In this document: one piece after another, positions 1 through 57,536 of the stretch
How positions within the stretch are numbered: the stretch's first letter is position 1
Layout of the letters: every line of letters begins with the position of its first letter
Source of the DNA: Deltaproteobacteria bacterium
GTDB taxonomy: Bacteria; Desulfobacterota; Syntrophobacteria; BM002
NCBI GenBank assembly: GCA_019309045.1
Contig: JAFDGZ010000032.1
Location: 1 to 57,536, forward strand
Direction: 5' to 3'
DNA: 57,536 nucleotides
The notes under the pieces: model-generated
What the model saw: only the letters and a program-made list of their open reading frames with translations
What the model was told of the DNA's origin: nothing
Databases searched by the model: none
Position numbers and translations under genes: made by a program

Positions 1-76
1 CATGATATATCTCACCTCGTTGATGATAGGTTCCTTGCTTCAAACGCATTCTATCTGCTTGTTTTATCAAGCACAA
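1..76 (-). promoter_or_regulatory. Start codon, ribosome binding site and weak promoter of a gene leaving the window
   Basis: On the minus strand an ATG occupies positions 3 to 1, preceded by a GAGGTGA Shine-Dalgarno at good spacing, so a minus-strand gene begins here and continues outside the window. Upstream, TTGTGC (71-76) and TAGAAT (48-53) are separated by 17 bp and form a modest sigma70-like promoter. hisF often follows hisA, but only the start codon is visible, so identity cannot be judged. Confidence 0.5.
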
Positions 77-141
77 CGAGGTTTCCTACTTTTTTTGACG
101 GTGGATTAGGGTCTGGCAGCACTGGCCTGTTGCCGCTGTCC

Positions 142-906
142 TCAATCGTCAGCCATAAGATTGGCGCCCTCACTGCTGCTCTTCGCACCTGCCACCTCGA
201 GGGCTTCTCCCAGGGTCATTTTACCCGAGTAAAGAGCTCGGCCTATGATGACTCCAACAACGCCGTCTTTTTCTATCGTACGCAATTTGCGGATATCTTC
301 TATGCTTCCCACACCGCCTGAAGCAATAACCGGGACGTTTATGGCTCGAGCCAGCTCTCTGGTAGCGTCGATATTCGGACCGCTCTCCATGCCATCCCTG
401 AGTATATCAGTATAAACAATGGCAGCAAGCTCCAGAGACTCGAATCTCCGGGCCAAGCTGATAGGATCAATGGATGTGGTTTCGCTCCAACCCTCAACTG
501 CAACGCGTCCCTGGCGGCTGTCAATACCAAGGACAATTCGTCCTGGGAAGTGTTGACAGGCCTTCTCCAGAAGCTTGGGATTCTTATGGGCCGCAGTAGC
601 CAGGATTACCCTGGCAACACCGAGATCCATGTAAGCTGCCACCGTGTCGAGTGTTCTGATGCCCCCACCCACCTGCACTGGAATGTTAATCTGACGCACT
701 ATGGCACTTAATGCATCACGGTTTCTGGGGTTCTTCTCGAAAGCTCCGTCCAGATCCACCAGGTGGAGCAATTCTGCTCCCTGTTGTTGCCAGCGAACCG
801 CTGTCCGCACCGGATCGTCGGAGTAAACAGTGGCAGTGGCCATATCTCCCTGGGCCAGACGTACGCATTGGCCGTTTTTGAGATCGATAGCAGGAATTAT
901 CTTCAT
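142..906 (-). CDS. hisA: HisA, phosphoribosylformimino-5-aminoimidazole carboxamide ribotide isomerase
   Basis: This 254-residue protein is a full-length HisA, the (beta/alpha)8-barrel isomerase (Amadori rearrangement) of cytosolic histidine biosynthesis. The N-terminus has the AIDLKNGQCVRL signature with the catalytic Asp at residue 8; the second phosphate-binding half carries YTDILRDG and IASGGVGS. Its start overlaps the stop of the upstream thioesterase gene as ATGA (4 bp), so the two are translationally coupled. About 138 bp with its own promoter separates it from the next minus-strand gene at the window edge. TrpF-like dual function (PriA) is possible in some lineages but nothing here requires it. 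Confidence 0.96.
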   Translation of the reverse strand: MKIIPAIDLKNGQCVRLAQGDMATATVYSDDPVRTAVRWQQQGAELLHLVDLDGAFEKNPRNRDALSAIVRQINIPVQVGGGIRTLDTVAAYMDLGVARVILATAAHKNPKLLEKACQHFPGRIVLGIDSRQGRVAVEGWSETTSIDPISLARRFESLELAAIVYTDILRDGMESGPNIDATRELARAINVPVIASGGVGSIEDIRKLRTIEKDGVVGVIIGRALYSGKMTLGEALEVAGAKSSSEGANLMADD

Positions 907-1370
907 TTCACACCAGCCGCCTGTCGCCTGCTGTCATCTTCTTCGAGGATGCTCAACAGCTCACGCAAAAATTCTGGGGGTCTATATACCTTGCCATCGT
1001 CGTCTGTGCAGACGTGTACCGTGTAGCCTTCTGCCAGAAGCTTATGGTCACTCTTGCGGTATATCCGATAGTCGAAGCGCAGCCTTGCCTTGCCCTGGAA
1101 GCTGAAGTCAGTTTCTATGCAGATAATATCATCGTAGCGTGCAGGCTGATGATAACGGCAGTAAGCCTCGTAAACCGGCAGAAAGCATCCCTGTTCTTCA
1201 AGCTGTCGATAGCTGCTGCCACAACGGCGGAAGAATTCTGTACGGCCGATTTCGAACCATTTTAAATAGTTGGCATAGTAGGCTATCCCCATGGCATCCG
1301 TATCGCCATAGAGCACCCGCTGTTCTGCTCGAAAATAGTCACTGGACGCCGCCGCTTCGGAGTGACCCAC
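903..1370 (-). CDS. YbgC/4-hydroxybenzoyl-CoA family acyl-CoA thioesterase
   Basis: A 155-residue hotdog-fold thioesterase. The active-site block of the 4HBT family, DTDAMGIAYYANYL, lies around residues 24-37 and contains the expected Asp and the following GxxYYxNY. Family members hydrolyse acyl-CoA or acyl-ACP thioesters in the cytosol; the substrate cannot be deduced. The gene overlaps the 3' end of apgM by 32 bp and the start of hisA by 4 bp, so it is inside a tightly packed operon. A start a few codons further in is possible because the first ten residues (Ala/Ser-rich) are not conserved-looking. Confidence 0.88.
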   Translation of the reverse strand: MGHSEAAASSDYFRAEQRVLYGDTDAMGIAYYANYLKWFEIGRTEFFRRCGSSYRQLEEQGCFLPVYEAYCRYHQPARYDDIICIETDFSFQGKARLRFDYRIYRKSDHKLLAEGYTVHVCTDDDGKVYRPPEFLRELLSILEEDDSRRQAAGVK

Positions 1371-2580
1371 GAATAAACGCCTCCATTAGAGAAAAGCCGG
1401 GCTTGACTAGCATATTGCTGTGGCGGCCGCTGCGCTCACAAAAGCTCCTGCTACATTGCTGTTCTCCAAGAGGTAGATCAGCAATCACGAAAGGCACCAG
1501 ACCCCTGGCATGAGTTCTGCTCCGAATCGGCGTAAGATGATCCGTGATCAGCAGCAGCCGCAGGGGCTGAATCTGGCCGCCCGCCTCAAGAAGTGGGCCT
1601 ACTACCTGCTCATCGAAGGCTTCAATTGCCTGCAGCTTCAAATCGAGTCTGCCTTCGTGCGAGACCTCATCTGGCGCCTCCACATGCAAGAAAACCAGAT
1701 CCTTTTCTGCCAGAGCCTTCTTGGCAGCATCAACCTTGCCCTGGTAGTTGGTATCCAGATAGCCAGTAGCGCCCTCCACCGCCACCTTTTGCAGACCGGC
1801 ACAGGTTCCCAACCCCATAATTAGATCCACAGCAGATATGGCCACCCCGGTGATGCCATATAGTTCTTGCAGGGTGGGCATCTCAGGTCTGCGTCCCTGG
1901 CCCCACAACCAGATGGCATTGGCCGGAGCCAGACCCTGCGCCTGTCTCTGTCTGTTGATGGGATGCTGCGCAAGGATACCCATGGCTTCCTGCACCAGCG
2001 ACTTCAACAGCGGCACTTCATCGTACACTCTCCAGTACTGCGCCACCGTCTCTCCAGTCACATCATGCGGTGGAGTGATTTTGACGTCACTCTCACCCCT
2101 GTGCCACACCATGAGGTGTCTATAACTCACACCAGCATAGAAGCAGACCTCCCTGTTGCCCAGATTTTCCTGAAGAGTCCGCACCAGTTGTCGACTCTCC
2201 TCAGAGGTAATATGGCCGGCTGAGTAGTCGGCCAGCACGTATTCCCCTGCAGTCTCTTCTCTGAGAGTCACCAGATTGCAACGGTAGGCAACGTCCTCAG
2301 GGCCGAGCTTTACATCCATGCTGGCCGCCTCCAGTGGAGCGCGACCCGTGTGGAACTTTTTCGGGTCGTAACCCAGGATAGTCATATTGGCCACATCACT
2401 GCCTGGTTCCTGGTCGGCAGCAATAGTCTCGGTCATACCCAGCAATCCACAGCTGGCCAGCCTGTCCATGTTGGGAGTATGGGCAGCTTCTAGAGGCGTT
2501 TTGCCATCCAGTACCTCCTGCGGCTCATCCCCCATACCATCTCCCACCAGTATGAGATATTTCTGCTTCGTCTCTGTCAT
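1339..2580 (-). CDS. apgM: Cofactor-independent phosphoglycerate mutase, archaeal type
   Basis: This 413-residue protein interconverts 3- and 2-phosphoglycerate in glycolysis/gluconeogenesis. It belongs to the ApgM branch of the alkaline-phosphatase superfamily: ILVGDGMGD (metal Asp at residue 14), the phosphorylated nucleophile region EPGSDVANMTILGYDP (Ser about 61), HVEAPDEVSHEG, and the metal-binding TDHLTPI near the C-terminus. Length and motif order match ApgM rather than the 510-residue GpmI. It sits between hom and the thioesterase gene on the same strand, 82 bp after hom. In Desulfobacterota apgM is often near hom; the ThrA/ThrB-like kinase role suggested for some relatives cannot be excluded because no homoserine kinase is seen here. 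Confidence 0.93.
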   Translation of the reverse strand: MTETKQKYLILVGDGMGDEPQEVLDGKTPLEAAHTPNMDRLASCGLLGMTETIAADQEPGSDVANMTILGYDPKKFHTGRAPLEAASMDVKLGPEDVAYRCNLVTLREETAGEYVLADYSAGHITSEESRQLVRTLQENLGNREVCFYAGVSYRHLMVWHRGESDVKITPPHDVTGETVAQYWRVYDEVPLLKSLVQEAMGILAQHPINRQRQAQGLAPANAIWLWGQGRRPEMPTLQELYGITGVAISAVDLIMGLGTCAGLQKVAVEGATGYLDTNYQGKVDAAKKALAEKDLVFLHVEAPDEVSHEGRLDLKLQAIEAFDEQVVGPLLEAGGQIQPLRLLLITDHLTPIRSRTHARGLVPFVIADLPLGEQQCSRSFCERSGRHSNMLVKPGFSLMEAFIRGSLRSGGVQ

Positions 2581-2662
2581 TGCCGCCTCTCAGGCATGAG
2601 CCTAGAGGATAGATCTTTCTAGCCAGCAAAACCTTTACAAACGGCTTCAGCCAACACTATCC

Positions 2663-4006
2663 TCAATGAGATGGTGTTTCAAGCATGTTTTCCTCGGCAA
2701 CCCCGCCATTTTCCACCCGAATGAGTCTGGTGGGAGCTGTCACTACCTTGAGTTTGTCGATTTCTGCCAGGGCGAGCCTGACATCCTTTTCTCGAGCCTC
2801 ATGGGTCATCATCACCAGGGGTACGGAACCTTTTGCCCGGCGTCCCTTTTGAATAACTGAGGCAATACTGATGTCGTGTTTGCCAAGAATCCCGGCTATC
2901 TTGGACAGGACCCCCGGCCGATCGACTGCTGAGAAGCGAAAGTAATAATTGATGACAAGCTCCTCCATGGGCTTGAGGACTCGAGGCTGCGCCGTGTTGT
3001 TATCACAGCTCAGTGGAGGCAGCCGCACAGTGCCGCCAGCGAGTAAACTGCGGCTGACGTCCACAAGATCACTCACCACAGCACTGCCAGTGGGCATCAT
3101 TCCTGCACCGAGGCCATAGAGCATTATGTCGCCTACCGCATCTCCTGATATGTGGACGGCATTATAAACTCCATCCACTTTGGCGAGCATGTGTTCACAG
3201 GGAAGCATGGTGGGATGAACCCGCACCTCCACCCTGCCGTCGTCACAGCGAGAAATGGCCAGGAGCTTGATCTGATAGCCAAAATCACCGGCAAACTGTA
3301 TGTCGAGGGGTTCAATTTGACTGATGCCCTCGATGTACACTTCCCGGAAGTCCACTTCGCAACAGTAAGCGAGCGAGCTCAGAATTGCAATTTTGTGAGC
3401 CGCATCAATACCTTCGACGTCAAGGGTCGGGTCTGCCTCGGCAAAACCGTGTGCCTTGGCTTCATCGAGTGCTTCGCTGAATGTTGTGCCGGCTCGGCTC
3501 ATGCGGGTGAGTATATAGTTGACCGTGCCATTGAGAATGCCGTAAATGCGGTTGATCCGATTGGCTACCAGGCCTTCCCGAACAGATCGTATGAGCGGAA
3601 TGCCGCCCCCGACTGCTGCCTCAAAAGCCAGGGTTACCCCCTGTGCTCTCGCTACTGCGAACAGCTCGCTGCCATGAATAGCAAGTAGCGCCTTGTTCGC
3701 AGTAACCACATGCTTGCCCCGTTTCATGGCTTCAATGAGAAAGGTTCTCGCAGGCTCCATGCCGCCGATCAATTCCACCACTATCTGGATGCTGTCATCT
3801 GTGAAGATGTCTTCCACCCTGGTGGAGAGAACCTCAGCCGGCAGATTGACCGGGCGAGGCCGTTCTACGTCAATGTCAACCACTCTCTTGAGGTGCAGGA
3901 ACGCTCCCACCCTCTCCGCCAGTACTTCCCTGTTTTCCTGAAGGATCTTGGCAAGACCACAGCCAACTGTTCCCCAGCCAATCAAACCTACCTGAATCTC
4001 CTTCAT
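2663..4006 (-). CDS. hom: Homoserine dehydrogenase with C-terminal ACT domain
   Basis: NAD(P)-dependent reduction of aspartate semialdehyde to homoserine in the threonine/methionine branch. The 447-residue form starts MKEIQVGLIGWGTVG: the Rossmann GxGxxG is at residues 9-14, VVTANKALLA carries the conserved Asn-Lys, and AFEAAVGGGIPLIRSV plus the NGTVNYIL block mark the catalytic domain. From about residue 352 an ACT domain (FSAVDRPGVLSKIAGIL) predicts feedback control, usually by threonine. An in-frame TTG six codons earlier is less likely than this ATG. It is downstream of alaC after a 339-bp gap and 82 bp upstream of apgM. Confidence 0.95.
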   Translation of the reverse strand: MKEIQVGLIGWGTVGCGLAKILQENREVLAERVGAFLHLKRVVDIDVERPRPVNLPAEVLSTRVEDIFTDDSIQIVVELIGGMEPARTFLIEAMKRGKHVVTANKALLAIHGSELFAVARAQGVTLAFEAAVGGGIPLIRSVREGLVANRINRIYGILNGTVNYILTRMSRAGTTFSEALDEAKAHGFAEADPTLDVEGIDAAHKIAILSSLAYCCEVDFREVYIEGISQIEPLDIQFAGDFGYQIKLLAISRCDDGRVEVRVHPTMLPCEHMLAKVDGVYNAVHISGDAVGDIMLYGLGAGMMPTGSAVVSDLVDVSRSLLAGGTVRLPPLSCDNNTAQPRVLKPMEELVINYYFRFSAVDRPGVLSKIAGILGKHDISIASVIQKGRRAKGSVPLVMMTHEAREKDVRLALAEIDKLKVVTAPTRLIRVENGGVAEENMLETPSH

Positions 4007-4036
4007 GGCAAGAACTCTCAGCAAAGTGTCAGCAAT

Positions 4037-4252
4037 TCACACCGTCCACAATTCCTCGCCTCGAATTGCCTCTCTCAGCGACTCCCCCGGCAGTTCTGCA
4101 GCCATCTTCACTGCATCATCAGCAGGCATAATGTGGCAGAACAACACGCCAGCCTTGTCCAACCTCGTCTCACAACAAAAAGACACCAGATAGCGAGCCC
4201 TCCCACTGCCCTGGTGTCTGTCCAGTGACCGGTCAATATTTCTCAAGCACAC
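4037..4252 (-). CDS. Possible small protein between alaC and hom
   Basis: An open frame in the 339-bp gap between two metabolic genes. The C-terminal half (DAVKMAAELPGESLREAIRGEELWTV) reads like real protein, and on the minus strand GGGAGG precedes an internal CTG/GTG codon (about 4190) by 9-12 nt. The nominal GTG start at 4252 has no Shine-Dalgarno. It resembles no family I know. It could equally be a chance frame in a leader of hom. Confidence 0.2.
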   Translation of the reverse strand: MCLRNIDRSLDRHQGSGRARYLVSFCCETRLDKAGVLFCHIMPADDAVKMAAELPGESLREAIRGEELWTV

Positions 4253-4345
4253 AAAGCAAATATATGCAACACCATTTCGGCTGCTTGCCCAGAGAAATTT
4301 GTGGCAGATGCGTCCTCAGGTCCTCAGCATTCAAAACAAGGGCTG

Positions 4346-5527
4346 TCAACGCAGTACCCGCCTGATACCTCGAATTGCCTGCCGGGTACGCTCTTCATTC
4401 TCCACGAGAGCGAACCGCACATAATCGTCGCCATATTCACCGAAACCTCTCCCTGGCGATACGGCAACTTTAGCCTCCTTTATAAGGAACTTGGAAAATT
4501 CCAGGGACCCCATGTGTCTGTATTGTTCGGGGATGCGGCCCCAGACAAACATGGTGGCTTTTGGTTTATCAATGGCCCAGCCTATGCGGTTAAGGCCGTC
4601 CACCAGCACATCTCGCCTGGAGCGATATATATTGACTATTTCCCTTACACAACTCTGATCCGAGTTGAGGGCAATTATAGAGGCTATCTGGATGGGCTGG
4701 AAAATACCGTAGTCGAGATAACTCTTCAACCTCGTCAGTGCAGCAATAACTCCAGAATTGCCTACACAAAAACCCACGCGCCAGCCAGGCATGGAATAGC
4801 TTTTCGACATGGAAAAAAGCTCAACGCCAATCTCTTTGGCACCTTCCACCTGGAGAAAGCTGGGAGCCATCTCGGAGTCGAAGACCAGATCGGCATAGGC
4901 AAAATCATGGACTACAAGCATGCTATGTTCTCGGGCAAAATCACAAATTTTCTGGAAAAATTCCAGATCGACCACCTCAGTGGTGGGATTGTGTGGAAAA
5001 GAAATGATCAACATTTTCGGATGCGGCCACGTTTGCTTGGCAGCAATTTTGAGATCCTCGAAAAAGTCTCGATCTTTGCTGATTGGAATGCTGCGCAAGT
5101 CGCCACCGGCAATGATGACCGAGTAGGGATGAATGGGGTACGTCGGGTTTGGAGCAAACACCACATCACCCGGGCTTATCAGGGCCAGCACTAAATGCGA
5201 CAATCCCTCTTTGGCGCCGATGGTTACCACCGCTTCTGTCTCCGGGTCGATGTCCACATCGTACCTTCTCTTGTACCAGCCCGAGATAGCCTCTCTGAGC
5301 TTGGTGATACCTCGCGAGGCGGAATAGCGGTGATTGTGGCTTTTCTGAGCAGCCTGCAGCAACTTGTCCACTATGTGCGCAGGAGTAGGTATGTCCGGAT
5401 TGCCCATGCCCAGGTCAACAATGTCTTCTCCCGCCCGTCTGAGCTTCATCTTCAGTTCATTGACTTGGGCAAATACATAAGGAGGCAGTCGCCTCATTCT
5501 GCTGAATTGTACGAGTTCTTCTGTCAT
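4346..5527 (-). CDS. alaC: AlaC-like class I/II PLP aminotransferase
   Basis: A 393-residue fold-type I aminotransferase. It is very similar in motif order to E. coli AlaC (YfdZ), the glutamate-pyruvate transaminase: [15 protein letters not shown] at the start, [34 protein letters not shown], and the PLP-lysine block [16 protein letters not shown] at roughly residue 235. The C-terminus keeps [22 protein letters not shown]. The start at 5527 is preferred over an ATG three codons upstream because AGGA is 8 nt from it. It heads the minus-strand run alaC-hom-apgM and is divergent from purM. LL-diaminopimelate aminotransferase activity is an alternative for this subgroup. Confidence 0.9.
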
Positions 5528-5560
5528 GATTCCCATCCTGATATGTATCGAGATTTTGCA

Positions 5561-5589
5561 AAGATACCTTAACCTTTTTCGCTTGTCAA
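5561..5589 (-). promoter_or_regulatory. Sigma70-like promoter of alaC
   Basis: On the minus strand a perfect TTGACA (5584-5589) is followed after exactly 17 bp by TATCTT (5561-5566), about 35 bp upstream of the alaC start codon. This would give a short leader for the alaC-hom-apgM-thioesterase-hisA run. Confidence 0.7.
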
Positions 5590-5613
5590 AAATTTTCTCT
5601 GCGGTGAAAGCAT

Positions 5614-5642
5614 TTGACAGCTGCAGCCACCACTTTTACAAT
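5614..5642 (+). promoter_or_regulatory. Sigma70-like promoter of purM
   Basis: TTGACA (5614-5619), 17-bp spacer, TACAAT (5637-5642): six of six and five of six consensus matches. It faces purM and starts only 25 bp from the alaC -35 box, back to back. The predicted transcript would start near 5649, leaving about 275 nt before the purM ATG. Confidence 0.7.
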
Positions 5643-5649
5643 GGCAAAG

Positions 5650-5922
5650 AGTATATTCACTTGTTAGCAGATCAAGCCGCTGCCTCGGTCATGTTGCTTC
5701 TGTATCCGCTGGATTCTCACGACTCCTCCGGGTGCCACGGCGCATTCGACGTCGCCAGGTCTCTGTGGCGAGTTGCGGTTGTGGGCATGGCAAGGTGTGT
5801 GGTACCCTCGCTAATGATGCACGCCGCCACCTTTAGCCTACGCGGTCAGGTGCCACATGCTCCACAGCTATTTCCAATGAGTACTCGTACTACCCAGCAA
5901 GATCGAATTTACTGGAGGATGC
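5650..5922 (+). other. Long purM leader with a long-range RNA helix
   Basis: The region between the purM promoter and its ATG holds no convincing gene. GGGTGCCAC (5730-5738) can pair along all nine positions (one G-U) with GTGGTACCC (5799-5807), and a smaller GGCG/CGCC stem lies inside (5739-5756). No PurR box, purine riboswitch signature or U-rich terminator was recognised. It may be a structured 5' UTR or an overlapping small RNA. Confidence 0.35.
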
Positions 5923-6963
5923 ATGTCTACCGAGCATTATAAGGAGGCAGGTGTAAACCTCGACGCCGCCAACGAACTGGTATCGAGAATCAGTCCTTTG
6001 CTGAGAGCAACTTTTCACGCCAGTGTTATCACCAACATCGGCCAGTTTGGTGGGCTCTATTCTCTCGGCAGCATGGAGTACGAGCAGCCAGTGCTGGTAA
6101 GCTCCACTGACGGCGTAGGCACCAAGCTCAAGATAGCCTTTATGGCCAATCGCCACGATACTGTTGGCATTGACCTGGTGGCCATGAGTGTCAATGACAT
6201 TCTTGTCCAGGGAGCTCGACCTCTCTTTTTTCTTGACTACTTTGCTGTGGGCCGTCTCGACCTCGACCTGGTGAGCACGGTAATTGCCGGCATTGCCGAT
6301 GGATGTCGGCAGGCGAAGTGCTCGCTCATCGGCGGTGAGACCGCCGAGATGCCCGATTTTTACAGAGAAAATGAATACGACCTTGCTGGCTTTGCAGTAG
6401 GAATAGCTGAAAAGGAGCACATAGTTGACGGCTCCGATATCCGGGTGGGAAATCAGATTGTTGGACTCGCCTCCAGCGGACTCCACAGCAATGGCTACAC
6501 TCTGGTGCGCAAGATTATTTTTGAAGAACTGGGTCTCGGTGTCAGTGATTTTCTTCCAGAATGCGGCTGTACCGTTGCTGAGGAGCTGCTCAGACCGACG
6601 CGCATCTACGCCGAAGCCGTGCAGGTTATATTGCGCGACTACCAGATCAGCGGCATGGCGCACATTACGGGGGGCGGTTTGCTGGACAACCTCGAACGCA
6701 TTCTGCCGCGCGCCTGCCAGGCCCGCATCCGGGAAGGCAGTTGGCCGGTGCCTGCCATTTTCTCCATTCTCAAACAACACGGCAGATTGTCGGACAGTGA
6801 AATGCGCCGCGTCTTCAATAATGGCATAGGATATGTCCTGGTGGTGCGGACCGAAGAGCTCACAGACGTGCTAGAATTACTGCATGGTTTGGGTCAGCCC
6901 TCCTATCACATCGGTGAGATTCAGGCTCGCGAGGAGGGAGAACCTGCGGTGATCATCGTCTGA
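5923..6963 (+). CDS. purM: PurM, phosphoribosylformylglycinamidine cyclo-ligase
   Basis: The 346-residue AIR synthetase closes the imidazole ring of FGAM with ATP in cytosolic purine biosynthesis. Expected motifs appear in order: SSTDGVGTKLKIAF near residue 60, the DLVAMSVNDILVQGARPLFFLDY block, GGETAEMPDFY, GLHSNGYTLVR, and MAHITGGGLLDNLER. Length is typical. An AGGAGG-like site (actggagg) is just upstream of the ATG. It is the only purine gene visible here and is divergent from alaC; no purN follows. Confidence 0.97.
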   Translation: MSTEHYKEAGVNLDAANELVSRISPLLRATFHASVITNIGQFGGLYSLGSMEYEQPVLVSSTDGVGTKLKIAFMANRHDTVGIDLVAMSVNDILVQGARPLFFLDYFAVGRLDLDLVSTVIAGIADGCRQAKCSLIGGETAEMPDFYRENEYDLAGFAVGIAEKEHIVDGSDIRVGNQIVGLASSGLHSNGYTLVRKIIFEELGLGVSDFLPECGCTVAEELLRPTRIYAEAVQVILRDYQISGMAHITGGGLLDNLERILPRACQARIREGSWPVPAIFSILKQHGRLSDSEMRRVFNNGIGYVLVVRTEELTDVLELLHGLGQPSYHIGEIQAREEGEPAVIIV

Positions 6964-7238
6964 TTGTCCATTTTCTCCCCAGTCTTTCATCCTGTCTGCG
7001 ACTGCAGCTCATGGCAATAGGGCCTGGTTGGGTTGTCGGTGATCGGTAATTGGTTGGAGGGAAATGCCCTGTCAATATGAGGGAAGCTTCTGTTTGCGTA
7101 TTTTCGCTTGCCAATGGCCTGACGATATGGTAGATGAAGCGCCTGCAGTCAGCGAGGTTCGTGGATAGCTCTCTCCCTGCCAGCTGAACAGCTGCAGCAG
7201 ACAACAATCTCGTCACGGGTATGTGGAGGATAGTGGCA

Positions 7239-7430
7239 ATGGCAAAAGTATGTGAAATTTGTGGGAAACGCCCACAGGTGGGCAACAACGTCAGTCACGC
7301 CAATAATAAGACGAAACGGCGCTGGTATCCGAACCTCCAGCGGGTAAGGGCTCAGCAGCAAGGTTCCATCCGCTATATCAGGGTCTGCACTAGATGTCTA
7401 CGATCAGGTCGGGTACTGAAGCCGGCATAG
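7239..7430 (+). CDS. rpmB: 50S ribosomal protein L28, zinc-binding form
   Basis: A 63-residue L28 of the large ribosomal subunit. The start [10 protein letters not shown] at 7239 fits the family; the longer frame starting at 7221 adds six atypical residues and has a poorer site, whereas GGAGGATAGTGGCA lies immediately before 7239. Two Cys pairs, CEIC (residues 5-8) and CTRC (about 52-55), make this the C+ (zinc-ribbon) paralogue type rather than the C- type induced under zinc limitation. It is monocistronic and converges on rsh; no clear terminator lies between them. Confidence 0.96.
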
Positions 7431-7546
7431 TTCCAGGGGAAATTTCACAGCCCCCAGATGATATCCCCTGAAGCTGTGCGAAAGATTCTTTCTTGATGGC
7501 AGGTGAATTTTGAACGCCGGGCAGGCCGCATATTTCAACGAAAGCA

Positions 7547-9703
7547 CTAATGGACTTCGAGAGTAGTGGATCTGTGAACTTCGACGACATTGTCAATTTT
7601 TCTTACTGCGGCCAGGGCGCGGCTCAGATGATCGATATCCCTGACCTCCAGAACAAATTTTATCTCTGCCAGATTATCGACCCGTGTGCGGACATTCGCT
7701 TCAACAATGTTAATGTCGAGGTTGCTCAGGGTGCCGCTGATTGCGGCCAGCATACCCTTGACGTTTGCACAGAGAATTACCAAACCCACCGGATGAACAG
7801 CATCCTCTGCCTGGTGCCATTCCACATCAATCCGCCGCTCGAAGCCGCTGCTTAGCAAATTGGGGCAGTCAGCTTTATGAACTGAGACGCCCCGTCCTCT
7901 CGTGATGAAGCCAACAATCTGATCCCCGGGCAAAGGATTGCAACACTTGGCAAATCTCACCAGGATGTCGTCCACACCCTTTACCAGCACTCCCCCGCGC
8001 TCAGGTGCCTGCGGTTTGCCTTCAATGCGCTCAACCGGAATCTCCTCCGGTCTTTCAGTGGCATCAATAATACTGGCAAGCTTCCCCACGGCCTGCAGCG
8101 CTGAAATCTTCCCGTAGCCGATGCTTGCCAGAAGATCTTCAACCTTTTGCAGGGAGAATACCCTGGCAACTTTCTCGAGCTCCTCCGAATTGAGATATTT
8201 CTGGAAATTAAGACCATGCTTGCGAAACTCGCGCTCGCAAATTTCTCGTCCCAGGACAATGCTCCGCTCCCTCTCCTCGGTCTTGATCCAGTGACGGATC
8301 CGAGTTCGAGCTCGAGACGTCTTGACAATCTTCAGCCAATCCTTGCTCGGCACGTGTTTGGGTGAAGTGATGATCTCTACAATGTCACCGTTGCGCAGCT
8401 GGTATTTCAGTGAAACTAATTTGCCGTTTACTTTTGCTCCCGTGCAGCGATGCCCCACCTCGCTGTGAATACTATAGGCGAAATCGATGGGAGTTGCGCC
8501 TCTGGGAAATGCTTTCACTTCCCCGCGGGGAGTAAAAACGTAGACTTCATCCGGAAAGAGATCCACCCGGACTGTTTCCAGAAACTCTCTGGGATCTTTG
8601 AGGTCCTGCTGCCACTCCAGAAGCTGCCGGAGCCAGGCGAAGCGTTTACTGTCACCTTCCGGCACACTCCTTCCCTCCTTGTACACCCAGTGGGCCGCAA
8701 TACCTTCGTTGGCGATCTTGTGCATTTTTTCAGTGCGGATCTGCACCTCCATTCGCTCCCCATAAGGGCCCACCACCGTGGTGTGCAGGGACTGATACAT
8801 ATTTGCTTTCGGCATGCCGATGTAATCTTTGAAGCGGCCGGGAATAGGCTTCCATAAAGAGTGGATCATACCAAGAGTTTCATAACATTCACGAATGCTT
8901 CCCAGAATGATCCGAAAGGCAATAATGTCATAGATGTGTTCCAGGTCGAGATTCTGGGCAACCATCTTCTTGTAGATGCTGTAGATGTGTTTGGGGCGGC
9001 CGCTTACAGTGCCGGAAAGGTTGAACTCGGCAAGTTTTTCCTGGAGGACGGTTCTCACCTTTTCGATATAGCGCTGCCGTTCTTCTTCCGTGTTTTTCAG
9101 ACCCGAAACAATCTCTTCATAGATTTCCGGGTGGAGAAATGAAAAGGCCAGATCTTCCAGCTCTTTCTTGATCCAGTCGATCCCCAACCTGCCGGCCAGG
9201 GGAGCATAAATATCCATAGTTTCCTGAGCAATGAGGCGCTGTTTGGCTGGGGCGTGATACATCAGGGTGCGCATGTTGTGCAGTCTATCAGCCAGTTTGA
9301 TAAGAATGACCCGGATGTCATTGGCCATGGCCAAAATCATTTTACGGACGTTTTCAGCCTGCCGTTCTTCATAGCTGCTGAACTCAAAACGCCCTATTTT
9401 GGTCACACCATCTACCAGACGATAGACCTCATCGCCAAACAGGCGGCGCAGATCGTCTGCCGAAGTATTGGTATCTTCCAGGGTGTCGTGCAGGAGTCCG
9501 GAGGCCACCGTAAAGACATCCAGCTTCATTCTGACAAGAATGCCCGCAACTTCCAGAGGATGCATGAGGTAGGGTTCACCTGAAAGGCGCACTTGCCCTT
9601 CATGGGCCTTGCCGGAATAGACGTAGGCCTTTTCGATCAAGCGGATATCCGCATCCGGATGATAAGAGATAACGCCATCAATTATATCGTTTAGACGAAT
9701 CAT
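7547..9703 (-). CDS. rsh: Bifunctional (p)ppGpp synthetase/hydrolase, RelA/SpoT family
   Basis: This 718-residue Rsh protein controls the stringent response. Domains in order: HD hydrolase (GLLHDTLEDT near residue 70, keeping the HDxxED metal motif), RelA-type synthetase (RFKDYIGMPKANMYQSLHT and EVQIRT, about 245-330), TGS (EVYVFTPRGEVKAFPRGATP, about 390-450), and a C-terminal ACT domain ending near EVHRSTTLEVH. Both catalytic halves look intact, so it is predicted to be bifunctional like SpoT/Rel. It lies 169 bp downstream of proS on the same strand. Confidence 0.95.
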   Translation of the reverse strand: MIRLNDIIDGVISYHPDADIRLIEKAYVYSGKAHEGQVRLSGEPYLMHPLEVAGILVRMKLDVFTVASGLLHDTLEDTNTSADDLRRLFGDEVYRLVDGVTKIGRFEFSSYEERQAENVRKMILAMANDIRVILIKLADRLHNMRTLMYHAPAKQRLIAQETMDIYAPLAGRLGIDWIKKELEDLAFSFLHPEIYEEIVSGLKNTEEERQRYIEKVRTVLQEKLAEFNLSGTVSGRPKHIYSIYKKMVAQNLDLEHIYDIIAFRIILGSIRECYETLGMIHSLWKPIPGRFKDYIGMPKANMYQSLHTTVVGPYGERMEVQIRTEKMHKIANEGIAAHWVYKEGRSVPEGDSKRFAWLRQLLEWQQDLKDPREFLETVRVDLFPDEVYVFTPRGEVKAFPRGATPIDFAYSIHSEVGHRCTGAKVNGKLVSLKYQLRNGDIVEIITSPKHVPSKDWLKIVKTSRARTRIRHWIKTEERERSIVLGREICEREFRKHGLNFQKYLNSEELEKVARVFSLQKVEDLLASIGYGKISALQAVGKLASIIDATERPEEIPVERIEGKPQAPERGGVLVKGVDDILVRFAKCCNPLPGDQIVGFITRGRGVSVHKADCPNLLSSGFERRIDVEWHQAEDAVHPVGLVILCANVKGMLAAISGTLSNLDINIVEANVRTRVDNLAEIKFVLEVRDIDHLSRALAAVRKIDNVVEVHRSTTLEVH

Positions 9704-9872
9704 GGCACCAGTGAGAACCTGAGTACATGGTGGCGGTTCAGCAGCGCTGCAGTGTATGTTGCTCCCTGCAAAAACTGGACAATCTCAAAGCCAGCACAGC
9801 TTGCAGCTGCAGGCTGAAGGTCACTCAGACCGGTTCCCTGCTCCGCTCATGTTGCCATTACAAGAACAACAA

Positions 9873-11306
9873 TCAATACGCCTTGGCAAAATAGACCCGT
9901 TGCTCAGCACTTTTGCCGCAAAACACACAGGGCCCTGGCTCCTGCTTTTTCTCGTCAATGGGAATACATCTTATGCTCGCCATAGTGTCTTCTTTGATTC
10001 TCGTCTCACATTCTACTGAACCGCACCAGTGGCTGACGAGAAAACCTCCCTGCTCTGCAACTATTTCTTTGAAACTATTATAATTATCCACCATATGGGT
10101 GTTTTGATCAAGAAAACCGAGAGCACGGGCGTACAGGGAATTCTGAATCTCTTCCAGCAGCACCGGCAATTGCTCAGCAAGCTCGCTGCCTGCAAGCGTC
10201 TTCTTTTCCCCTGTGTCTCTCCTGACCACAACTACCTGCTGCTGTTTGAGATCACGTGGGCCCACTTCAATCCGCACCGGGACCCCGGCCCGCTCCCACT
10301 CATTGAATTTCCATCCTGGAGTATATTCCTCCCTGGCATCAACCCGATGGGAGATGCTGTCTCCAATAGCCGCTGACAACCGATCAATATAAGTTAGAAG
10401 TTCACTGTGGCCTTCTTTGCCCTTGAAAATGGGTACAAAAACCGCTGCCAGGGGCGCCAGTCTGGGGGGCAGCACCAGGCCTCTATCGTCACCGTGGGTC
10501 ATGATTAGAGCACCTATCATCCGGGTGCTCATTCCCCAGCTTGTAGCCCAGACAAGTTCCACTTTTCCTTCCTGATTTTGAAAGGTTACATCAAAAGCCT
10601 TGGCAAAATTTTGGCCCAGGTTGTGTGAAGTACCTGCCTGCAGAGCCTTGCCGTCCTGCATCAATGCCTCAATAGTGTAGGTATGGAGAGCACCGGCGAA
10701 TTTTTCTTTTTCCGACTTCTTGCCGGCTATAACGGGCATGGCAACATAGTCTTCAGCAAAGGTCTTGTACACGCCAAGCATGCGCAAGGCCTCCTCCTCG
10801 GCTTCTTCGGCTGTGGCGTGCGCAGTATGGCCCTCCTGCCAGAGGAATTCAGTCGTCCGCAGAAACAATCTCGTGCGCAGCTCCCAGCGAAGCACATTGC
10901 ACCACTGGTTTATAAGAAGAGGCAGGTCACGGTAGGACATGATCCATTTCTTGTACATACTCCATATGATGGTTTCCGATGTGGGCCTGATAACCAGCGG
11001 TTCCTCCAGCTCTTTTCCTCCTCCGTGCGTCACTACAGCGCATTCAGGAGCAAAACCTTCCACGTGCTCCGCCTCCTTGTGGAGAAAACTTTCCGGAATG
11101 AGCAGAGGGAAGTAAGCATTTTCATGTCCCGTCTCTTTGAACATTCTATCAAGGCTGGCTTGCATGCGCTCCCAGAGGGCGAAGCCATAAGGGCGAATTA
11201 CCATGCAGCCCTTCACCGGAGCATAATCTGCCAACCTGGCCGAAAGGATTACATCAGTGTACCATCTGGAAAAATCTTCCTCGCGCGGAGTAATACCTCT
11301 CTTCAT
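9873..11306 (-). CDS. proS: Prolyl-tRNA synthetase, archaeal/eukaryotic type (ProS type 3)
   Basis: A 477-residue class II aminoacyl-tRNA synthetase charging tRNA-Pro. The short length, lack of the bacterial editing (INS) insertion, and the C-terminal extension ending in the aromatic YFAKAY identify the archaeal/eukaryotic-like ProRS. Motif 2 is visible as [31 protein letters not shown] in the region around residue 137, and motif 3 as [16 protein letters not shown] followed by [25 protein letters not shown] lies 7 nt before the ATG. It sits between ispG and rsh. Confidence 0.96.
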
Positions 11307-11445
11307 GTCGCAGCCTCACTCTATCTTCATGTATGAATGTCCAGGGATTAACCGATTGTCAGTGGAATACCATACGCCTCCTGTATGGCATGTGGTCATA
11401 GCTGCCATTCTTTCCGAGCCCTCTTGATTGCCACAATCAGTGTAG

Positions 11446-12525
11446 CTACACCTCTTCTCCAGTCATGGAATGGATCTCCTGCAGCAAGCGAGACATCAGG
11501 TGCTGTTCGGGAATTTTCTCCACTACCTTGCCCTTCTTGAAAAGAATGCCCTGGCCTCGGCCGGCAGCAATGCCCACATCGGCCTCTTTCGCCTCACCGG
11601 GGCCGTTTACCACGCAACCCATGATAGCAACCTTCAATGGAGTCTTGACTTGCAGTACTTTCTTCTCTACTGCCTCGGTGAGGTTTATGAGATCGATCTC
11701 GCACCGCCCGCAAGTTGGACAGGAAACAAGTTCTATGCCTCTCTGTCTGAGGCCCAGGCTCCGGAGAATCTCATAACCCAGTCGAACCTCATTCACCGGG
11801 TCGCTGGTCAGTGATACTCGAATGGTATCACCAATTCCCTCGGCCAGCAAAAAGCCGATCCCCAGAGTCGACTTCACTGCGCCGACAAGCAGCGGTCCTG
11901 CTTCTGTCACTCCCAGATGAAAGGGATAGTCCACCTTATCAGCAAGAAGGCGGTAGGCGGCGATCATGGTTGCCACATCCGAGGATTTGAGGGAGATCTT
12001 GATTTCATGAAAATGGAGAGACTCCAGGAGGTCTACCTGCCTCAGGCTGCTTTCCACCATTGCCTCAGGTGTAGGACCGCCAAATCGCTCCAGGAGATCT
12101 TTGTCCAGCGAACCAGCATTGACGCCAATGCGGATAGGTACGCGCCGTTCCTTGGCAGCGTGGACCACAGCAGTCACAGCCCGGGGGCCGCCAATGTTGC
12201 CGGGGTTTATCCGCAGGCCGTCAACTCCTGCAGCAAGAGCTCCAAGGGCCAGTCGATGATCAAAATGAATGTCAGCCACAATCGGCACAGAGGCTTCTTT
12301 CTTTATCTGGGACAGGGCCTGAACCGCCTCCTGATCGAGCACTGCAACCCGAACGATCTCGCAGCCAACCTCGGTGAGACTACGAATCTGCCTCAAGGTG
12401 GCTGCCACATCCCGGGTGTCAGTGTTGCACATGGACTGCACCACAACAGGGGCCTCACCCCCTATGGCTACACTGCCTACTGCTATCTGCCTGCTTTTTC
12501 GCCTTTGCCTGCCTGCAATAACCAT
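11446..12525 (-). CDS. ispG: IspG, 4-hydroxy-3-methylbut-2-enyl diphosphate synthase
   Basis: Iron-sulfur enzyme of the MEP isoprenoid pathway converting MEcPP to HMBPP. The 359-residue form from MVIAGRQRRKS (GGGTGG just upstream) is preferred over a TTG six codons earlier. The TIM-barrel N-terminus has VVVQSMCNTDTRD, and the C-terminal 4Fe-4S ligands appear as CPTCGRCEIDL and CVVNGPGEAKEADVG. It is the compact bacterial form without the plant-type insertion. It precedes proS by 139 bp on the same strand; the gap contains a 6-bp hairpin CCATAC/GTATGG. Confidence 0.95.
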   Translation of the reverse strand: MVIAGRQRRKSRQIAVGSVAIGGEAPVVVQSMCNTDTRDVAATLRQIRSLTEVGCEIVRVAVLDQEAVQALSQIKKEASVPIVADIHFDHRLALGALAAGVDGLRINPGNIGGPRAVTAVVHAAKERRVPIRIGVNAGSLDKDLLERFGGPTPEAMVESSLRQVDLLESLHFHEIKISLKSSDVATMIAAYRLLADKVDYPFHLGVTEAGPLLVGAVKSTLGIGFLLAEGIGDTIRVSLTSDPVNEVRLGYEILRSLGLRQRGIELVSCPTCGRCEIDLINLTEAVEKKVLQVKTPLKVAIMGCVVNGPGEAKEADVGIAAGRGQGILFKKGKVVEKIPEQHLMSRLLQEIHSMTGEEV

Positions 12526-12620
12526 TGTCCACCCGATAGCCAAAAGCGCGGGGGAGTAGGTAACACTCCATACCCGCGCCTTTTGCTTAGAGTCAATTTT
12601 GGCAATCAGGAACAGTACCT

Positions 12621-12896
12621 TTACAGGTCATCCACATCGATCCGCCGGATGAATGCCTTGACCGAATCCATCCACTGCTGCAGATTGCACTCCTTGCTGT
12701 CAGGATCACAAAACTTCACTGCCGTACCCTCGACACACTCCACCCGGACAACATTGCCAGCCTCATCCTGCACCTCTCGACTGAAGGGGCATTCATCAAG
12801 TTCTACCGTGCCTTCACCATGGAGAACACCGTCCTTTTCAACCACGTCATTGCTGTCGGCCCTGAACTTGATCTTTTTCTTGGTCCAGCTTCCCAT
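12621..12896 (-). CDS. Small conserved-looking protein of unknown function
   Basis: A 91-residue acidic, soluble protein with a strong ribosome binding site (GAGGAGA, 5 nt before the ATG). It carries Cys in CPFSREV, VRVECVEG, KFCDPDSKECNL, which might bind metal, and no signal peptide or membrane segment. I do not recognise a family. It lies 95 bp upstream of ispG on the same strand and may be cotranscribed with it. Confidence 0.7.
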   Translation of the reverse strand: MGSWTKKKIKFRADSNDVVEKDGVLHGEGTVELDECPFSREVQDEAGNVVRVECVEGTAVKFCDPDSKECNLQQWMDSVKAFIRRIDVDDL

Positions 12897-13117
12897 ATTT
12901 TCTCCTCGGTGTTGCCCGCAGTAAGATATTACCCAAGAGTGTCACAGGAACGCAAGAAATTTTTCCGCAATTTCCATCCCCTATCTCGAGCCAGCGAGTA
13001 ACTCACTTTCGCCGCTAGACGCAGTTTTATTGTAGCAGACAATGAGCAGTAGGTGCTGTGCAGGAGGCAGTAAGCACTAGGAACGTAGTAATTGGACGGG
13101 GTTATGCAGTTCCTGAA

Positions 13118-13235
13118 AACCGATAACTGATAACTCTGACTGGCAAACGCAGGCTAAAGCCTGCGCCTACCGACTCATTGCCCTACAGCCTATACCCCGC
13201 GGCTCCCCGATAACCAATACCGGTTAACCGATCTC
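13118..13235. repeat. Intergenic repeat cluster: CCGATAAC-type repeat plus REP-like palindrome
   Basis: The 341-bp gap (12897-13237) has no gene. It contains CCGATAACTGATAAC (13120-13134), a perfect palindrome CGCAGGC-TAAA-GCCTGCG (13148-13165) followed by CCTACC, and a second degenerate unit with CCGATAACC and GGTTAACCGAT (13206-13232). The palindrome recurs in altered form near 47000 and the CCGATAAC motif near 7031-7057 and 55975-56001, so these look like dispersed extragenic elements. Confidence 0.55.
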
Positions 13236-13237
13236 CC

Positions 13238-13765
13238 TCACCCCAACCAGGGAGGCTCCTCCCTCTTGATATCCACTTGCAGGCGCTCTGCTGGAATCCC
13301 CATTTCCAGGAAATCTACAACCCGCCGCAGATCCCTGGCCATTCGGACAAATCCCTCGTATGAGACTGTTACCGCTGCAGGCGCCTGGGCAGAATCAGAG
13401 TAGGTGGAACGAAAAAGGCGGCTGCCCTCCTCGAGCAGCTCGAGAGCAGCTTTGTACAATCCCATTCTCACCAGTACGCCGGCCTTATTGGCCAGAAGTC
13501 CCATGCGAACCACTGGTCCAGAGCCCTGTATGGCAAGACCTCGATCAAGGAGAGCAAGCGCTTTGTCGCCCGCCCCTTCCTGGGCATAGACATAGGCCAG
13601 GTCCCGGCAGACCAGGGCAACCTCTTGCTGCAATCGTTGTCTGCCGGCGTACTCCAGGGCGCGGTGAAAGTAATCAAGGGCCCTGGGAATTCGTCGTTTG
13701 GCATACGCCCCATATCCCTGCAGCAGGTAAAGTCTTACTTGCTGGTCTGCCTCCTCCAGGAACAC
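13238..13765 (-). CDS. TPR-repeat protein
   Basis: About 175 residues, mostly helical with tetratricopeptide-like repeats: GYGAYAKRRIPRALDYFHRALEYA, ALVCRDLAYVYAQEGAGDKALALLDRGL, and GLLANKAGVLVRMGLYKAALELLEEG align to the TPR pattern, so three units occupy about residues 15-130. Such proteins are protein-protein adaptors. The GTG start is chosen because GGAG precedes it by 8 nt; a TTG seven codons earlier lacks a site. There is no signal peptide. It follows the PAC2 gene by about 110 bp, same strand. The C-terminus contains a positively charged FVRMARDLRRVVDFLEMG segment. Confidence 0.75.
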   Translation of the reverse strand: MFLEEADQQVRLYLLQGYGAYAKRRIPRALDYFHRALEYAGRQRLQQEVALVCRDLAYVYAQEGAGDKALALLDRGLAIQGSGPVVRMGLLANKAGVLVRMGLYKAALELLEEGSRLFRSTYSDSAQAPAAVTVSYEGFVRMARDLRRVVDFLEMGIPAERLQVDIKREEPPWLG

Positions 13766-13876
13766 TCGAGAATCTCCTGCTGGCAATATGGGGCGGTGTT
13801 TTGAGGACGATGAGGCATGTGAAAATGAATCGCTTTCCCAGACAGCGCGAACAGTGCCAGCTTCGCTCCAACCCCT

Positions 13877-14671
13877 CTAGTGAACCGTAACCGGTCCTTC
13901 AGGCTCGTTTGCCTGCTTTTCTTCTTCTTTCTCTCTCTGTTCCAGAGCCAGCAGGTAGCGATCAATCTCTTTCTCTGTGTGCTGAGCCAGCTCCTCCAGT
14001 TCCTCCAGATTTAACTTGAGGTGCAGCACCTTGCTGAGCACTTGCAGCACTGCCATGGAAGCTTTTGGATTCTCAATTTCTGTGGTGTAGAAAGGTATCT
14101 CCCCGAGAAAACAGGCCCCCCTCATACCCTGTTGTTTGGCCACTCCCAGCAGGAGGCCATTCATGCCTGACACATGGCCCTCGTTCAACACCCGGTGACA
14201 ATAGGGCGACAGCTGATTCAACAAATCTGTTTCAGTGGCAGTGACCCACACTCTTGACTCCTGGTAATGGTTGATGGATGAAGGCATGGCAGCCGCAGTA
14301 AACACCTCCTCCACACCATAGCTGCGGGAAAATGCCAGTAAAGCCTTGGCAAGTTCATACTCCTTGCCAGGCACCGGCTGCTGGTCTCCGATAAATAGAA
14401 GGAGGTCTCCCGTGGGGGAAGGCCCCTTTCTCTTCCAGTAGTAAAAACCGCTGCGTGGTGGCAGGGTAGCTTGAATCACGCCATTCTGAATGGTCACCCC
14501 TGCCACCTGAAAGAATTCTGGCCGTTCCAGAACAGCCAGATCCTGGGCTCTCAGTGCTTCATGGAGAAACAAGAGGATCTTCAGAGCCACGTGCCCCATC
14601 CCAGGCCAGCCTGCCAGTAAAACGGGTTTATTGAGTTCTGTCTTGCCAACAACTTTGAGCAGCTTAGCCAA
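13877..14671 (-). CDS. PAC2 family protein (proteasome-assembly-chaperone-like)
   Basis: A 264-residue PAC2-fold protein: NKPVLLAGWPGMGHVAL at the N-terminus is the family signature, followed by FIGDQQPVPGKEYELAKALL, VEEVFTAAAMPSS, and GMNGLLLGVAKQQGMRGACFLGEIP. The family is named after eukaryotic proteasome assembly chaperone 2 but is widespread in archaea and some bacteria, where its role is unknown; no proteasome genes are in the window. The last 50 residues are a charged, probably coiled-coil tail ending in an EKQANEPEG stretch. It starts with TTG, supported by GGAGG 9 nt upstream. Confidence 0.88.
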   Translation of the reverse strand: MAKLLKVVGKTELNKPVLLAGWPGMGHVALKILLFLHEALRAQDLAVLERPEFFQVAGVTIQNGVIQATLPPRSGFYYWKRKGPSPTGDLLLFIGDQQPVPGKEYELAKALLAFSRSYGVEEVFTAAAMPSSINHYQESRVWVTATETDLLNQLSPYCHRVLNEGHVSGMNGLLLGVAKQQGMRGACFLGEIPFYTTEIENPKASMAVLQVLSKVLHLKLNLEELEELAQHTEKEIDRYLLALEQREKEEEKQANEPEGPVTVH

Positions 14672-14708
14672 AAGCTTCTACCTCCGTAGTATTGACTTTT
14701 TCAAGTCT

Positions 14709-14737
14709 TAAAATAATTCAATCACCCCTACTATTCA
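14709..14737 (-). promoter_or_regulatory. Possible promoter of the PAC2 gene
   Basis: On the minus strand TTGAAT (14732-14737), 17-bp spacer and TATTTT (14709-14714) lie about 40 bp upstream of the PAC2 TTG start. Each box matches four of six consensus positions. Confidence 0.35.
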
Positions 14738-14803
14738 AGTGCCGGGGCCTTTCAACGGTGCGACACTTGCAAGTTCTGCCCGCAGCAAACCTGCATTGCT
14801 GCC

Positions 14804-15166
14804 TCAACCGCAAAATCCACAATTCGTCTCAGCTCGCACTTGACAACAGAGATGCAGCAAGGCCACTGCAACGGCCTGCTTCTTCTGAGTGGCTGTACCC
14901 CACAAGGGCCAGCGGTGCATGGCTACAAGAGCCTGCCGAAGCCCATCTTCAAAAAGAGATGCCCTTTCAAATTCGCCATAGGCCCTGCCGCTAAGTGGGT
15001 CATGTGTGGGAAACCACACAGGCACCCAGCCTGCGATATTCTCGTCGAAGCTCTGCCAGGCATCGTGAAGCGTAACACCCGCAGGGACCGTTTCCCAACA
15101 GATGTCCGGCAGAGGCAGACTGTCATCCAGAAACTCCCCAAGCAATGGGCTGGCTGTTCTCTTCAT
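14804..15166 (-). CDS. Unknown protein of about 120 residues
   Basis: The open frame extends to 15331 but its first part overlaps rnz and looks non-coding (SRRDG-like, Cys-rich). The ATG at 15166 has GGAAAG 6 nt upstream and gives a protein beginning MKRTASPLLGEFLDDSLPLPDICW, with GVTLHDAWQSFDENIAGWVPVWF and a helical Cys-containing C-terminus. An alternative ATG at 15250 would overlap rnz by 8 bp. I recognise no family; its place between rnz and PAC2 on the same strand suggests cotranscription. Confidence 0.55.
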   Translation of the reverse strand: MKRTASPLLGEFLDDSLPLPDICWETVPAGVTLHDAWQSFDENIAGWVPVWFPTHDPLSGRAYGEFERASLFEDGLRQALVAMHRWPLWGTATQKKQAVAVALLHLCCQVRAETNCGFCG

Positions 15167-15242
15167 GATGATCTTTCCATCCCTTCTGCAACTACTCCTG
15201 CCAGAACCTCTCACACAGCCGCCATTTTTCTCATTCCATGTT

Positions 15243-16175
15243 TCAGTCATCTGCAGGTAGAGGAACCCTGTAGACCCCCAAGTCTTCACCCACCTCAACA
15301 GTTGAAAATTCAGGGCTAACCGCAGCGGCAAGGAGTTCGTTCTCCTTCTTGCTATAACGAGGGCTGATGTGAACGAGGACAGTCCTGTGTACTCCCGCTC
15401 TCGAGGCCAGACGCACTGCTTCGCTTATAGTCAGATGGCCTTTTTTCTCTGCCTCCTCAGCGTGCTCTGGCAAAAACATGCCCTCTAAAAAAGCGATATC
15501 AGCATTGGCACAGAGTCGATATATTGACTGCACCGGTCGGGTATCGACCACATAAGCCACACTGCGACCTCGCCGTGGAGGTCCAAGTACCTGCGCTGGA
15601 GTGATGGTTCTGCCATCCGTCAAGGCAACTGGCTCTCCCTTCTGAAGTCTGCCCCAGAGCAATCCTCTTGGAACTCCCAGAGAGGCAGCGCGACCTGGAT
15701 TGAATCTTCCGGGCCTTTCTTTTTCTTCCAACCGGTAGCCCAGACAGAGGGTGCTGTGTTTCAAGGGCCGCCAGAGGATTTTCACTTCACCGTCTTCGTA
15801 TGCCAGCTCATGGGCTTGCTCCGACCATTCCACAAAACGAATGGGGTAGTTGAGATAAAAAGCAAGGCATTGGTGATTCAGCTCCACAAACTGTTGAATC
15901 CCTGGAGGTCCAAGCACAACTAGAGGATCAGGATTAGCCAGCTGGGCTCTCAACATCAGCAGCCCGGGAATGCCAAGACAGTGATCAGCATGAAGATGAC
16001 TGACTGCCAGTACATCCAGGCCCCGGACTCCTATTTTAGTCTTTTTCAAGCCAAGCTGGGCGCCTTCTCCGGCATCGAACAGAAAAATCTTGCCGTTTAT
16101 CCGAACTGCCAGTGAGGTGAGCAGACGGTCCGGCATGGGCATCATACCGCCGCTGCCAAGAAGTATACATTCCAT
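15243..16175 (-). CDS. rnz: Ribonuclease Z (tRNA 3' endonuclease)
   Basis: A 310-residue metallo-beta-lactamase-fold nuclease that removes 3' trailers from tRNA precursors. SHLHADHCLGIPGLL (HxHxDH) near residue 60 binds the catalytic zinc pair; AYVVDTRP supplies a further Asp, FLEGMF the AxD-like helper region, and HLTISEAVRLA with LVHISPRY the remaining His ligands. The flexible-arm region (residues about 140-185) is present. It follows mscS by 73 bp, same strand. Confidence 0.93.
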   Translation of the reverse strand: MECILLGSGGMMPMPDRLLTSLAVRINGKIFLFDAGEGAQLGLKKTKIGVRGLDVLAVSHLHADHCLGIPGLLMLRAQLANPDPLVVLGPPGIQQFVELNHQCLAFYLNYPIRFVEWSEQAHELAYEDGEVKILWRPLKHSTLCLGYRLEEKERPGRFNPGRAASLGVPRGLLWGRLQKGEPVALTDGRTITPAQVLGPPRRGRSVAYVVDTRPVQSIYRLCANADIAFLEGMFLPEHAEEAEKKGHLTISEAVRLASRAGVHRTVLVHISPRYSKKENELLAAAVSPEFSTVEVGEDLGVYRVPLPADD

Positions 16176-16248
16176 CTGTAGTCAACTGTCCTCGTCTGCC
16201 TATATTGCTGCCGTGATCCAGCAAACCATCACACCGCTCGCTCAGCTG

Positions 16249-17385
16249 TCAGTCAGAGTCCTGTCGAGCAACAGCGAGCTCAGCTTTGGCCTCTTTCTGG
16301 CGCCAGCGGCCATGGGTGTAAAGGTGCACATCTCTTTGTGGGTAAGGAATCTCGATGCCAGCCTTATTGAGAGCCTTGTAGATCTCACAATTCAACTGGT
16401 GCATCACTTTGCCCTTTTCTCGGGGATCTTCCACCCAGCAGAGCAGTTCAAAATCGAGAGAGGAGTCGCCAAAGGTGCGAAACCTGACTCTCGGCTCTGG
16501 ATGGCGCACCAGGAGGGAGTTCTGCCGAGCCACCCCGAGGAGCACCTCTTCCACTTCCTCCACATCAGATCCATAGGCTACGCCCACCTTGAGCCGCACC
16601 CTGAAGCGAGGCTGTGGGGCGCTTTCATTGACAACCTTGGTGTTGGCGATAATCGAGTTGGGAATGGATATCTGAACATCGTCTCTGGTAAGAATCCTGG
16701 TGCTTCGCAGCCCTATTTCCACAACTTCGCCCCGTTCACCTGAATCGAGAATAATGTAGTCGCCCATCCTGAAAGGCTGATCCAGAAAGACGCTGACGCC
16801 GCCGAAGAAATTGGCAAGCGTTTCCTTGGCAGCCAGAGCCACTGCCACGCCGGCGATTCCAGCGGATGCCAGCAGCGGGGTCACATTTATCTGCCATATG
16901 GAAAGCAGCCAGAAGGCTGCCCCGGCCAAGACCAGTACCTTGGCAAGGTTCTCACCCAGGCGGATAATCTCGATCCCCTGCCTGCCAGCCTGTTGCCAGT
17001 GGTGCACCCAATCAACACTTATGCGGTGGAACACCCTGTTGACGGCCAGCGCCCACATCAATACCATTATGCTTTTCAGCAGACCCACCAGAATAAATTC
17101 GAAAGGCGGCCGGGGGCCGAGCCAGCGCACAGAAGCAAGAGCACCAAGGAGGACGATAGTCAGCCAGGTAGGGCGATGTACTGCCTTCAAGATTGCATCA
17201 TCAAGACGAATCTTTGACCTGCGCACCAGTGAAAACAGCACCCGCTGAGTGAACAAATCCACCAGCTTTGCAAGAAAAAGGGCTGCAGCCATTATGATCG
17301 CGGCACCTGTTACCTTAGACTTGCTTACTAAGGCCCAGACGTCAGGCAGCCACTTGTGCACACTATCCACAATTTTCTCAAACAT
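16249..17385 (-). CDS. MscS-family mechanosensitive ion channel
   Basis: A 378-residue inner-membrane channel. Hydrophobic segments near residues 27-47, 73-92 and 95-115 precede the conserved MscS pore helix LLASAGIAGVAVALAAKETLANFFGG (about 172-197), the beta domain (FLDQPFRMGDYIILDSGERGEVVEIGLRST) and the C-terminal alpha/beta domain with YGSDVEEVEEVL. Members release solutes during hypo-osmotic shock. The ATG is preceded by GAGGG. It lies upstream of rnz and after a 414-bp non-coding gap behind dnaE2. Confidence 0.92.
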   Translation of the reverse strand: MFEKIVDSVHKWLPDVWALVSKSKVTGAAIIMAAALFLAKLVDLFTQRVLFSLVRRSKIRLDDAILKAVHRPTWLTIVLLGALASVRWLGPRPPFEFILVGLLKSIMVLMWALAVNRVFHRISVDWVHHWQQAGRQGIEIIRLGENLAKVLVLAGAAFWLLSIWQINVTPLLASAGIAGVAVALAAKETLANFFGGVSVFLDQPFRMGDYIILDSGERGEVVEIGLRSTRILTRDDVQISIPNSIIANTKVVNESAPQPRFRVRLKVGVAYGSDVEEVEEVLLGVARQNSLLVRHPEPRVRFRTFGDSSLDFELLCWVEDPREKGKVMHQLNCEIYKALNKAGIEIPYPQRDVHLYTHGRWRQKEAKAELAVARQDSD

Positions 17386-17799
17386 AATACCCTCGAGCCT
17401 TGAAGAGAAACCTCCGCCTCAAAAAAACCAGTTCTAAGCCTGCTCCTGTAGACTGAGACTGGACCATCATACTCGAAAGCGAGAGACAAAGAAAGCTCCG
17501 GGAAAAAGCAAGGAGACTTGCGTCAAGTTGCTGTGCGGCGGCAATGCAGATTTGCGGTATCACTGAGCAAAAGAAAGTATTACAAAGACTCCCCATGCAA
17601 ATCAGTAGCGGCCGGGGGGTGTTTCTGGTACAATTTTATTCAACATCGAAAAGCTGGTCCTCAGGACCAGTCCGAGAGCAGGCCAGGCCATTACTCCGCC
17701 ACACCATCACTCCAGCAGATTGCCCCAGGGGGAAAAGACCACTGAAGCCCCCTCAGGGGGGGAGCCCAGAGCCGGGTTATCTGGACCGGGCGGGATTCT
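17386..17799. other. Non-coding gap between dnaE2 and mscS with two hairpins
   Basis: No gene is seen in these 414 bp. Two GC-rich hairpins lie at 17748-17760 (CCCCCT/AGGGGG) and 17654-17670 (listed separately); both would be read at the end of the minus-strand lexA-imuB-dnaE2 transcript. Short plus-strand frames here lack ribosome binding sites and protein-like composition. Confidence 0.5.
17654..17670 (-). terminator. Probable terminator after dnaE2
   Basis: Perfect 7-bp inverted repeat CTGGTCC-3 nt-GGACCAG; on the minus strand it is followed by CTTTTCG, a weak U tract. It lies about 130 nt beyond the dnaE2 stop. Confidence 0.45.
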
Positions 17800-20772
17800 T
17801 TACAATCTCCAGATCTTTTCCACGTTGAGACTTATGGCTCCTTCTTCTTCTGTGACTCGCCCTTTAAGGAGATACGCCCTGTTCATGTCGATGATTTGAC
17901 AGTAGCGTCGATAGGCTGCCGGGAAAAAAGTCGCCTCGAATATGCCTGTCTCATCCTCGAATGAGACGAACTCCATGGCCTCCCCCGCCCGTGTCAGTAT
18001 CTCCTTGCCGGTTATGGACCAGGCAGCCACGGTCACCCGGCGGCCAACATGACGACTGAGCTGCTTGGCAGGAACAACTTGCCGGCCAGAGGCGGCAATC
18101 TTTTTTTTTGCATAGCATCTCAGAGGATGTACAGACAGGATAAACCCCATGGTTTCCTGCTGGTGTCGCAACTTGGTCAGGCAGTCATAATCTGCTATTG
18201 CTGGACAACCAGACGAGGGCGTCATTCTGGGAAACAGGAGAACAGAGCCGACCGCCAGCCGCGGCTGGCGGTGGCCATAAAACCACCAGAGCATCTGTGG
18301 TCGGTTGAGGTTGCCAGCTATAGAGTCCAGGGAGCCGCTTTGCACCAGAAGGCGGCAGGCAGCCGGCTCCGGATTCACTCTCTGGCGAAAATCCACCAGG
18401 GAACAAAAGGGACCGCCCTGCTGCCGTTTCTCTCTGATTTTTTCCTGCAGCTGCCGGGAAAGCCCCTGAAGCTGCTTCAACCCTACGCGCAGGGTTCGAT
18501 TTTTGCCCACATAGTCAAGCTCGCTTTTGTTGATGTCCGGCCCACGCACCTCGAGTCCCAGGCGCCTTGCTTCAGAAATATAGGCAAAGGTTGAATAATA
18601 GCCTCCACCGTTGGATATTACTGCTGCCATGAACTCGGCCGGATAGTGCGCTTTGAGGTATGCCGACTTGAAGCTCACCAGGGCATAGCTGGCAGAGTGG
18701 GGTTTGCAGAAGCTGTAGCCTCCAAAAGACTCCATCATCTGCCATACTGCATCGATCACTCTCTGAGGAACACCACGGCGGCGGCATCCTCGATAAAATC
18801 GCTGGCGGTAATCCGGCAGCTGCTGCCGACTCTTTTTGGTCAGGGTCTTGCGCAAACAGTCAGCTTCGGCTGCATCGAAACCGGCCAACTCCATGGCCAC
18901 CCTGGAGACGTCTTCCTGGTAAACCATGATGCCGTAAGTCTCCTCGAGAACCCTGTCGAGCAGCGGATGGATACTCTTGTAGGGAATCCCTTTGAGCCGA
19001 CGTACGTACTCCAGGACGTACCGGTTGGCAGCGGGTCTGATAATGGAAGAGTGGATGACGAGATGCTGGTAGTCTCCCCGACCGGTCATCTGTTGCAGAC
19101 GCCGCATGGCCGGCGATTCAACGTAAAAGACTCCCATGGTCTCTCCTCTAGCCAGCAGCCTCTGCGTTGCCGGGTCGTCCAGAGGGTTGAGTTCAGCATA
19201 AGAGATTCTTCGACCACTGTTGGCATGAATGGCGGCAAGGGTGTCCCTTATTACTGCGAGGGACCGATTTCCCAGCAGGTCGATTTTCACCAGGCCAGCA
19301 GCTTCTGTCTGTTCTTTTTCCCACTGAATCACCCGCACCCCCTTGGGCGCCAGCTGAACCGGCACATGGGAAGAGACCTTTTCCGGAACGATGACTGTGC
19401 CGCCACAGTGCACCGAGATATGCCGTGGAATGCCTTCCAGGCGGGCAGCCAGTCTGAAGATCTCGGGCCAGGGCGGCTCCAGCCGAACCCCCTGGAACTT
19501 AGGGTGGGAGGCCAGCCGCTGTGATATTTTGCCTGGCGCGCTGAAAGAGGAGAGACGCCGGGTTACCCGGGCGATCTCGGCTGCCGGGATGCCATACACC
19601 TTGGCCACCTCCCGCACCGCGGCTCTGGCTCGAAAACCCACATGATTGGCCACCATGGCGAGGCGCTCTCTGCCATAAGTCTTTTCCACGAAATCCAGGA
19701 CTTCATCTCGTTCGTCCCAGGGGAAGTCCACATCGATGTCGGGAAGATCCCGGCGGTTCGGACTGAGAAAGCGGCCGAAGTAGAGCTGGTGTCGCACAGG
19801 ATCAACGTGAGTGATGCCAAGCAGGTAGCTCACCAGGCTGGCAGCAGCACTGCCCCGGCCGCAGGTGATTGGGGCCCGGCGGACAATGTCGGCTACTATC
19901 AGGAAATAGTCAGTAAATCCTTTGTCCCTGATCAGAGCAAGCTCCTCCTGCAGGCGCTCCTTTACCGCAGGATTCATGGCGCCATACCGCTGTTCCACCC
20001 CCTGGAGACATTTACGCTGCAGCAATTCGAAGTGGTCATGTTGTTGATCCCGGTAATGGGGAAAGATTCGCTGGGCAAATTGCCAATCTGTGTGGCAGTG
20101 TTGCGCCAGCCGCGCTGCCCCTGCCATTGCCTCTGGACAATGGGGAAAGTGGCAGGCCATATCCTTCTCTCCCTTCAACCATTGCTCAGGGCTGGCAACT
20201 TCTCCCGGGGGCAAGTTGGCAAGCGTGGTATTGAGATCAATGGCGCGCAACAGGCAATGGAGCTCGTAGTCGTTTGCGTCAGCAAAATAGACCCGATTTG
20301 TGGCCACCAGCGGCAGGTCATGCTCCCGGGCAAAACGCAAAGGCATCTCCCCTTTCTGCCCCGGGCATATCTCCACATGGAGCTCGGCCTTGCCTTCCAG
20401 GACGGAAAGTAATTCCAGGTCTGCACTCAGCACGGCCACGCCCGGCAATCCAGTAGCCAGAGCAGCTCTGAGTGAGAAGGCATCCTCCAGGTGACAGCGG
20501 CTTACCAGCTCACTCAGGCAGGGATAACTCTCCGGGGTTTTCGCCAGCAGCAGGGCCTGTCCATCCCGGGCTGTCAGCTCTACTCCCACAACAGGGGCAA
20601 TGCCTTCTCTCCTCGCTGCTTCGAGGAAAAAAGGCAAGCCGTAGAAACCATTGGTGTCGGTGAGGGCCAGATGGCTTATGCCCCGGTCACGGGCTGCTGC
20701 CACCAGGGCGTCCACGTGGCTCGCGCCATGCATAAAGGAATAACAGGAATGCACGTGTAGATGGCTGAACAT
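17800..20772 (-). CDS. dnaE2: Error-prone DNA polymerase III alpha-like subunit DnaE2 (ImuC)
   Basis: A 990-residue C-family polymerase. The N-terminal PHP domain starts FSHLHVHSCYSFMHGASH; the palm has GRGSAAASLVSYLLG and the catalytic DLPDIDVDFPWDERD (about residues 330-355); tandem HhH and OB-fold regions follow (VTVAAWSITGKEIL near 890). It is shorter than replicative DnaE1 and lacks its tau-binding C-terminus, as DnaE2/ImuC proteins do. It is 22 bp downstream of imuB and in the same operon as lexA. Known role in the family: translesion synthesis and SOS-induced mutagenesis. A second DnaE1 must exist elsewhere for replication. Confidence 0.9.
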   Translation of the reverse strand: MFSHLHVHSCYSFMHGASHVDALVAAARDRGISHLALTDTNGFYGLPFFLEAARREGIAPVVGVELTARDGQALLLAKTPESYPCLSELVSRCHLEDAFSLRAALATGLPGVAVLSADLELLSVLEGKAELHVEICPGQKGEMPLRFAREHDLPLVATNRVYFADANDYELHCLLRAIDLNTTLANLPPGEVASPEQWLKGEKDMACHFPHCPEAMAGAARLAQHCHTDWQFAQRIFPHYRDQQHDHFELLQRKCLQGVEQRYGAMNPAVKERLQEELALIRDKGFTDYFLIVADIVRRAPITCGRGSAAASLVSYLLGITHVDPVRHQLYFGRFLSPNRRDLPDIDVDFPWDERDEVLDFVEKTYGRERLAMVANHVGFRARAAVREVAKVYGIPAAEIARVTRRLSSFSAPGKISQRLASHPKFQGVRLEPPWPEIFRLAARLEGIPRHISVHCGGTVIVPEKVSSHVPVQLAPKGVRVIQWEKEQTEAAGLVKIDLLGNRSLAVIRDTLAAIHANSGRRISYAELNPLDDPATQRLLARGETMGVFYVESPAMRRLQQMTGRGDYQHLVIHSSIIRPAANRYVLEYVRRLKGIPYKSIHPLLDRVLEETYGIMVYQEDVSRVAMELAGFDAAEADCLRKTLTKKSRQQLPDYRQRFYRGCRRRGVPQRVIDAVWQMMESFGGYSFCKPHSASYALVSFKSAYLKAHYPAEFMAAVISNGGGYYSTFAYISEARRLGLEVRGPDINKSELDYVGKNRTLRVGLKQLQGLSRQLQEKIREKRQQGGPFCSLVDFRQRVNPEPAACRLLVQSGSLDSIAGNLNRPQMLWWFYGHRQPRLAVGSVLLFPRMTPSSGCPAIADYDCLTKLRHQQETMGFILSVHPLRCYAKKKIAASGRQVVPAKQLSRHVGRRVTVAAWSITGKEILTRAGEAMEFVSFEDETGIFEATFFPAAYRRYCQIIDMNRAYLLKGRVTEEEGAISLNVEKIWRL

Positions 20773-20794
20773 GGCTGCAAAGAGGAATTATTAG

Positions 20795-22003
20795 CTACCT
20801 TTGAAGCGGCAAGCCGGCGCCGCCAACCTTGCCGTAATAGATTGCCCCGGCACCATAACGTTGGCGGATATGATCCAGGGCTCTGACAAGCTGCTCTTCT
20901 CTCCGACAACAATGGTCATCCCAGGAAAACAACGAAAGTTGACCAATGGGATGGTGCAGCTGAGTAGCAGTCAACACCAGCCCTCGGACACGCACACGAC
21001 GTTGTCCAGCCCGGGCAAAAAGTCGAGAGGCAGTCTGGAAAAGGACGCTGTCCAGGAAAAACTCACTGCCGGCAGCTGCACATGTACTCCAGGCTCGAGT
21101 CTGCACCCCGTCGGCATAGATTACAGTGAGATCCAGGGCTCCCGGACATCGGTTGCCGGCTCGCAGCTGCCGGCCCAGCTCTTCCACCAGGCCGTAGAGG
21201 TGTCCGAGCAGTCTGGAGCGCCGATTTTCATCTTCTCTGAGCTGCATCCTCTTCCGAAGCAGAGGAGCCGCTTCCGGGACTGTTACCGGAGAAAAATCCT
21301 CTCCCAGAGCCATCCGCCGCAACCGCTGGCCTGTCCTGCCGAAAACCGTCTCGAGAAGCCCCGACGGTGCTGCTGCCAGATCCCCGATTACAGAGAGATT
21401 GAGATCCGCCAGCAGTCTTTTGGCTGTGACGTCTCCCACCCCGGGAAGCGCCTGCACTCCAAGAGGCGCTAAAAAAGCAGCTTCTCCTCCGGGAAACACA
21501 TCATATAGCTCCTGCACCCGAATCACCCGGGCCGCTACTTTGCTCACCAGCTTATTGCTGGCCAGACCAACCGCGCTGTCCAGCTGCATCTTCTGCAACA
21601 GCAATTTCTGCATTCGGTCCGCCACCTCGAGAGTAGCTCCCCACAACCGGCGAGTCCCAGTGACATCCACAAAAAAGTGCCCCCAGCCAGCCGATTCCAC
21701 CAGGGGTGAAAAAGTGGCAAGAGCCTGCCACACCTCCCTCTGGACCTGACGGTAAAAGGAAAAATCCGGCGGCAGGATGGTGAGCCGCCGACAATGCTGC
21801 CGCGCTCGGGACACTACCATGCCCGGCTTGATGCCTTCCTGCGCAGCTGCAGCGGAAGCTGCCAGAACTGGGGTTCGCCCCTGCCCAGGAGCGATGACCA
21901 GGGGCCGCTGCTTCAATTCCGGCCGCCGCTGCTGCTCCAGAGCAATACAAAAGTTGCGAATATCGAGATGAAGAATATTGCGTAACATTTCCGCATTCCG
22001 CAT
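20795..22003 (-). CDS. imuB: ImuB-like Y-family polymerase homologue lacking the catalytic Asp-Glu pair
   Basis: A 402-residue Y-family protein with palm/fingers, HhH (LGVQALPGVGDVTAKRLL, about 180-197) and little-finger regions. The first metal Asp is present (HLDIRNF, residue 14), but the DinB motif SxDEAYxDVT is replaced by GWGHFFVDVT (106-115): the catalytic Asp and Glu are Gly108 and His109. This is the hallmark of ImuB pseudo-polymerases. Near the C-terminus QLSLF is a consensus beta-clamp-binding motif, the other ImuB feature. Its ATG overlaps the lexA stop as TAATG. Predicted role: scaffold recruiting DnaE2 to the clamp. Confidence 0.85.
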   Translation of the reverse strand: MRNAEMLRNILHLDIRNFCIALEQQRRPELKQRPLVIAPGQGRTPVLAASAAAAQEGIKPGMVVSRARQHCRRLTILPPDFSFYRQVQREVWQALATFSPLVESAGWGHFFVDVTGTRRLWGATLEVADRMQKLLLQKMQLDSAVGLASNKLVSKVAARVIRVQELYDVFPGGEAAFLAPLGVQALPGVGDVTAKRLLADLNLSVIGDLAAAPSGLLETVFGRTGQRLRRMALGEDFSPVTVPEAAPLLRKRMQLREDENRRSRLLGHLYGLVEELGRQLRAGNRCPGALDLTVIYADGVQTRAWSTCAAAGSEFFLDSVLFQTASRLFARAGQRRVRVRGLVLTATQLHHPIGQLSLFSWDDHCCRREEQLVRALDHIRQRYGAGAIYYGKVGGAGLPLQR

Positions 22004-22605
22004 TATCTTTTATAGTGCCTCATCAAGCCAATCACCACCCCGATGATCTCCACCTGAGCAGCTGCCACTTTCAAGGACTGCATCTGCTCATTCGCTGGTC
22101 GGAGCTCCACCTGGTCTCCCTGCTGGTAAAACTTCTTTACCGTTGCTTCACCGTTGATCTGCGCCACTACAGTCTGCCCATTTTCCGCATGATTCTGTTT
22201 GCGGATTATGAGCACATCGCCATGGCGAATGCCTTCGTCCACCATGGAGTCTCCCTCTACCTGAAGGGCAAAATTATTGCCGCCGGCAAGCAAACTCTCG
22301 GGAACTTCGACGGTTTCGGGCACTTCAATCATCTCGAGGGGAACGCCGGCAGCCACCCGGCCAAGGAAGGGTACAGTCGCTGCAGTGGTGCGCAGGGGAC
22401 GCAGCTGCAAGGCCCGTTTCTGATTATCCCAGGGGCTTTCGAGGTATCCTTTGCGTTCGAGCTGCTTGAGGTGCTTTACCACCGAATTGAGGGAGCGAAA
22501 ACCAAAATGATCCCTGATCTCCGTATATGAGGGCGGACAACCCCTGCGGCGAATATATCCCTCCAGATAGCGGTAGACACTCTTCTGTTTTTCTGTCAAT
22601 TGCAA
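22003..22605 (-). CDS. lexA: LexA SOS repressor/autoprotease
   Basis: About 200 residues. A winged-helix DNA-binding domain (PPSYTEIRDHFGFRSLNSVVKHLKQLERKGYL) is followed by the autocleavage site Ala-Gly in GRVAAGVPLE, the catalytic Ser in VEGDSMVDEGI and Lys in EATVKKFYQ, all as in LexA. The TTG start at 22605 is chosen because GGGAGG lies 6 nt upstream; the GTG at 22626 has none. It is the first gene of lexA-imuB-dnaE2, implying autoregulated, DNA-damage-inducible expression. A classical E. coli, Gram-positive, Geobacter or LexA2-type SOS box was not found upstream. Confidence 0.93.
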   Translation of the reverse strand: MQLTEKQKSVYRYLEGYIRRRGCPPSYTEIRDHFGFRSLNSVVKHLKQLERKGYLESPWDNQKRALQLRPLRTTAATVPFLGRVAAGVPLEMIEVPETVEVPESLLAGGNNFALQVEGDSMVDEGIRHGDVLIIRKQNHAENGQTVVAQINGEATVKKFYQQGDQVELRPANEQMQSLKVAAAQVEIIGVVIGLMRHYKR

Positions 22606-22688
22606 GGCAATCCTCCCGGAATTCACTACAGACTAGTTGAATCAGCTTGCAGCCACGGTGTACGGACGAAGATGTCAGTCGTTTATTC

Positions 22689-22709
22689 ATCGCAGCGAGA
22701 CGCTGCGAT
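22689..22709. promoter_or_regulatory. Perfect inverted repeat upstream of lexA (candidate operator)
   Basis: ATCGCAGCG-AGA-CGCTGCGAT: nine-base arms with a 3-nt centre, 84-104 bp upstream of the lexA TTG start. It is the most symmetric element in the lexA upstream region and could be an unusual LexA operator, another regulator's site, or simply a hairpin. It does not match published LexA box types known to me. Confidence 0.35.
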
Positions 22710-22854
22710 AGGCAGGTATCAGCGGCCAGCACCGCCAAACCCGCAACAATGGATATACAAATTATAAGGTGAAAGAAAGGTGAAAGTCAAGAGAGAAAAA
22801 TATCGAGGCCATCGAAAAAAGCACAAGGTATAAGATAATGGCAAAGCGAAATGG

Positions 22855-22889
22855 TAAAAAAGTGAAAAGCCGTAATTGGCAGCTACGGC
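22855..22889 (-). terminator. Intrinsic terminator after the aldehyde oxidoreductase gene
   Basis: Read on the minus strand: GCCGTA, 9-nt loop, TACGGC (22869-22889), then TTTTCACTTTTTT. A 6-bp stem with a long T-rich tail about 140 nt beyond the stop codon at 23031 fits a rho-independent terminator, separating this unit from lexA. Confidence 0.65.
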
Positions 22890-23030
22890 CTGCGACCAGT
22901 TCAGTCGACACCCGCCCCACAGTGGAAGGCAACTCGCAACTCGCGGTCCCCGGTCTATTTTATTGGATCGCGGCTAGAGAACCGCTTCTACCAGGTCGTT
23001 CGCGACAAGCAATAACCGGCAAACCCGTTT

Positions 23031-24899
23031 TCAGTTAACCCCTACTGCTCCTCCTTCCTTTTCGAGCCCGAGCTCCTGCAGCTTTTCTCTAGTAGGAATA
23101 CCCTGGCCGTTCCAGCCCCGGTGTTTGTAGTAGTCCTCACGCAATTGCTCCATAGCTGGCAGCCGCGTCTCCCAGCCTTCCGCCTGCTTCGGCAGCTCGA
23201 GAATCCGTCGAGATATGTTGTCTGCTGTGCTCGGCTCGAGGCCGCACCCCAGGTTGAAAAGCCGCTTGAGATTAAAAATCCTCTCTCCTGTCAGCATAAA
23301 GGTAGCCAATGTCATGGTCTCTCCAACGATCTTTTCATACCAGTCCAACATGTGGGTGAGGTTCAGGCCGCCGAAAAGCATGAATTTGCAGACTTTGAGT
23401 GAATCGAGCATCCCCATGACATTCTGACCGGTGGCAGCAAGTTTGCCCTTGTCTGTAGGATCGAGGCGGTCCGGAAGCTCGGCGAGGCCAATCTCCGGCA
23501 AAGTGAGGGCCCTCTCAAATGCATGCGACAGGCTGGCCAGATGGCAGGCGCCCCTTGCTGAGGTGGCATAGGACAGGGCCAGACTGCCATAAGCGCGAGG
23601 ATCGTGCATGGGAAGCTCCAGGCCATTGCCGTGCACCGCAAATTCCTCAGCCTCGCCGCCGATGATTGCTGCAGCCTGCCGAACTCCTTTGGCGAGTATC
23701 TCGCCGAGGCCGCGATTCTCACAAATCATTTCGAGCACAGCCACCATGGCCCTGCCATTACCCCAGGTGAGCTCCAACCCGCCGGTGTCTTTCGAACTGA
23801 TGAGTCCTCTTTCGAATGCTTCCATGGCAAAGGCCACCAGGGCACCTGCAGAAATTGTGTCAACACCATAGCGGTTGCAGAGATCGTTCCCAGCAATCAC
23901 TGCCTCGAGGTCGCTCACCAGGCAAAGGGATCCCAGGGAAGCGAGGGTTTCGTATTCAGGGCCCGCTCCTTCGATGTCACCGTAGGTGCTGCTGTGGAGC
24001 CGAACCTCGCGGCCGCAGCGCACCACGCAGCCCTCACAGCCGTAGGTGCCCGTGCCAAAACGTTCGGCCATGGCAGCGCCGTTGATTTGCAAGGCCTCTT
24101 GTTCCCAGCGCTGCGATCCCTTCCAATTCTGCAAGGGCAGTGAGCCCAATCTTTCAAAAGAAGACACATTGCCTGCTGTGCCAAACTTCGTCATGCCGGC
24201 CAGATTCTTCTTGATGCCGGAAGCCAACTGCTGCAAAGAGCGAAGCAGTCCTTTCCTGTCAGCCAGCTCAGTTTCTTGCTTGCCATATACAGTAATTGCT
24301 TTGAGCTTTTTTGCTCCCATCACTGCCCCGAGGCCGCAGCGCCCCGCTGCTCGCGCCGCTCGGCCATCATTCAAGATTGCTGCCAGGCGCACCAGTTTTT
24401 CCCCGGCCGGTCCTATGCAGGCTGATACCGCTCTGTCAGTGGTCTCAGCTCGCAGAGCCTCATCAGTGGCAAAGGTGTCTTTGCCCCACACATGAGCCGC
24501 ATCCCTGATTTCCACCCTGCCGTCATAAACCCAGAGATACACCGGCCTATCCGACTCCCCCACAATGACCATGCCGTCAAAGCCTGCCCGCTTCAGTGAC
24601 GCCCCCCAGGTACCGCCGGCATCTGACTCGGCAAAAATGCCTGTAAGCGGCGAGCGGGCCACAACTGCATGTCTCCCAGAAGTCAAGGCAGGAGTGTTGG
24701 CGAAAGGTCCTGTCATAAAAATCAGGGGATTTCCACCAGCCAGTGGCTGCACCCTGTATGCCTTCTCATCCCACAGCATCTTTGCTGCCAGACCGCTGCC
24801 GCCAATAAATTCTCTGAGGGTCTCCTCTGCTGGCTGCACAACTTTCACAGAGGGAGCGCCAAGGTCGACATAGGCAATCTTGTGCATGTAGCCCTTCAT
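23031..24899 (-). CDS. aor: Aldehyde:ferredoxin oxidoreductase, tungsten-pterin family
   Basis: A 622-residue AOR-family enzyme oxidising aldehydes to carboxylates with ferredoxin as electron acceptor. The start MKGYMHKIAYVDL at 24899 has an excellent AAGGAGG site; upstream in-frame codons would run into the neighbouring gene. Motifs: the N-terminal LREFIGGSGLAAKMLWDE, pterin-binding region, and 4Fe-4S ligands CEGCVVRC (about residues 290-297) with the fourth Cys in LFNLGCG near the C-terminus. Requires tungsto-bispyranopterin. It is preceded by an HTH protein 58 bp upstream. Substrate specificity cannot be predicted. Confidence 0.92.
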   Translation of the reverse strand: MKGYMHKIAYVDLGAPSVKVVQPAEETLREFIGGSGLAAKMLWDEKAYRVQPLAGGNPLIFMTGPFANTPALTSGRHAVVARSPLTGIFAESDAGGTWGASLKRAGFDGMVIVGESDRPVYLWVYDGRVEIRDAAHVWGKDTFATDEALRAETTDRAVSACIGPAGEKLVRLAAILNDGRAARAAGRCGLGAVMGAKKLKAITVYGKQETELADRKGLLRSLQQLASGIKKNLAGMTKFGTAGNVSSFERLGSLPLQNWKGSQRWEQEALQINGAAMAERFGTGTYGCEGCVVRCGREVRLHSSTYGDIEGAGPEYETLASLGSLCLVSDLEAVIAGNDLCNRYGVDTISAGALVAFAMEAFERGLISSKDTGGLELTWGNGRAMVAVLEMICENRGLGEILAKGVRQAAAIIGGEAEEFAVHGNGLELPMHDPRAYGSLALSYATSARGACHLASLSHAFERALTLPEIGLAELPDRLDPTDKGKLAATGQNVMGMLDSLKVCKFMLFGGLNLTHMLDWYEKIVGETMTLATFMLTGERIFNLKRLFNLGCGLEPSTADNISRRILELPKQAEGWETRLPAMEQLREDYYKHRGWNGQGIPTREKLQELGLEKEGGAVGVN

Positions 24900-24957
24900 G
24901 CAAAACCTCCTTTTCTTTGACCTCAAAAGGATGTGACAAGAAATGGCAGATGGCGTA

Positions 24958-25503
24958 TCAGTGTTTGCCCTTGAAACGGAGAGACAGTTGATTGGGAGGA
25001 ACGCTGCTCGACTCCAGTGGCGCAGCAGGCGCTGGTTTGAGGCCAGCATGCCTCAGGATGCGACTCACCATTCTGCCATCCACCTGGATCGGACAACGCT
25101 GCGAAACCCGGCGAGCAATTTCACTATCGCTGATGCCCGGTTCGTTCACATACTCTTTGATAACCTCCATTTTGCTCAAATGATCCACCTTCCAGGGCCC
25201 TTTGGGGCCGGGTTTGTCATCCATCACAGCGCGCAAGCCTCGTTCCTGACTGCGGATGAGATATCTCTCCAGGGTTTCGCGGTCAAGGCCAAAGCCAGCA
25301 CAAAGTTCTCTGAAGCTGGCCACACCGATGCGAGCAAGTTGAATGACCACCGCTTTGCGAAACTCGCGATCATTTTCTGCATAGACCGCGTACAGGTCTC
25401 CATCCTTGTAAACTTTTACCTGGCCATCTTCCTTGCGGATTACCAGCCGGGAATTGATGCGGCGTTCATTGTTGTCCAGTTCCAGTTTGAAAAACCTGTA
25501 CAT
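24958..25503 (-). CDS. Helix-turn-helix domain protein, putative regulator
   Basis: About 181 residues. After an N-terminal beta-rich part (RFFKLELDNNERRINSRLV), two homeodomain-like HTH segments can be seen: AVVIQLARIGVASFRELCAGFGLDRETLERYL (about 75-105) and EPGISDSEIARRVSQRCPIQVDGRMVSRIL (about 140-168). This tandem arrangement resembles N-terminal DNA-binding parts of transposases or HTH regulators, but no DDE core follows. AGGTGA precedes the ATG at 25503; an ATG 16 codons earlier lacks a site. It is directly upstream of aor and may regulate it. Confidence 0.7.
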   Translation of the reverse strand: MYRFFKLELDNNERRINSRLVIRKEDGQVKVYKDGDLYAVYAENDREFRKAVVIQLARIGVASFRELCAGFGLDRETLERYLIRSQERGLRAVMDDKPGPKGPWKVDHLSKMEVIKEYVNEPGISDSEIARRVSQRCPIQVDGRMVSRILRHAGLKPAPAAPLESSSVPPNQLSLRFKGKH

Positions 25504-25554
25504 TTCTTCACCTGTTTTCGAGGAGGCCACAACGACCATATAGCGAAACAAGTG

Positions 25555-25899
25555 TTATTCTCGTGGAAAAAGTGAAATAACCTTCCCCTTCTCTTTGGGC
25601 GCCTCTGGTTGTCCCTTTCTCTCGGCAGTTCCCTTTTCCCCCTCTTCAGGAACCATTACTTGCTGGTTGGGAGATACCACCTTCTCGAGCACCACCTTTT
25701 TGCCGCCCATGGTAAAGGCCGTGCCGTCAATATATTCCTGCCGCAGGATCCAGGTGATCTGTATGAGCGGCACCTGCAATACCAGCAGTCCAACCTGAAA
25801 CCACTGTGGCTTCACGTCCGGCTCTATGCTTTCGATCCTGGCAAAGAACGTTGGTTTGTCCTCCACATGAACCAGGACCACATCTCCTTCTTGAGCCAT
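25555..25899 (-). CDS. Unknown small protein with beta-rich N-terminus
   Basis: A 114-residue soluble protein: GDVVLVHVEDKPTFFARIESIEPDVKPQWFQV suggests a small barrel, and WILRQEYIDGTAFTMGGKKVVLEKV follows; the C-terminal 35 residues are charged and disordered (EGEKGTAERKGQPEAP) and end in VISLFPRE. I recognise no named family. It is 52 bp upstream of the HTH gene on the same strand. Confidence 0.65.
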   Translation of the reverse strand: MAQEGDVVLVHVEDKPTFFARIESIEPDVKPQWFQVGLLVLQVPLIQITWILRQEYIDGTAFTMGGKKVVLEKVVSPNQQVMVPEEGEKGTAERKGQPEAPKEKGKVISLFPRE

Positions 25900-26314
25900 G
25901 TATTGCTCCCTATGAAAGGATATTTTCAGGTCAACACCGGCAGCCCTGTGGGGGCAACCGTGGTAAGCAACTGCAACTCGAACTGAAAGGGACTTAGCCC
26001 GGGCACTTCATGAATCGCTCCAGGGGGTGATTGCAAAAGTGAATGTTCTATAAAAGGCAGTCCTTCTCATGCTCCTGCAGAGCCAATTCAACCGAGGCCT
26101 GAACTGGAAGAAGCAGGCGCCTCTTCAGGGCTCGGACAGGCGCGCGCTCCTGATCTCAAGTCTAGCTGCGAAACTTCTCTGGTAAGCAAGTGTTTATGTA
26201 AAGGTGGATTCAATATAACACGAAGGAAGATGGCCAAGCAAGCCCACCACCAGTTCAAGCAGACATGCTGGCACCCTGGCATGCGACAAAAAATTATCAA
26301 GGGAAAAGTTTTGC

Positions 26315-26344
26315 TTGACAAAACCACATTCCTTTCATTATCTA
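26315..26344 (+). promoter_or_regulatory. Possible promoter for the nuclease-like gene and hpt
   Basis: TTGACA (26315-26320), 18-bp spacer and TATCTA (26339-26344). The -35 box is perfect and the -10 weak. The rest of the 510-bp divergent gap (25900-26410) shows nothing else that I recognise. Confidence 0.4.
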
Positions 26345-26410
26345 AAAATAGAAAAATATCGTGCAGATATCATATTGACTTCCCGAAACCTTCATGTCTG
26401 GAGATGTTCC

Positions 26411-27097
26411 TTGTCCAAAAACAACCATCTTTACCAGAAAGAGTTTTCCATAGCCGCCAAGTCCAAGGCCAAGATTGAGCTGCTAGAAAGAGACCAGGGC
26501 CTTTTTGTCCAAATGCAGACCCTCGAGAACAGGGAAGCAGGCGTTGAATCGAAAGTCATAATTCCAGCTGCGCTTCTTCCGGAGCTCAAAAGGGCCATAA
26601 CTGAGATGGAAAAAGTTCTCTCCGACAAGGGTGAACTGGAAGACTACGACAATGCCAGATCCTATCAACAAAGCCGCAGGGTGATGTTCGCCAACGACAG
26701 CGAGTTGGAGTTCGCCCGTATTCTGGACTTTTACCAGATCCGCTGGGAATACGAACCCACCACTTTCCCCATCGCCTGGGACGAGGATGGCTATGTGCGG
26801 GAATCTTTCACCCCGGATTTTTATCTACCAGACTATGGCCTCTTCATAGAGCTAACCACAATGAAGCAGTCGCTGGTCACCAAGAAAAACAGAAAAGTGC
26901 GCCTGTTCAAGGAGCACTATCCAAACATTCCCATCAAGCTTTTTTATGGAAAGGATTACAAGGCCCTGCTTATCAAGTTTGGCATTCACCCCGAGCACAG
27001 GGAAGGCAACGAAGGCAAACATGAGAGCCACCGCCCTTCGGCAAACGGCGGGCAACGAGAACAGACTCCCACGAACCGCACGCATAACACCAGTTAA
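26411..27097 (+). CDS. PC4/YdbC-like plus PD-(D/E)XK-like protein linked to hpt
   Basis: About 228 residues from a TTG start with GGAG 7 nt upstream. The N-terminal part (ERDQGLFVQMQTLENREAG, then ESKVIIPAALLPELKRAITEM) resembles PC4/YdbC-type single-stranded DNA-binding domains. The C-terminal part reads like a restriction-endonuclease-like fold: SELEFARILDFYQIRWEYEP, SFTPDFYLPDYGLFIELTT; Glu, Asp and Glu are in place, but the motif-III Lys is Thr. KQSLVTKKNRKVRLFKEHYP follows. hpt starts 9 bp downstream. Function is unknown; similar proteins beside hpt are, to my recollection, found in other phyla. Confidence 0.65.
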   Translation: MSKNNHLYQKEFSIAAKSKAKIELLERDQGLFVQMQTLENREAGVESKVIIPAALLPELKRAITEMEKVLSDKGELEDYDNARSYQQSRRVMFANDSELEFARILDFYQIRWEYEPTTFPIAWDEDGYVRESFTPDFYLPDYGLFIELTTMKQSLVTKKNRKVRLFKEHYPNIPIKLFYGKDYKALLIKFGIHPEHREGNEGKHESHRPSANGGQREQTPTNRTHNTS

Positions 27098-27106
27098 GGC
27101 TGAAAC

Positions 27107-27640
27107 GTGCAATCTGAATTGTTAGGAAAAGTATATCTGAGTGCTGCTGAAATCCAGGGGCGAGTCAGGGAACTCGGCAAGCAGGTTTCTGACGATTATC
27201 GTGGCAAAGAGCTGGTGCTCGTTGGTATTCTACGGGCCTCTTTCGTATTTATGGCGGATCTGGTCAGAGCAATCGACATTCCCCTGTCGCTCGACTTCAT
27301 GGCAATATCGAGTTACGAGGCTGAAGAGGGTTCCTCAGGGGCTGTGAAAATACTGAAAGATCTGGACGAACCCATTACAGATAAACACATTCTCATAGTT
27401 GAAGATATAATCGACACCGGTCTCACCCTCGGCTATCTCATTCGCCACCTGCAGGCAAGAAATCCGGCGAGCGTCAAGATATGCACCCTTCTCGACCGGA
27501 CAATCCGCCGCATCGTGCCGCTGCCAATCACCTATAAAGGATTCGAAATTCCCGATATCTTCGTGGTTGGCTATGGCATGGATTATCAACAACTTTACCG
27601 CAACCTGCCCTCACTGCACCTCTGTGAGGTCAAGATATGA
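27107..27640 (+). CDS. hpt: Hypoxanthine phosphoribosyltransferase
   Basis: This 177-residue type I PRTase salvages hypoxanthine/guanine to IMP/GMP using PRPP. It has VGILRASFVFMADLVRAI, SSYEAEEGSSGAVKILKDL, and the PRPP-binding loop VEDIIDTGLTL (about residues 97-107), then PDIFVVGYGMDYQQLYRNLP near the C-terminus, as in Hpt/HprT. It is 9 bp after the nuclease-like gene and so probably cotranscribed. Confidence 0.95.
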   Translation: MQSELLGKVYLSAAEIQGRVRELGKQVSDDYRGKELVLVGILRASFVFMADLVRAIDIPLSLDFMAISSYEAEEGSSGAVKILKDLDEPITDKHILIVEDIIDTGLTLGYLIRHLQARNPASVKICTLLDRTIRRIVPLPITYKGFEIPDIFVVGYGMDYQQLYRNLPSLHLCEVKI

Positions 27641-27907
27641 AGCCGCTCTCTGCAAGCAAAGCCAGGTTCTGCCCAGGACCATTTTGCGGCTTCAGCCCCT
27701 CCAGGTCTACTTTTCACGACAAGGAGATGCGGCCCCAGGGCTTCCCCAGCCCTCATCTTTGACTCTGTGACCAGCATAAACAAATGTCTCACTGCTGGCA
27801 TCCGGGTAGTGATCCTCTCTGTACCTGATATTGTATACCCCGGTCCTCTGTGTTAAGTTAGTTGACTTCAAGATATTCTTATAGAAAGCAGGAGAGAGGA
27901 ACTTCTC

Positions 27908-29002
27908 ATGAGTGGGCCTTCTTCTTCCAAGCTATTGCACATCCCCCTGTATCGCTGCCTGTTTGTCGCCTGGACCCTGGTGTTGCTGGGAAGCATGGCT
28001 GTTTTGGCTCAACAAAGACCACCAGCTGCTCCTGTCAAGGTGGCTCGGGTGACGTCCGTCAAGATGAGACCGCAGGTGACTCTCATCGGCAATGCAGAAC
28101 CCAGCGTCACCAGTGTTGTAGCAGCAGAGGTCGAAGGCCTGGTAAAGCAGTTCAGCGCCGAAGAAGGTACTTTTTTACAAAAGGGAGACGTCATTGCCAG
28201 GCTGGAAGCTACCCTTCTACTCAAGGATCTCCAGGCAGCAAGGGCGAACAGGACTGAAGTAGAAGCCCGACTCAACAATGCCCGGGCCGAGCTTCGGCGT
28301 TCGGCTAAACTCCTTGCTACCAAAGCAATAGCCGACAAAAAGTATACCGACGATCTCGCAGAAGTGGAAACTCTAGAAGCACGGATGATGAGAATGCAGG
28401 CCGAAATAGGACGTCTCCAGGATGAGATCGCCAAGAAGACCATAGAGGCGCCGTTCAGCGGCTTTGTTGTCGAAGAGCACGCCCAGGTGGGAGAATGGCT
28501 GAGCAAAGGTGGGCCTGTTATAACTCTTGCCGATTTGAAAAACATCGAGGTGCTGGTGGATGTACCTGAGCGCTACATCTCGCGAGTCCGGGTGGGAGAT
28601 CCCGTCAGGGTGACAGTGGATGCTCTGAATCCTGGAACCTTTCAGGGAAAAGTCATCGCTGTGATTCCTGTAGGAGACACTGCCGCTCGGACTTTTCCAG
28701 TCAAGGTCGCCGTGCACAATCCCGATGCCCGCATCATGGGTGCCATGCTCTGCAGGGTCAGTCTGCCATTGGGCGAGGAACAAGCCGTCCTTGCTGTTCC
28801 CAAGGACGCAGTGGTGAACAGGGGTGCTCGTTACCTGCTGTTTACTGTAGAAAATGGCAAAGCCCGCCCGATTCCTGTAGGTCTGGGAAGGGCAGCCAAC
28901 AGCATGATCGAGGTAAAAGGCCCTGTCAAGGAGGGAATGGTGGTGGTGGTGCGCGGCAATGAAAGGCTCAGGCCTGGACAACCGGTGCAGGTCATACCCT
29001 AG
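27908..29002 (+). CDS. RND efflux periplasmic adaptor (membrane fusion protein)
   Basis: A 364-residue membrane-fusion protein. An N-terminal hydrophobic segment (residues about 17-36) is a signal/anchor. The biotinyl-lipoyl halves are AAEVEGLVKQFSAEEGTFLQKGDVIARL and EAPFSGFVVEEHAQVGEWLSKGG, separated by a long alpha-hairpin (about 100-180); beta-barrel and membrane-proximal domains follow. It links an inner-membrane RND pump to an outer-membrane channel. The RND gene follows after 250 bp. No TolC/OprM gene is present nearby. Confidence 0.92.
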   Translation: MSGPSSSKLLHIPLYRCLFVAWTLVLLGSMAVLAQQRPPAAPVKVARVTSVKMRPQVTLIGNAEPSVTSVVAAEVEGLVKQFSAEEGTFLQKGDVIARLEATLLLKDLQAARANRTEVEARLNNARAELRRSAKLLATKAIADKKYTDDLAEVETLEARMMRMQAEIGRLQDEIAKKTIEAPFSGFVVEEHAQVGEWLSKGGPVITLADLKNIEVLVDVPERYISRVRVGDPVRVTVDALNPGTFQGKVIAVIPVGDTAARTFPVKVAVHNPDARIMGAMLCRVSLPLGEEQAVLAVPKDAVVNRGARYLLFTVENGKARPIPVGLGRAANSMIEVKGPVKEGMVVVVRGNERLRPGQPVQVIP

Positions 29003-29066
29003 AGGATCTCAGTCTCAAAGACATTGCACGGGGACTCCTAGAGTCCTTCCTATATGCAAGAATCTG

Positions 29067-29176
29067 TTGGAGTAATGGAGCAGTGGAGGATTGGAGTGAT
29101 GCTGAGGACTAACCGATTCGAGATTGGGGCCTGACTTTTTCCAACACTCCAGTATTCCAAAACCCCAGTACTCCAA
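29067..29176. repeat. Imperfect inverted repeat between the efflux genes
   Basis: The left arm TTGGAGTAATGGAGCAGTGG (29067-29086, continuing to 29099) and the right arm ending CCCAGTACTCCAA (to 29176) are imperfect reverse complements over about 33 bases, roughly 70 percent matching, with about 45 bp between. It contains no gene; it could be a decayed miniature element. Confidence 0.45.
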
Positions 29177-29252
29177 GACAGTTTGGACAACTCATATCGG
29201 CAAGACCACGCTAATTTGATCTGGCCCAAAATATCAGGCCTCCAGGATCACA

Positions 29253-32200
29253 ATGAAAGTTGTTGATGCTTCCATAAAAAACCCGATCACAGTGGCGGTG
29301 GGAGTTATTCTGCTGGTCATGTTTGGCCTGATTGCCCTCTTTCGCATCCCGGTCCAGCTGACACCAAACGTGGACAAGGCAGAAATCACCGTGAACACCA
29401 TGTGGCCCGGCGCCAGTCCCCAGGAGGTGGAACGCGAGATAATCGACGAGCAGGAGGATGTGCTCAAGAGCGTCGAAGGCCTGGTTGAAATGAAAAGTGA
29501 GAGTTTTCTCGGCCGAGGCAGAGTCACCTTGCAATTTCAGGTGGGCACGGACCCGGATGCTGCTCTCCTCAAGGTTTCCAACAGCCTCAACCAGGTCCCT
29601 CAATACCCTGATGAGGCTCAAGAACCTGTGCTGGTGTCTTCCGGCAGCGAACAGAACGCCATTGCCTGGATCGTGCTCGAACGCCTCAGCGGCGATCACA
29701 GCAACATTGCCACCGAATACCAGTTTGTCAAGGATTACATTAAACCGCGTTTCGAAAGGATTCCCGGTGTAGCCGAATCCGAGATCTTTGGCGGCATAGA
29801 GCCGGAAATGCAGGTCATATTCGACCCTGACGCCCTGGCGGCCCATTATATAACTCTCGCCGAAGTGGCAGCCTCACTGAGTCAGGAAAACGAGAATATC
29901 AGCGCTGGAGACTTCGACGAAGGCAAGCGGCGCTTCATTACCAGGACAGTAGGACAGTTCCGCAGCCCAGCTGATGTGGCCAACGTGGTAATCAAATATG
30001 TAAACGGCGCTCCCATTTACGTCCGGGACGTGGCCGCTGTGAGGTTGGGATATGCCAAGGAAACAGCGGCAGTATATGAGAAAGACAGGCAGACTATTGC
30101 CATCAACTGCAAACGTCAGACCGGCGCCAATGTCCTGCTGGTAATGCAGGGCATCCGCCAGGCCATCAAGGAAATGAACAGCGGCCTTCTGCGACAACGG
30201 GGTTTGCGCCTCCGCCAGGTCTACGATGAGACTGAATATATTGACAGCGCTATCGAGCTGGTCCGCCAGAACCTTGTTCTCGGCGGCAGTCTGGCTGTGC
30301 TGGTGCTTCTTCTTTTCCTGCGATCACTCACCAGTACCCTGATCATTGCTACCGCTATTCCCATCAGCATAGTGGGAACTTTCTTGTTGATGTCCTTTTT
30401 CGGACGCAACATCAACGTCATCAGCCTGGCAGGTCTCGCCTTTGCCGTAGGCATGGTTGTTGATGCCGCCATTGTTGTCCTGGAAAACATAGACCGCCAC
30501 CGTGGACTTGGTGAAGACCGTCTGCAGGCGGCTTCTGCCGGCACCATCGAGGTCTGGGGAGCTGTACTGGCAAGCACTCTTACCACCATGGCGGTTTTCA
30601 TCCCGGTGGTTTTTGTAAAGGAAGAAGCAGGACAGCTTTTCCGGGACATTGCCATTGCCATCAGTTGTGCCGTGGCCCTCAGCCTGACGGTCTCCATTAC
30701 CGTAATCCCCTCGCTTGCTGCAAAGATTCTCGGAATTTTCCGGGATCGGCGGTTGGCAAGAGCCCCCTATCCCGAACCCGGCAAAGCGCAATTGTCGCCA
30801 GTAAATCCCCGACAAAATCCCGGCCATACTCCAGGGAGGGAAAAGCCTGCAGGTTTTCTCAGCTCCCTATTGCGCCCTGTGGATGTATTCGCTCACTGGT
30901 TTACCGAGGGCATCGCCTCTCTCAATTACCACATAACCGGTTCGCTGGGTGCTCGCCTTTTTGTGGTAGTGATTCTCACGGTCTTCTCTCTCGCCATGGC
31001 CTTTTTCCTGGCACCCAAGACTGAATATCTTCCTGAAGGAAATCGCAACTTCGTCTTCAGCATTCTTCTGCCGCCGCCCGGGTACAATCTGGATGAACTC
31101 AGCAAAGTGGGCGAAGAGATTGTCGACCATCTTCGACCCTACTGGCAGGGAGAAGAAAAGCCTGACGGTTCCAGACAGTTCAAGGAGCCACGCATCCGGA
31201 ATCTCTTTTATGTGGCCCTTGGTCGCCTCATGTTTGCCGGCGCCTCCACGAAAGATCCTTTGAAGGCCAGAAGTCTCGTACCTGTTTTTATGCGCAAACT
31301 TCGCAAACTGCCAGGATTTTATGCCACCTCCTATCAGACAAGCCTGTTCGGCCGCGGCATAAGCTCCGGCAGGACAATCGACCTGGACATCACCGGTCCT
31401 GACCTGGAGCGTCTCATCGAATTGGGGGCACGGGTCTTCTTTCAGGCAATGCAGCTGTTGCCCGGCTCCCAGATTCGCCCCATTCCGAGCCTTGATCTTG
31501 CCAGTCCTGAAATCCGCATCATTCCCGACCGCGTCCGGGCCAGCAGCCTGGGGCTTTCGGCCAGAGATATTGGCCTAATAGTGGACAGCATACTGGACGG
31601 CCGCAAGGTGAGCGACTACCAGTATGAAGGCAGGGAAATAGATCTGACCCTCATGGGCAGGAAGGCTGCCATCCAGAGAACTCAGGATTTCCAGGATCTG
31701 CTCCTGCGAGCTCCGGACGGCCGTCTGGTAACCCTTGGCTCTGTGGCCCACATACGCTGGGTTGCGGGGCCTACTCAGATAAACCACATCGAACGGCAGC
31801 GGGCCATTACCATCCAGGTTCGTCCACCTCGAGAGATTCCCCTAGAGGAAGCCATGGACACCCTGAAGACCAGGGTGATAGGCCCGCTCCAGAAAAGCGG
31901 TGAACTCGGCGGTCTTTACAACATCAACCTCTCGGGTACGGCAGACGACCTGGTGGTTACCCGCAGGGCGCTGCAGTGGAACTTTGTCCTGGCCCTGATA
32001 ATTACCTATCTATTGATGGCAGCCCTCTTTGCAAGTTTTCTCTATCCTTTTGTCATCATGCTCAGCGTTCCCCTGGCAGCAGCCGGCGGCTTCGCCGGTC
32101 TCTGGCTCGTGAGCCACTTCATCGAGTATCAGGCTCTCGATGTGCTCACCATGCTCGGCTTCGTCATCCTCGTGGGCACAGTGGTAAACAACGCCATTCT

Positions 32201-32495
32201 CATTGTACACCAGAGTCTGAATCACATCCGCCATGAAGGCATGGAAAGGCGGGCCGCCATACGCGAGGCGGTGCGCAACCGTATTCGGCCTATCTTTATG
32301 AGTACAACCACCAGCGTCTTCGGCATGCTGCCCCTGGTGCTCTTTCGCGGTGCCGGCTCTGAACTATACCGCGGCCTGGGCAGCGTGGTGGTGGGTGGCC
32401 TGGTGCTCTCCACCATATTTACCCTTTTCTTGATTCCGGCTCTTTTCAGTCTTGTTCTGGACGCCCGGGTGAAGATAGCCGGCAAGATTTCCTGA
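29253..32495 (+). CDS. RND efflux transporter, AcrB/HAE1 type
   Basis: A 1080-residue inner-membrane proton-driven pump with 12 predicted membrane helices in two homologous halves, each with a large periplasmic loop. TM1 follows KNPITVAVGVILLVMFGLIALFRIPVQL; the TM4 proton-relay Asp lies in LAFAVGMVVDAAIVVLENIDRHR (about residue 400); the second half has VILVGTVVNNAILIVHQ. An unusual proline-rich linker (about 508-535) sits before the second half. Substrates are probably hydrophobic drugs or lipids (HAE1), not metals, since no CusA Met cluster is seen. Confidence 0.94.
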   Translation: MKVVDASIKNPITVAVGVILLVMFGLIALFRIPVQLTPNVDKAEITVNTMWPGASPQEVEREIIDEQEDVLKSVEGLVEMKSESFLGRGRVTLQFQVGTDPDAALLKVSNSLNQVPQYPDEAQEPVLVSSGSEQNAIAWIVLERLSGDHSNIATEYQFVKDYIKPRFERIPGVAESEIFGGIEPEMQVIFDPDALAAHYITLAEVAASLSQENENISAGDFDEGKRRFITRTVGQFRSPADVANVVIKYVNGAPIYVRDVAAVRLGYAKETAAVYEKDRQTIAINCKRQTGANVLLVMQGIRQAIKEMNSGLLRQRGLRLRQVYDETEYIDSAIELVRQNLVLGGSLAVLVLLLFLRSLTSTLIIATAIPISIVGTFLLMSFFGRNINVISLAGLAFAVGMVVDAAIVVLENIDRHRGLGEDRLQAASAGTIEVWGAVLASTLTTMAVFIPVVFVKEEAGQLFRDIAIAISCAVALSLTVSITVIPSLAAKILGIFRDRRLARAPYPEPGKAQLSPVNPRQNPGHTPGREKPAGFLSSLLRPVDVFAHWFTEGIASLNYHITGSLGARLFVVVILTVFSLAMAFFLAPKTEYLPEGNRNFVFSILLPPPGYNLDELSKVGEEIVDHLRPYWQGEEKPDGSRQFKEPRIRNLFYVALGRLMFAGASTKDPLKARSLVPVFMRKLRKLPGFYATSYQTSLFGRGISSGRTIDLDITGPDLERLIELGARVFFQAMQLLPGSQIRPIPSLDLASPEIRIIPDRVRASSLGLSARDIGLIVDSILDGRKVSDYQYEGREIDLTLMGRKAAIQRTQDFQDLLLRAPDGRLVTLGSVAHIRWVAGPTQINHIERQRAITIQVRPPREIPLEEAMDTLKTRVIGPLQKSGELGGLYNINLSGTADDLVVTRRALQWNFVLALIITYLLMAALFASFLYPFVIMLSVPLAAAGGFAGLWLVSHFIEYQALDVLTMLGFVILVGTVVNNAILIVHQSLNHIRHEGMERRAAIREAVRNRIRPIFMSTTTSVFGMLPLVLFRGAGSELYRGLGSVVVGGLVLSTIFTLFLIPALFSLVLDARVKIAGKIS

Positions 32496-32564
32496 TGGCC
32501 CCTTCGTTGATGACAGCAAAGGTTGTCAGGTTAGACTTCTCACCGCGAAGAGACCATATCTGAC

Positions 32565-33434
32565 ATGAAAACAACAGAACTGGACATTGCTGCAAACGGC
32601 CTTGTGCTCAAGGGCAGCCTCTGCACACCTGAAGCCGCTTCCTGGCCGCTGGTGGTCATGTGTCACGGCCTTCTGAGCCACAGAAACAGCTCAAAATACC
32701 GGTTCCTTGCTCAAACCCTTGCGGCCAGGAACATCGCCAGCCTCCGCTTCGACTTCAGGGGATGCGGTGAAAGCGAGGGTGAGCTGCAGGAAAGCACTGT
32801 ATCGGCAAGGTGGCATGACCTGCGCTGCGTCATTGCTGCGGCAAGACGGTTGCGTGGCTTCGACGGCTGCCTCGGCCTGTTGGGCAGCAGTCTTGGAGGC
32901 TTTCTGGTGCTGCTGGAGTTGAGCCGCAGCAGTTCGCCGTATCCTGCAGCAGCCTGGGCAACGCCCTCGTCTCTGCTGGAGCTGGAAAGTCGCCTCGAAT
33001 CCTCTCCCCTGCCCCTGGGTCCTGCCTTCATCCAGGACTTGCGGCAATATGAGATACTGCCCGCGCTGGCGACGGTCAGCCGCACCCTGCTGATCCACGG
33101 ACTTGATGACACCCTGGTTCCGGCAAGGCATGCCCGGCTCCTGTACGAAGCACTGGCCCCGCCCAAGTGCCTTCATCTGCTGCCCGGCGCTGACCACAGA
33201 ATAAGCCAGCCGGAGTGGCGGCAGCGAGCAGCCGCCCTCACCGTAGATTGGTTTGCCAACTATTTCTTTATTCCATCATATCTTCTTTTACAATCTCCTC
33301 AGACTGTGTTCACCCGTTTCCATTTGATCACCACACCCTCTACTTACAAAGCCGACATCTTCTTGGCAGAAGCTTCAGGAGTGCCTATACTCAGGGTCGC
33401 AAAAAAATTCTTGCAACTGCAGCGTTGGCTATAA
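32565..33434 (+). CDS. Alpha/beta hydrolase with an aberrant C-terminal tail
   Basis: The first 230 residues are a compact alpha/beta hydrolase (serine aminopeptidase/YitV-like): VMCHGLLSHRNSSKY, LRFDFRGCGESEGEL, nucleophile GLLGSSLGGFLVLL (Ser about 107), acid GLDDTLVPARH, and His in GADHRISQPEWRQRA. A normal protein would end soon after VDWFANYF. The last 55 residues (from about 33260) are AT-rich, hydrophobic and unlike the family, suggesting that the original 3' end was lost and the frame runs into foreign DNA. It is 69 bp after the RND gene. Confidence 0.85.
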   Translation: MKTTELDIAANGLVLKGSLCTPEAASWPLVVMCHGLLSHRNSSKYRFLAQTLAARNIASLRFDFRGCGESEGELQESTVSARWHDLRCVIAAARRLRGFDGCLGLLGSSLGGFLVLLELSRSSSPYPAAAWATPSSLLELESRLESSPLPLGPAFIQDLRQYEILPALATVSRTLLIHGLDDTLVPARHARLLYEALAPPKCLHLLPGADHRISQPEWRQRAAALTVDWFANYFFIPSYLLLQSPQTVFTRFHLITTPSTYKADIFLAEASGVPILRVAKKFLQLQRWL

Positions 33435-33763
33435 TATAGTAATTTTATAGTCAACGAACTTACGAAGTGGTAACTTTCCATTATCAAACAACCTGGCTGT
33501 CCCTCTGAAGATATTTACGCTCATTTCTTATTATGGCTGCATAGTGACACTGAGTTCGGTAATTCCAGCTACCAATTTGCCCGTGGTGTGAAGAATAGAG
33601 TTGCTATTTTCGCCGCTGAAAGAAGGGAGCGATCAGCCATTGCACCAGAGTTCGGTCGCGAGGGAGTTTCCACTAGGGTGTTTGATCAAGAAGACTTTTC
33701 CTTCTCAACTATAGAGAACAAAAAAGCGTGTGTAAAACATCGCACTCGACAAAGGAGGAAGGT
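33435..33763. other. AT-rich gap at the left side of the accessory region
   Basis: No gene or clear promoter was seen in these 329 bp; base composition drops in GC relative to both sides. The gap ends with the strong AAAGGAGGAAGG ribosome binding site of the next gene. Confidence 0.4.
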
Positions 33764-35326
33764 ATGAAATGGTCACATGTCCTCGTTCAGATTTTCTACA
33801 AGGCAAGGCGCACGGCAATTTTCTGCCCGGCAATTTTCTTTCTGTTTGCTTCTGGGGTGGGTTTATCCGCAACCTTTATAGTGGATACAACGCTGGACGA
33901 CCCCACCAAAACGGACTGTACCCTGACTTCTAAAGATTGCAGCCTGAGAGGCGCCATCAGTGCGGCAAACGCGACGCCGGGAAAGGATTTAATCCAGGTT
34001 CCCGCGGGCACTTACACCCTGACCAATTTGGGAACAGGGGATGATTTGAATGCCACCGGCGATCTGGACATCACGGACTCCCTCACCATCGAGGGGGCAG
34101 GCTACGTAGAGACTGTTATTGACGGCGGCGCCAGGGACCGAATCATCCATATTCCCACCGGCACCGGAATAGGCGTGATTCTCTACGGCCTTACCCTGCA
34201 AAACGGCTCGGCTCCCTATGGCGGCGGGATCGCCAACATGGGAGGGGATCTAACGATCAAGGACTGCATCGTCCAGGAAAACACGGCTGTCGGAAGTAGC
34301 ATTGGTACGATTGGAGGCGGGATCCTGCTTGACAATGATGGCATGTTGACTATTACCAACTCCTTTATACTAAACAACCGGTCAGGCAGTGCTGGTGGAG
34401 GGATCTTCGTCAATCAGGGCATGCTGAATGGTACGGATATCAATATTATGGGAAACGAGGCCTCCCAGGACGGGGGCGGGATCTATATGTCCAATGGGGT
34501 GATGACCTTACTGCGAAGCACTATAGCCCTGAATACCGCCTCGTCGGGTGCAGGGGGAGGCATCCTGACCTTTTATCCCACATATGAAGGGGTGACTTCC
34601 CTTGTGAATTGCACGGTCAACCTCAATCAGGCGAAAGACGGAGGCGGACTCTATCTGTCGACATCTGTCCCACCGGGAATGGAGATTAGAAACTGCAGTA
34701 TTTACGGAAATGAGGCCTCCCAGGACGGGGGCGGGATTTACTACTACAACAACGCCGCGGGCGAGCTCATAGTCGTGAACTCCACGATTGGCCTGAACAA
34801 GGCTGACCGCCGCGGGGGCGGGTTCTACAACAAGGAAGGTATCGCAAAGATGCTTTTCACGACGGTGACGGCCAACCGAGCCGATGATGACGACGACGCA
34901 ACAGGGGACGGAGGAGGGTTCTTTCGCGAGGGCGGCATTACACAGATCAAATATACCATTCTGGCCGAAAACCAGGATCGCGGCGGGGAGGCGCCAAACT
35001 GCAGTGGGAGCTTGGTCATCGTGGGAAATAATCTGGTGGATGACCCTTCAGGGTGTACTTTTGCGGGAACCGGCTATGTTATCACCGGCCTGTCTCCTCA
35101 GTTGGGCACGTACGGACTGCACGGCAATATCACCGGCTACTACCCTCTGGCCAGAACCAGCCCTGCTGTCAACGCCTGCATCGACTGCCTGGACTTCTTT
35201 CTGGCTACAGTTAGGCAGGACCAGCGAGGCAAGCTGCGTCCCCAGGCGGGTCGCTGCGATCTGGGTGCTTACGAGGTGGCTCACAGCATGGTCCCAATCC
35301 TGATTCCGCTGTTACTCTCTTACTGA
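33764..35326 (+). CDS. Secreted CSLREA/right-handed beta-helix repeat protein
   Basis: About 520 residues from the ATG at 33764 (AGGAGG 6 nt upstream). An N-terminal signal peptide (FCPAIFFLFASGVGLSA) is followed by FIVDTTLDDPTKTDCTLTSKDCSLRGAISAANATPG, the CSLREA-type N-terminal domain (here CSLRGA), and then about 12 parallel beta-helix turns with GGGI/GGGL and NxA motifs, including an exact repeat of NEASQDGGGIY (about 245 and 325). It ends ...VPILIPLLLSY, a short hydrophobic tail. Probably secreted and surface-located; possible adhesin, no catalytic site seen. Confidence 0.8.
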   Translation: MKWSHVLVQIFYKARRTAIFCPAIFFLFASGVGLSATFIVDTTLDDPTKTDCTLTSKDCSLRGAISAANATPGKDLIQVPAGTYTLTNLGTGDDLNATGDLDITDSLTIEGAGYVETVIDGGARDRIIHIPTGTGIGVILYGLTLQNGSAPYGGGIANMGGDLTIKDCIVQENTAVGSSIGTIGGGILLDNDGMLTITNSFILNNRSGSAGGGIFVNQGMLNGTDINIMGNEASQDGGGIYMSNGVMTLLRSTIALNTASSGAGGGILTFYPTYEGVTSLVNCTVNLNQAKDGGGLYLSTSVPPGMEIRNCSIYGNEASQDGGGIYYYNNAAGELIVVNSTIGLNKADRRGGGFYNKEGIAKMLFTTVTANRADDDDDATGDGGGFFREGGITQIKYTILAENQDRGGEAPNCSGSLVIVGNNLVDDPSGCTFAGTGYVITGLSPQLGTYGLHGNITGYYPLARTSPAVNACIDCLDFFLATVRQDQRGKLRPQAGRCDLGAYEVAHSMVPILIPLLLSY

Positions 35327-35655
35327 GACCTGGAGTGAGCGATTTTCAAGACCTCAAGCCGGGCATATCTGACAAGAGTGGAAAACTTCTCAGAATAGCA
35401 AAGCACCCAGGCAACAGAGCACGATCCTGAACTGGACGCACAAAGACGGCTAACATGTGTTCCTCGACACTGCTGTCAATGTTGGATTGCTACCGGTACA
35501 GCACATGTTCATGTCGCCCCCCAGAGTTCCTCTGATATTTCCTGACCAGAACAATAAGCATGGCGTGACACCAAGCACACCTTTGTTGACACAACAGACC
35601 AGGAACACCGGCCTACGCGCTAACCCGCAACCGGCAACTCACAAGCCGCAACATC
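35327..35655. other. Gap between convergent genes
   Basis: This stretch of 329 bp between the CSLREA gene and the MBL gene shows no gene and no clear terminator. It contains CGCTAACCCGCAACCGGCAACTC near 35618-35640, related in style to the dispersed intergenic motif listed at 13118. Confidence 0.35.
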
Positions 35656-36564
35656 TCAAACCTCCACCTGCAAGCCGTCGTATGCCACGGTGACCGCAAC
35701 CTGCAGACCATGGTCGCCAAACACCTGCTCCACCACCTGCTGCCACTCCTGCTGACAGGTGGGCACAGGATAGGGCGTATTGCTGCCAGGCGGACAGAGT
35801 GGCTGCGCCGGTGGTACTTTCTTGAGGTACACATTGGCAGGGTCACCGGGCACCTGGTCGGCGTCTGATATATGGACGAGATAGACGTGTTCCCTCGGCT
35901 GCCATTTCCGAATAAGGGGCAAGGCCCGCTGCAGACTCAGGTGTGAGGGACGGTTTTTCTGCGGCTCGTTCAGCCAGTGAGATTGTATGATCAGAACGTC
36001 AGGTCGCTGCAAAACCTCGGCTTCAGAGTCAAGATTCAGGAGATCTGAAGTGTAAACTATTCTCTTGCCGTTGTCTTCGATCATGTATCCAACCGAGCCT
36101 GCGGCTACAGGGCCATGATAGGTCTTGAACGGTACAATGCTGGTCCGCAGATCCGCAACCCTTTCACCCGGGGTCACCATTTTCTTTGCCAGCGTCTTTT
36201 CCAGCAAATAGCCGAAGCGCTGTTCAATGGCCTGCCATGTTCTTTCGGTAGCGTAGACGGGGATCGACTGCCAGTTGCTGGGATCAGCAGAGCGCCTGAG
36301 GGCCACCAGTTCGTCCAGGCCCAGGTAATGGTCGCCATGCTCGTGGGTAATCAGCACCGCGTCAACACCTTCCAAACCGTTGTCATGCCACTGCTGACGA
36401 ATGTCAGGACCGCAGTCGATGAGGATTTTTTCCTGCGCCTCCAGGTAGATGGCGGTGCGCCGGCGTGCTTCGCCCCGGCGCTGCATCTCGCGGCAGATGC
36501 GGCAATCACAGCCTATTTCAGGAAGCGCCCAGGCCGCCCCTGTTCCTAAGAAGATAATTCTCAT
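35656..36564 (-). CDS. MBL-fold metallo-hydrolase, PhnP/PqqB-like
   Basis: A 302-residue metallo-beta-lactamase-fold hydrolase. FLGTGAAWALPEIGCDCRIC at the start is typical of the PhnP/PqqB branch, with a Cys pair that may bind zinc structurally; VLITHEHGDHYLGLDEL (HxHxDH, about residue 78) binds the catalytic metals, and YHGPVAAG, YTSDLL, and LVHISDAD provide further ligands. Similar enzymes are cyclic phosphodiesterases; no phn or pqq operon accompanies it. The C-terminal 70 residues are an extra region not seen in PhnP. Confidence 0.85.
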   Translation of the reverse strand: MRIIFLGTGAAWALPEIGCDCRICREMQRRGEARRRTAIYLEAQEKILIDCGPDIRQQWHDNGLEGVDAVLITHEHGDHYLGLDELVALRRSADPSNWQSIPVYATERTWQAIEQRFGYLLEKTLAKKMVTPGERVADLRTSIVPFKTYHGPVAAGSVGYMIEDNGKRIVYTSDLLNLDSEAEVLQRPDVLIIQSHWLNEPQKNRPSHLSLQRALPLIRKWQPREHVYLVHISDADQVPGDPANVYLKKVPPAQPLCPPGSNTPYPVPTCQQEWQQVVEQVFGDHGLQVAVTVAYDGLQVEV

Positions 36565-36653
36565 TGTCAGGCATATCCAGCAATAACCATTTCGGCATCA
36601 CAATAATAGCTGACCGTCCATAATGTAGCTTGCCATGGAGGAGGGTGCCATTC

Positions 36654-36905
36654 CTAGAAAAGCAGGAGGTACATGGCAGAGACCGGAACTGCTGCTATCC
36701 GAGCAGGTCCGATGAAATTTCCGAAGGCATGGGGATAATCGCCAACGTCTACAGTAGCAGTCACCTTATTGGAAGCCGTATCTATAACTGATACAGTGTC
36801 ACTGTAGTAGTTTGTTATGTAAGCGAAAGGGGCTCCCAAAGAAACGCTTGCAGAAAACAAAAAAACAACAGCCAGCATTACCGTGGTTGATACCCTGATC
36901 CTCAT
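36654..36905 (-). pseudogene. Remnant of a YVTN beta-propeller secreted protein
   Basis: From ATG 36905 the frame encodes a signal peptide (STTVMLAVVFLFSASVSLGA), a single YVTN-type repeat (AYITNYYSDTVSVIDTAS, KVTATVDVGDYPHAFGNFIG) and a short tail ending VPVSAMYLLLF. Normal YVTN propellers need five to seven repeats; the first repeat is joined to the GNFIG that normally closes the last one, as if recombination between repeats had deleted the interior. A genuinely tiny secreted protein is the alternative. Confidence 0.55.
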
Positions 36906-37548
36906 TTTACTGTCATCACCTTGGCAATTTGCCTTTACACATAGCTGAATCATTTAGCCGTCTATCTATCTGCCAGTGCAATATAATTACCTCCAGTTTC
37001 CATGCGAACCAACTGTTAGCTTCAAACGGGGAGGCTCAGGAGTTATCAATCTAACACAAGTATGTGAATCAGATCAAAGGGGAATGAAATTCACCACCCA
37101 ACTTGACACGCGAAGATGTTTGCTGCTATAAAAAAATTATCAAAAGTAAATTTTCATCAAATACCAAATAAATATCCGCGCGCTCATGCTAATATGTACT
37201 CAATTGGCCGCAATTTTGGGGTGACCGGGGGTTGATCGAAGCCTTTTTTTGGTGGATTGTGCCCCTATCAGAAATTTACTTCGACTATTGAGGAACTGCA
37301 TCTCCTACCTTCGTCTCCCCACCAAACGTTTCAGAAAGATCCGAGCAGTCGCCTCTTGCGCTCAGCTTCTCTAGAAGGAGAGGCCGGTGTGTAGAGGAAG
37401 GCCCAACAGGCCAAAAAGTTATCTTCTCACTGAAATGGTCCTGACTGTAATCGAGGATCAACCATATAGCAGTTCAGTAAAGACAAAGCAGACCATGGAG
37501 ATTCATTGGCCTTTAGTTTACAGAGAACAGAAGGCGTAGGAGATACTT
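36906..37548. other. Long AT-rich non-coding gap
   Basis: No convincing gene in 643 bp. A strong sigma70-like promoter (separate entry) fires rightward from about 37139, leaving about 410 nt before the next start codon. A GGGGTGACC/GGGGGTTGATC-rich stretch ending in CCTTTTTTT (37218-37252) may be a terminator or the end of a lost element. Confidence 0.4.
37103..37132 (+). promoter_or_regulatory. Strong sigma70-like promoter
   Basis: TTGACA (37103-37108), 18-bp spacer, TATAAA (37127-37132). It probably drives the secreted small protein and fibre gene through a long leader, or a separate small RNA ending near the T run at 37246-37252. Confidence 0.6.
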
Positions 37549-37863
37549 ATGAAGAAGGTTCTTGCTGGATTTTGTGTATTTGTACTTCCCTTCTTGATAA
37601 GCCAGATATTTTTTGCGGACACGGCAGACGCAGGCTACCAGATTACCGCGTCGGTGTTTTCTAGCGGGGGTGTTCCAATGAGCTCCTTGAGTTTTGCTGT
37701 AACTTCCACTATCGGTCAACATTCACCCTTGCTGGACCAGGAAGATCCGCCCTTTTCGACCACCTATGATCTGTACACCGGCTTCTGGTACATCCTGGAT
37801 TATGTTGGCAGAAGATCTGGGGCCGGGTTTCTTCCTGCCATACTCTTACTACTGGAGGATTGA
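37549..37863 (+). CDS. Small secreted GFWY protein of unknown function
   Basis: A 104-residue protein: signal peptide MKKVLAGFCVFVLPFLISQI with cleavage near ADAG, then YQITASVFSSGG, SLSFAVTSTIGQHSPL and YDLYTGFWYILD. This follows the pattern of the exported GGG...TIGQ...GFW repeats seen in many environmental bacteria. The end, AGFLPAILLLLED, is a short hydrophobic tail. GGAG is 7 nt before the ATG. It is 31 bp upstream of the fibre gene and likely cotranscribed. Confidence 0.7.
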   Translation: MKKVLAGFCVFVLPFLISQIFFADTADAGYQITASVFSSGGVPMSSLSFAVTSTIGQHSPLLDQEDPPFSTTYDLYTGFWYILDYVGRRSGAGFLPAILLLLED

Positions 37864-37894
37864 CTGGGAAAATATTCATTAAGGAGGAGCCGCT

Positions 37895-39767
37895 ATGAAC
37901 CGGACAAGAGCCTTTGTGTGGAGTTTGATATTCCTGGCAGGTGTATTGTTCAGCGGGATATCTTGGGCCGTACCTGAACTGATAGGTTACCAGGGAAAGC
38001 TCACTGATGATGTTGGAACTCCTCTGGAGGGGACCTACCGTGTCCGTTTCTACCTCTATAATGCCCCGACTGAGGGCATAGTGCTGTGGCACGAAGAACA
38101 GAGCGTTATGGTCTCCCGAGGGATCTACAATGTGCTCCTTGGTTCTGTGAATCCACTGCACCAAAATATTTTCACAACAGGAGACAGTGTCTATTTGAAG
38201 GTGGCCATTTTCAACCCGGACACATCCGCCTGGGAAAAACTTTCCCCGAGGCAGAGGCTTGTTTCGACGGCCTTTGCCTTCCAGGCGGAAAATGCCCAAA
38301 CCCTAAATGGCTTTGAATGGGGCTATTTTGCCCCTGCAGTACATGATCATTCAGGGACGGATATCTGGGGTCCTCTGGAACTTAGCGCCAAGCTCTCCAC
38401 AAGTGGCTACAAAGGCACCATCTCCGGGACCAATACAGGCCAGAGCGGGGTCCGGCGTATATGGAAACGCCAGTGATAAAATCGGCACCACCTACGGGGT
38501 CTATGGAACGAGTGCCTCCACCTCCGGCCGGGGCGTCTGCGGAACCGCCACTGCGACCTCGGGTGTTACCTATGGCGTCCGCGGCATCACAAACTCGAGC
38601 TCAGGCCGGAGCATCTATGGGTGGGCCACCTCCGCCACGGGAAAGACCTATGGTGTCCGGGGAAAGAGCTCTTCTACCTCCGGCACAGGAGTCTCCGGGT
38701 ACGCATCGGCTGGCACGGGCACCACCTATGGTGTACACGGCCTGAGCAACTCCAATGCTGGCTACGGGGTCTACGGACACGCCAACGCCTGGGGTGGCAC
38801 GACCTACGGCGTCTACGGCAGGAGTGATTCCCCGGACGGCTACGGGGTCTCCGGAATCGCCACAAACGATGGTAAAGGAGTATCCTACGGAGGATACTTC
38901 GAATCCCGCACCAGAAACGGCTCTGCAGCATATTGTTATGCTACCGGCAAGAACGCTAAGGGCCTGGTTGTAAAATCCAAGAATGGCATCGGGGTTTGGG
39001 CCTCTGGAGATAACCTTGGCGCTTCTTTTATCGGTCTTAACGGAGACGGGATACACGTCGAATCAAAGAATTCAGGAGATAATAACTTCAAAGGCGGAAC
39101 CGCGATCTACGCCGCAGCCTCGGGTAATTCTGATTATGCGGCATATTTCGCTGGAGGGAATGTTTTCGTGCTCAGCCACCTCATTGTAAGCGGATCCAAA
39201 GACTTTGTACAGCCCCATCCCACGGATCCATCCAAGGAGATCATGTATGCAAGCCTCGAGGGTGGAGAAAACGGGGTATATGTGCGCGGCACCGCGGCCC
39301 TGAAAGACGGTGTTGCGGAGATCAACCTTCCCGAGCATTTCGCCCTCGTGGCATCCGAGGAGGGCGTAACAGTGCAGGTTACCCCGCTGGAGAGCTGCCA
39401 TGGACTCTTCGTGGCGGAAAAGAGCCCTCAAAGAATTGTGGTCATGGAGAGCCAGGGCGGAACCGGAGATATCTCTTTCGATTACCTGGTCATGGGAGTA
39501 AGGCGGGGGTTTGAGGAGCACGAGGTCGTACGGGAAAACAGGCACATCAAGCCGCCACCCAGCATGAGCCAGGAGCGATACGAGGCCTGGGTGGCGCTAC
39601 CCGAGAATCGCGGCCGAAGGGCCCTCCTCATCGAGAACGGAACCCTCACCAGGGAAGGACGGATCAACGAGGGAACCGCATCGAGGCTTGGATGGAAGCT
39701 CGGGCCAAGAACGGAGGCCGAACGGGTGCAAAACCTGCTGCCTAGAAGGAGACCGGTACGTCCATAA
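37895..39767 (+). pseudogene. Secreted fibre-like repeat protein split by a frameshift
   Basis: Two overlapping frames (37895-38476 and the frame running to 39767) form one gene of about 623 codons. The first half has a signal peptide and a domain beginning ELIGYQGKLTDDVGTPLEG with WHEEQSVMVSRGIYNVLLG; the second holds 26-residue GVYG repeats, then a tail-fibre-like C-terminus (DFVQPHPTDPSKEIMYASLE, HGLFVAEKS). Removing one G from the GGGG run at 38447-38450 joins them exactly (...GQSGSGVYGNAS). It is either a recent mutation, a sequencing/assembly error, or a switch. AGGAGG precedes the ATG. Confidence 0.8.
38454..38843 (+). repeat. Five tandem 78-bp (26-residue) repeats in the fibre gene
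   Basis: Five consecutive units of exactly 26 codons follow the pattern GVYGxAxxxxGTTYGVYGxS then xSxSGx, with a sixth partial unit continuing to about 38900. GTTYGVYG and GYGVYG-type motifs suggest a beta-solenoid or trimeric fibre shaft. Confidence 0.85.
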
Positions 39768-39782
39768 GGTTATGAATCCCTC

Positions 39783-39977
39783 CCCCCTACAAACACAGCA
39801 CGGGCATGGAGCGCCGAAATAAAATCCCAATATCCCCTCGCCTATGCTGACGCTTTCTGTGTGGCCACCGCCCAGCGTGTTAATGGCCGCATACTCACCA
39901 GTGACCTCGAATTCAAAGCAATTGAACATTTGGTAGCTGTGACATGGTTGACTGAACCACCCACTGAATGTCAATAA
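39783..39977 (+). pseudogene. 3' remnant of a PIN-domain (VapC) toxin gene
   Basis: Read in the frame ending TAA at 39975-39977, the sequence gives ARAWSAEIKSQYPLAYADAF, then CVATAQRVNGRILTSDLEFK, then AIEHLVAVTWL. This is the C-terminal half of a VapC-type PIN ribonuclease, with the conserved Asp of YADAF and of TSDLEF. No start codon or N-terminal half (with the first catalytic Asp) is present, because the fibre gene ends immediately upstream. No VapB antitoxin is visible. Confidence 0.75.
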
Positions 39978-40189
39978 GACGAGAACGGTACAGTCGCGAT
40001 AGACTACACAGAAGCCGTTGCCATAAGAAAATCACAGCTTCTTGGCATGATGTCGACAGGTCCAGGTTTTATCAACCTGCGTTGGTCATGTGGAGACCGA
40101 TGTGGCAATACAATTATTGCCATTGGCATTGCATTGTAGGCCGTTCAAGCGCAAACTCGAGATTGAGCCAACCGAAAGGAAAAAAAACG

Positions 40190-41359
40190 ATGCGATTAGA
40201 CAAAATAGGATTCCTTCTGCTAGTGATCTTCGTCTCAATATCATTCCAGAGCCTGGCCGCCGCCGATGTCTTCAGGGCAACCAGACGAACTACCACTAAC
40301 TATTCTAAGCTTCTTCCTCAGTTGCAGGTCGTGGGGCAAAAGATATTCTACTTGTGGCAGGAACAGGATGCGGAGTCAAAATGGCAGATCTGGACTGCTG
40401 TTATGAATACCGACGGCACCGACTGGCATGCTGTCAAGCGAACGTCTGGAGCCTTTGATAAGCAGACGCCTCAATTTCAAGTGGTTGGAAGCAAGATCTA
40501 TTTTGGCTGGAGCGAGGATGATGGGGATAACTGTCAAATCTGGACTGCGGTGATGAACACGGATGGTACCGGCTGGACCTCCACGAAAAGGACCTCTACC
40601 GCTTATGATAAAGACTATCCCCAACTTCAGGTTGTGGGCAGCACTATCTATTTCGTGTGGTCTGAATTGAATGTTCCTAATTCTCAGATTTGGACGGCCG
40701 AAATGAGCATCAGCGGTACTGGCTGGTCCGCGACTCGGAGAACCTCCACCACATCCTTCAAATTTATACCTCAATTGCATGTAGATTTGGACAAGATATA
40801 TTATGTGTGGTCTGAAGATGATGGTTCTCATTCACAGATATGGACCGCTGTCATGAACACCAACGGTACAGGCTGGGCTGCCACTCAAAGAACCTTCAGC
40901 AGCTACGACAAGAGAGTGCCCCAACTGCAGGTATACGATAGCAAAATCTATTATGTATGGCAGGAAAATGATGGCACTTATAAGCAGCTGTGTCTGGCTC
41001 GAATGAATACGGATTGCACCGGATGGGAAAATCTCGGCATGTCGGAGAGTGCTCATGACAAATCAAGCCCTCAGATGCAAGTTGTCGATAATAAAATATT
41101 CCTTGTCTGGAGCGAGGATGAGGTAAGTTACAGTCAGATCTATACGGCCACGATTGATTTCAGTGTAGCAAAAAGCAGGGCAAATGTGAGGAAAAGAACA
41201 TCCAGTCATTTTCACAAGGCCTTTCCGCAGTTGCAGTTATCTGACCGCAGGATATATTATGTATGGTCCGAAGATGACGGATCTAACTACCAGATCTGGA
41301 CCGCCGTCAGCTCCCCATTCACCCCTGGCGCCACCAACCTTTTGCTGCTGAATGATTGA
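40190..41359 (+). CDS. Secreted seven-bladed beta-propeller protein
   Basis: About 389 residues from the ATG at 40190 (AAAGGA upstream); the longer frame to 39968 reads through the VapC remnant and is not protein-like. Signal peptide KIGFLLLVIFVSISFQSLAA. Seven repeats of about 50 residues follow the pattern PQLQVVGSKIYYVWSEDDGS then QIWTAVMNTDGTGWxAT-RTS; the N-terminal RATRRTTTNYSKLL supplies the strand completing the last repeat, a typical velcro closure. It ends FTPGATNLLLLND. Likely extracellular binding protein; ligand unknown. Confidence 0.8.
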   Translation: MRLDKIGFLLLVIFVSISFQSLAAADVFRATRRTTTNYSKLLPQLQVVGQKIFYLWQEQDAESKWQIWTAVMNTDGTDWHAVKRTSGAFDKQTPQFQVVGSKIYFGWSEDDGDNCQIWTAVMNTDGTGWTSTKRTSTAYDKDYPQLQVVGSTIYFVWSELNVPNSQIWTAEMSISGTGWSATRRTSTTSFKFIPQLHVDLDKIYYVWSEDDGSHSQIWTAVMNTNGTGWAATQRTFSSYDKRVPQLQVYDSKIYYVWQENDGTYKQLCLARMNTDCTGWENLGMSESAHDKSSPQMQVVDNKIFLVWSEDEVSYSQIYTATIDFSVAKSRANVRKRTSSHFHKAFPQLQLSDRRIYYVWSEDDGSNYQIWTAVSSPFTPGATNLLLLND

Positions 41360-41423
41360 TATGGTTTTTTTGAGGCTCATCCAAAAGCAGCAATGAGTTC
41401 AATAAGAAGTAGCACGGCGTGCA

Positions 41424-41863
41424 TTATTCAATCAAGAAACTGACCTGGCGGACAAAGCTCTTGAGATCATCCAGATCCGGCCCGGTAATCGTTCTGTATA
41501 ATCGGGAGTAGTCTATTTCCCAGTACCGGTGTACCAGGAGGGTCCGAAAGCGGGCCATTCTGGCGAGTCGGCATGCAAGTTCCGGCTCAATCAGCCCGTG
41601 ATCAGCCGGCAACTGAAAGCAGGACGCGTATTCTTCCGTCACTTTCTTCAACTTCCTGGCTGAAATATGCAGGCAGAGATCGATGGCGGCTTTTGTAGCT
41701 ACAATGAGCCTGAAACTGGCTGCTGCCCGTCGCGGTCCTCCAGAAATGCCTCTAGTGCGACCCTTCTAAATGCCTGCAGTTGTTCTATGGACTCAGTGAT
41801 ATCCCTGAACTTGGCATAGACCTTCTCGAGGTTGAGTGTCACCAAGAGTTCATCCAGTGCCAT
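41424..41863 (-). pseudogene. hepT: Frameshifted HepT-like HEPN toxin
   Basis: Two frames together make one HepT (DUF86). The N-terminal part from ATG 41863 reads MALDELLVTLNLEKVYAKFR and continues to FLEDRDGQ; the rest continues in another frame as ASFRLIVATKAAIDLCLHIS, then the HEPN RNase motif Rx4H in RFRTLLVHRYWEID, ending DDLKSFVRQVSFLIE. One base is missing near 41726-41728. No MntA nucleotidyltransferase antitoxin flanks it, which fits a dead module. Confidence 0.8.
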
Positions 41864-42124
41864 TTTCCCCCTTTTTGACTTTTCATCGGGCACCTCAGAT
41901 TCACGAAAAAGCAGTCCCAAATATTAACTTATAACCCAAATTATGTGATTCTTCCCCTTTTCAAAGGAGGAGTTCAAAACGCCGCTCCCACTACTATTCT
42001 CTCATCCGTAGTATCGACTCCAAGCGTCGGTTAACTGAGGAATAAAATAGTATTCTGATAATTTTCACACTTTTTTCACAAACTTCAGATGGTGAGGAAG
42101 TATGTCTCCATTCAAGGCAAACCT

Positions 42125-43057
42125 TTATAAGTAACCGGACTCCATGCCTTGAATCAGGGCGGTCAGCACCTCATTGACCGGTGAAGCCATACCTTGGCAG
42201 GCTGCTATGCGTACCACGGCACCGTTGATCTGATCGATTTCAGTCTTTTTCTGCCGTCTTACATCCTGTAGCATGGAAGAAATATTGCCGGCGGTGGAGC
42301 GGCATATGGCCCGGACCCTCTCGATCTCCTCCGGCAAATTCAGAATGATGCCGCAACCACGTGCCACCTGGACAGCTTCCGCTACTGCACCATCCATAAC
42401 TTTCCGGCATGCAGGAATCTTGAGGAGTTCGCCATTCGGCATCCCCAGAATGGCGCTAAGGGCGTTAATAGCCACATTTAGCACCAGCTTACGCCACAAA
42501 ATGGATTGGATATCATCAACCACTTGAGCCGCCAAACCTGCCCCGTTCAAAGTAGCCACCAGATTCCGGAGTTTAGACCTAGCCTTCAGATCTGAGCTGG
42601 CTCCACCCACCCCCCCGAGCCATATCTCCCCGTAGCCGGCATGACGCACCTGCCCTACCCTAAGCAAGGTGGCACCATGGGAGGTAACTCCGGCAAGAAT
42701 CCGATCGCTATCGAAAAATTCACCAAGCGTCTCAATATTGCCCAGGCCATTTTGTAAAGTCAGGAGGTGGCTCTCAGGAGCAATGGTGTCCTTCAGCCTA
42801 GCAACGGCAGCTACAGTATCACAGGCCTTGACGCAAAGGATCAGTACCTCTGCCGATCCGATTTCGGTAGGATCCGCAGTAACCGTAATTGGGGTATGGA
42901 ATCTCCCTCTTGCTCCATCAACAGCAATTCCTCTGTCCTCAAGCAGAGCGGCCCGTTCGGGCCGATGATCTAACAGGTAGACCTCTTCTCCAGCCCTGGC
43001 CAGATAAGCTGCGACTAAACATCCGATAGCTCCCGGTCCGATTACTGTAATAGTCAT
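42125..43057 (-). CDS. panE: Ketopantoate reductase family protein (PanE/ApbA)
   Basis: A 310-residue NADPH-dependent reductase; ketopantoate to pantoate is the canonical step toward CoA. The N-terminus MTITVIGPGAIGCLVAAYLARAGEEV holds the GxGxxG Rossmann motif, VLILCVKACDT the conserved Lys of the catalytic region, and LWRKLVLNVAINALSAILGMPNG the C-terminal domain with the catalytic Lys/Asn. It is the last gene of the hxlB-hps/rraA-panE run, 22 bp after the fusion gene. Several paralogues of this family act on other 2-oxo acids, so the substrate is not certain. Confidence 0.88.
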   Translation of the reverse strand: MTITVIGPGAIGCLVAAYLARAGEEVYLLDHRPERAALLEDRGIAVDGARGRFHTPITVTADPTEIGSAEVLILCVKACDTVAAVARLKDTIAPESHLLTLQNGLGNIETLGEFFDSDRILAGVTSHGATLLRVGQVRHAGYGEIWLGGVGGASSDLKARSKLRNLVATLNGAGLAAQVVDDIQSILWRKLVLNVAINALSAILGMPNGELLKIPACRKVMDGAVAEAVQVARGCGIILNLPEEIERVRAICRSTAGNISSMLQDVRRQKKTEIDQINGAVVRIAACQGMASPVNEVLTALIQGMESGYL

Positions 43058-43079
43058 GTGCTAAATATCCATCTTTTCC

Positions 43080-44366
43080 TTATTTCTTTTCCCAGCGCAA
43101 CAATTCCGTTACCTTGCTCAAGGTGCTCCCCTCTTTAATCTCTTCCCGGATGCGATTTTCCTTCTCAAGCACGTCCATGCCCCGGTTAGCGTACTCCACC
43201 GCTATGGCCCGCGGCAGCACAACCACTCCATCTCCATCTCCCAGCAGCCAATCACCCGTCTCCACACGCATATCGCCAATCGTCACCGGCACACCAATCT
43301 CGCCGAACCCTTTTGGCTCACCGGCATTGGGCACAACCAACCTGCTAAAGGCCGGAAATTTCATGTCGACAATCTCGTCACTGTCCCGTAAGGCGCCGTC
43401 GATGACTACCCCAGCCAAGCTCTTTTGTATAGCCGAATGAGTGGCCAGTTCGCCCCATATGGCAGGACCCACCCCGCCAGCATCTATAACAATCACGTCT
43501 CCAGGCTCGGCCACGTCGATAGCCTGAACGGGTTTGGCCCAATCGCCTGGATAGGTTCTCACAGTGATCGCCCGCCCAACCATGCGGATGCCAGGAAAAA
43601 GCGGGCGAATTCCATGCACAACTCCACCCCGATGGAGGGCGTCTGACAGATTAGCTGTCGAGACAAGTTCCAGGATTTCCCGGATCTCAGGCTCGCATTT
43701 CCTCTTAAACAGGGTAGTGCTAATGCTCATGCCTGTGTCAAGCGCTCGGCGAATATCGCTGGCCGCCAGCTCAGGGTTGAGTGCCTTGCTGATAGCGCCA
43801 CCGACAATAACAATACTGGCTCCTGCCGCTACTGCCTCAGCAGCGGTTTCAGAATTTATACCACCAGCCACTCCCACCGGGATGGTCAATGTCCGACTCA
43901 CCTGGCGTAAGATCGCAAAGGGATCCTTCCCCTCCATCTGTTCGTCAACAGCACAATGGACAGTCACATAATCGGCGCCAAGTTTCTCGACAAACTGAGC
44001 CCTCATCAGCACATCTTTTACCGCTATCATATCGACTACGATCTTAGCGCCATAGTTTTTACCCGCTTGGATGCACTCCCGGATGGTGGCATCGCTGGCT
44101 GCGCCGAGCACATCGACAATTTCCGCCCCTGCCTTTGCTGCGGCCTCAACTTCCACCCTCCCAGTGTCCATAATCTTCATATCCGCTACGATCGTCCTTT
44201 GAGGAAAGAGCCGGTGTAGCTCACGGACAGCATTGAGTCCTTCGCTCTTGATAAGAGGAGTTCCAGCTTCAAGCCAGTCAACACCACCGGCGATCCCCGC
44301 TTGCGCATTTTTTAGCGCTCGTTGCAAATCAACAAAGTCCAGTGCTAGCTGTAAAATCGGCTTCAT
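43080..44366 (-). CDS. hps-rraA: Fusion of 3-hexulose-6-phosphate synthase and an RraA-like aldolase
   Basis: Residues 1-210 are HPS, an orotidine-decarboxylase-fold enzyme that condenses formaldehyde with ribulose 5-phosphate (and reverses it): PILQLALDFVDL, IVADMKIMDTGR (metal Asp), VHCAVDEQM, and GVAGGINSETAAEAVAAGA. Residues 220-428 are RraA-like: NLSDALHRGG, VIDAGG, WGELATHSA, VIDGALRDSDEI (Arg-Asp pair) and GDGDGVVVLP. The RraA-like part keeps residues of the HMG/CHA aldolases rather than only the RNase E inhibitor. Such fusions are known mainly from archaea. It lies between hxlB and panE. Confidence 0.9.
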   Translation of the reverse strand: MKPILQLALDFVDLQRALKNAQAGIAGGVDWLEAGTPLIKSEGLNAVRELHRLFPQRTIVADMKIMDTGRVEVEAAAKAGAEIVDVLGAASDATIRECIQAGKNYGAKIVVDMIAVKDVLMRAQFVEKLGADYVTVHCAVDEQMEGKDPFAILRQVSRTLTIPVGVAGGINSETAAEAVAAGASIVIVGGAISKALNPELAASDIRRALDTGMSISTTLFKRKCEPEIREILELVSTANLSDALHRGGVVHGIRPLFPGIRMVGRAITVRTYPGDWAKPVQAIDVAEPGDVIVIDAGGVGPAIWGELATHSAIQKSLAGVVIDGALRDSDEIVDMKFPAFSRLVVPNAGEPKGFGEIGVPVTIGDMRVETGDWLLGDGDGVVVLPRAIAVEYANRGMDVLEKENRIREEIKEGSTLSKVTELLRWEKK

Positions 44367-44425
44367 AATATCTCCCTTGTACAGATCCCGCAGAACACTC
44401 TACACCGTGGGCGGCGCCTAGTTTA

Positions 44426-45025
44426 CTACTCGATAACCGCGTGCAGCTGTGAGACGTCACCAATCGCTTCTACCCTTTGCTGACAAATAACAACAACAAC
44501 AGCCTCCAAGAATATAAAAGCAGCCTGTTCAAAGAGGGAGCCGGCCAGTTGTAGAGAACCTGGTTCGCAATCACGGCATAGCTTAGTCGTACCTGGCAGA
44601 CAAATGCTATGGTCTACAAGCGCAGCGATTCTTCCGTTCATATTGCCCAGGATGCCAAAGGTCATAGCTGATCGCCTTTTAGCGATCTGCACCGCCTCAA
44701 AGGTGGAGGGGGTTTCGCCAGAGCCGCTCAGGACCATGAGTAGGTCCCCTTTGCCAATAGCAGGGGTAATAGTTTCGCCGCAGAAGTATACCCGGTAGCC
44801 CAAATGCATTAAACGCATACAAAAACAGCGGAGTACAAAGCCCGATCTCCCCTGAGCTGAGAAAAAAATAGCATGGGCCTTGTCGATCCTTTGGATAAAA
44901 TTCACCACGGCATCTTCACGAAGGCTTTGCAGCAAATGCCGATTCTCCCCTAAAATGCGGTCGATTTTTTCCTGGATTTGGAGTTTTTCCTGTCTTACAC
45001 CAGTCCTTGGTTCAAGTCGCTGCAT
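44426..45025 (-). CDS. hxlB: 6-phospho-3-hexuloisomerase (SIS domain)
   Basis: About 199 residues. The SIS-fold isomerase partners HPS, converting hexulose 6-phosphate to fructose 6-phosphate. Motifs: FFSAQGRSGFVLRCFCMRLMHLGYRV (sugar-binding loop, about 54-79), MVLSGSGETPSTFEAVQIAKR, and GSLFEQAAFIFLEAVVVVICQ. It is the first gene of the run leading to the HPS-RraA fusion (59 bp gap), and its upstream region carries the promoter and structured RNA at 45196-45365. Roles: formaldehyde fixation or ribose 5-phosphate supply by the reverse reaction. Confidence 0.9.
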   Translation of the reverse strand: MQRLEPRTGVRQEKLQIQEKIDRILGENRHLLQSLREDAVVNFIQRIDKAHAIFFSAQGRSGFVLRCFCMRLMHLGYRVYFCGETITPAIGKGDLLMVLSGSGETPSTFEAVQIAKRRSAMTFGILGNMNGRIAALVDHSICLPGTTKLCRDCEPGSLQLAGSLFEQAAFIFLEAVVVVICQQRVEAIGDVSQLHAVIE

Positions 45026-45195
45026 CGCAGATACCTCTCACAAGAGTAGACAAGCTAGAGTTTCACTGGGCTGACAACTCTCGGCCGGCGCCGGGAGTTG
45101 ATTACCAAGTGCCTACTCTCTGCATCCATGAAATACCAGGCTGGCAACCGGAATGAAAAAGGCTGATAGGTCAAAGAAAGACTACGAAGCCGCAG

Positions 45196-45229
45196 AAATA
45201 AAAGCCCTCTCGACCAAGCCAAGAGGGCT
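45196..45229 (-). terminator. Intrinsic terminator upstream of hxlB
   Basis: On the minus strand AGCCCTCT (45222-45229), 11-nt loop, AGAGGGCT (45203-45210), then TTTTATTT. An 8-bp GC-rich stem directly followed by a T run is a textbook intrinsic terminator, yet it lies about 170 nt before the hxlB start rather than after a gene. Confidence 0.8.
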
Positions 45230-45330
45230 GTCTCAGGATCTTCTTAGTGGAAAAAGCCTTCCCGTCTCAGTCCAGCACCATGGATCCAAGCGGTCTGACT
45301 CCCCAAAATGGGCAGTCTTATTCTTACAAC
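45196..45330 (-). ncRNA. Small RNA or attenuating leader upstream of hxlB
   Basis: About 135 nt lie between a good promoter (45337-45365) and an intrinsic terminator (45196-45229), with no frame that looks like protein. A hairpin GACTCCCC/GGGCAGTC with an AAAAT loop (45297-45317) opens the transcript, and CAGTCC/GGTCTG (about 45269-45296) can pair around a GGATCC-containing loop. Because read-through would continue into hxlB, it may be a regulatory leader; if termination is complete it is a stand-alone small RNA. No known riboswitch class was recognised. Confidence 0.6.
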
Positions 45331-45336
45331 ACTTTT

Positions 45337-45365
45337 TTAATAGTATAGTCAGCAAGCTTTGTCAA
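45337..45365 (-). promoter_or_regulatory. Sigma70-like promoter for the hxlB-upstream RNA
   Basis: On the minus strand TTGACA (45360-45365), 17-bp spacer, TATTAA (45337-45342). The surrounding sequence is AT-rich. Transcription would start near 45330. Confidence 0.7.
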
Positions 45366-45640
45366 ATGATAAAAATGAAAACGAAAAATTGAGGGACAAA
45401 CTTATGCTCTCTTGTCAAATAGAAAATGAATAAAGCCCTAATTGAGCGGTTCTTGAGACATTGACCCAAAAAGACTCTGTTTGTCTGATGCCCTGAGTTG
45501 ATGGGCTTCACCCGAGTTGCAGTACAGGCCCTCGCGCCGCGATTCAGGTTAATGGTGGTAGCCGCAAGCTGCATCACGCCCCTACTCATGGAGGAGTACC
45601 GTTTCTCCTTCCAGTAACCATCATCTCGACTTCATCTTAT

Positions 45641-45686
45641 ATAGGGGTAGGGGTGGCGCAAACCAATGTGCCATCCTTACCCCTAT
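45641..45686. repeat. Long near-perfect hairpin in the hxlB-methyltransferase gap
   Basis: The 800-bp gap 45026-45827 has no clear gene. Besides the small RNA unit it contains this inverted repeat: ATAGGGGTAGGGGTGGCGCA (45641-45660), AACCAA loop, and a right arm (45667-45686) complementary at 17 of 20 positions. No T tract follows on either strand, so it is not a classical terminator; a REP-like or MITE-like element is possible. Confidence 0.6.
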
Positions 45687-45827
45687 CCGATTCTTGGGGC
45701 ATGATACGTCGAGTTTCACCAAGCAAGAAGCAGTTAGGCTGTAAGCACAGCAGAACTCAAGTTCTTGCCAGAGCTTTCAGAATAGGTCTGACTGCGGCAA
45801 GATGCTGCTTGTAAAATCGGCTTCTTT

Positions 45828-46514
45828 TTATTCACTTTTGCGCTTGATGGCGTAGAGGGTGAAATTGTAGACTTCGTCTCCTGAGCGCATCTGCCGCTCT
45901 ATCTTTTTAAACTTGAAGCGCTCCGTCAACAGATGGAAAAAATTAGAGGCGGGCAGGCTGGTGCTCTTGACCAGGAAAATGGTGCCGCCCGGCTTCAGGG
46001 CCCTGTCGAGAAAGGCGATCAGAGACTGGTAGGTGGGGCGATGGTAGATAACCTCGGAGCCCACGATCCAATCATACAGGGGTGCTGCCGGTTCGTCTCG
46101 CCAGTCCACTTTTACCACCGGCACATGAGCCAGATCATTCAGCAGCGCATTGGCCCGAGCAAAAAGAAGGATCTTTTCATCGTAGTCAGACAGGGTAATC
46201 TCATGACCACAGGCAGCAGCGAACAGACCACTCACTCCCATGCCGGCACCAATTTCCAGAATGCGCCGGCCAGGCACTACCGTCTGGGCTGTAAGATAGG
46301 CTGCCATGAAAATGCTCGCCTCCCATATCTTGCCCCAGAACGGCAGCTCCATGAGATCAGGATCAGCGGTTGTCAACTCTTTTACTATCAGTTCATCGAG
46401 TCCTTTCACCTGGAGAAATCGTAAAGTCCGGCCGGACACAGTAATAGGCACTGTTTCCGTCCGGTAGCTGCTCTCGATTTCCTCGACAATTTGTTCCCAA
46501 GTCTTGTCTTCCAC
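45828..46514 (-). CDS. Class I SAM-dependent methyltransferase, METTL21/NNMT-like
   Basis: About 228 residues from a GTG at 46514 with GGGGGA 6 nt upstream; the longer frame to 46679 adds 55 unconvincing residues. ILEIGAGMGVSGLFAAACGHEITLSDYD is motif I/post I of the Rossmann SAM site, and WIVGSEVIYHRPTYQSLIAFLDRALKPGGTIFLV covers motifs IV and V. The E-I-Y-H segment resembles protein-lysine methyltransferases of the METTL21 group. No operon partner; the substrate is unknown. Confidence 0.82.
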   Translation of the reverse strand: MEDKTWEQIVEEIESSYRTETVPITVSGRTLRFLQVKGLDELIVKELTTADPDLMELPFWGKIWEASIFMAAYLTAQTVVPGRRILEIGAGMGVSGLFAAACGHEITLSDYDEKILLFARANALLNDLAHVPVVKVDWRDEPAAPLYDWIVGSEVIYHRPTYQSLIAFLDRALKPGGTIFLVKSTSLPASNFFHLLTERFKFKKIERQMRSGDEVYNFTLYAIKRKSE

Positions 46515-47143
46515 AAGAGATCCCCCTGAATTGATCTTTGGAATCGACGGTGTACTTGCCTTTGTCCAGCCTACCCTATCATGAATTGCCCTGTTTTGGG
46601 GACTTTCCCCACCGTTTTCAAAAAAACCTCGCAGAGCAGGACAACTTGGCTGAAAGTATACAGCATCGAACAGCTCCAAACTACAAACTCATTATCCATC
46701 TATTGCACCGAATGACTTGAGCTCTCTGAATCGAGCCGATCTACATCCACAAATACAGCCTGTAACGAATGTCTTTTGATGCCGATAAATTTTCTAGCCT
46801 TTCTACCTGCTTTTCTCTAGGATATGAGGAGAGAATCTGAACTGAACAAATAGCATATATTGCTTGATGGCAAAATGAATGTGCACCCCTTCTCGCCGCA
46901 CGTTCGGCAGTCGCAAACCTGCAAGTTCCGTCTGCGGCCAGTATCACAGTGGCGCCAGGGCACAATTGCTTCTCGAAATCGATATCAACGCATGGCAAGG
47001 CAGGCTGAAGCCTTCGGCTACCAATTCGTTGGCCATCCCTGCAATCCTCTGGCACGCCTTGTTAGCCGATACTAGTTATCAGAGTGCACTTTCATTTTGC
47101 TGCCATCGAGCAATATTCAAGAGACACGGGGGGAAAGCATACC
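46515..47143. other. Non-coding gap with a second REP-like element
   Basis: These 629 bp between divergent genes contain no convincing frame. GGCAGGCTGAAGCCTTCGGC (46999-47018) followed by TACC matches the palindromic REP-like unit at 13148, differing mainly in the loop and right arm. Confidence 0.5.
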
Positions 47144-48484
47144 ATGGATTATAAAGTCATCATTGTCGGTGCAGGCCCTGCTGGTGTGTGTACAGCACTC
47201 ACGCTGGCTGATCTCGGCGTGCCGGATGTATTGCTCCTGGAGCAGGGTAAAGATCTGGAACAGCGGCGGCACCATTCCGAAGATCTTCTTTGCGGTTGGG
47301 GTGGTGCCGGGGCTTACAGTGACGGCAAGCTGACCCTTTCTCCCGAAGTTGGCGGCTATCTGAACGAGTATGTCGACCAGCGTTCTCTTGCCGAATTGCT
47401 GCAGGCAGCAGACAATGTATACGTCAAGCATGGCGCTCCAGATCGCCTCTTCGGTGACATTTCACCTGAGGTTCAGGAGCTCGGGGATAGAGCTCGCCTG
47501 GCGGATCTGGAATTCATTCCCACCCGCATCCGCCACCTGGGCACGGAGAACTGTCTGGCAGTGCTGAAAAGAATGCAGCAGACCCTTGCCGCGCGGGTGG
47601 AAATGAGGACAAACTGCCGGGTTGCCAGGCTGCTGGCGGACAAAGGCGTCATTAGAGGCGTACAGCTGGATGACGGCACAGTCATCCACAGCAAAATTGT
47701 GGTAGCTGCCCCGGGCAGGAGCGGCGCCCAGTGGATGAAGGAGATGACCGCCCTTCTCAACCTCAGCACCAAGGCGAGTCCCGTGGATATCGGCGTCCGC
47801 GTGGAATTGCCCGCTACAGTTCTGAGGCAGATAACCGATGTCACCTATGAATGCAAACTTATCTTCTACTCCAAGACGTTTGACGATAAGGTGCGCACCT
47901 TCTGTATGAATCCGTACGGCGAGGTGGTGATTGAACAAAATTCCGGGGCCTTTACGGTGAACGGACACAGCTACGCCAGGAAAAAAAGTGAAAACACCAA
48001 CTTTGCCATCCTGGTGAGCAGCACTTTCACTGAACCTTTTGATGATCCCATCGCCTACGGCCTCTATATAGCACGCCTCGCCAACCTACTTGGCGGGGGA
48101 GTCATTGTTCAGAGGCTGGGAGATCTCCTCGTGGGTCGGCGTTCTACCAGGTCTCGCATCGACCGCTGTCTTACCAGACCTACCCTGCCAAAGGCCACCC
48201 CAGGAGATCTGAGCTTCGTCTTCCCCTACCGCCATTTGCTGAGCATCATCGAGATGCTGCAAGCCCTGGACAAGATTGCTCCCGGGGTCAACTCCCGCCA
48301 CACCCTCCTCTATGGCGTTGAAGTCAAATTTTACTCCAACCGGGTTGCCGTGTCTGCCGAAATGGAAACCGAAGTGAAAAACCTTTTTGCTGTGGGCGAC
48401 GGTGCTGGCATCACCAGGGGCCTCCTGCAGGCATCGGCCAGCGGGATCATTGCCGGCCGTGCCATTGCCGAGCGGTTCAGCTAG
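47144..48484 (+). CDS. FAD-dependent oxidoreductase of the COG2509 type
   Basis: About 446 residues; ATG 47144 is chosen because GGGGGAAAG precedes it and the protein then begins MDYKVIIVGAGPAGVCTAL (FAD-binding GxGxxG). The CGWGGAGAYSDGKLTLSPEVGG block and the C-terminal FAVGDGAGITRGLLQASASG are characteristic of this uncharacterised flavoprotein family, found widely in anaerobes and archaea. The middle includes Cys in KNxCRVARL and RTFCMNPYG. The reaction is unknown; no operon partners are seen. Confidence 0.85.
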   Translation: MDYKVIIVGAGPAGVCTALTLADLGVPDVLLLEQGKDLEQRRHHSEDLLCGWGGAGAYSDGKLTLSPEVGGYLNEYVDQRSLAELLQAADNVYVKHGAPDRLFGDISPEVQELGDRARLADLEFIPTRIRHLGTENCLAVLKRMQQTLAARVEMRTNCRVARLLADKGVIRGVQLDDGTVIHSKIVVAAPGRSGAQWMKEMTALLNLSTKASPVDIGVRVELPATVLRQITDVTYECKLIFYSKTFDDKVRTFCMNPYGEVVIEQNSGAFTVNGHSYARKKSENTNFAILVSSTFTEPFDDPIAYGLYIARLANLLGGGVIVQRLGDLLVGRRSTRSRIDRCLTRPTLPKATPGDLSFVFPYRHLLSIIEMLQALDKIAPGVNSRHTLLYGVEVKFYSNRVAVSAEMETEVKNLFAVGDGAGITRGLLQASASGIIAGRAIAERFS

Positions 48485-48733
48485 TTGCTGGGAAAGGAGA
48501 ATCCAAGGCTTCTACCTGCAGCCCCCTCTTGACACCAATGAGCGGCAGGGAAGATGCAGCAGCAGTAAGCCATAGATGACCAGGACCAAAAGTAAAGACA
48601 GTCCATGTTCAAGGAATCGGGCCGCTGATTGCGGACAGAGTCACGCTATTTTCATTGGCACGAACGTTGCTTCATTCTTTCACTGTCCTTGTTTTTCAGC
48701 CATAACGAACAGATCTCTTGCCAAGTGAGACTC

Positions 48734-49789
48734 ATGAGAAAATTTTCTGCTTCTGAAGCATCAATTCAACCGACTGGGCCTCCATATGATATGCAGTTGA
48801 TGACTTGTCTAGAGATCTGTAAAGCCCTGACTTCCACCTTCAATATGGACCAGATCCTCTTCATCATTATCAAGAGACTGAGTGAACTGTTGCGGGCAGA
48901 CAACTGGACCCTTTTCCTGCTTGACTCGAAAAAGAAAGAACTCTACTTCGAAGTGGTGGTGGGACTGGACAAGGAAACACTCGAGGATGTCCGCATCAAG
49001 GTGGGTGAAGGAATCGCCGGCACTGTCGCCCGTACAGGCGAACCTGTCCTGGTTCCTGACGTCAGGCTGGACGACAGGTTCTGCAACCGAGTCGACAACC
49101 TCACTGGTTTCGTCACTCGTTCCTTGATCTGTCTGCCTCTGAAGATGCAGGGGTCGATTATCGGGGTCCTGGAAGTGGTAAACCCCGAAGATCAGACCCT
49201 GTTTCAGCCGGAGTTCATGCCTGTGCTGGCAATACTGGCCGACTACGTTGCCATTGCCATCAATAATGCGAGAAATTATAAACAGATCGAACTTCTCAGC
49301 ATTACTGATGATGTTACCGGCTACTATAACAGCAGGTTCCTGCATCAGCACCTGGACTGGCTGCTGCAATCTTCCAAGGCCCGGACTAAACAAGTGTCAT
49401 TAGTATTTCTCGATATCGACAATTTTAAGGAAGTAGTTGACACTCACGGTCACCTTCTTGGCAGCAGAGTCCTGAAAGAAGTGGCCAAGGTAATAGCCAG
49501 CAAACTCGACCATGAAGACAAGCTTGTACGCTATGGCGGGGACGAATACGTGATAGTGCTGCCAGATCAAGACAAGAAAGCAGCTCTCGACAAGGTGGTG
49601 GCTATCCGTAAATCACTGGCAGAAATGGTGTTCTTGCAGGACAAAGGTCTGAAAATTCACCTGACAGCAAGCTTTGGGGTGGCCAACTACCCGGACGACG
49701 CTTGCGATCAGCGAGAACTGCTCCATATCGCCGACAACTCCATGTATCGCAGCAAGGAACTGGGAAAGAACTCCATCACCCTCGCCTGA
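48734..49789 (+). CDS. GAF-GGDEF diguanylate cyclase
   Basis: About 351 residues from ATG 48734 (an ATG at 48629 is possible but adds an unlikely N-terminus). A GAF domain (about residues 35-185; GEGIAGTVARTGEPVLVPDV, CLPLKMQGSIIGVLEVVNP) precedes a GGDEF domain with the active-site RYGGDEYVIVL; Y for F at the last position is tolerated in active cyclases. Position RxxD five residues before GGDEY is DHED, so the product-inhibition I-site is lost. No membrane segment, so it is a soluble sensor producing c-di-GMP in response to an unknown ligand. Confidence 0.9.
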   Translation: MRKFSASEASIQPTGPPYDMQLMTCLEICKALTSTFNMDQILFIIIKRLSELLRADNWTLFLLDSKKKELYFEVVVGLDKETLEDVRIKVGEGIAGTVARTGEPVLVPDVRLDDRFCNRVDNLTGFVTRSLICLPLKMQGSIIGVLEVVNPEDQTLFQPEFMPVLAILADYVAIAINNARNYKQIELLSITDDVTGYYNSRFLHQHLDWLLQSSKARTKQVSLVFLDIDNFKEVVDTHGHLLGSRVLKEVAKVIASKLDHEDKLVRYGGDEYVIVLPDQDKKAALDKVVAIRKSLAEMVFLQDKGLKIHLTASFGVANYPDDACDQRELLHIADNSMYRSKELGKNSITLA

Positions 49790-49976
49790 GCAGCAAGTCC
49801 GCAACAGGGCAACTCACCAGCAAGTATCGAAGGCAAAAAGTAGATCCGCCGCAAGTGCTCAAACCCTACATGGTGCCAGGCAGTATAATTAACCCACTGT
49901 GGCGTCATGATATTCGCAACTTCAGCTGTCACTGCCAGGGCTCGCATGGGGCTGAGGACTACATCCTTTCTGTGCC

Positions 49977-50555
49977 TCATTCTGCGGTCCACCAGTGATC
50001 CCTACCCTCGAACCACCAGGAGGTGGAATCGGTTTCAATGATCTGAGTAGCTATCTTGCGAGCAAGATCCGTCTTCAACCGGCGGCAGGCGTGCTCGATC
50101 CATTTTTCAGCATAGCGATTGCCCAGATCCTGATGCTCCTTGAGCTCCAAGATAAGATCGAGCTGGTCTGCATCGCGCGCCAACATCGCCTCACGACTCT
50201 TGCCCTCATTGAATTCCTGTAACAGCAGCTCTATTTCGTCACCAAAAGGCAGGGTGTTGGCAAGATCTCGGACAGCTTTAGCTTCCCTCACCTGCACATA
50301 CTGTTTATTGACGTAGTTCAAGTCGCCGGTGCGGGACTCGGGAAGATCGTGAAACAGACACATCCGCAACAGCCGAAAGGCATCGACATCCTTGGCCAGC
50401 CTGCCCAGAGTAAGACCGATCAAGGCAGTTCTAAACACATGCTCGGCCACAGACTCCCTGCCGGAGCCGAGGAATTGAAAACCGCTCCGCGGTGTTTTCT
50501 TGAGCATGCCCAGCTCAAAGAAGTAATTGACAATTGCTTTGAGATTATCTTTCAT
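49977..50555 (-). CDS. HD-domain phosphohydrolase, YfbR/HDDC2-like
   Basis: A 192-residue HD hydrolase. ESVAEHVFRTALIGLTLGRLA, CLFHDLPESRTGDLNYVNKQY and LARDADQLDLILELKEHQDLG supply the H...HD...D metal site; the E-S-R-T-G-D pattern is that of 5'-deoxynucleotidase YfbR and HDDC2. Expected to act on deoxynucleoside monophosphates. It is downstream of the P1 peptidase gene by 27 bp and converges with the GGDEF gene. Confidence 0.88.
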   Translation of the reverse strand: MKDNLKAIVNYFFELGMLKKTPRSGFQFLGSGRESVAEHVFRTALIGLTLGRLAKDVDAFRLLRMCLFHDLPESRTGDLNYVNKQYVQVREAKAVRDLANTLPFGDEIELLLQEFNEGKSREAMLARDADQLDLILELKEHQDLGNRYAEKWIEHACRRLKTDLARKIATQIIETDSTSWWFEGRDHWWTAE

Positions 50556-50582
50556 TGACGCAGCGCCTGAGTCACTGTTTTA

Positions 50583-51572
50583 TCAAACTCCCTTCACCTG
50601 GAAATCTCTGTGAGCAGGCAGGCCGCCGATGCTCTGAGCATGAATAACTCCATTGATTACTGCCTCGGCCATAAGGTCAGCAGCCAGCGCCCCCACAACA
50701 CTCACCTCCACACCCGTGTATTCCCCAGTACAGAGAGCGAACACGGTATCGCCATCGTAGAGAGTGTGGGCAGGCACCACCACACGAGATATGCCTGCCT
50801 GGGCCATCTGGGCTATCCTGGTCGCCCCGGCCTTGTCGAATCTCGCATTGGTGGCCACCACGCCCAAGACTGTATTGCCCGCTGCAAAGCCCCGAAGTAC
50901 TTCGAGTTCGCGCAAACATTTGCCGGCGTCGGCAAAACCTTGTCCGTCTGGAGAACGAGCTCCGGCGAGCAACTGGCCGTTTGCTCGGGAGCGGACGTCG
51001 CCAAAGGCATTGACCACAGCAAGCGTCCAGATCTGCAGCCCTCTGCTATTTTCAAATGAGGAGAAGCCCTGCCCCCCCTTCATGGCCCGCTCGATGCCGA
51101 AAAGTTTTCCCACAGTGCTCCCGGTGCCGGCCCCAGCATTTCCCTGAGCAACTCTGTTGTCTACAGCTTGCTCACACGCTCTGTAGCCCATGCTGGCGTC
51201 TGGGAGGACCCTATGTCTGTTCAGGGCCAGATCAAACACCACAGCACCAACCACGATGGGCACAATGCCATATCCGGTTACAAATCCGCAGTTTCTTTCC
51301 CGCAAGTACTCCATCACACCCCTGACCGAGGCAAGGCCATAAGCACTGCCCCCGGTCAGCACCACTGCGTGCACCCGATCCACCAGGTTTTCAGGCCGCA
51401 GGGCATCGGTGCCGTGCGTACCAGGTGCACCGCCGCGCACATCCACTCCCGCAACAGCCCCAGCCTCAGCCAGTACTACGGTGCAACCGGTGCAGTGATC
51501 CTTGTCAGTAACCTGGCCGATCAGTAGCCCTGTTATGCTGTTATAGTGCTGCAAATTCACCGAAGATTCCAT
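50583..51572 (-). CDS. P1-family peptidase (DmpA/L-aminopeptidase-D-esterase)
   Basis: A 329-residue P1 peptidase of the Ntn/ArgJ-like fold, self-processed in characterised relatives. It begins NSITGLLIGQVTDKDHCTGCTVVLAEAG; DVRGGAPGTHGTDALRPENLV, VVLTGGSAYGLAS, and VGAVVFDL are conserved family blocks, and GNTVLGVVATNARFDKA is the cleavage/nucleophile region. Function in Desulfobacterota is unknown; proposed substrates are D-amino acid or beta-amino peptides. 27 bp upstream of the HD gene. Confidence 0.88.
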   Translation of the reverse strand: MESSVNLQHYNSITGLLIGQVTDKDHCTGCTVVLAEAGAVAGVDVRGGAPGTHGTDALRPENLVDRVHAVVLTGGSAYGLASVRGVMEYLRERNCGFVTGYGIVPIVVGAVVFDLALNRHRVLPDASMGYRACEQAVDNRVAQGNAGAGTGSTVGKLFGIERAMKGGQGFSSFENSRGLQIWTLAVVNAFGDVRSRANGQLLAGARSPDGQGFADAGKCLRELEVLRGFAAGNTVLGVVATNARFDKAGATRIAQMAQAGISRVVVPAHTLYDGDTVFALCTGEYTGVEVSVVGALAADLMAEAVINGVIHAQSIGGLPAHRDFQVKGV

Positions 51573-51718
51573 CGCCTGTTCAGAAGCATATCCCTGCTTA
51601 TTCTATGCTCATCCAGAGCTTTATGGGCAGCCGCCCGAATTGAAGTACCCACCACCAGGAAACCCTCAATATTCCTTCATCTGCAAGATGTGGTGACCGC
51701 AGGCAAAGATACTATGTT

Positions 51719-52480
51719 TCAATCTTTGAGCTCTTCTACGTATTTCTGCAAGTATTGATAGATCTCCCTGCCGATGCGCACTCCCAGATCAATTATTTCA
51801 GGACCGTACTGCCGACCGATATTGGTCCTGAAACTGTCACGAATCCGCAAGATGCCGCTTACTCCCCAGGGAAACTTTTCCACGAGATCTACTACTTCAA
51901 TATCGCGATAATCAGCCATATACCACACCGTGTGAGTGAAATTATCCGGACCCCAGCGAAACTTGTCAGCGTCATAAAGGGCGTCGCCCAACAGCTGCCC
52001 GGCCAGACTCTCACAGACCTGCCTGTCAGCAAAGGCTTCATGGTTGATAATGGCCTCGGCCACACAGTTCACTTCAGAAGGCTTCAATGGAAAGTCTCGC
52101 AAGAGATCTCTGGCAGCCTGGGCACCAGCCTCGGCATGACTCTCCTGGCCCCGTCTTATGTCGTGCAGCAGGCCTGCAAGCTGAACGAGCACGAGGGCCC
52201 GCTCCAACTCTTGCTGCACAGTAAAATATTTTTCCCCCTCCAGCAACAAAATGGTCCCGGCATCCAGGCTCACCTTTGTGGCGTGCTGCAGCCCGTGACC
52301 GAAATTATCCAGCAAGAAAGGGCGCACCAGTTCACGGCAGTGCTTCAAGATGGGATGCTGGAAAAAGGTGCGGCGGGATATGGCACGTGTAGGTCTGAAA
52401 CGGGCATAGAATTCCGGCACCTTATAGCGCGAGGCAATGCGCCGGGATTCTGTCATCAAGCGATGATAGATCTCTTGCAT
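51719..52480 (-). CDS. HD-domain protein
   Basis: About 253 residues; the start at 52480 (MQEIYHRLM) or a codon 14 earlier at 52522 cannot be settled. HD ligands: GHGLQHATKVSLDAG, QLAGLLHDIRRGQESHAEAG, INHEAF, and DADKFRWGPDNFTH. The N-terminal region (FRPTRAISRRTFFQHPILKH) is basic. Probably a metal phosphohydrolase or a signalling HD protein; substrate unknown. It follows the 86-residue protein gene and fmt-like gene on the same strand. Confidence 0.82.
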   Translation of the reverse strand: MQEIYHRLMTESRRIASRYKVPEFYARFRPTRAISRRTFFQHPILKHCRELVRPFLLDNFGHGLQHATKVSLDAGTILLLEGEKYFTVQQELERALVLVQLAGLLHDIRRGQESHAEAGAQAARDLLRDFPLKPSEVNCVAEAIINHEAFADRQVCESLAGQLLGDALYDADKFRWGPDNFTHTVWYMADYRDIEVVDLVEKFPWGVSGILRIRDSFRTNIGRQYGPEIIDLGVRIGREIYQYLQKYVEELKD

Positions 52481-52641
52481 GGCTTGCAGTATTTCTCCGA
52501 GCAAGCTGCAGCAGCAGCTCACTCACTCATTTCCGCGGGAAGGTGGATCTTCTCTCTTTTCTCGACTATTGCATTTAAAGGTAAAAAATACTAGCTACTC
52601 CATTACCCTGCAATCGACCAGTCCACGACCACAGGCCGATG

Positions 52642-52896
52642 TCAATGGAGATTGTACTTTTCGTTTAGGAGCCTGCGAAAGCGCGGCAGATAGATGAGGT
52701 CAAAGGTCTCTTCCTTGCCCGGAAAAAGACGCAGGGCCTGACTCCTGACTCCCTGCACCACGCTGCGTGCTTGCTCCAGCGGCATCTCAGTCTGGGCGAT
52801 GAAGGCTAGAGAAAAGTCTACCAGGAAACGCAGCGTCTTTACTTTCCTGTTTTCCTCTTCTATTTCTCCCTTTGTTAGCTGCTGTTCAGGACGCAC
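52642..52896 (-). CDS. Small helical protein overlapping the fmt-like gene
   Basis: About 84 residues, start GTG 52896 (or TTG 52902), overlapping the 3' end of the fmt-like gene by about 11 bp, so it is translationally coupled. Predicted helical and charged: EENRKVKTLRFLVDFSLAFI, QEQARSVVQGVRSQALRLF-type helices, and FDLIYLPRFRRLLNEKYNLH. I know this pattern as small conserved proteins in Desulfobacterota but with no function. Confidence 0.65.
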   Translation of the reverse strand: MRPEQQLTKGEIEEENRKVKTLRFLVDFSLAFIAQTEMPLEQARSVVQGVRSQALRLFPGKEETFDLIYLPRFRRLLNEKYNLH

Positions 52897-53812
52897 TGTC
52901 AAACCTGTCTCCTGTCTTCAGTCCCTGCTGCTCGGCAAACTCCGAGGCGGCCATCTTGCCGCCCTTTGCAGGTCGCACCTTGGCAACATGCAACTTCGCC
53001 CCATCCAGTGCAATGTGCAGGCCCGCAGCATCCACCTCGAGGATGGTTCCAGGAGCCGCTTCTGTTTGTGCAGAAGACATGCTGGCGCCATAGAAGCGGA
53101 CCTTTTCACCCTGCCAGAAACCATAGGCCCCTGGCTGCGGATCACAACCGCGTATGAGATTGTAGACAGTCGCCGCAGGCTTGGCCCAGTCTATGCCCGC
53201 GACCTTGTCGTCACAGGGAGGCTCATAAGTTGCCTCCTCTTCCTTCTGAGGGATGCGCGGTGCTTTGCCCTCCTTGATCAGGTCAACGGCCTCCAGTATC
53301 GCCTCGATCCCCATCGGGAAAAGATGTTGGAAATAGAGAGAACCTGTGGTGTCATCTGGGCCGATCTCTATTTCCTTTTGCAGTAGAATGGGGCCTGTGT
53401 CGATGCCGCCATCCGGCCAGAAAATCGTTAGGCCGGTCCTGGTATCACCCATAATGACGGCCCAATTGATGGCACTAGCCCCTCTGTGCCGAGGAAGAAT
53501 CGACGGATGGTAGCAAATGGCTCCCTGTTTGGGCAACTCAAAATAGCGTGCCGAGATTATGTCTGTCACAAAGGCTAGGATGGTCAATTCCGGCTCAAAC
53601 TCAGCGTACTCCTGAAAAACCTGGTCATCCCGATAGGTCCGCGGCTGCACCACTGCAACTCCCCTGGACAGAGCCGCCTCTTTGAGAGGATCTAGGCGAC
53701 CGCCTGGCCTGTCTACTGGACAGTAAACTGCAACCACCTGTTCACCTTTCTCCAATAATCTCTCGAACACCTTGGCTCCGAATGCTGCCTGGCCTATAAC
53801 AATTATCCGCAT
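52886..53812 (-). CDS. Formyl-tetrahydrofolate hydrolase/formyltransferase, ALDH1L-like
   Basis: A 308-residue formyltransferase-fold protein. CYHPSILPRHRGASAINWAV carries the catalytic His of the family, IFWPDGGIDTGPILLQKE the catalytic Asp, and FPMGIEAILEAVDLIKEGKAPR and AAGLHIALDG the C-terminal domain. The motif wording (IVIGQAAFG at the start, HRGASAINW, IFWxDxGxDTG) is closer to the hydrolase domain of 10-formyl-THF dehydrogenase than to methionyl-tRNA formyltransferase. Predicted to use 10-formyl-THF. It is followed by a coupled 84-residue gene. Confidence 0.8.
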   Translation of the reverse strand: MRIIVIGQAAFGAKVFERLLEKGEQVVAVYCPVDRPGGRLDPLKEAALSRGVAVVQPRTYRDDQVFQEYAEFEPELTILAFVTDIISARYFELPKQGAICYHPSILPRHRGASAINWAVIMGDTRTGLTIFWPDGGIDTGPILLQKEIEIGPDDTTGSLYFQHLFPMGIEAILEAVDLIKEGKAPRIPQKEEEATYEPPCDDKVAGIDWAKPAATVYNLIRGCDPQPGAYGFWQGEKVRFYGASMSSAQTEAAPGTILEVDAAGLHIALDGAKLHVAKVRPAKGGKMAASEFAEQQGLKTGDRFDSAS

Positions 53813-53936
53813 ACTTCACCTCCCGTCTATCTCATCCCCATCCTGGCAGCCGCAATAAATCCTCGGATTTTAACCTTTGTACTAATTTGCCTCTTTTGAT
53901 GGGTAAATCGTATCACACCAGCCTACAAAGATAAAT

Positions 53937-54119
53937 TCAGCCAGCCTCTTCACAGCCCGTCAAGCGAGGATAATGAAGCCATCTGCCCACTGGAAGCTCC
54001 TGAGCGGCCCTGCTCCTGACATCTGTACGGATATACCCTCCCGATGATGCCGGCGCTGCAATGATAGGGAAATTCTCGCAGAGTGGCAGTACTGTGAAAT
54101 TGAACCCCTCCCAGGACAA
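53937..54119 (-). CDS. Possible short peptide after the PqqD-like gene
   Basis: A frame starting four bases after the PqqD stop (TTG 54119), with GGGAGG shortly inside it. It reads SWEGFNFTVLPLCENFP, SSGGYIRTDVRSRAAQELPV and GRWLHYPRLTGCEEAG, which seems protein-like, but the start codon is not well supported. It could be a peptide substrate of the PqqD-like protein, or a chance frame. Confidence 0.2.
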   Translation of the reverse strand: MSWEGFNFTVLPLCENFPIIAAPASSGGYIRTDVRSRAAQELPVGRWLHYPRLTGCEEAG

Positions 54120-54122
54120 TAG

Positions 54123-54563
54123 CTAACTTCCACCCTCCTCCTTGCCATCATGCAAAGGCTCCGACGATTGAAAACCAATCAGACCCCTTTTGCCGAGTTC
54201 CCTGAGAAAGCTACTTACAGCAATCTCTGCTTCACGACGATTCAAATGATATTTGCGCGACAGAATTTCTATGATGTCTGCAACAGTGCGATTGCCATCA
54301 ACAAGTTTCCAGGTGAGAGTCCCCATCTCGTCCAGCTGCAGTTTTCTGACAAGTGAGTCTCGTGCTCTCAAACCAGTGCGAACGGCCAAAGCCAGCAGCC
54401 AGGGTTTCAAAGCAAGTGGATAATTCAGCATCGCAAAGCCTTTGCTGTCCACACTCTCGGTCACCATCTGGTTCTTGACCGGTCGACATTCAAGAGCTCG
54501 AGAGCGGCTGAAATCTTCACTGCCTGGAAAGACTTCTGCTTTTTTTCTTCTAAATAACTTCAT
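54123..54563 (-). CDS. PqqD-family peptide-binding protein
   Basis: A 146-residue protein with a basic N-terminus (LFRRKK) and a PqqD-like winged-helix in the C-terminal half: QLDEMGTLTWKLVDGNRTVADIIEILSRKYHLNRREAEIAVSSFLRELGKRGLI. In PqqD and RiPP recognition elements this fold binds precursor leader peptides. The pairing with the preceding gene (14-bp overlap) suggests a shared function; no radical SAM enzyme or precursor peptide was recognised nearby. Confidence 0.8.
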   Translation of the reverse strand: MKLFRRKKAEVFPGSEDFSRSRALECRPVKNQMVTESVDSKGFAMLNYPLALKPWLLALAVRTGLRARDSLVRKLQLDEMGTLTWKLVDGNRTVADIIEILSRKYHLNRREAEIAVSSFLRELGKRGLIGFQSSEPLHDGKEEGGS

Positions 54564-55458
54564 AGTTTCGACACATCTCGTCCAGAAACTCCAAATTCAG
54601 AGGTTGCAAACTTCGTCCTTCGACGCCAATTATCTGATTTTTGTTCAGCAGATGCCAGACTCTAACCCAGCGGTACAGGCTTGCCTTCTTGATCCTGGTG
54701 CGCAACCGTGCAAGCCATCCCGCGGCAGAAGCATGTTGCCATTGCAGGCATGGCGCCGACAAGAACTGCAGACTTTTTACATCATTTTTCTCAATATGGC
54801 GGCTGTCCTTTAAAGTGGAGACGAACCACTGCTGGAAATCATTGTCTCTGAGCAGGACGTTTGCCGGGCTCCAGCGGCTGAACAACAATTCCTCCCTGCC
54901 GCACCTGAAGTGCAGACAATAGTGTCCTGGCTGAAATTGATGGTCAAGCAGTTCAAAACATTCTGGAACTGACAGCCGGATCCCGTAAACAGCCCAGGGA
55001 ACAAAGCTCTCTTGCCAGTGGTCACGAAATGAGGAAAGCACTCGATCCTTCCAGGCAAAGCCTCTGCTTCCTTGCCGTTCATAAAACTGCATGAGCGTCA
55101 CTCTGCCACACGTTCCACAACTGACAATGACTCCCTGCCCTCTCAACTCTGCTTTCCGCCATACAAAAGCAGCTGCTTCGAATCCGGGCAAATTCGGATG
55201 GCGAGATCCTGGCAGTTCCTGTTGCTCAAAAGTTATGGCCCATGCTTTCTGCCACTGGCGCGCCAATTTTTTCAGATAGACCTCAGGCCCAGCAACCTCT
55301 GTTGGCTGCCACCATTTGAGTTCAAAGACCGGTCCATCCCCATCATCCAGTTGAAAGTAGCGGCGTCCCAGACGACTTACCTCCCAACTTCCTGGAACTT
55401 CTATTTCCATGCCATACCAGGCCACCCTGTGCCAGTATGTCTCAGCTTCCCTGCTCAC
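54550..55458 (-). CDS. Unknown protein with a duplicated domain, partner of the PqqD-like gene
   Basis: A 302-residue soluble protein. Two segments repeat the same plan: YGMEIEVPGSWEVSRLGRRYFQLDDGDGPVFELKWWQP (about 15-52) and YGIRLSVPECFELLDHQFQPGHYCLHFRCGREELLFSRWSP (about 158-198), suggesting a tandem duplicated fold. Cys are frequent in CGTCGRV. The C-terminus (LQPLNLEFLDEMCRNYEVI) overlaps the PqqD-like gene start by 14 bp, so the pair are coupled. I know no function. Confidence 0.7.
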   Translation of the reverse strand: MSREAETYWHRVAWYGMEIEVPGSWEVSRLGRRYFQLDDGDGPVFELKWWQPTEVAGPEVYLKKLARQWQKAWAITFEQQELPGSRHPNLPGFEAAAFVWRKAELRGQGVIVSCGTCGRVTLMQFYERQGSRGFAWKDRVLSSFRDHWQESFVPWAVYGIRLSVPECFELLDHQFQPGHYCLHFRCGREELLFSRWSPANVLLRDNDFQQWFVSTLKDSRHIEKNDVKSLQFLSAPCLQWQHASAAGWLARLRTRIKKASLYRWVRVWHLLNKNQIIGVEGRSLQPLNLEFLDEMCRNYEVI

Positions 55459-55489
55459 TATGCCTCAACCAAGCAATGTTGCTCTATCA

Positions 55490-55861
55490 TTAAAGCCAGC
55501 TGATCAGTACCACCGCGATAATCACCAGCAATAAGCCCGAGATCCGCAGCACCTGCTCATTTGTCGAAGCAAACCACCAATCCAGCAAACGGCTCCTGCG
55601 CTCAACCGACAGCACGGCAAAAATGATTGCCTTGGCCAGCGCCAGAATCCCGAGTATGCGCACAAAACCCGCACCCTGATGACTTGCCGGTGCTGCAAAC
55701 AAAAGCAGCAGCCCTATCACTGCAGTTGCAACAGCCAACCACTTGCCAGGCACTCTCTGCAAAAGACTTTTTACCTGCAATCGGCTTTGCTGCGGGTAGA
55801 TATTCAACCAGGTTCCAAGAGCAATCCAAGCCATGCCAATGATCAGAAGAATCCATTTCAT
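55490..55861 (-). CDS. Small four-helix membrane protein
   Basis: A 123-residue protein with four predicted membrane helices at about 3-21, 42-58, 66-85 and 104-122, separated by short loops with basic and aromatic residues (RRSRLLDWWFAS). No named family. 31 bp upstream of the unknown gene on the same strand and probably cotranscribed. Confidence 0.65.
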   Translation of the reverse strand: MKWILLIIGMAWIALGTWLNIYPQQSRLQVKSLLQRVPGKWLAVATAVIGLLLLFAAPASHQGAGFVRILGILALAKAIIFAVLSVERRSRLLDWWFASTNEQVLRISGLLLVIIAVVLISWL

Positions 55862-56323
55862 CTCTCTGCTCCTTCTCCGCTGGGTGTGCTGCTCCTTATA
55901 TTACAGGCAAGCGCCAAAAATGAAACATCCAAATGCACTTTTCGCCATAATGTCACAATGAAAAGGGCGTGGGGTTACCAGTTATCGGTTGACGGTTGTC
56001 AGAAACGGTCCGGCAGATGATGTTCTCTTGCGGCGGCCACCCATATCGGGGCTCGAGGCATTCTGTGCCTCATGCTTTATGCCGGGCCCCCAGGAAAGAG
56101 GCAAGCGGCCAGAGTAACGAAGCTCGGTCTCGCAAGCGGTTATGGCAGCTGTATTAAAAGAGCACCTTGTACTTCGAACCCTGTACCCGTCTGCGTCTTA
56201 CAAATCCACTGCTGATATCGCATCAAACATAGCAAATGACTTTAGCTGGAGACACCGCTTTTTAGGCACCCTTTTTGCTAGCCTTCACTCTGAACAACCT
56301 TTCATGTCAAGAGGACGGGGCTG
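55862..56323. other. Non-coding gap with repeat motifs
   Basis: No gene in 462 bp. It contains CCAGTTATCGGTTGACGGTT (55978-55997), the reverse complement of the CCGATAACTG-type intergenic motif seen at 13120, and a 6-bp hairpin GAGGCA/TGCCTC (56055-56071). Confidence 0.4.
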
Positions 56324-57088
56324 ATGGCCAAAGAAATAATCTTTCCGGTGTCAAATGCATACAAGACCAGGTATCTCATTCTACCAACAATGAAGGATCG
56401 CCTCCACCGCATTGTTGTGGGCTGGTCTCCTGCTGGGCCGTGTGACCTCAGTGTCTTCTGGGCTGAATTACCCAACGGCTTTATCGACCTCCTTGTTACT
56501 GGTGGGGAAAAGGGGTTGCGCGTACTGGCCAACTCAGAAGAATCCGTACCCTTCAATCCAGAGGAGATCAACCTGCCACCCGGCTGGATGATCTCTCACC
56601 TGTCACTGGAACCTCGAGACCTGCCCCCTGATGTCCTCGAGGTTGTCAACACCTTCTTCTACGACGTGGGTGTCGATACCTCCAAAAAAGACAAGAAAGA
56701 AAAGGTGCGGCTGCTCTCTGAAATACACAAATCCAGTGAAGTCTGGCTCATTCTCAGCAGCGACCAGAAAAAACGGCGAGTCATAGGCTGGTCCAGAGAA
56801 GGCCCCACCCAGGTGAACATTTTCTGGGCCCGCTTTGCCGACGATCAGATATCAGTATGTGTTGCTGGCGGCAGCGAGGGAGTTCGCATCATCCCAGCAG
56901 ATCAAGCGGAAGAAGGCAAGGCAGTTTACAACAAGAACATGCCCCCGGGCGTTGGCGCGCCATATCTGCGGATCAACTATGGAGCTCTGCCTGAAGATGT
57001 CAAACAGAGCATAGGTCCCCACCCCACCACAGATCAGGACCAGAAGAAGTCCACAGTAAAAGCACCTCCGGATCTGGACCTGGATTGA
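56324..57088 (+). CDS. Unknown protein with an internal tandem duplication
   Basis: A 254-residue soluble protein in which two similar segments occur: RYLILPTMKDRLHRIVVGWSPAGPCDLSVFWAELPNGFIDLLVTGGEKGLRVL (about 16-68) and VWLILSSDQKKRRVIGWSREGPTQVNIFWARFADDQISVCVAGGSEGVRII (about 135-186), with the shared VIGWS-EGP-QVNIFWA core. The end is acidic (DPDLDLD). No family recognised; the ATG is preceded by GAGGACGGGG. Confidence 0.7.
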   Translation: MAKEIIFPVSNAYKTRYLILPTMKDRLHRIVVGWSPAGPCDLSVFWAELPNGFIDLLVTGGEKGLRVLANSEESVPFNPEEINLPPGWMISHLSLEPRDLPPDVLEVVNTFFYDVGVDTSKKDKKEKVRLLSEIHKSSEVWLILSSDQKKRRVIGWSREGPTQVNIFWARFADDQISVCVAGGSEGVRIIPADQAEEGKAVYNKNMPPGVGAPYLRINYGALPEDVKQSIGPHPTTDQDQKKSTVKAPPDLDLD

Positions 57089-57258
57089 GTTGCTGCAACA
57101 GTTGGCTTTCTGAAACATCCTCTCGATAGATGCACTCCGGTGTGTCCCCCAATGCCCTGATTCTTGACAGCGAACATCTCGTTCTTAACGTTAGGGGAAA
57201 ACTAGTTCGACATTGGCAGGCCACTGCTCTCGCTCCAACAGAAAAAGAACCTTCGAAC

Positions 57259-57536
57259 ATGCCAGAACACAACGAATATTTGGTCGTTTGCAGCCATTGT
57301 GGCGCCAAAAACAGGCTGTCACCTGGACGACTGGCTGATCTTCCCAGCTGCGGCAGATGCAAAGAGAAGCTCTTTTCAGAGGATTCTCCTGTCAGCAGCG
57401 GCTTCATCTTAATTCCCTGCAGTCATTGCCAGGCTCACAACCGGGTGCCGTTGAGAAAAATCGCTGCTCGGCCGCGCTGCGGTAAGTGTCGAACGCCACT
57501 AAATATCAACCTGACCAGCTCCAGTAGACCGCTCGC
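57259..57536 (+). CDS. Thioredoxin 2-like protein with two zinc ribbons, cut at the window edge
   Basis: The 92 visible codons encode two successive zinc-ribbon units: VCSHCGAKNRLSPGRLADLP with CGRCKEKLF, and IPCSHCQAHNRVPLRKIAARPRCGKC. This CxxC...RxP...CGKCxxxL layout is the N-terminus of TrxC (thioredoxin 2), which normally has one such ribbon before the thioredoxin domain. The active-site CGPC part lies beyond the window. If it is not TrxC it is another double-ribbon protein. The ribosome binding site is weak. Confidence 0.65.
   Translation, partial: MPEHNEYLVVCSHCGAKNRLSPGRLADLPSCGRCKEKLFSEDSPVSSGFILIPCSHCQAHNRVPLRKIAARPRCGKCRTPLNINLTSSSRPL

Follow-up and report, generated by a model that had tools for sequence, protein, structure and literature searches.

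A predicted single-stem pan RNA leader before an hxlB-hps/rraA-panE operon and a candidate substitute for PanB in Desulfobacterota

The leader unit and the hxlB operon

The window, as the whole 57,536-nt stretch of DNA analyzed here is called, carries on its minus strand a unit of promoter, RNA and terminator that can be read directly from the sequence and that has the same orientation as hxlB, whose ATG at 45025 is located ~170 nt downstream of the unit (Table 1). The predicted transcript runs from ~45330 to 45196 on the minus strand and is ~135 nt long. An earlier, sequence-only reading of this locus had described a ~135-nt unit 170 nt before hxlB in the same orientation, and its coordinates agree with those given here; no strand was given in that reading, and all of the features are on the minus strand. 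The promoter it had named (TTGACA-17-TATTAA) was borne out on this strand and is conserved in the leaders of the window's family, most of which have an A/T-rich, TAT-like box at the -10 position. A generic promoter scan did not list this promoter because TATTAA fails the last-T rule of the scan, and the promoter call therefore rests on conservation.

Of the two or more hairpins proposed within the RNA, two were located and differed in their conservation, with that at 45293-45262 forming a conserved core and that at 45317-45297 being variable. The intrinsic terminator is also present, with a stem (45229-45203) of 12 bp rather than the 8 bp initially assigned, a 3-nt loop, and TTTTATTT thereafter. 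Folding of the minus strand yielded -50.8 kcal/mol (z = -3.1 against shuffles), and the fold of the plus strand was unremarkable (z = -1.1). The conservation beside hxlB on which the sequence-only reading had made its proposal depend was found, as promoter, core and terminator are kept in 8 genomes of the window's family. Additionally, a 46-nt near-perfect inverted repeat with a 20-bp stem (fold z -6.3) lies at 45641-45686, between the leader and a methyltransferase gene (45828-46679); it occurs once in the window and is possibly a two-way terminator or the relic of a mobile repeat.

Table 1. Features of the leader and of the operon behind it, in window coordinates
Feature	Position	Strand	Evidence or remark
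-35 box TTGACA	45360..45365	-	Read directly; invariant in 8 family leaders
-10 box TATTAA, 17-nt spacer	45337..45342	-	Read directly
Upstream hairpin GACUGCCCAUUUUGGGGAGUC	45297..45317	-	Variable; not a second pan stem
Pan RNA stem CCGCUUGGAUCC...GGACUGAGACGG, two bulged A's	45262..45293	-	R1 58 bits; RF01749 24.5 bits; covariation
Purine-rich tail GAAGGC, conserved	45256..45261	-	Overlaps the Shine-Dalgarno sequence in other families
Proposed antiterminator, 5' strand CUGAGACGGGAAGGC	45256..45270	-	Pan stem 3' arm and tail
Proposed antiterminator, 3' strand GCCCUCUUGGCUUGG	45214..45228	-	Terminator 5' arm and loop
Intrinsic terminator, 12-bp stem and T-run	45196..45229	-	
hxlB, 6-phospho-3-hexuloisomerase-like SIS protein	44426..45025	-	TIGR03127 162 bits, cut-off 160
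Hps-RraA fusion, proposed PanB substitute	43080..44366	-	NF005442, TIGR03128, PF03737, PF00215
panE, ketopantoate reductase	42125..43057	-	TIGR00745 290 bits, cut-off 141

The gene names hxlB, hps/rraA and panE were confirmed by profile matches (TIGR03127, TIGR03128 with PF03737, and TIGR00745, respectively). The second gene encodes a fusion of an Hps domain (residues 4-204; TIGR03128, 221 bits) with an RraA-like aldolase domain (residues 237-383; PF03737, 154 bits). It aligns over its full length, with both domains, to positions 2-429 of NF005442 at 583 bits, slightly under the cut-off of 593. The protein thus shares its architecture with NF005442/PRK07028, named "bifunctional hexulose-6-phosphate synthase/ribonuclease regulator", but the "ribonuclease regulator" part of that name is unsupported for the fusion. 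Both the Hps motif D62-x-K64-x-x-D67 and the pair R327-D328 are invariant in 32 fusions, and the latter aligns with R123-D124 of 3NOJ. Among the RraA-like proteins are class II aldolases for which an arginine is essential (PMC5065237). As with the HMG/CHA aldolase (3NOJ; PMC5065237), the second domain belongs by sequence to the RraA-like fold family and has the catalytic Arg123-Asp124 as R327-D328; it differs in being fused to Hps and in the acceptor and donor proposed for it below.

Assignment of the core to the pan motif

At curated thresholds, Rfam gave zero matches in the window. The best sub-threshold match of the core was RF01749, the pan motif, at 24.5 bits against a cut-off of 36.2, which is why annotation missed it. 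In the RF01749 alignment all 12 stem pairs and both conserved bulged A's are present in the window. The other weak Rfam matches, to PyrR and microRNA families, were at chance level. Pan motif RNAs occur in the leaders of pantothenate operons (panB, panC and aspartate decarboxylase), and most, though not all, of the described copies are tandem; they were suggested to be protein-binding motifs (Weinberg et al. 2010; PMC2864571). The window copy is a single stem and not tandem. A second pan stem further upstream was considered and found to be unsupported, the upstream hairpin being without the motif.

In BLAST searches with the leader, genomes of the same family matched the unit in large part or in full (70-78% identity), and seven places matched over the core alone (31-42 nt). 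These core-only matches precede panB (L011, L012), panC (L014), panD (L013, L015, L016) and another hxlB operon (L010). A single-stem model, R1, was built from 20 cores and scored the window core at 58 bits (E 1.7e-12) with no other match within the window. The two models are tied together by locus L138, a clade relative with the same core, where the R1 site also exceeds the RF01749 threshold (41.1 bits). Only one of eight tested Desulfobacterota pan loci passed the RF01749 threshold, since that model extends over two hairpins and misses most single-stem copies; many further pan RNAs would be gained with a model of the single stem.

Across 98 related genomes, R1 produced 71 matches in 58 genomes, located upstream of panC (33), panB (14), panD (11) and hps/rraA (10). 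The other three comprise two hxlB leaders, each on a broken contig, and one match without explanation, so that 70 of 71 precede panC, panB, panD or hxlB/hps-rraA and 58 precede panB, panC or panD. The operon behind the window copy holds panE, a pantothenate gene, and not panB, panC or panD. The genome of the window has two pan RNA copies, one being the hxlB leader and the other located ~160 nt before panD.

The covariation expected of a structured RNA was also observed in homologues. Among 60 distinct sequences, 98.7% of the stem cells were paired and 51 cells were double-changed, none of 500 shuffles was as good, and sliding the stem partner abolished the signal; this alignment was fitted to the structure, and an independently aligned set of 20 cores gave the same result. 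Altogether, the core of the unit is almost certainly a single-stem pan RNA. It shares with RF01749 the stem, the two conserved bulged A's, the conserved purine tail and the leader position at pantothenate genes. Unlike most RF01749 copies it is single-stem and under the Rfam cut-off, and unlike those described it precedes hxlB-hps/rraA-panE, a new gene context for the pan RNA, and is joined to a terminator with a possible antiterminator.

Of 33 fusion genomes, 26 have the pan RNA ahead of the fusion operon (f1, 8/8; g17, 2/2; f7, 2/3; f12, 11/11; f56, 3/5; f23, 0/4). This distribution and the covariation make it very probable that the unit is a cis-regulatory leader, which the sequence-only reading had proposed as an unrecognised riboswitch or attenuator, and the class to which it belongs is the already described RF01749 rather than a new one. 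At the f23 loci (L070, L150, L152, L153; L131 1273-3387) the hxlB-hps/rraA pair is without the pan RNA and, where read, stands directly behind the gene for a 704-aa repeat protein. In G056 the pan core before hxlB has decayed (L060, ~3440-3470), reading GGACUCCGG instead of GGACUGAGACGG, and the core at panC is retained.

These locations also bear on the signal to which the leader responds. The sequence-only reading had suggested the sensing of formaldehyde or of a pentose or hexulose phosphate, by which the leader would control a formaldehyde pathway of the RuMP type, and the presence of HxlB and Hps in the operon, together with the terminator in the leader, is in keeping with that proposal. 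However, the same RNA precedes panC, panB and panD in dozens of genomes that have neither hxlB nor the fusion, and also panD of the window's own genome, and these three genes give no cause for a formaldehyde signal, which makes such sensing very unlikely. As pan motif copies elsewhere precede panB, panC and panD, a pantothenate-related signal is very likely, in place of formaldehyde or a sugar phosphate. The sequence-only reading had seen panE in the operon and had not drawn its link to pantothenate, which is the link that explains the locus.

Alternative pairings in the leader

The 3' arm of the pan stem and its tail are complementary enough to the terminator's 5' arm and loop to pair with them as a proposed antiterminator (Table 1). 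Its register was checked in the window's family, where 13 pairs are possible in one register in all 8 leaders, and the pairing would exclude both the pan stem and the terminator. The changes across these leaders are one-sided and wobble-compatible only. Duplex energies range from -12.5 to -17.4 kcal/mol, values equaled by 1.4-10% of shuffled partners, and the window is the weakest case. As a phylum-wide feature the antiterminator was rejected: beyond the window's family it is not retained, fitting poorly in L010, and in f12, f56 and g17 the core adjoins the Shine-Dalgarno sequence instead.

As a leader that bears a terminator, the unit very probably regulates the hxlB operon in cis, and attenuation in the form drawn here is somewhat favored. 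We infer the direction of the switch as follows. When pantothenate or CoA is sufficient, an effector, either a metabolite or a protein, would hold the pan stem; the stem would retain its own 3' arm, the terminator would form and transcription would stop after ~135 nt. When the supply is short, the 3' arm and the purine tail would instead pair with the 5' arm of the terminator, and the resulting antiterminator would allow transcription of hxlB-hps/rraA-panE. The pan RNA would thereby gain a concrete attenuation model in one clade.

In f12, f56 and g17 the core lies directly on the Shine-Dalgarno sequence of hxlB or hps/rraA, which suggests translational control by the pan core in these groups, judging by its placement. 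Control of access to the purine tail would be the theme common to the different families. This arrangement also bears on whether the unit could be a small RNA in its own right that simply lies upstream of hxlB, as the sequence-only reading had allowed and as its own promoter and strong terminator could indicate. Such a small RNA is highly improbable, given that the position and orientation of the core before pantothenate genes are kept across the phylum, that in other families the core adjoins the ribosome-binding site and is followed at once by the gene, and that a short transcript is expected from any attenuator.

The Hps-RraA fusion and the distribution of PanB

PanB is the standard enzyme of ketopantoate synthesis, with which the dedicated route to vitamin B5 and coenzyme A begins, and uses methylene-tetrahydrofolate. 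PanB (PF02548) was not found in the genome of the window (96.9% complete), although in an assembly of 211 contigs a single absence carries less certainty than the pattern seen over many genomes. PanB is missing from 12 of 13 genomes of the window's family and present in most other relatives. Among the 98 relatives, 14 carry the fusion and none of these 14 has PanB (Fisher p 1.4e-10). In an even draw of 395 genomes from the phylum, all 25 fusion genomes were without PanB and 342 of the 370 others had it (p 3.7e-25). Because related genomes are not independent, the count was also made by family in the phylum draw: all five fusion families were without PanB compared with one of ~104 others (p 5e-8), the family count being approximate and the fusion families possibly related to each other.

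Further evidence comes from the separate branching of some of the fusions and from the genes retained with them. The g17 fusions are ~50% identical to the others and form a separate branch, and both of these deeply separate branches are without PanB and with the pan RNA. In g17 two fusion genomes are without PanB and nine other genomes have it, and here the pan RNA stands directly before hps/rraA, without hxlB or an adjacent panE. Over the 33 fusion genomes examined, PanB was found in none, PanC in 32 and a PanE-like reductase in all 33. Methanosarcina acetivorans, the single archaeal control genome, likewise has the fusion and is missing PanB. The fusion itself matches PF00215 and PF03737 and not the PanB profile PF02548. 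In G002 hxlB appears divided over two sites (L007, L065) that lie far apart on a chromosome assembled as one contig, each ending in N's, which is probably a scaffolding error.

The pan RNA context and the exclusion of PanB point to the fusion as an aldolase in pantoate synthesis, and we consider it probable, from these comparisons of sequences, that the Hps-RraA fusion replaces PanB. In the bypass that we propose, HxlB and Hps would convert fructose 6-phosphate through hexulose 6-phosphate to ribulose 5-phosphate and formaldehyde, the fused RraA-like domain would add the formaldehyde to 2-ketoisovalerate to form ketopantoate, and PanE would reduce this to pantoate for use by PanC. HxlB and Hps are known to interconvert fructose 6-phosphate, hexulose 6-phosphate, and ribulose 5-phosphate plus formaldehyde. 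An aldolase activity for ketopantoate and formaldehyde (EC 4.1.2.12) was reported decades ago, with no gene attached to it. Precedent for the aldol step exists among other 2-oxoacid aldolases, which join formaldehyde to 2-oxoacids and whose products of this kind are reduced by PanE (PMC10127515). The fusion would yield the same product as PanB under the same regulatory RNA; it differs in having no sequence match to PF02548 and in its proposed donor, formaldehyde from a sugar phosphate. The exact chemistry, formaldehyde and ketoisovalerate joined to ketopantoate by the RraA-like domain, has odds a little better than even. Two genomes (G034, G038) have the fusion and the pan RNA with no detectable hxlB, and fructose 6-phosphate as the source of formaldehyde does not fit these.

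The same operon could be under the control of the pan RNA without the fusion being a substitute for PanB. The fusion would then yield ribulose 5-phosphate or detoxify formaldehyde, consistent with the known role of HxlB and Hps in pentose supply, panE would be the sole gene relevant to pantothenate, and the loss of PanB would reflect uptake of pantoate or ketopantoate or some other enzyme. That PanB can be lost without the fusion is evident from genomes that bear PanC and neither of the two. In the window's family, G004, G005, G007 and G008 are without PanB, fusion and hxlB, and three of the four keep PanC; the nearly complete genomes G217, G142 and G394 also keep PanC with neither PanB nor fusion. 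Among 25 genomes without PanB or fusion newly drawn from the phylum, 10 had PanC, and most PanB-less, fusion-less genomes without PanC look like auxotrophs or incomplete assemblies. In one of the ten (G323), a pan RNA and hxlB run off the contig end at the site where the fusion would be expected.

However, the pan RNA of g17 stands before the fusion by itself, with neither hxlB nor an adjacent panE; the exclusion of PanB is complete in 33 genomes and on two separate fusion branches; and PanC is kept far more often in fusion genomes (24/25) than in the other PanB-less genomes (13/28). A role of the fusion apart from pantoate synthesis is thus rather unlikely, and replacement of PanB by the fusion is the reading that we retain. 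The genomes that bear PanC without PanB or fusion do indicate that other solutions exist; they include G217, G330, G142, G394, G115 and G024, with a pan RNA at panC in G217, G330 and G024, and may have a further PanB substitute or pantoate uptake.

Taken as a whole, the best explanation of the locus is a pan RNA leader switch before an operon that replaces PanB, to which we assign a probability of roughly 0.7 on the basis of sequence comparison. We lean slightly towards its broader form, in which ketopantoate synthesis by the fusion is independent of folate, draws formaldehyde from hexulose phosphate and takes the place of PanB in several lineages of the Desulfobacterota and in methanogens that lack PanB, such as Methanosarcina, having been recruited in the bacteria into the pan RNA regulon. 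The open-licence literature yielded no link between ketopantoate and hexulose, no function for an RraA-Hps fusion and no account of PanB-less methanogens, which is weak evidence of novelty. The apparent replacement of PanB by the fusion operon suggests an undescribed route to vitamin B5 that would draw on a one-carbon unit derived from sugar. The RNA, the operon with panE and the complete swap with PanB nominate for the ketopantoate step one unrelated protein, annotated as a "ribonuclease regulator", and open to direct test the question of how pantoate is produced in bacteria without PanB and perhaps in methanogens.
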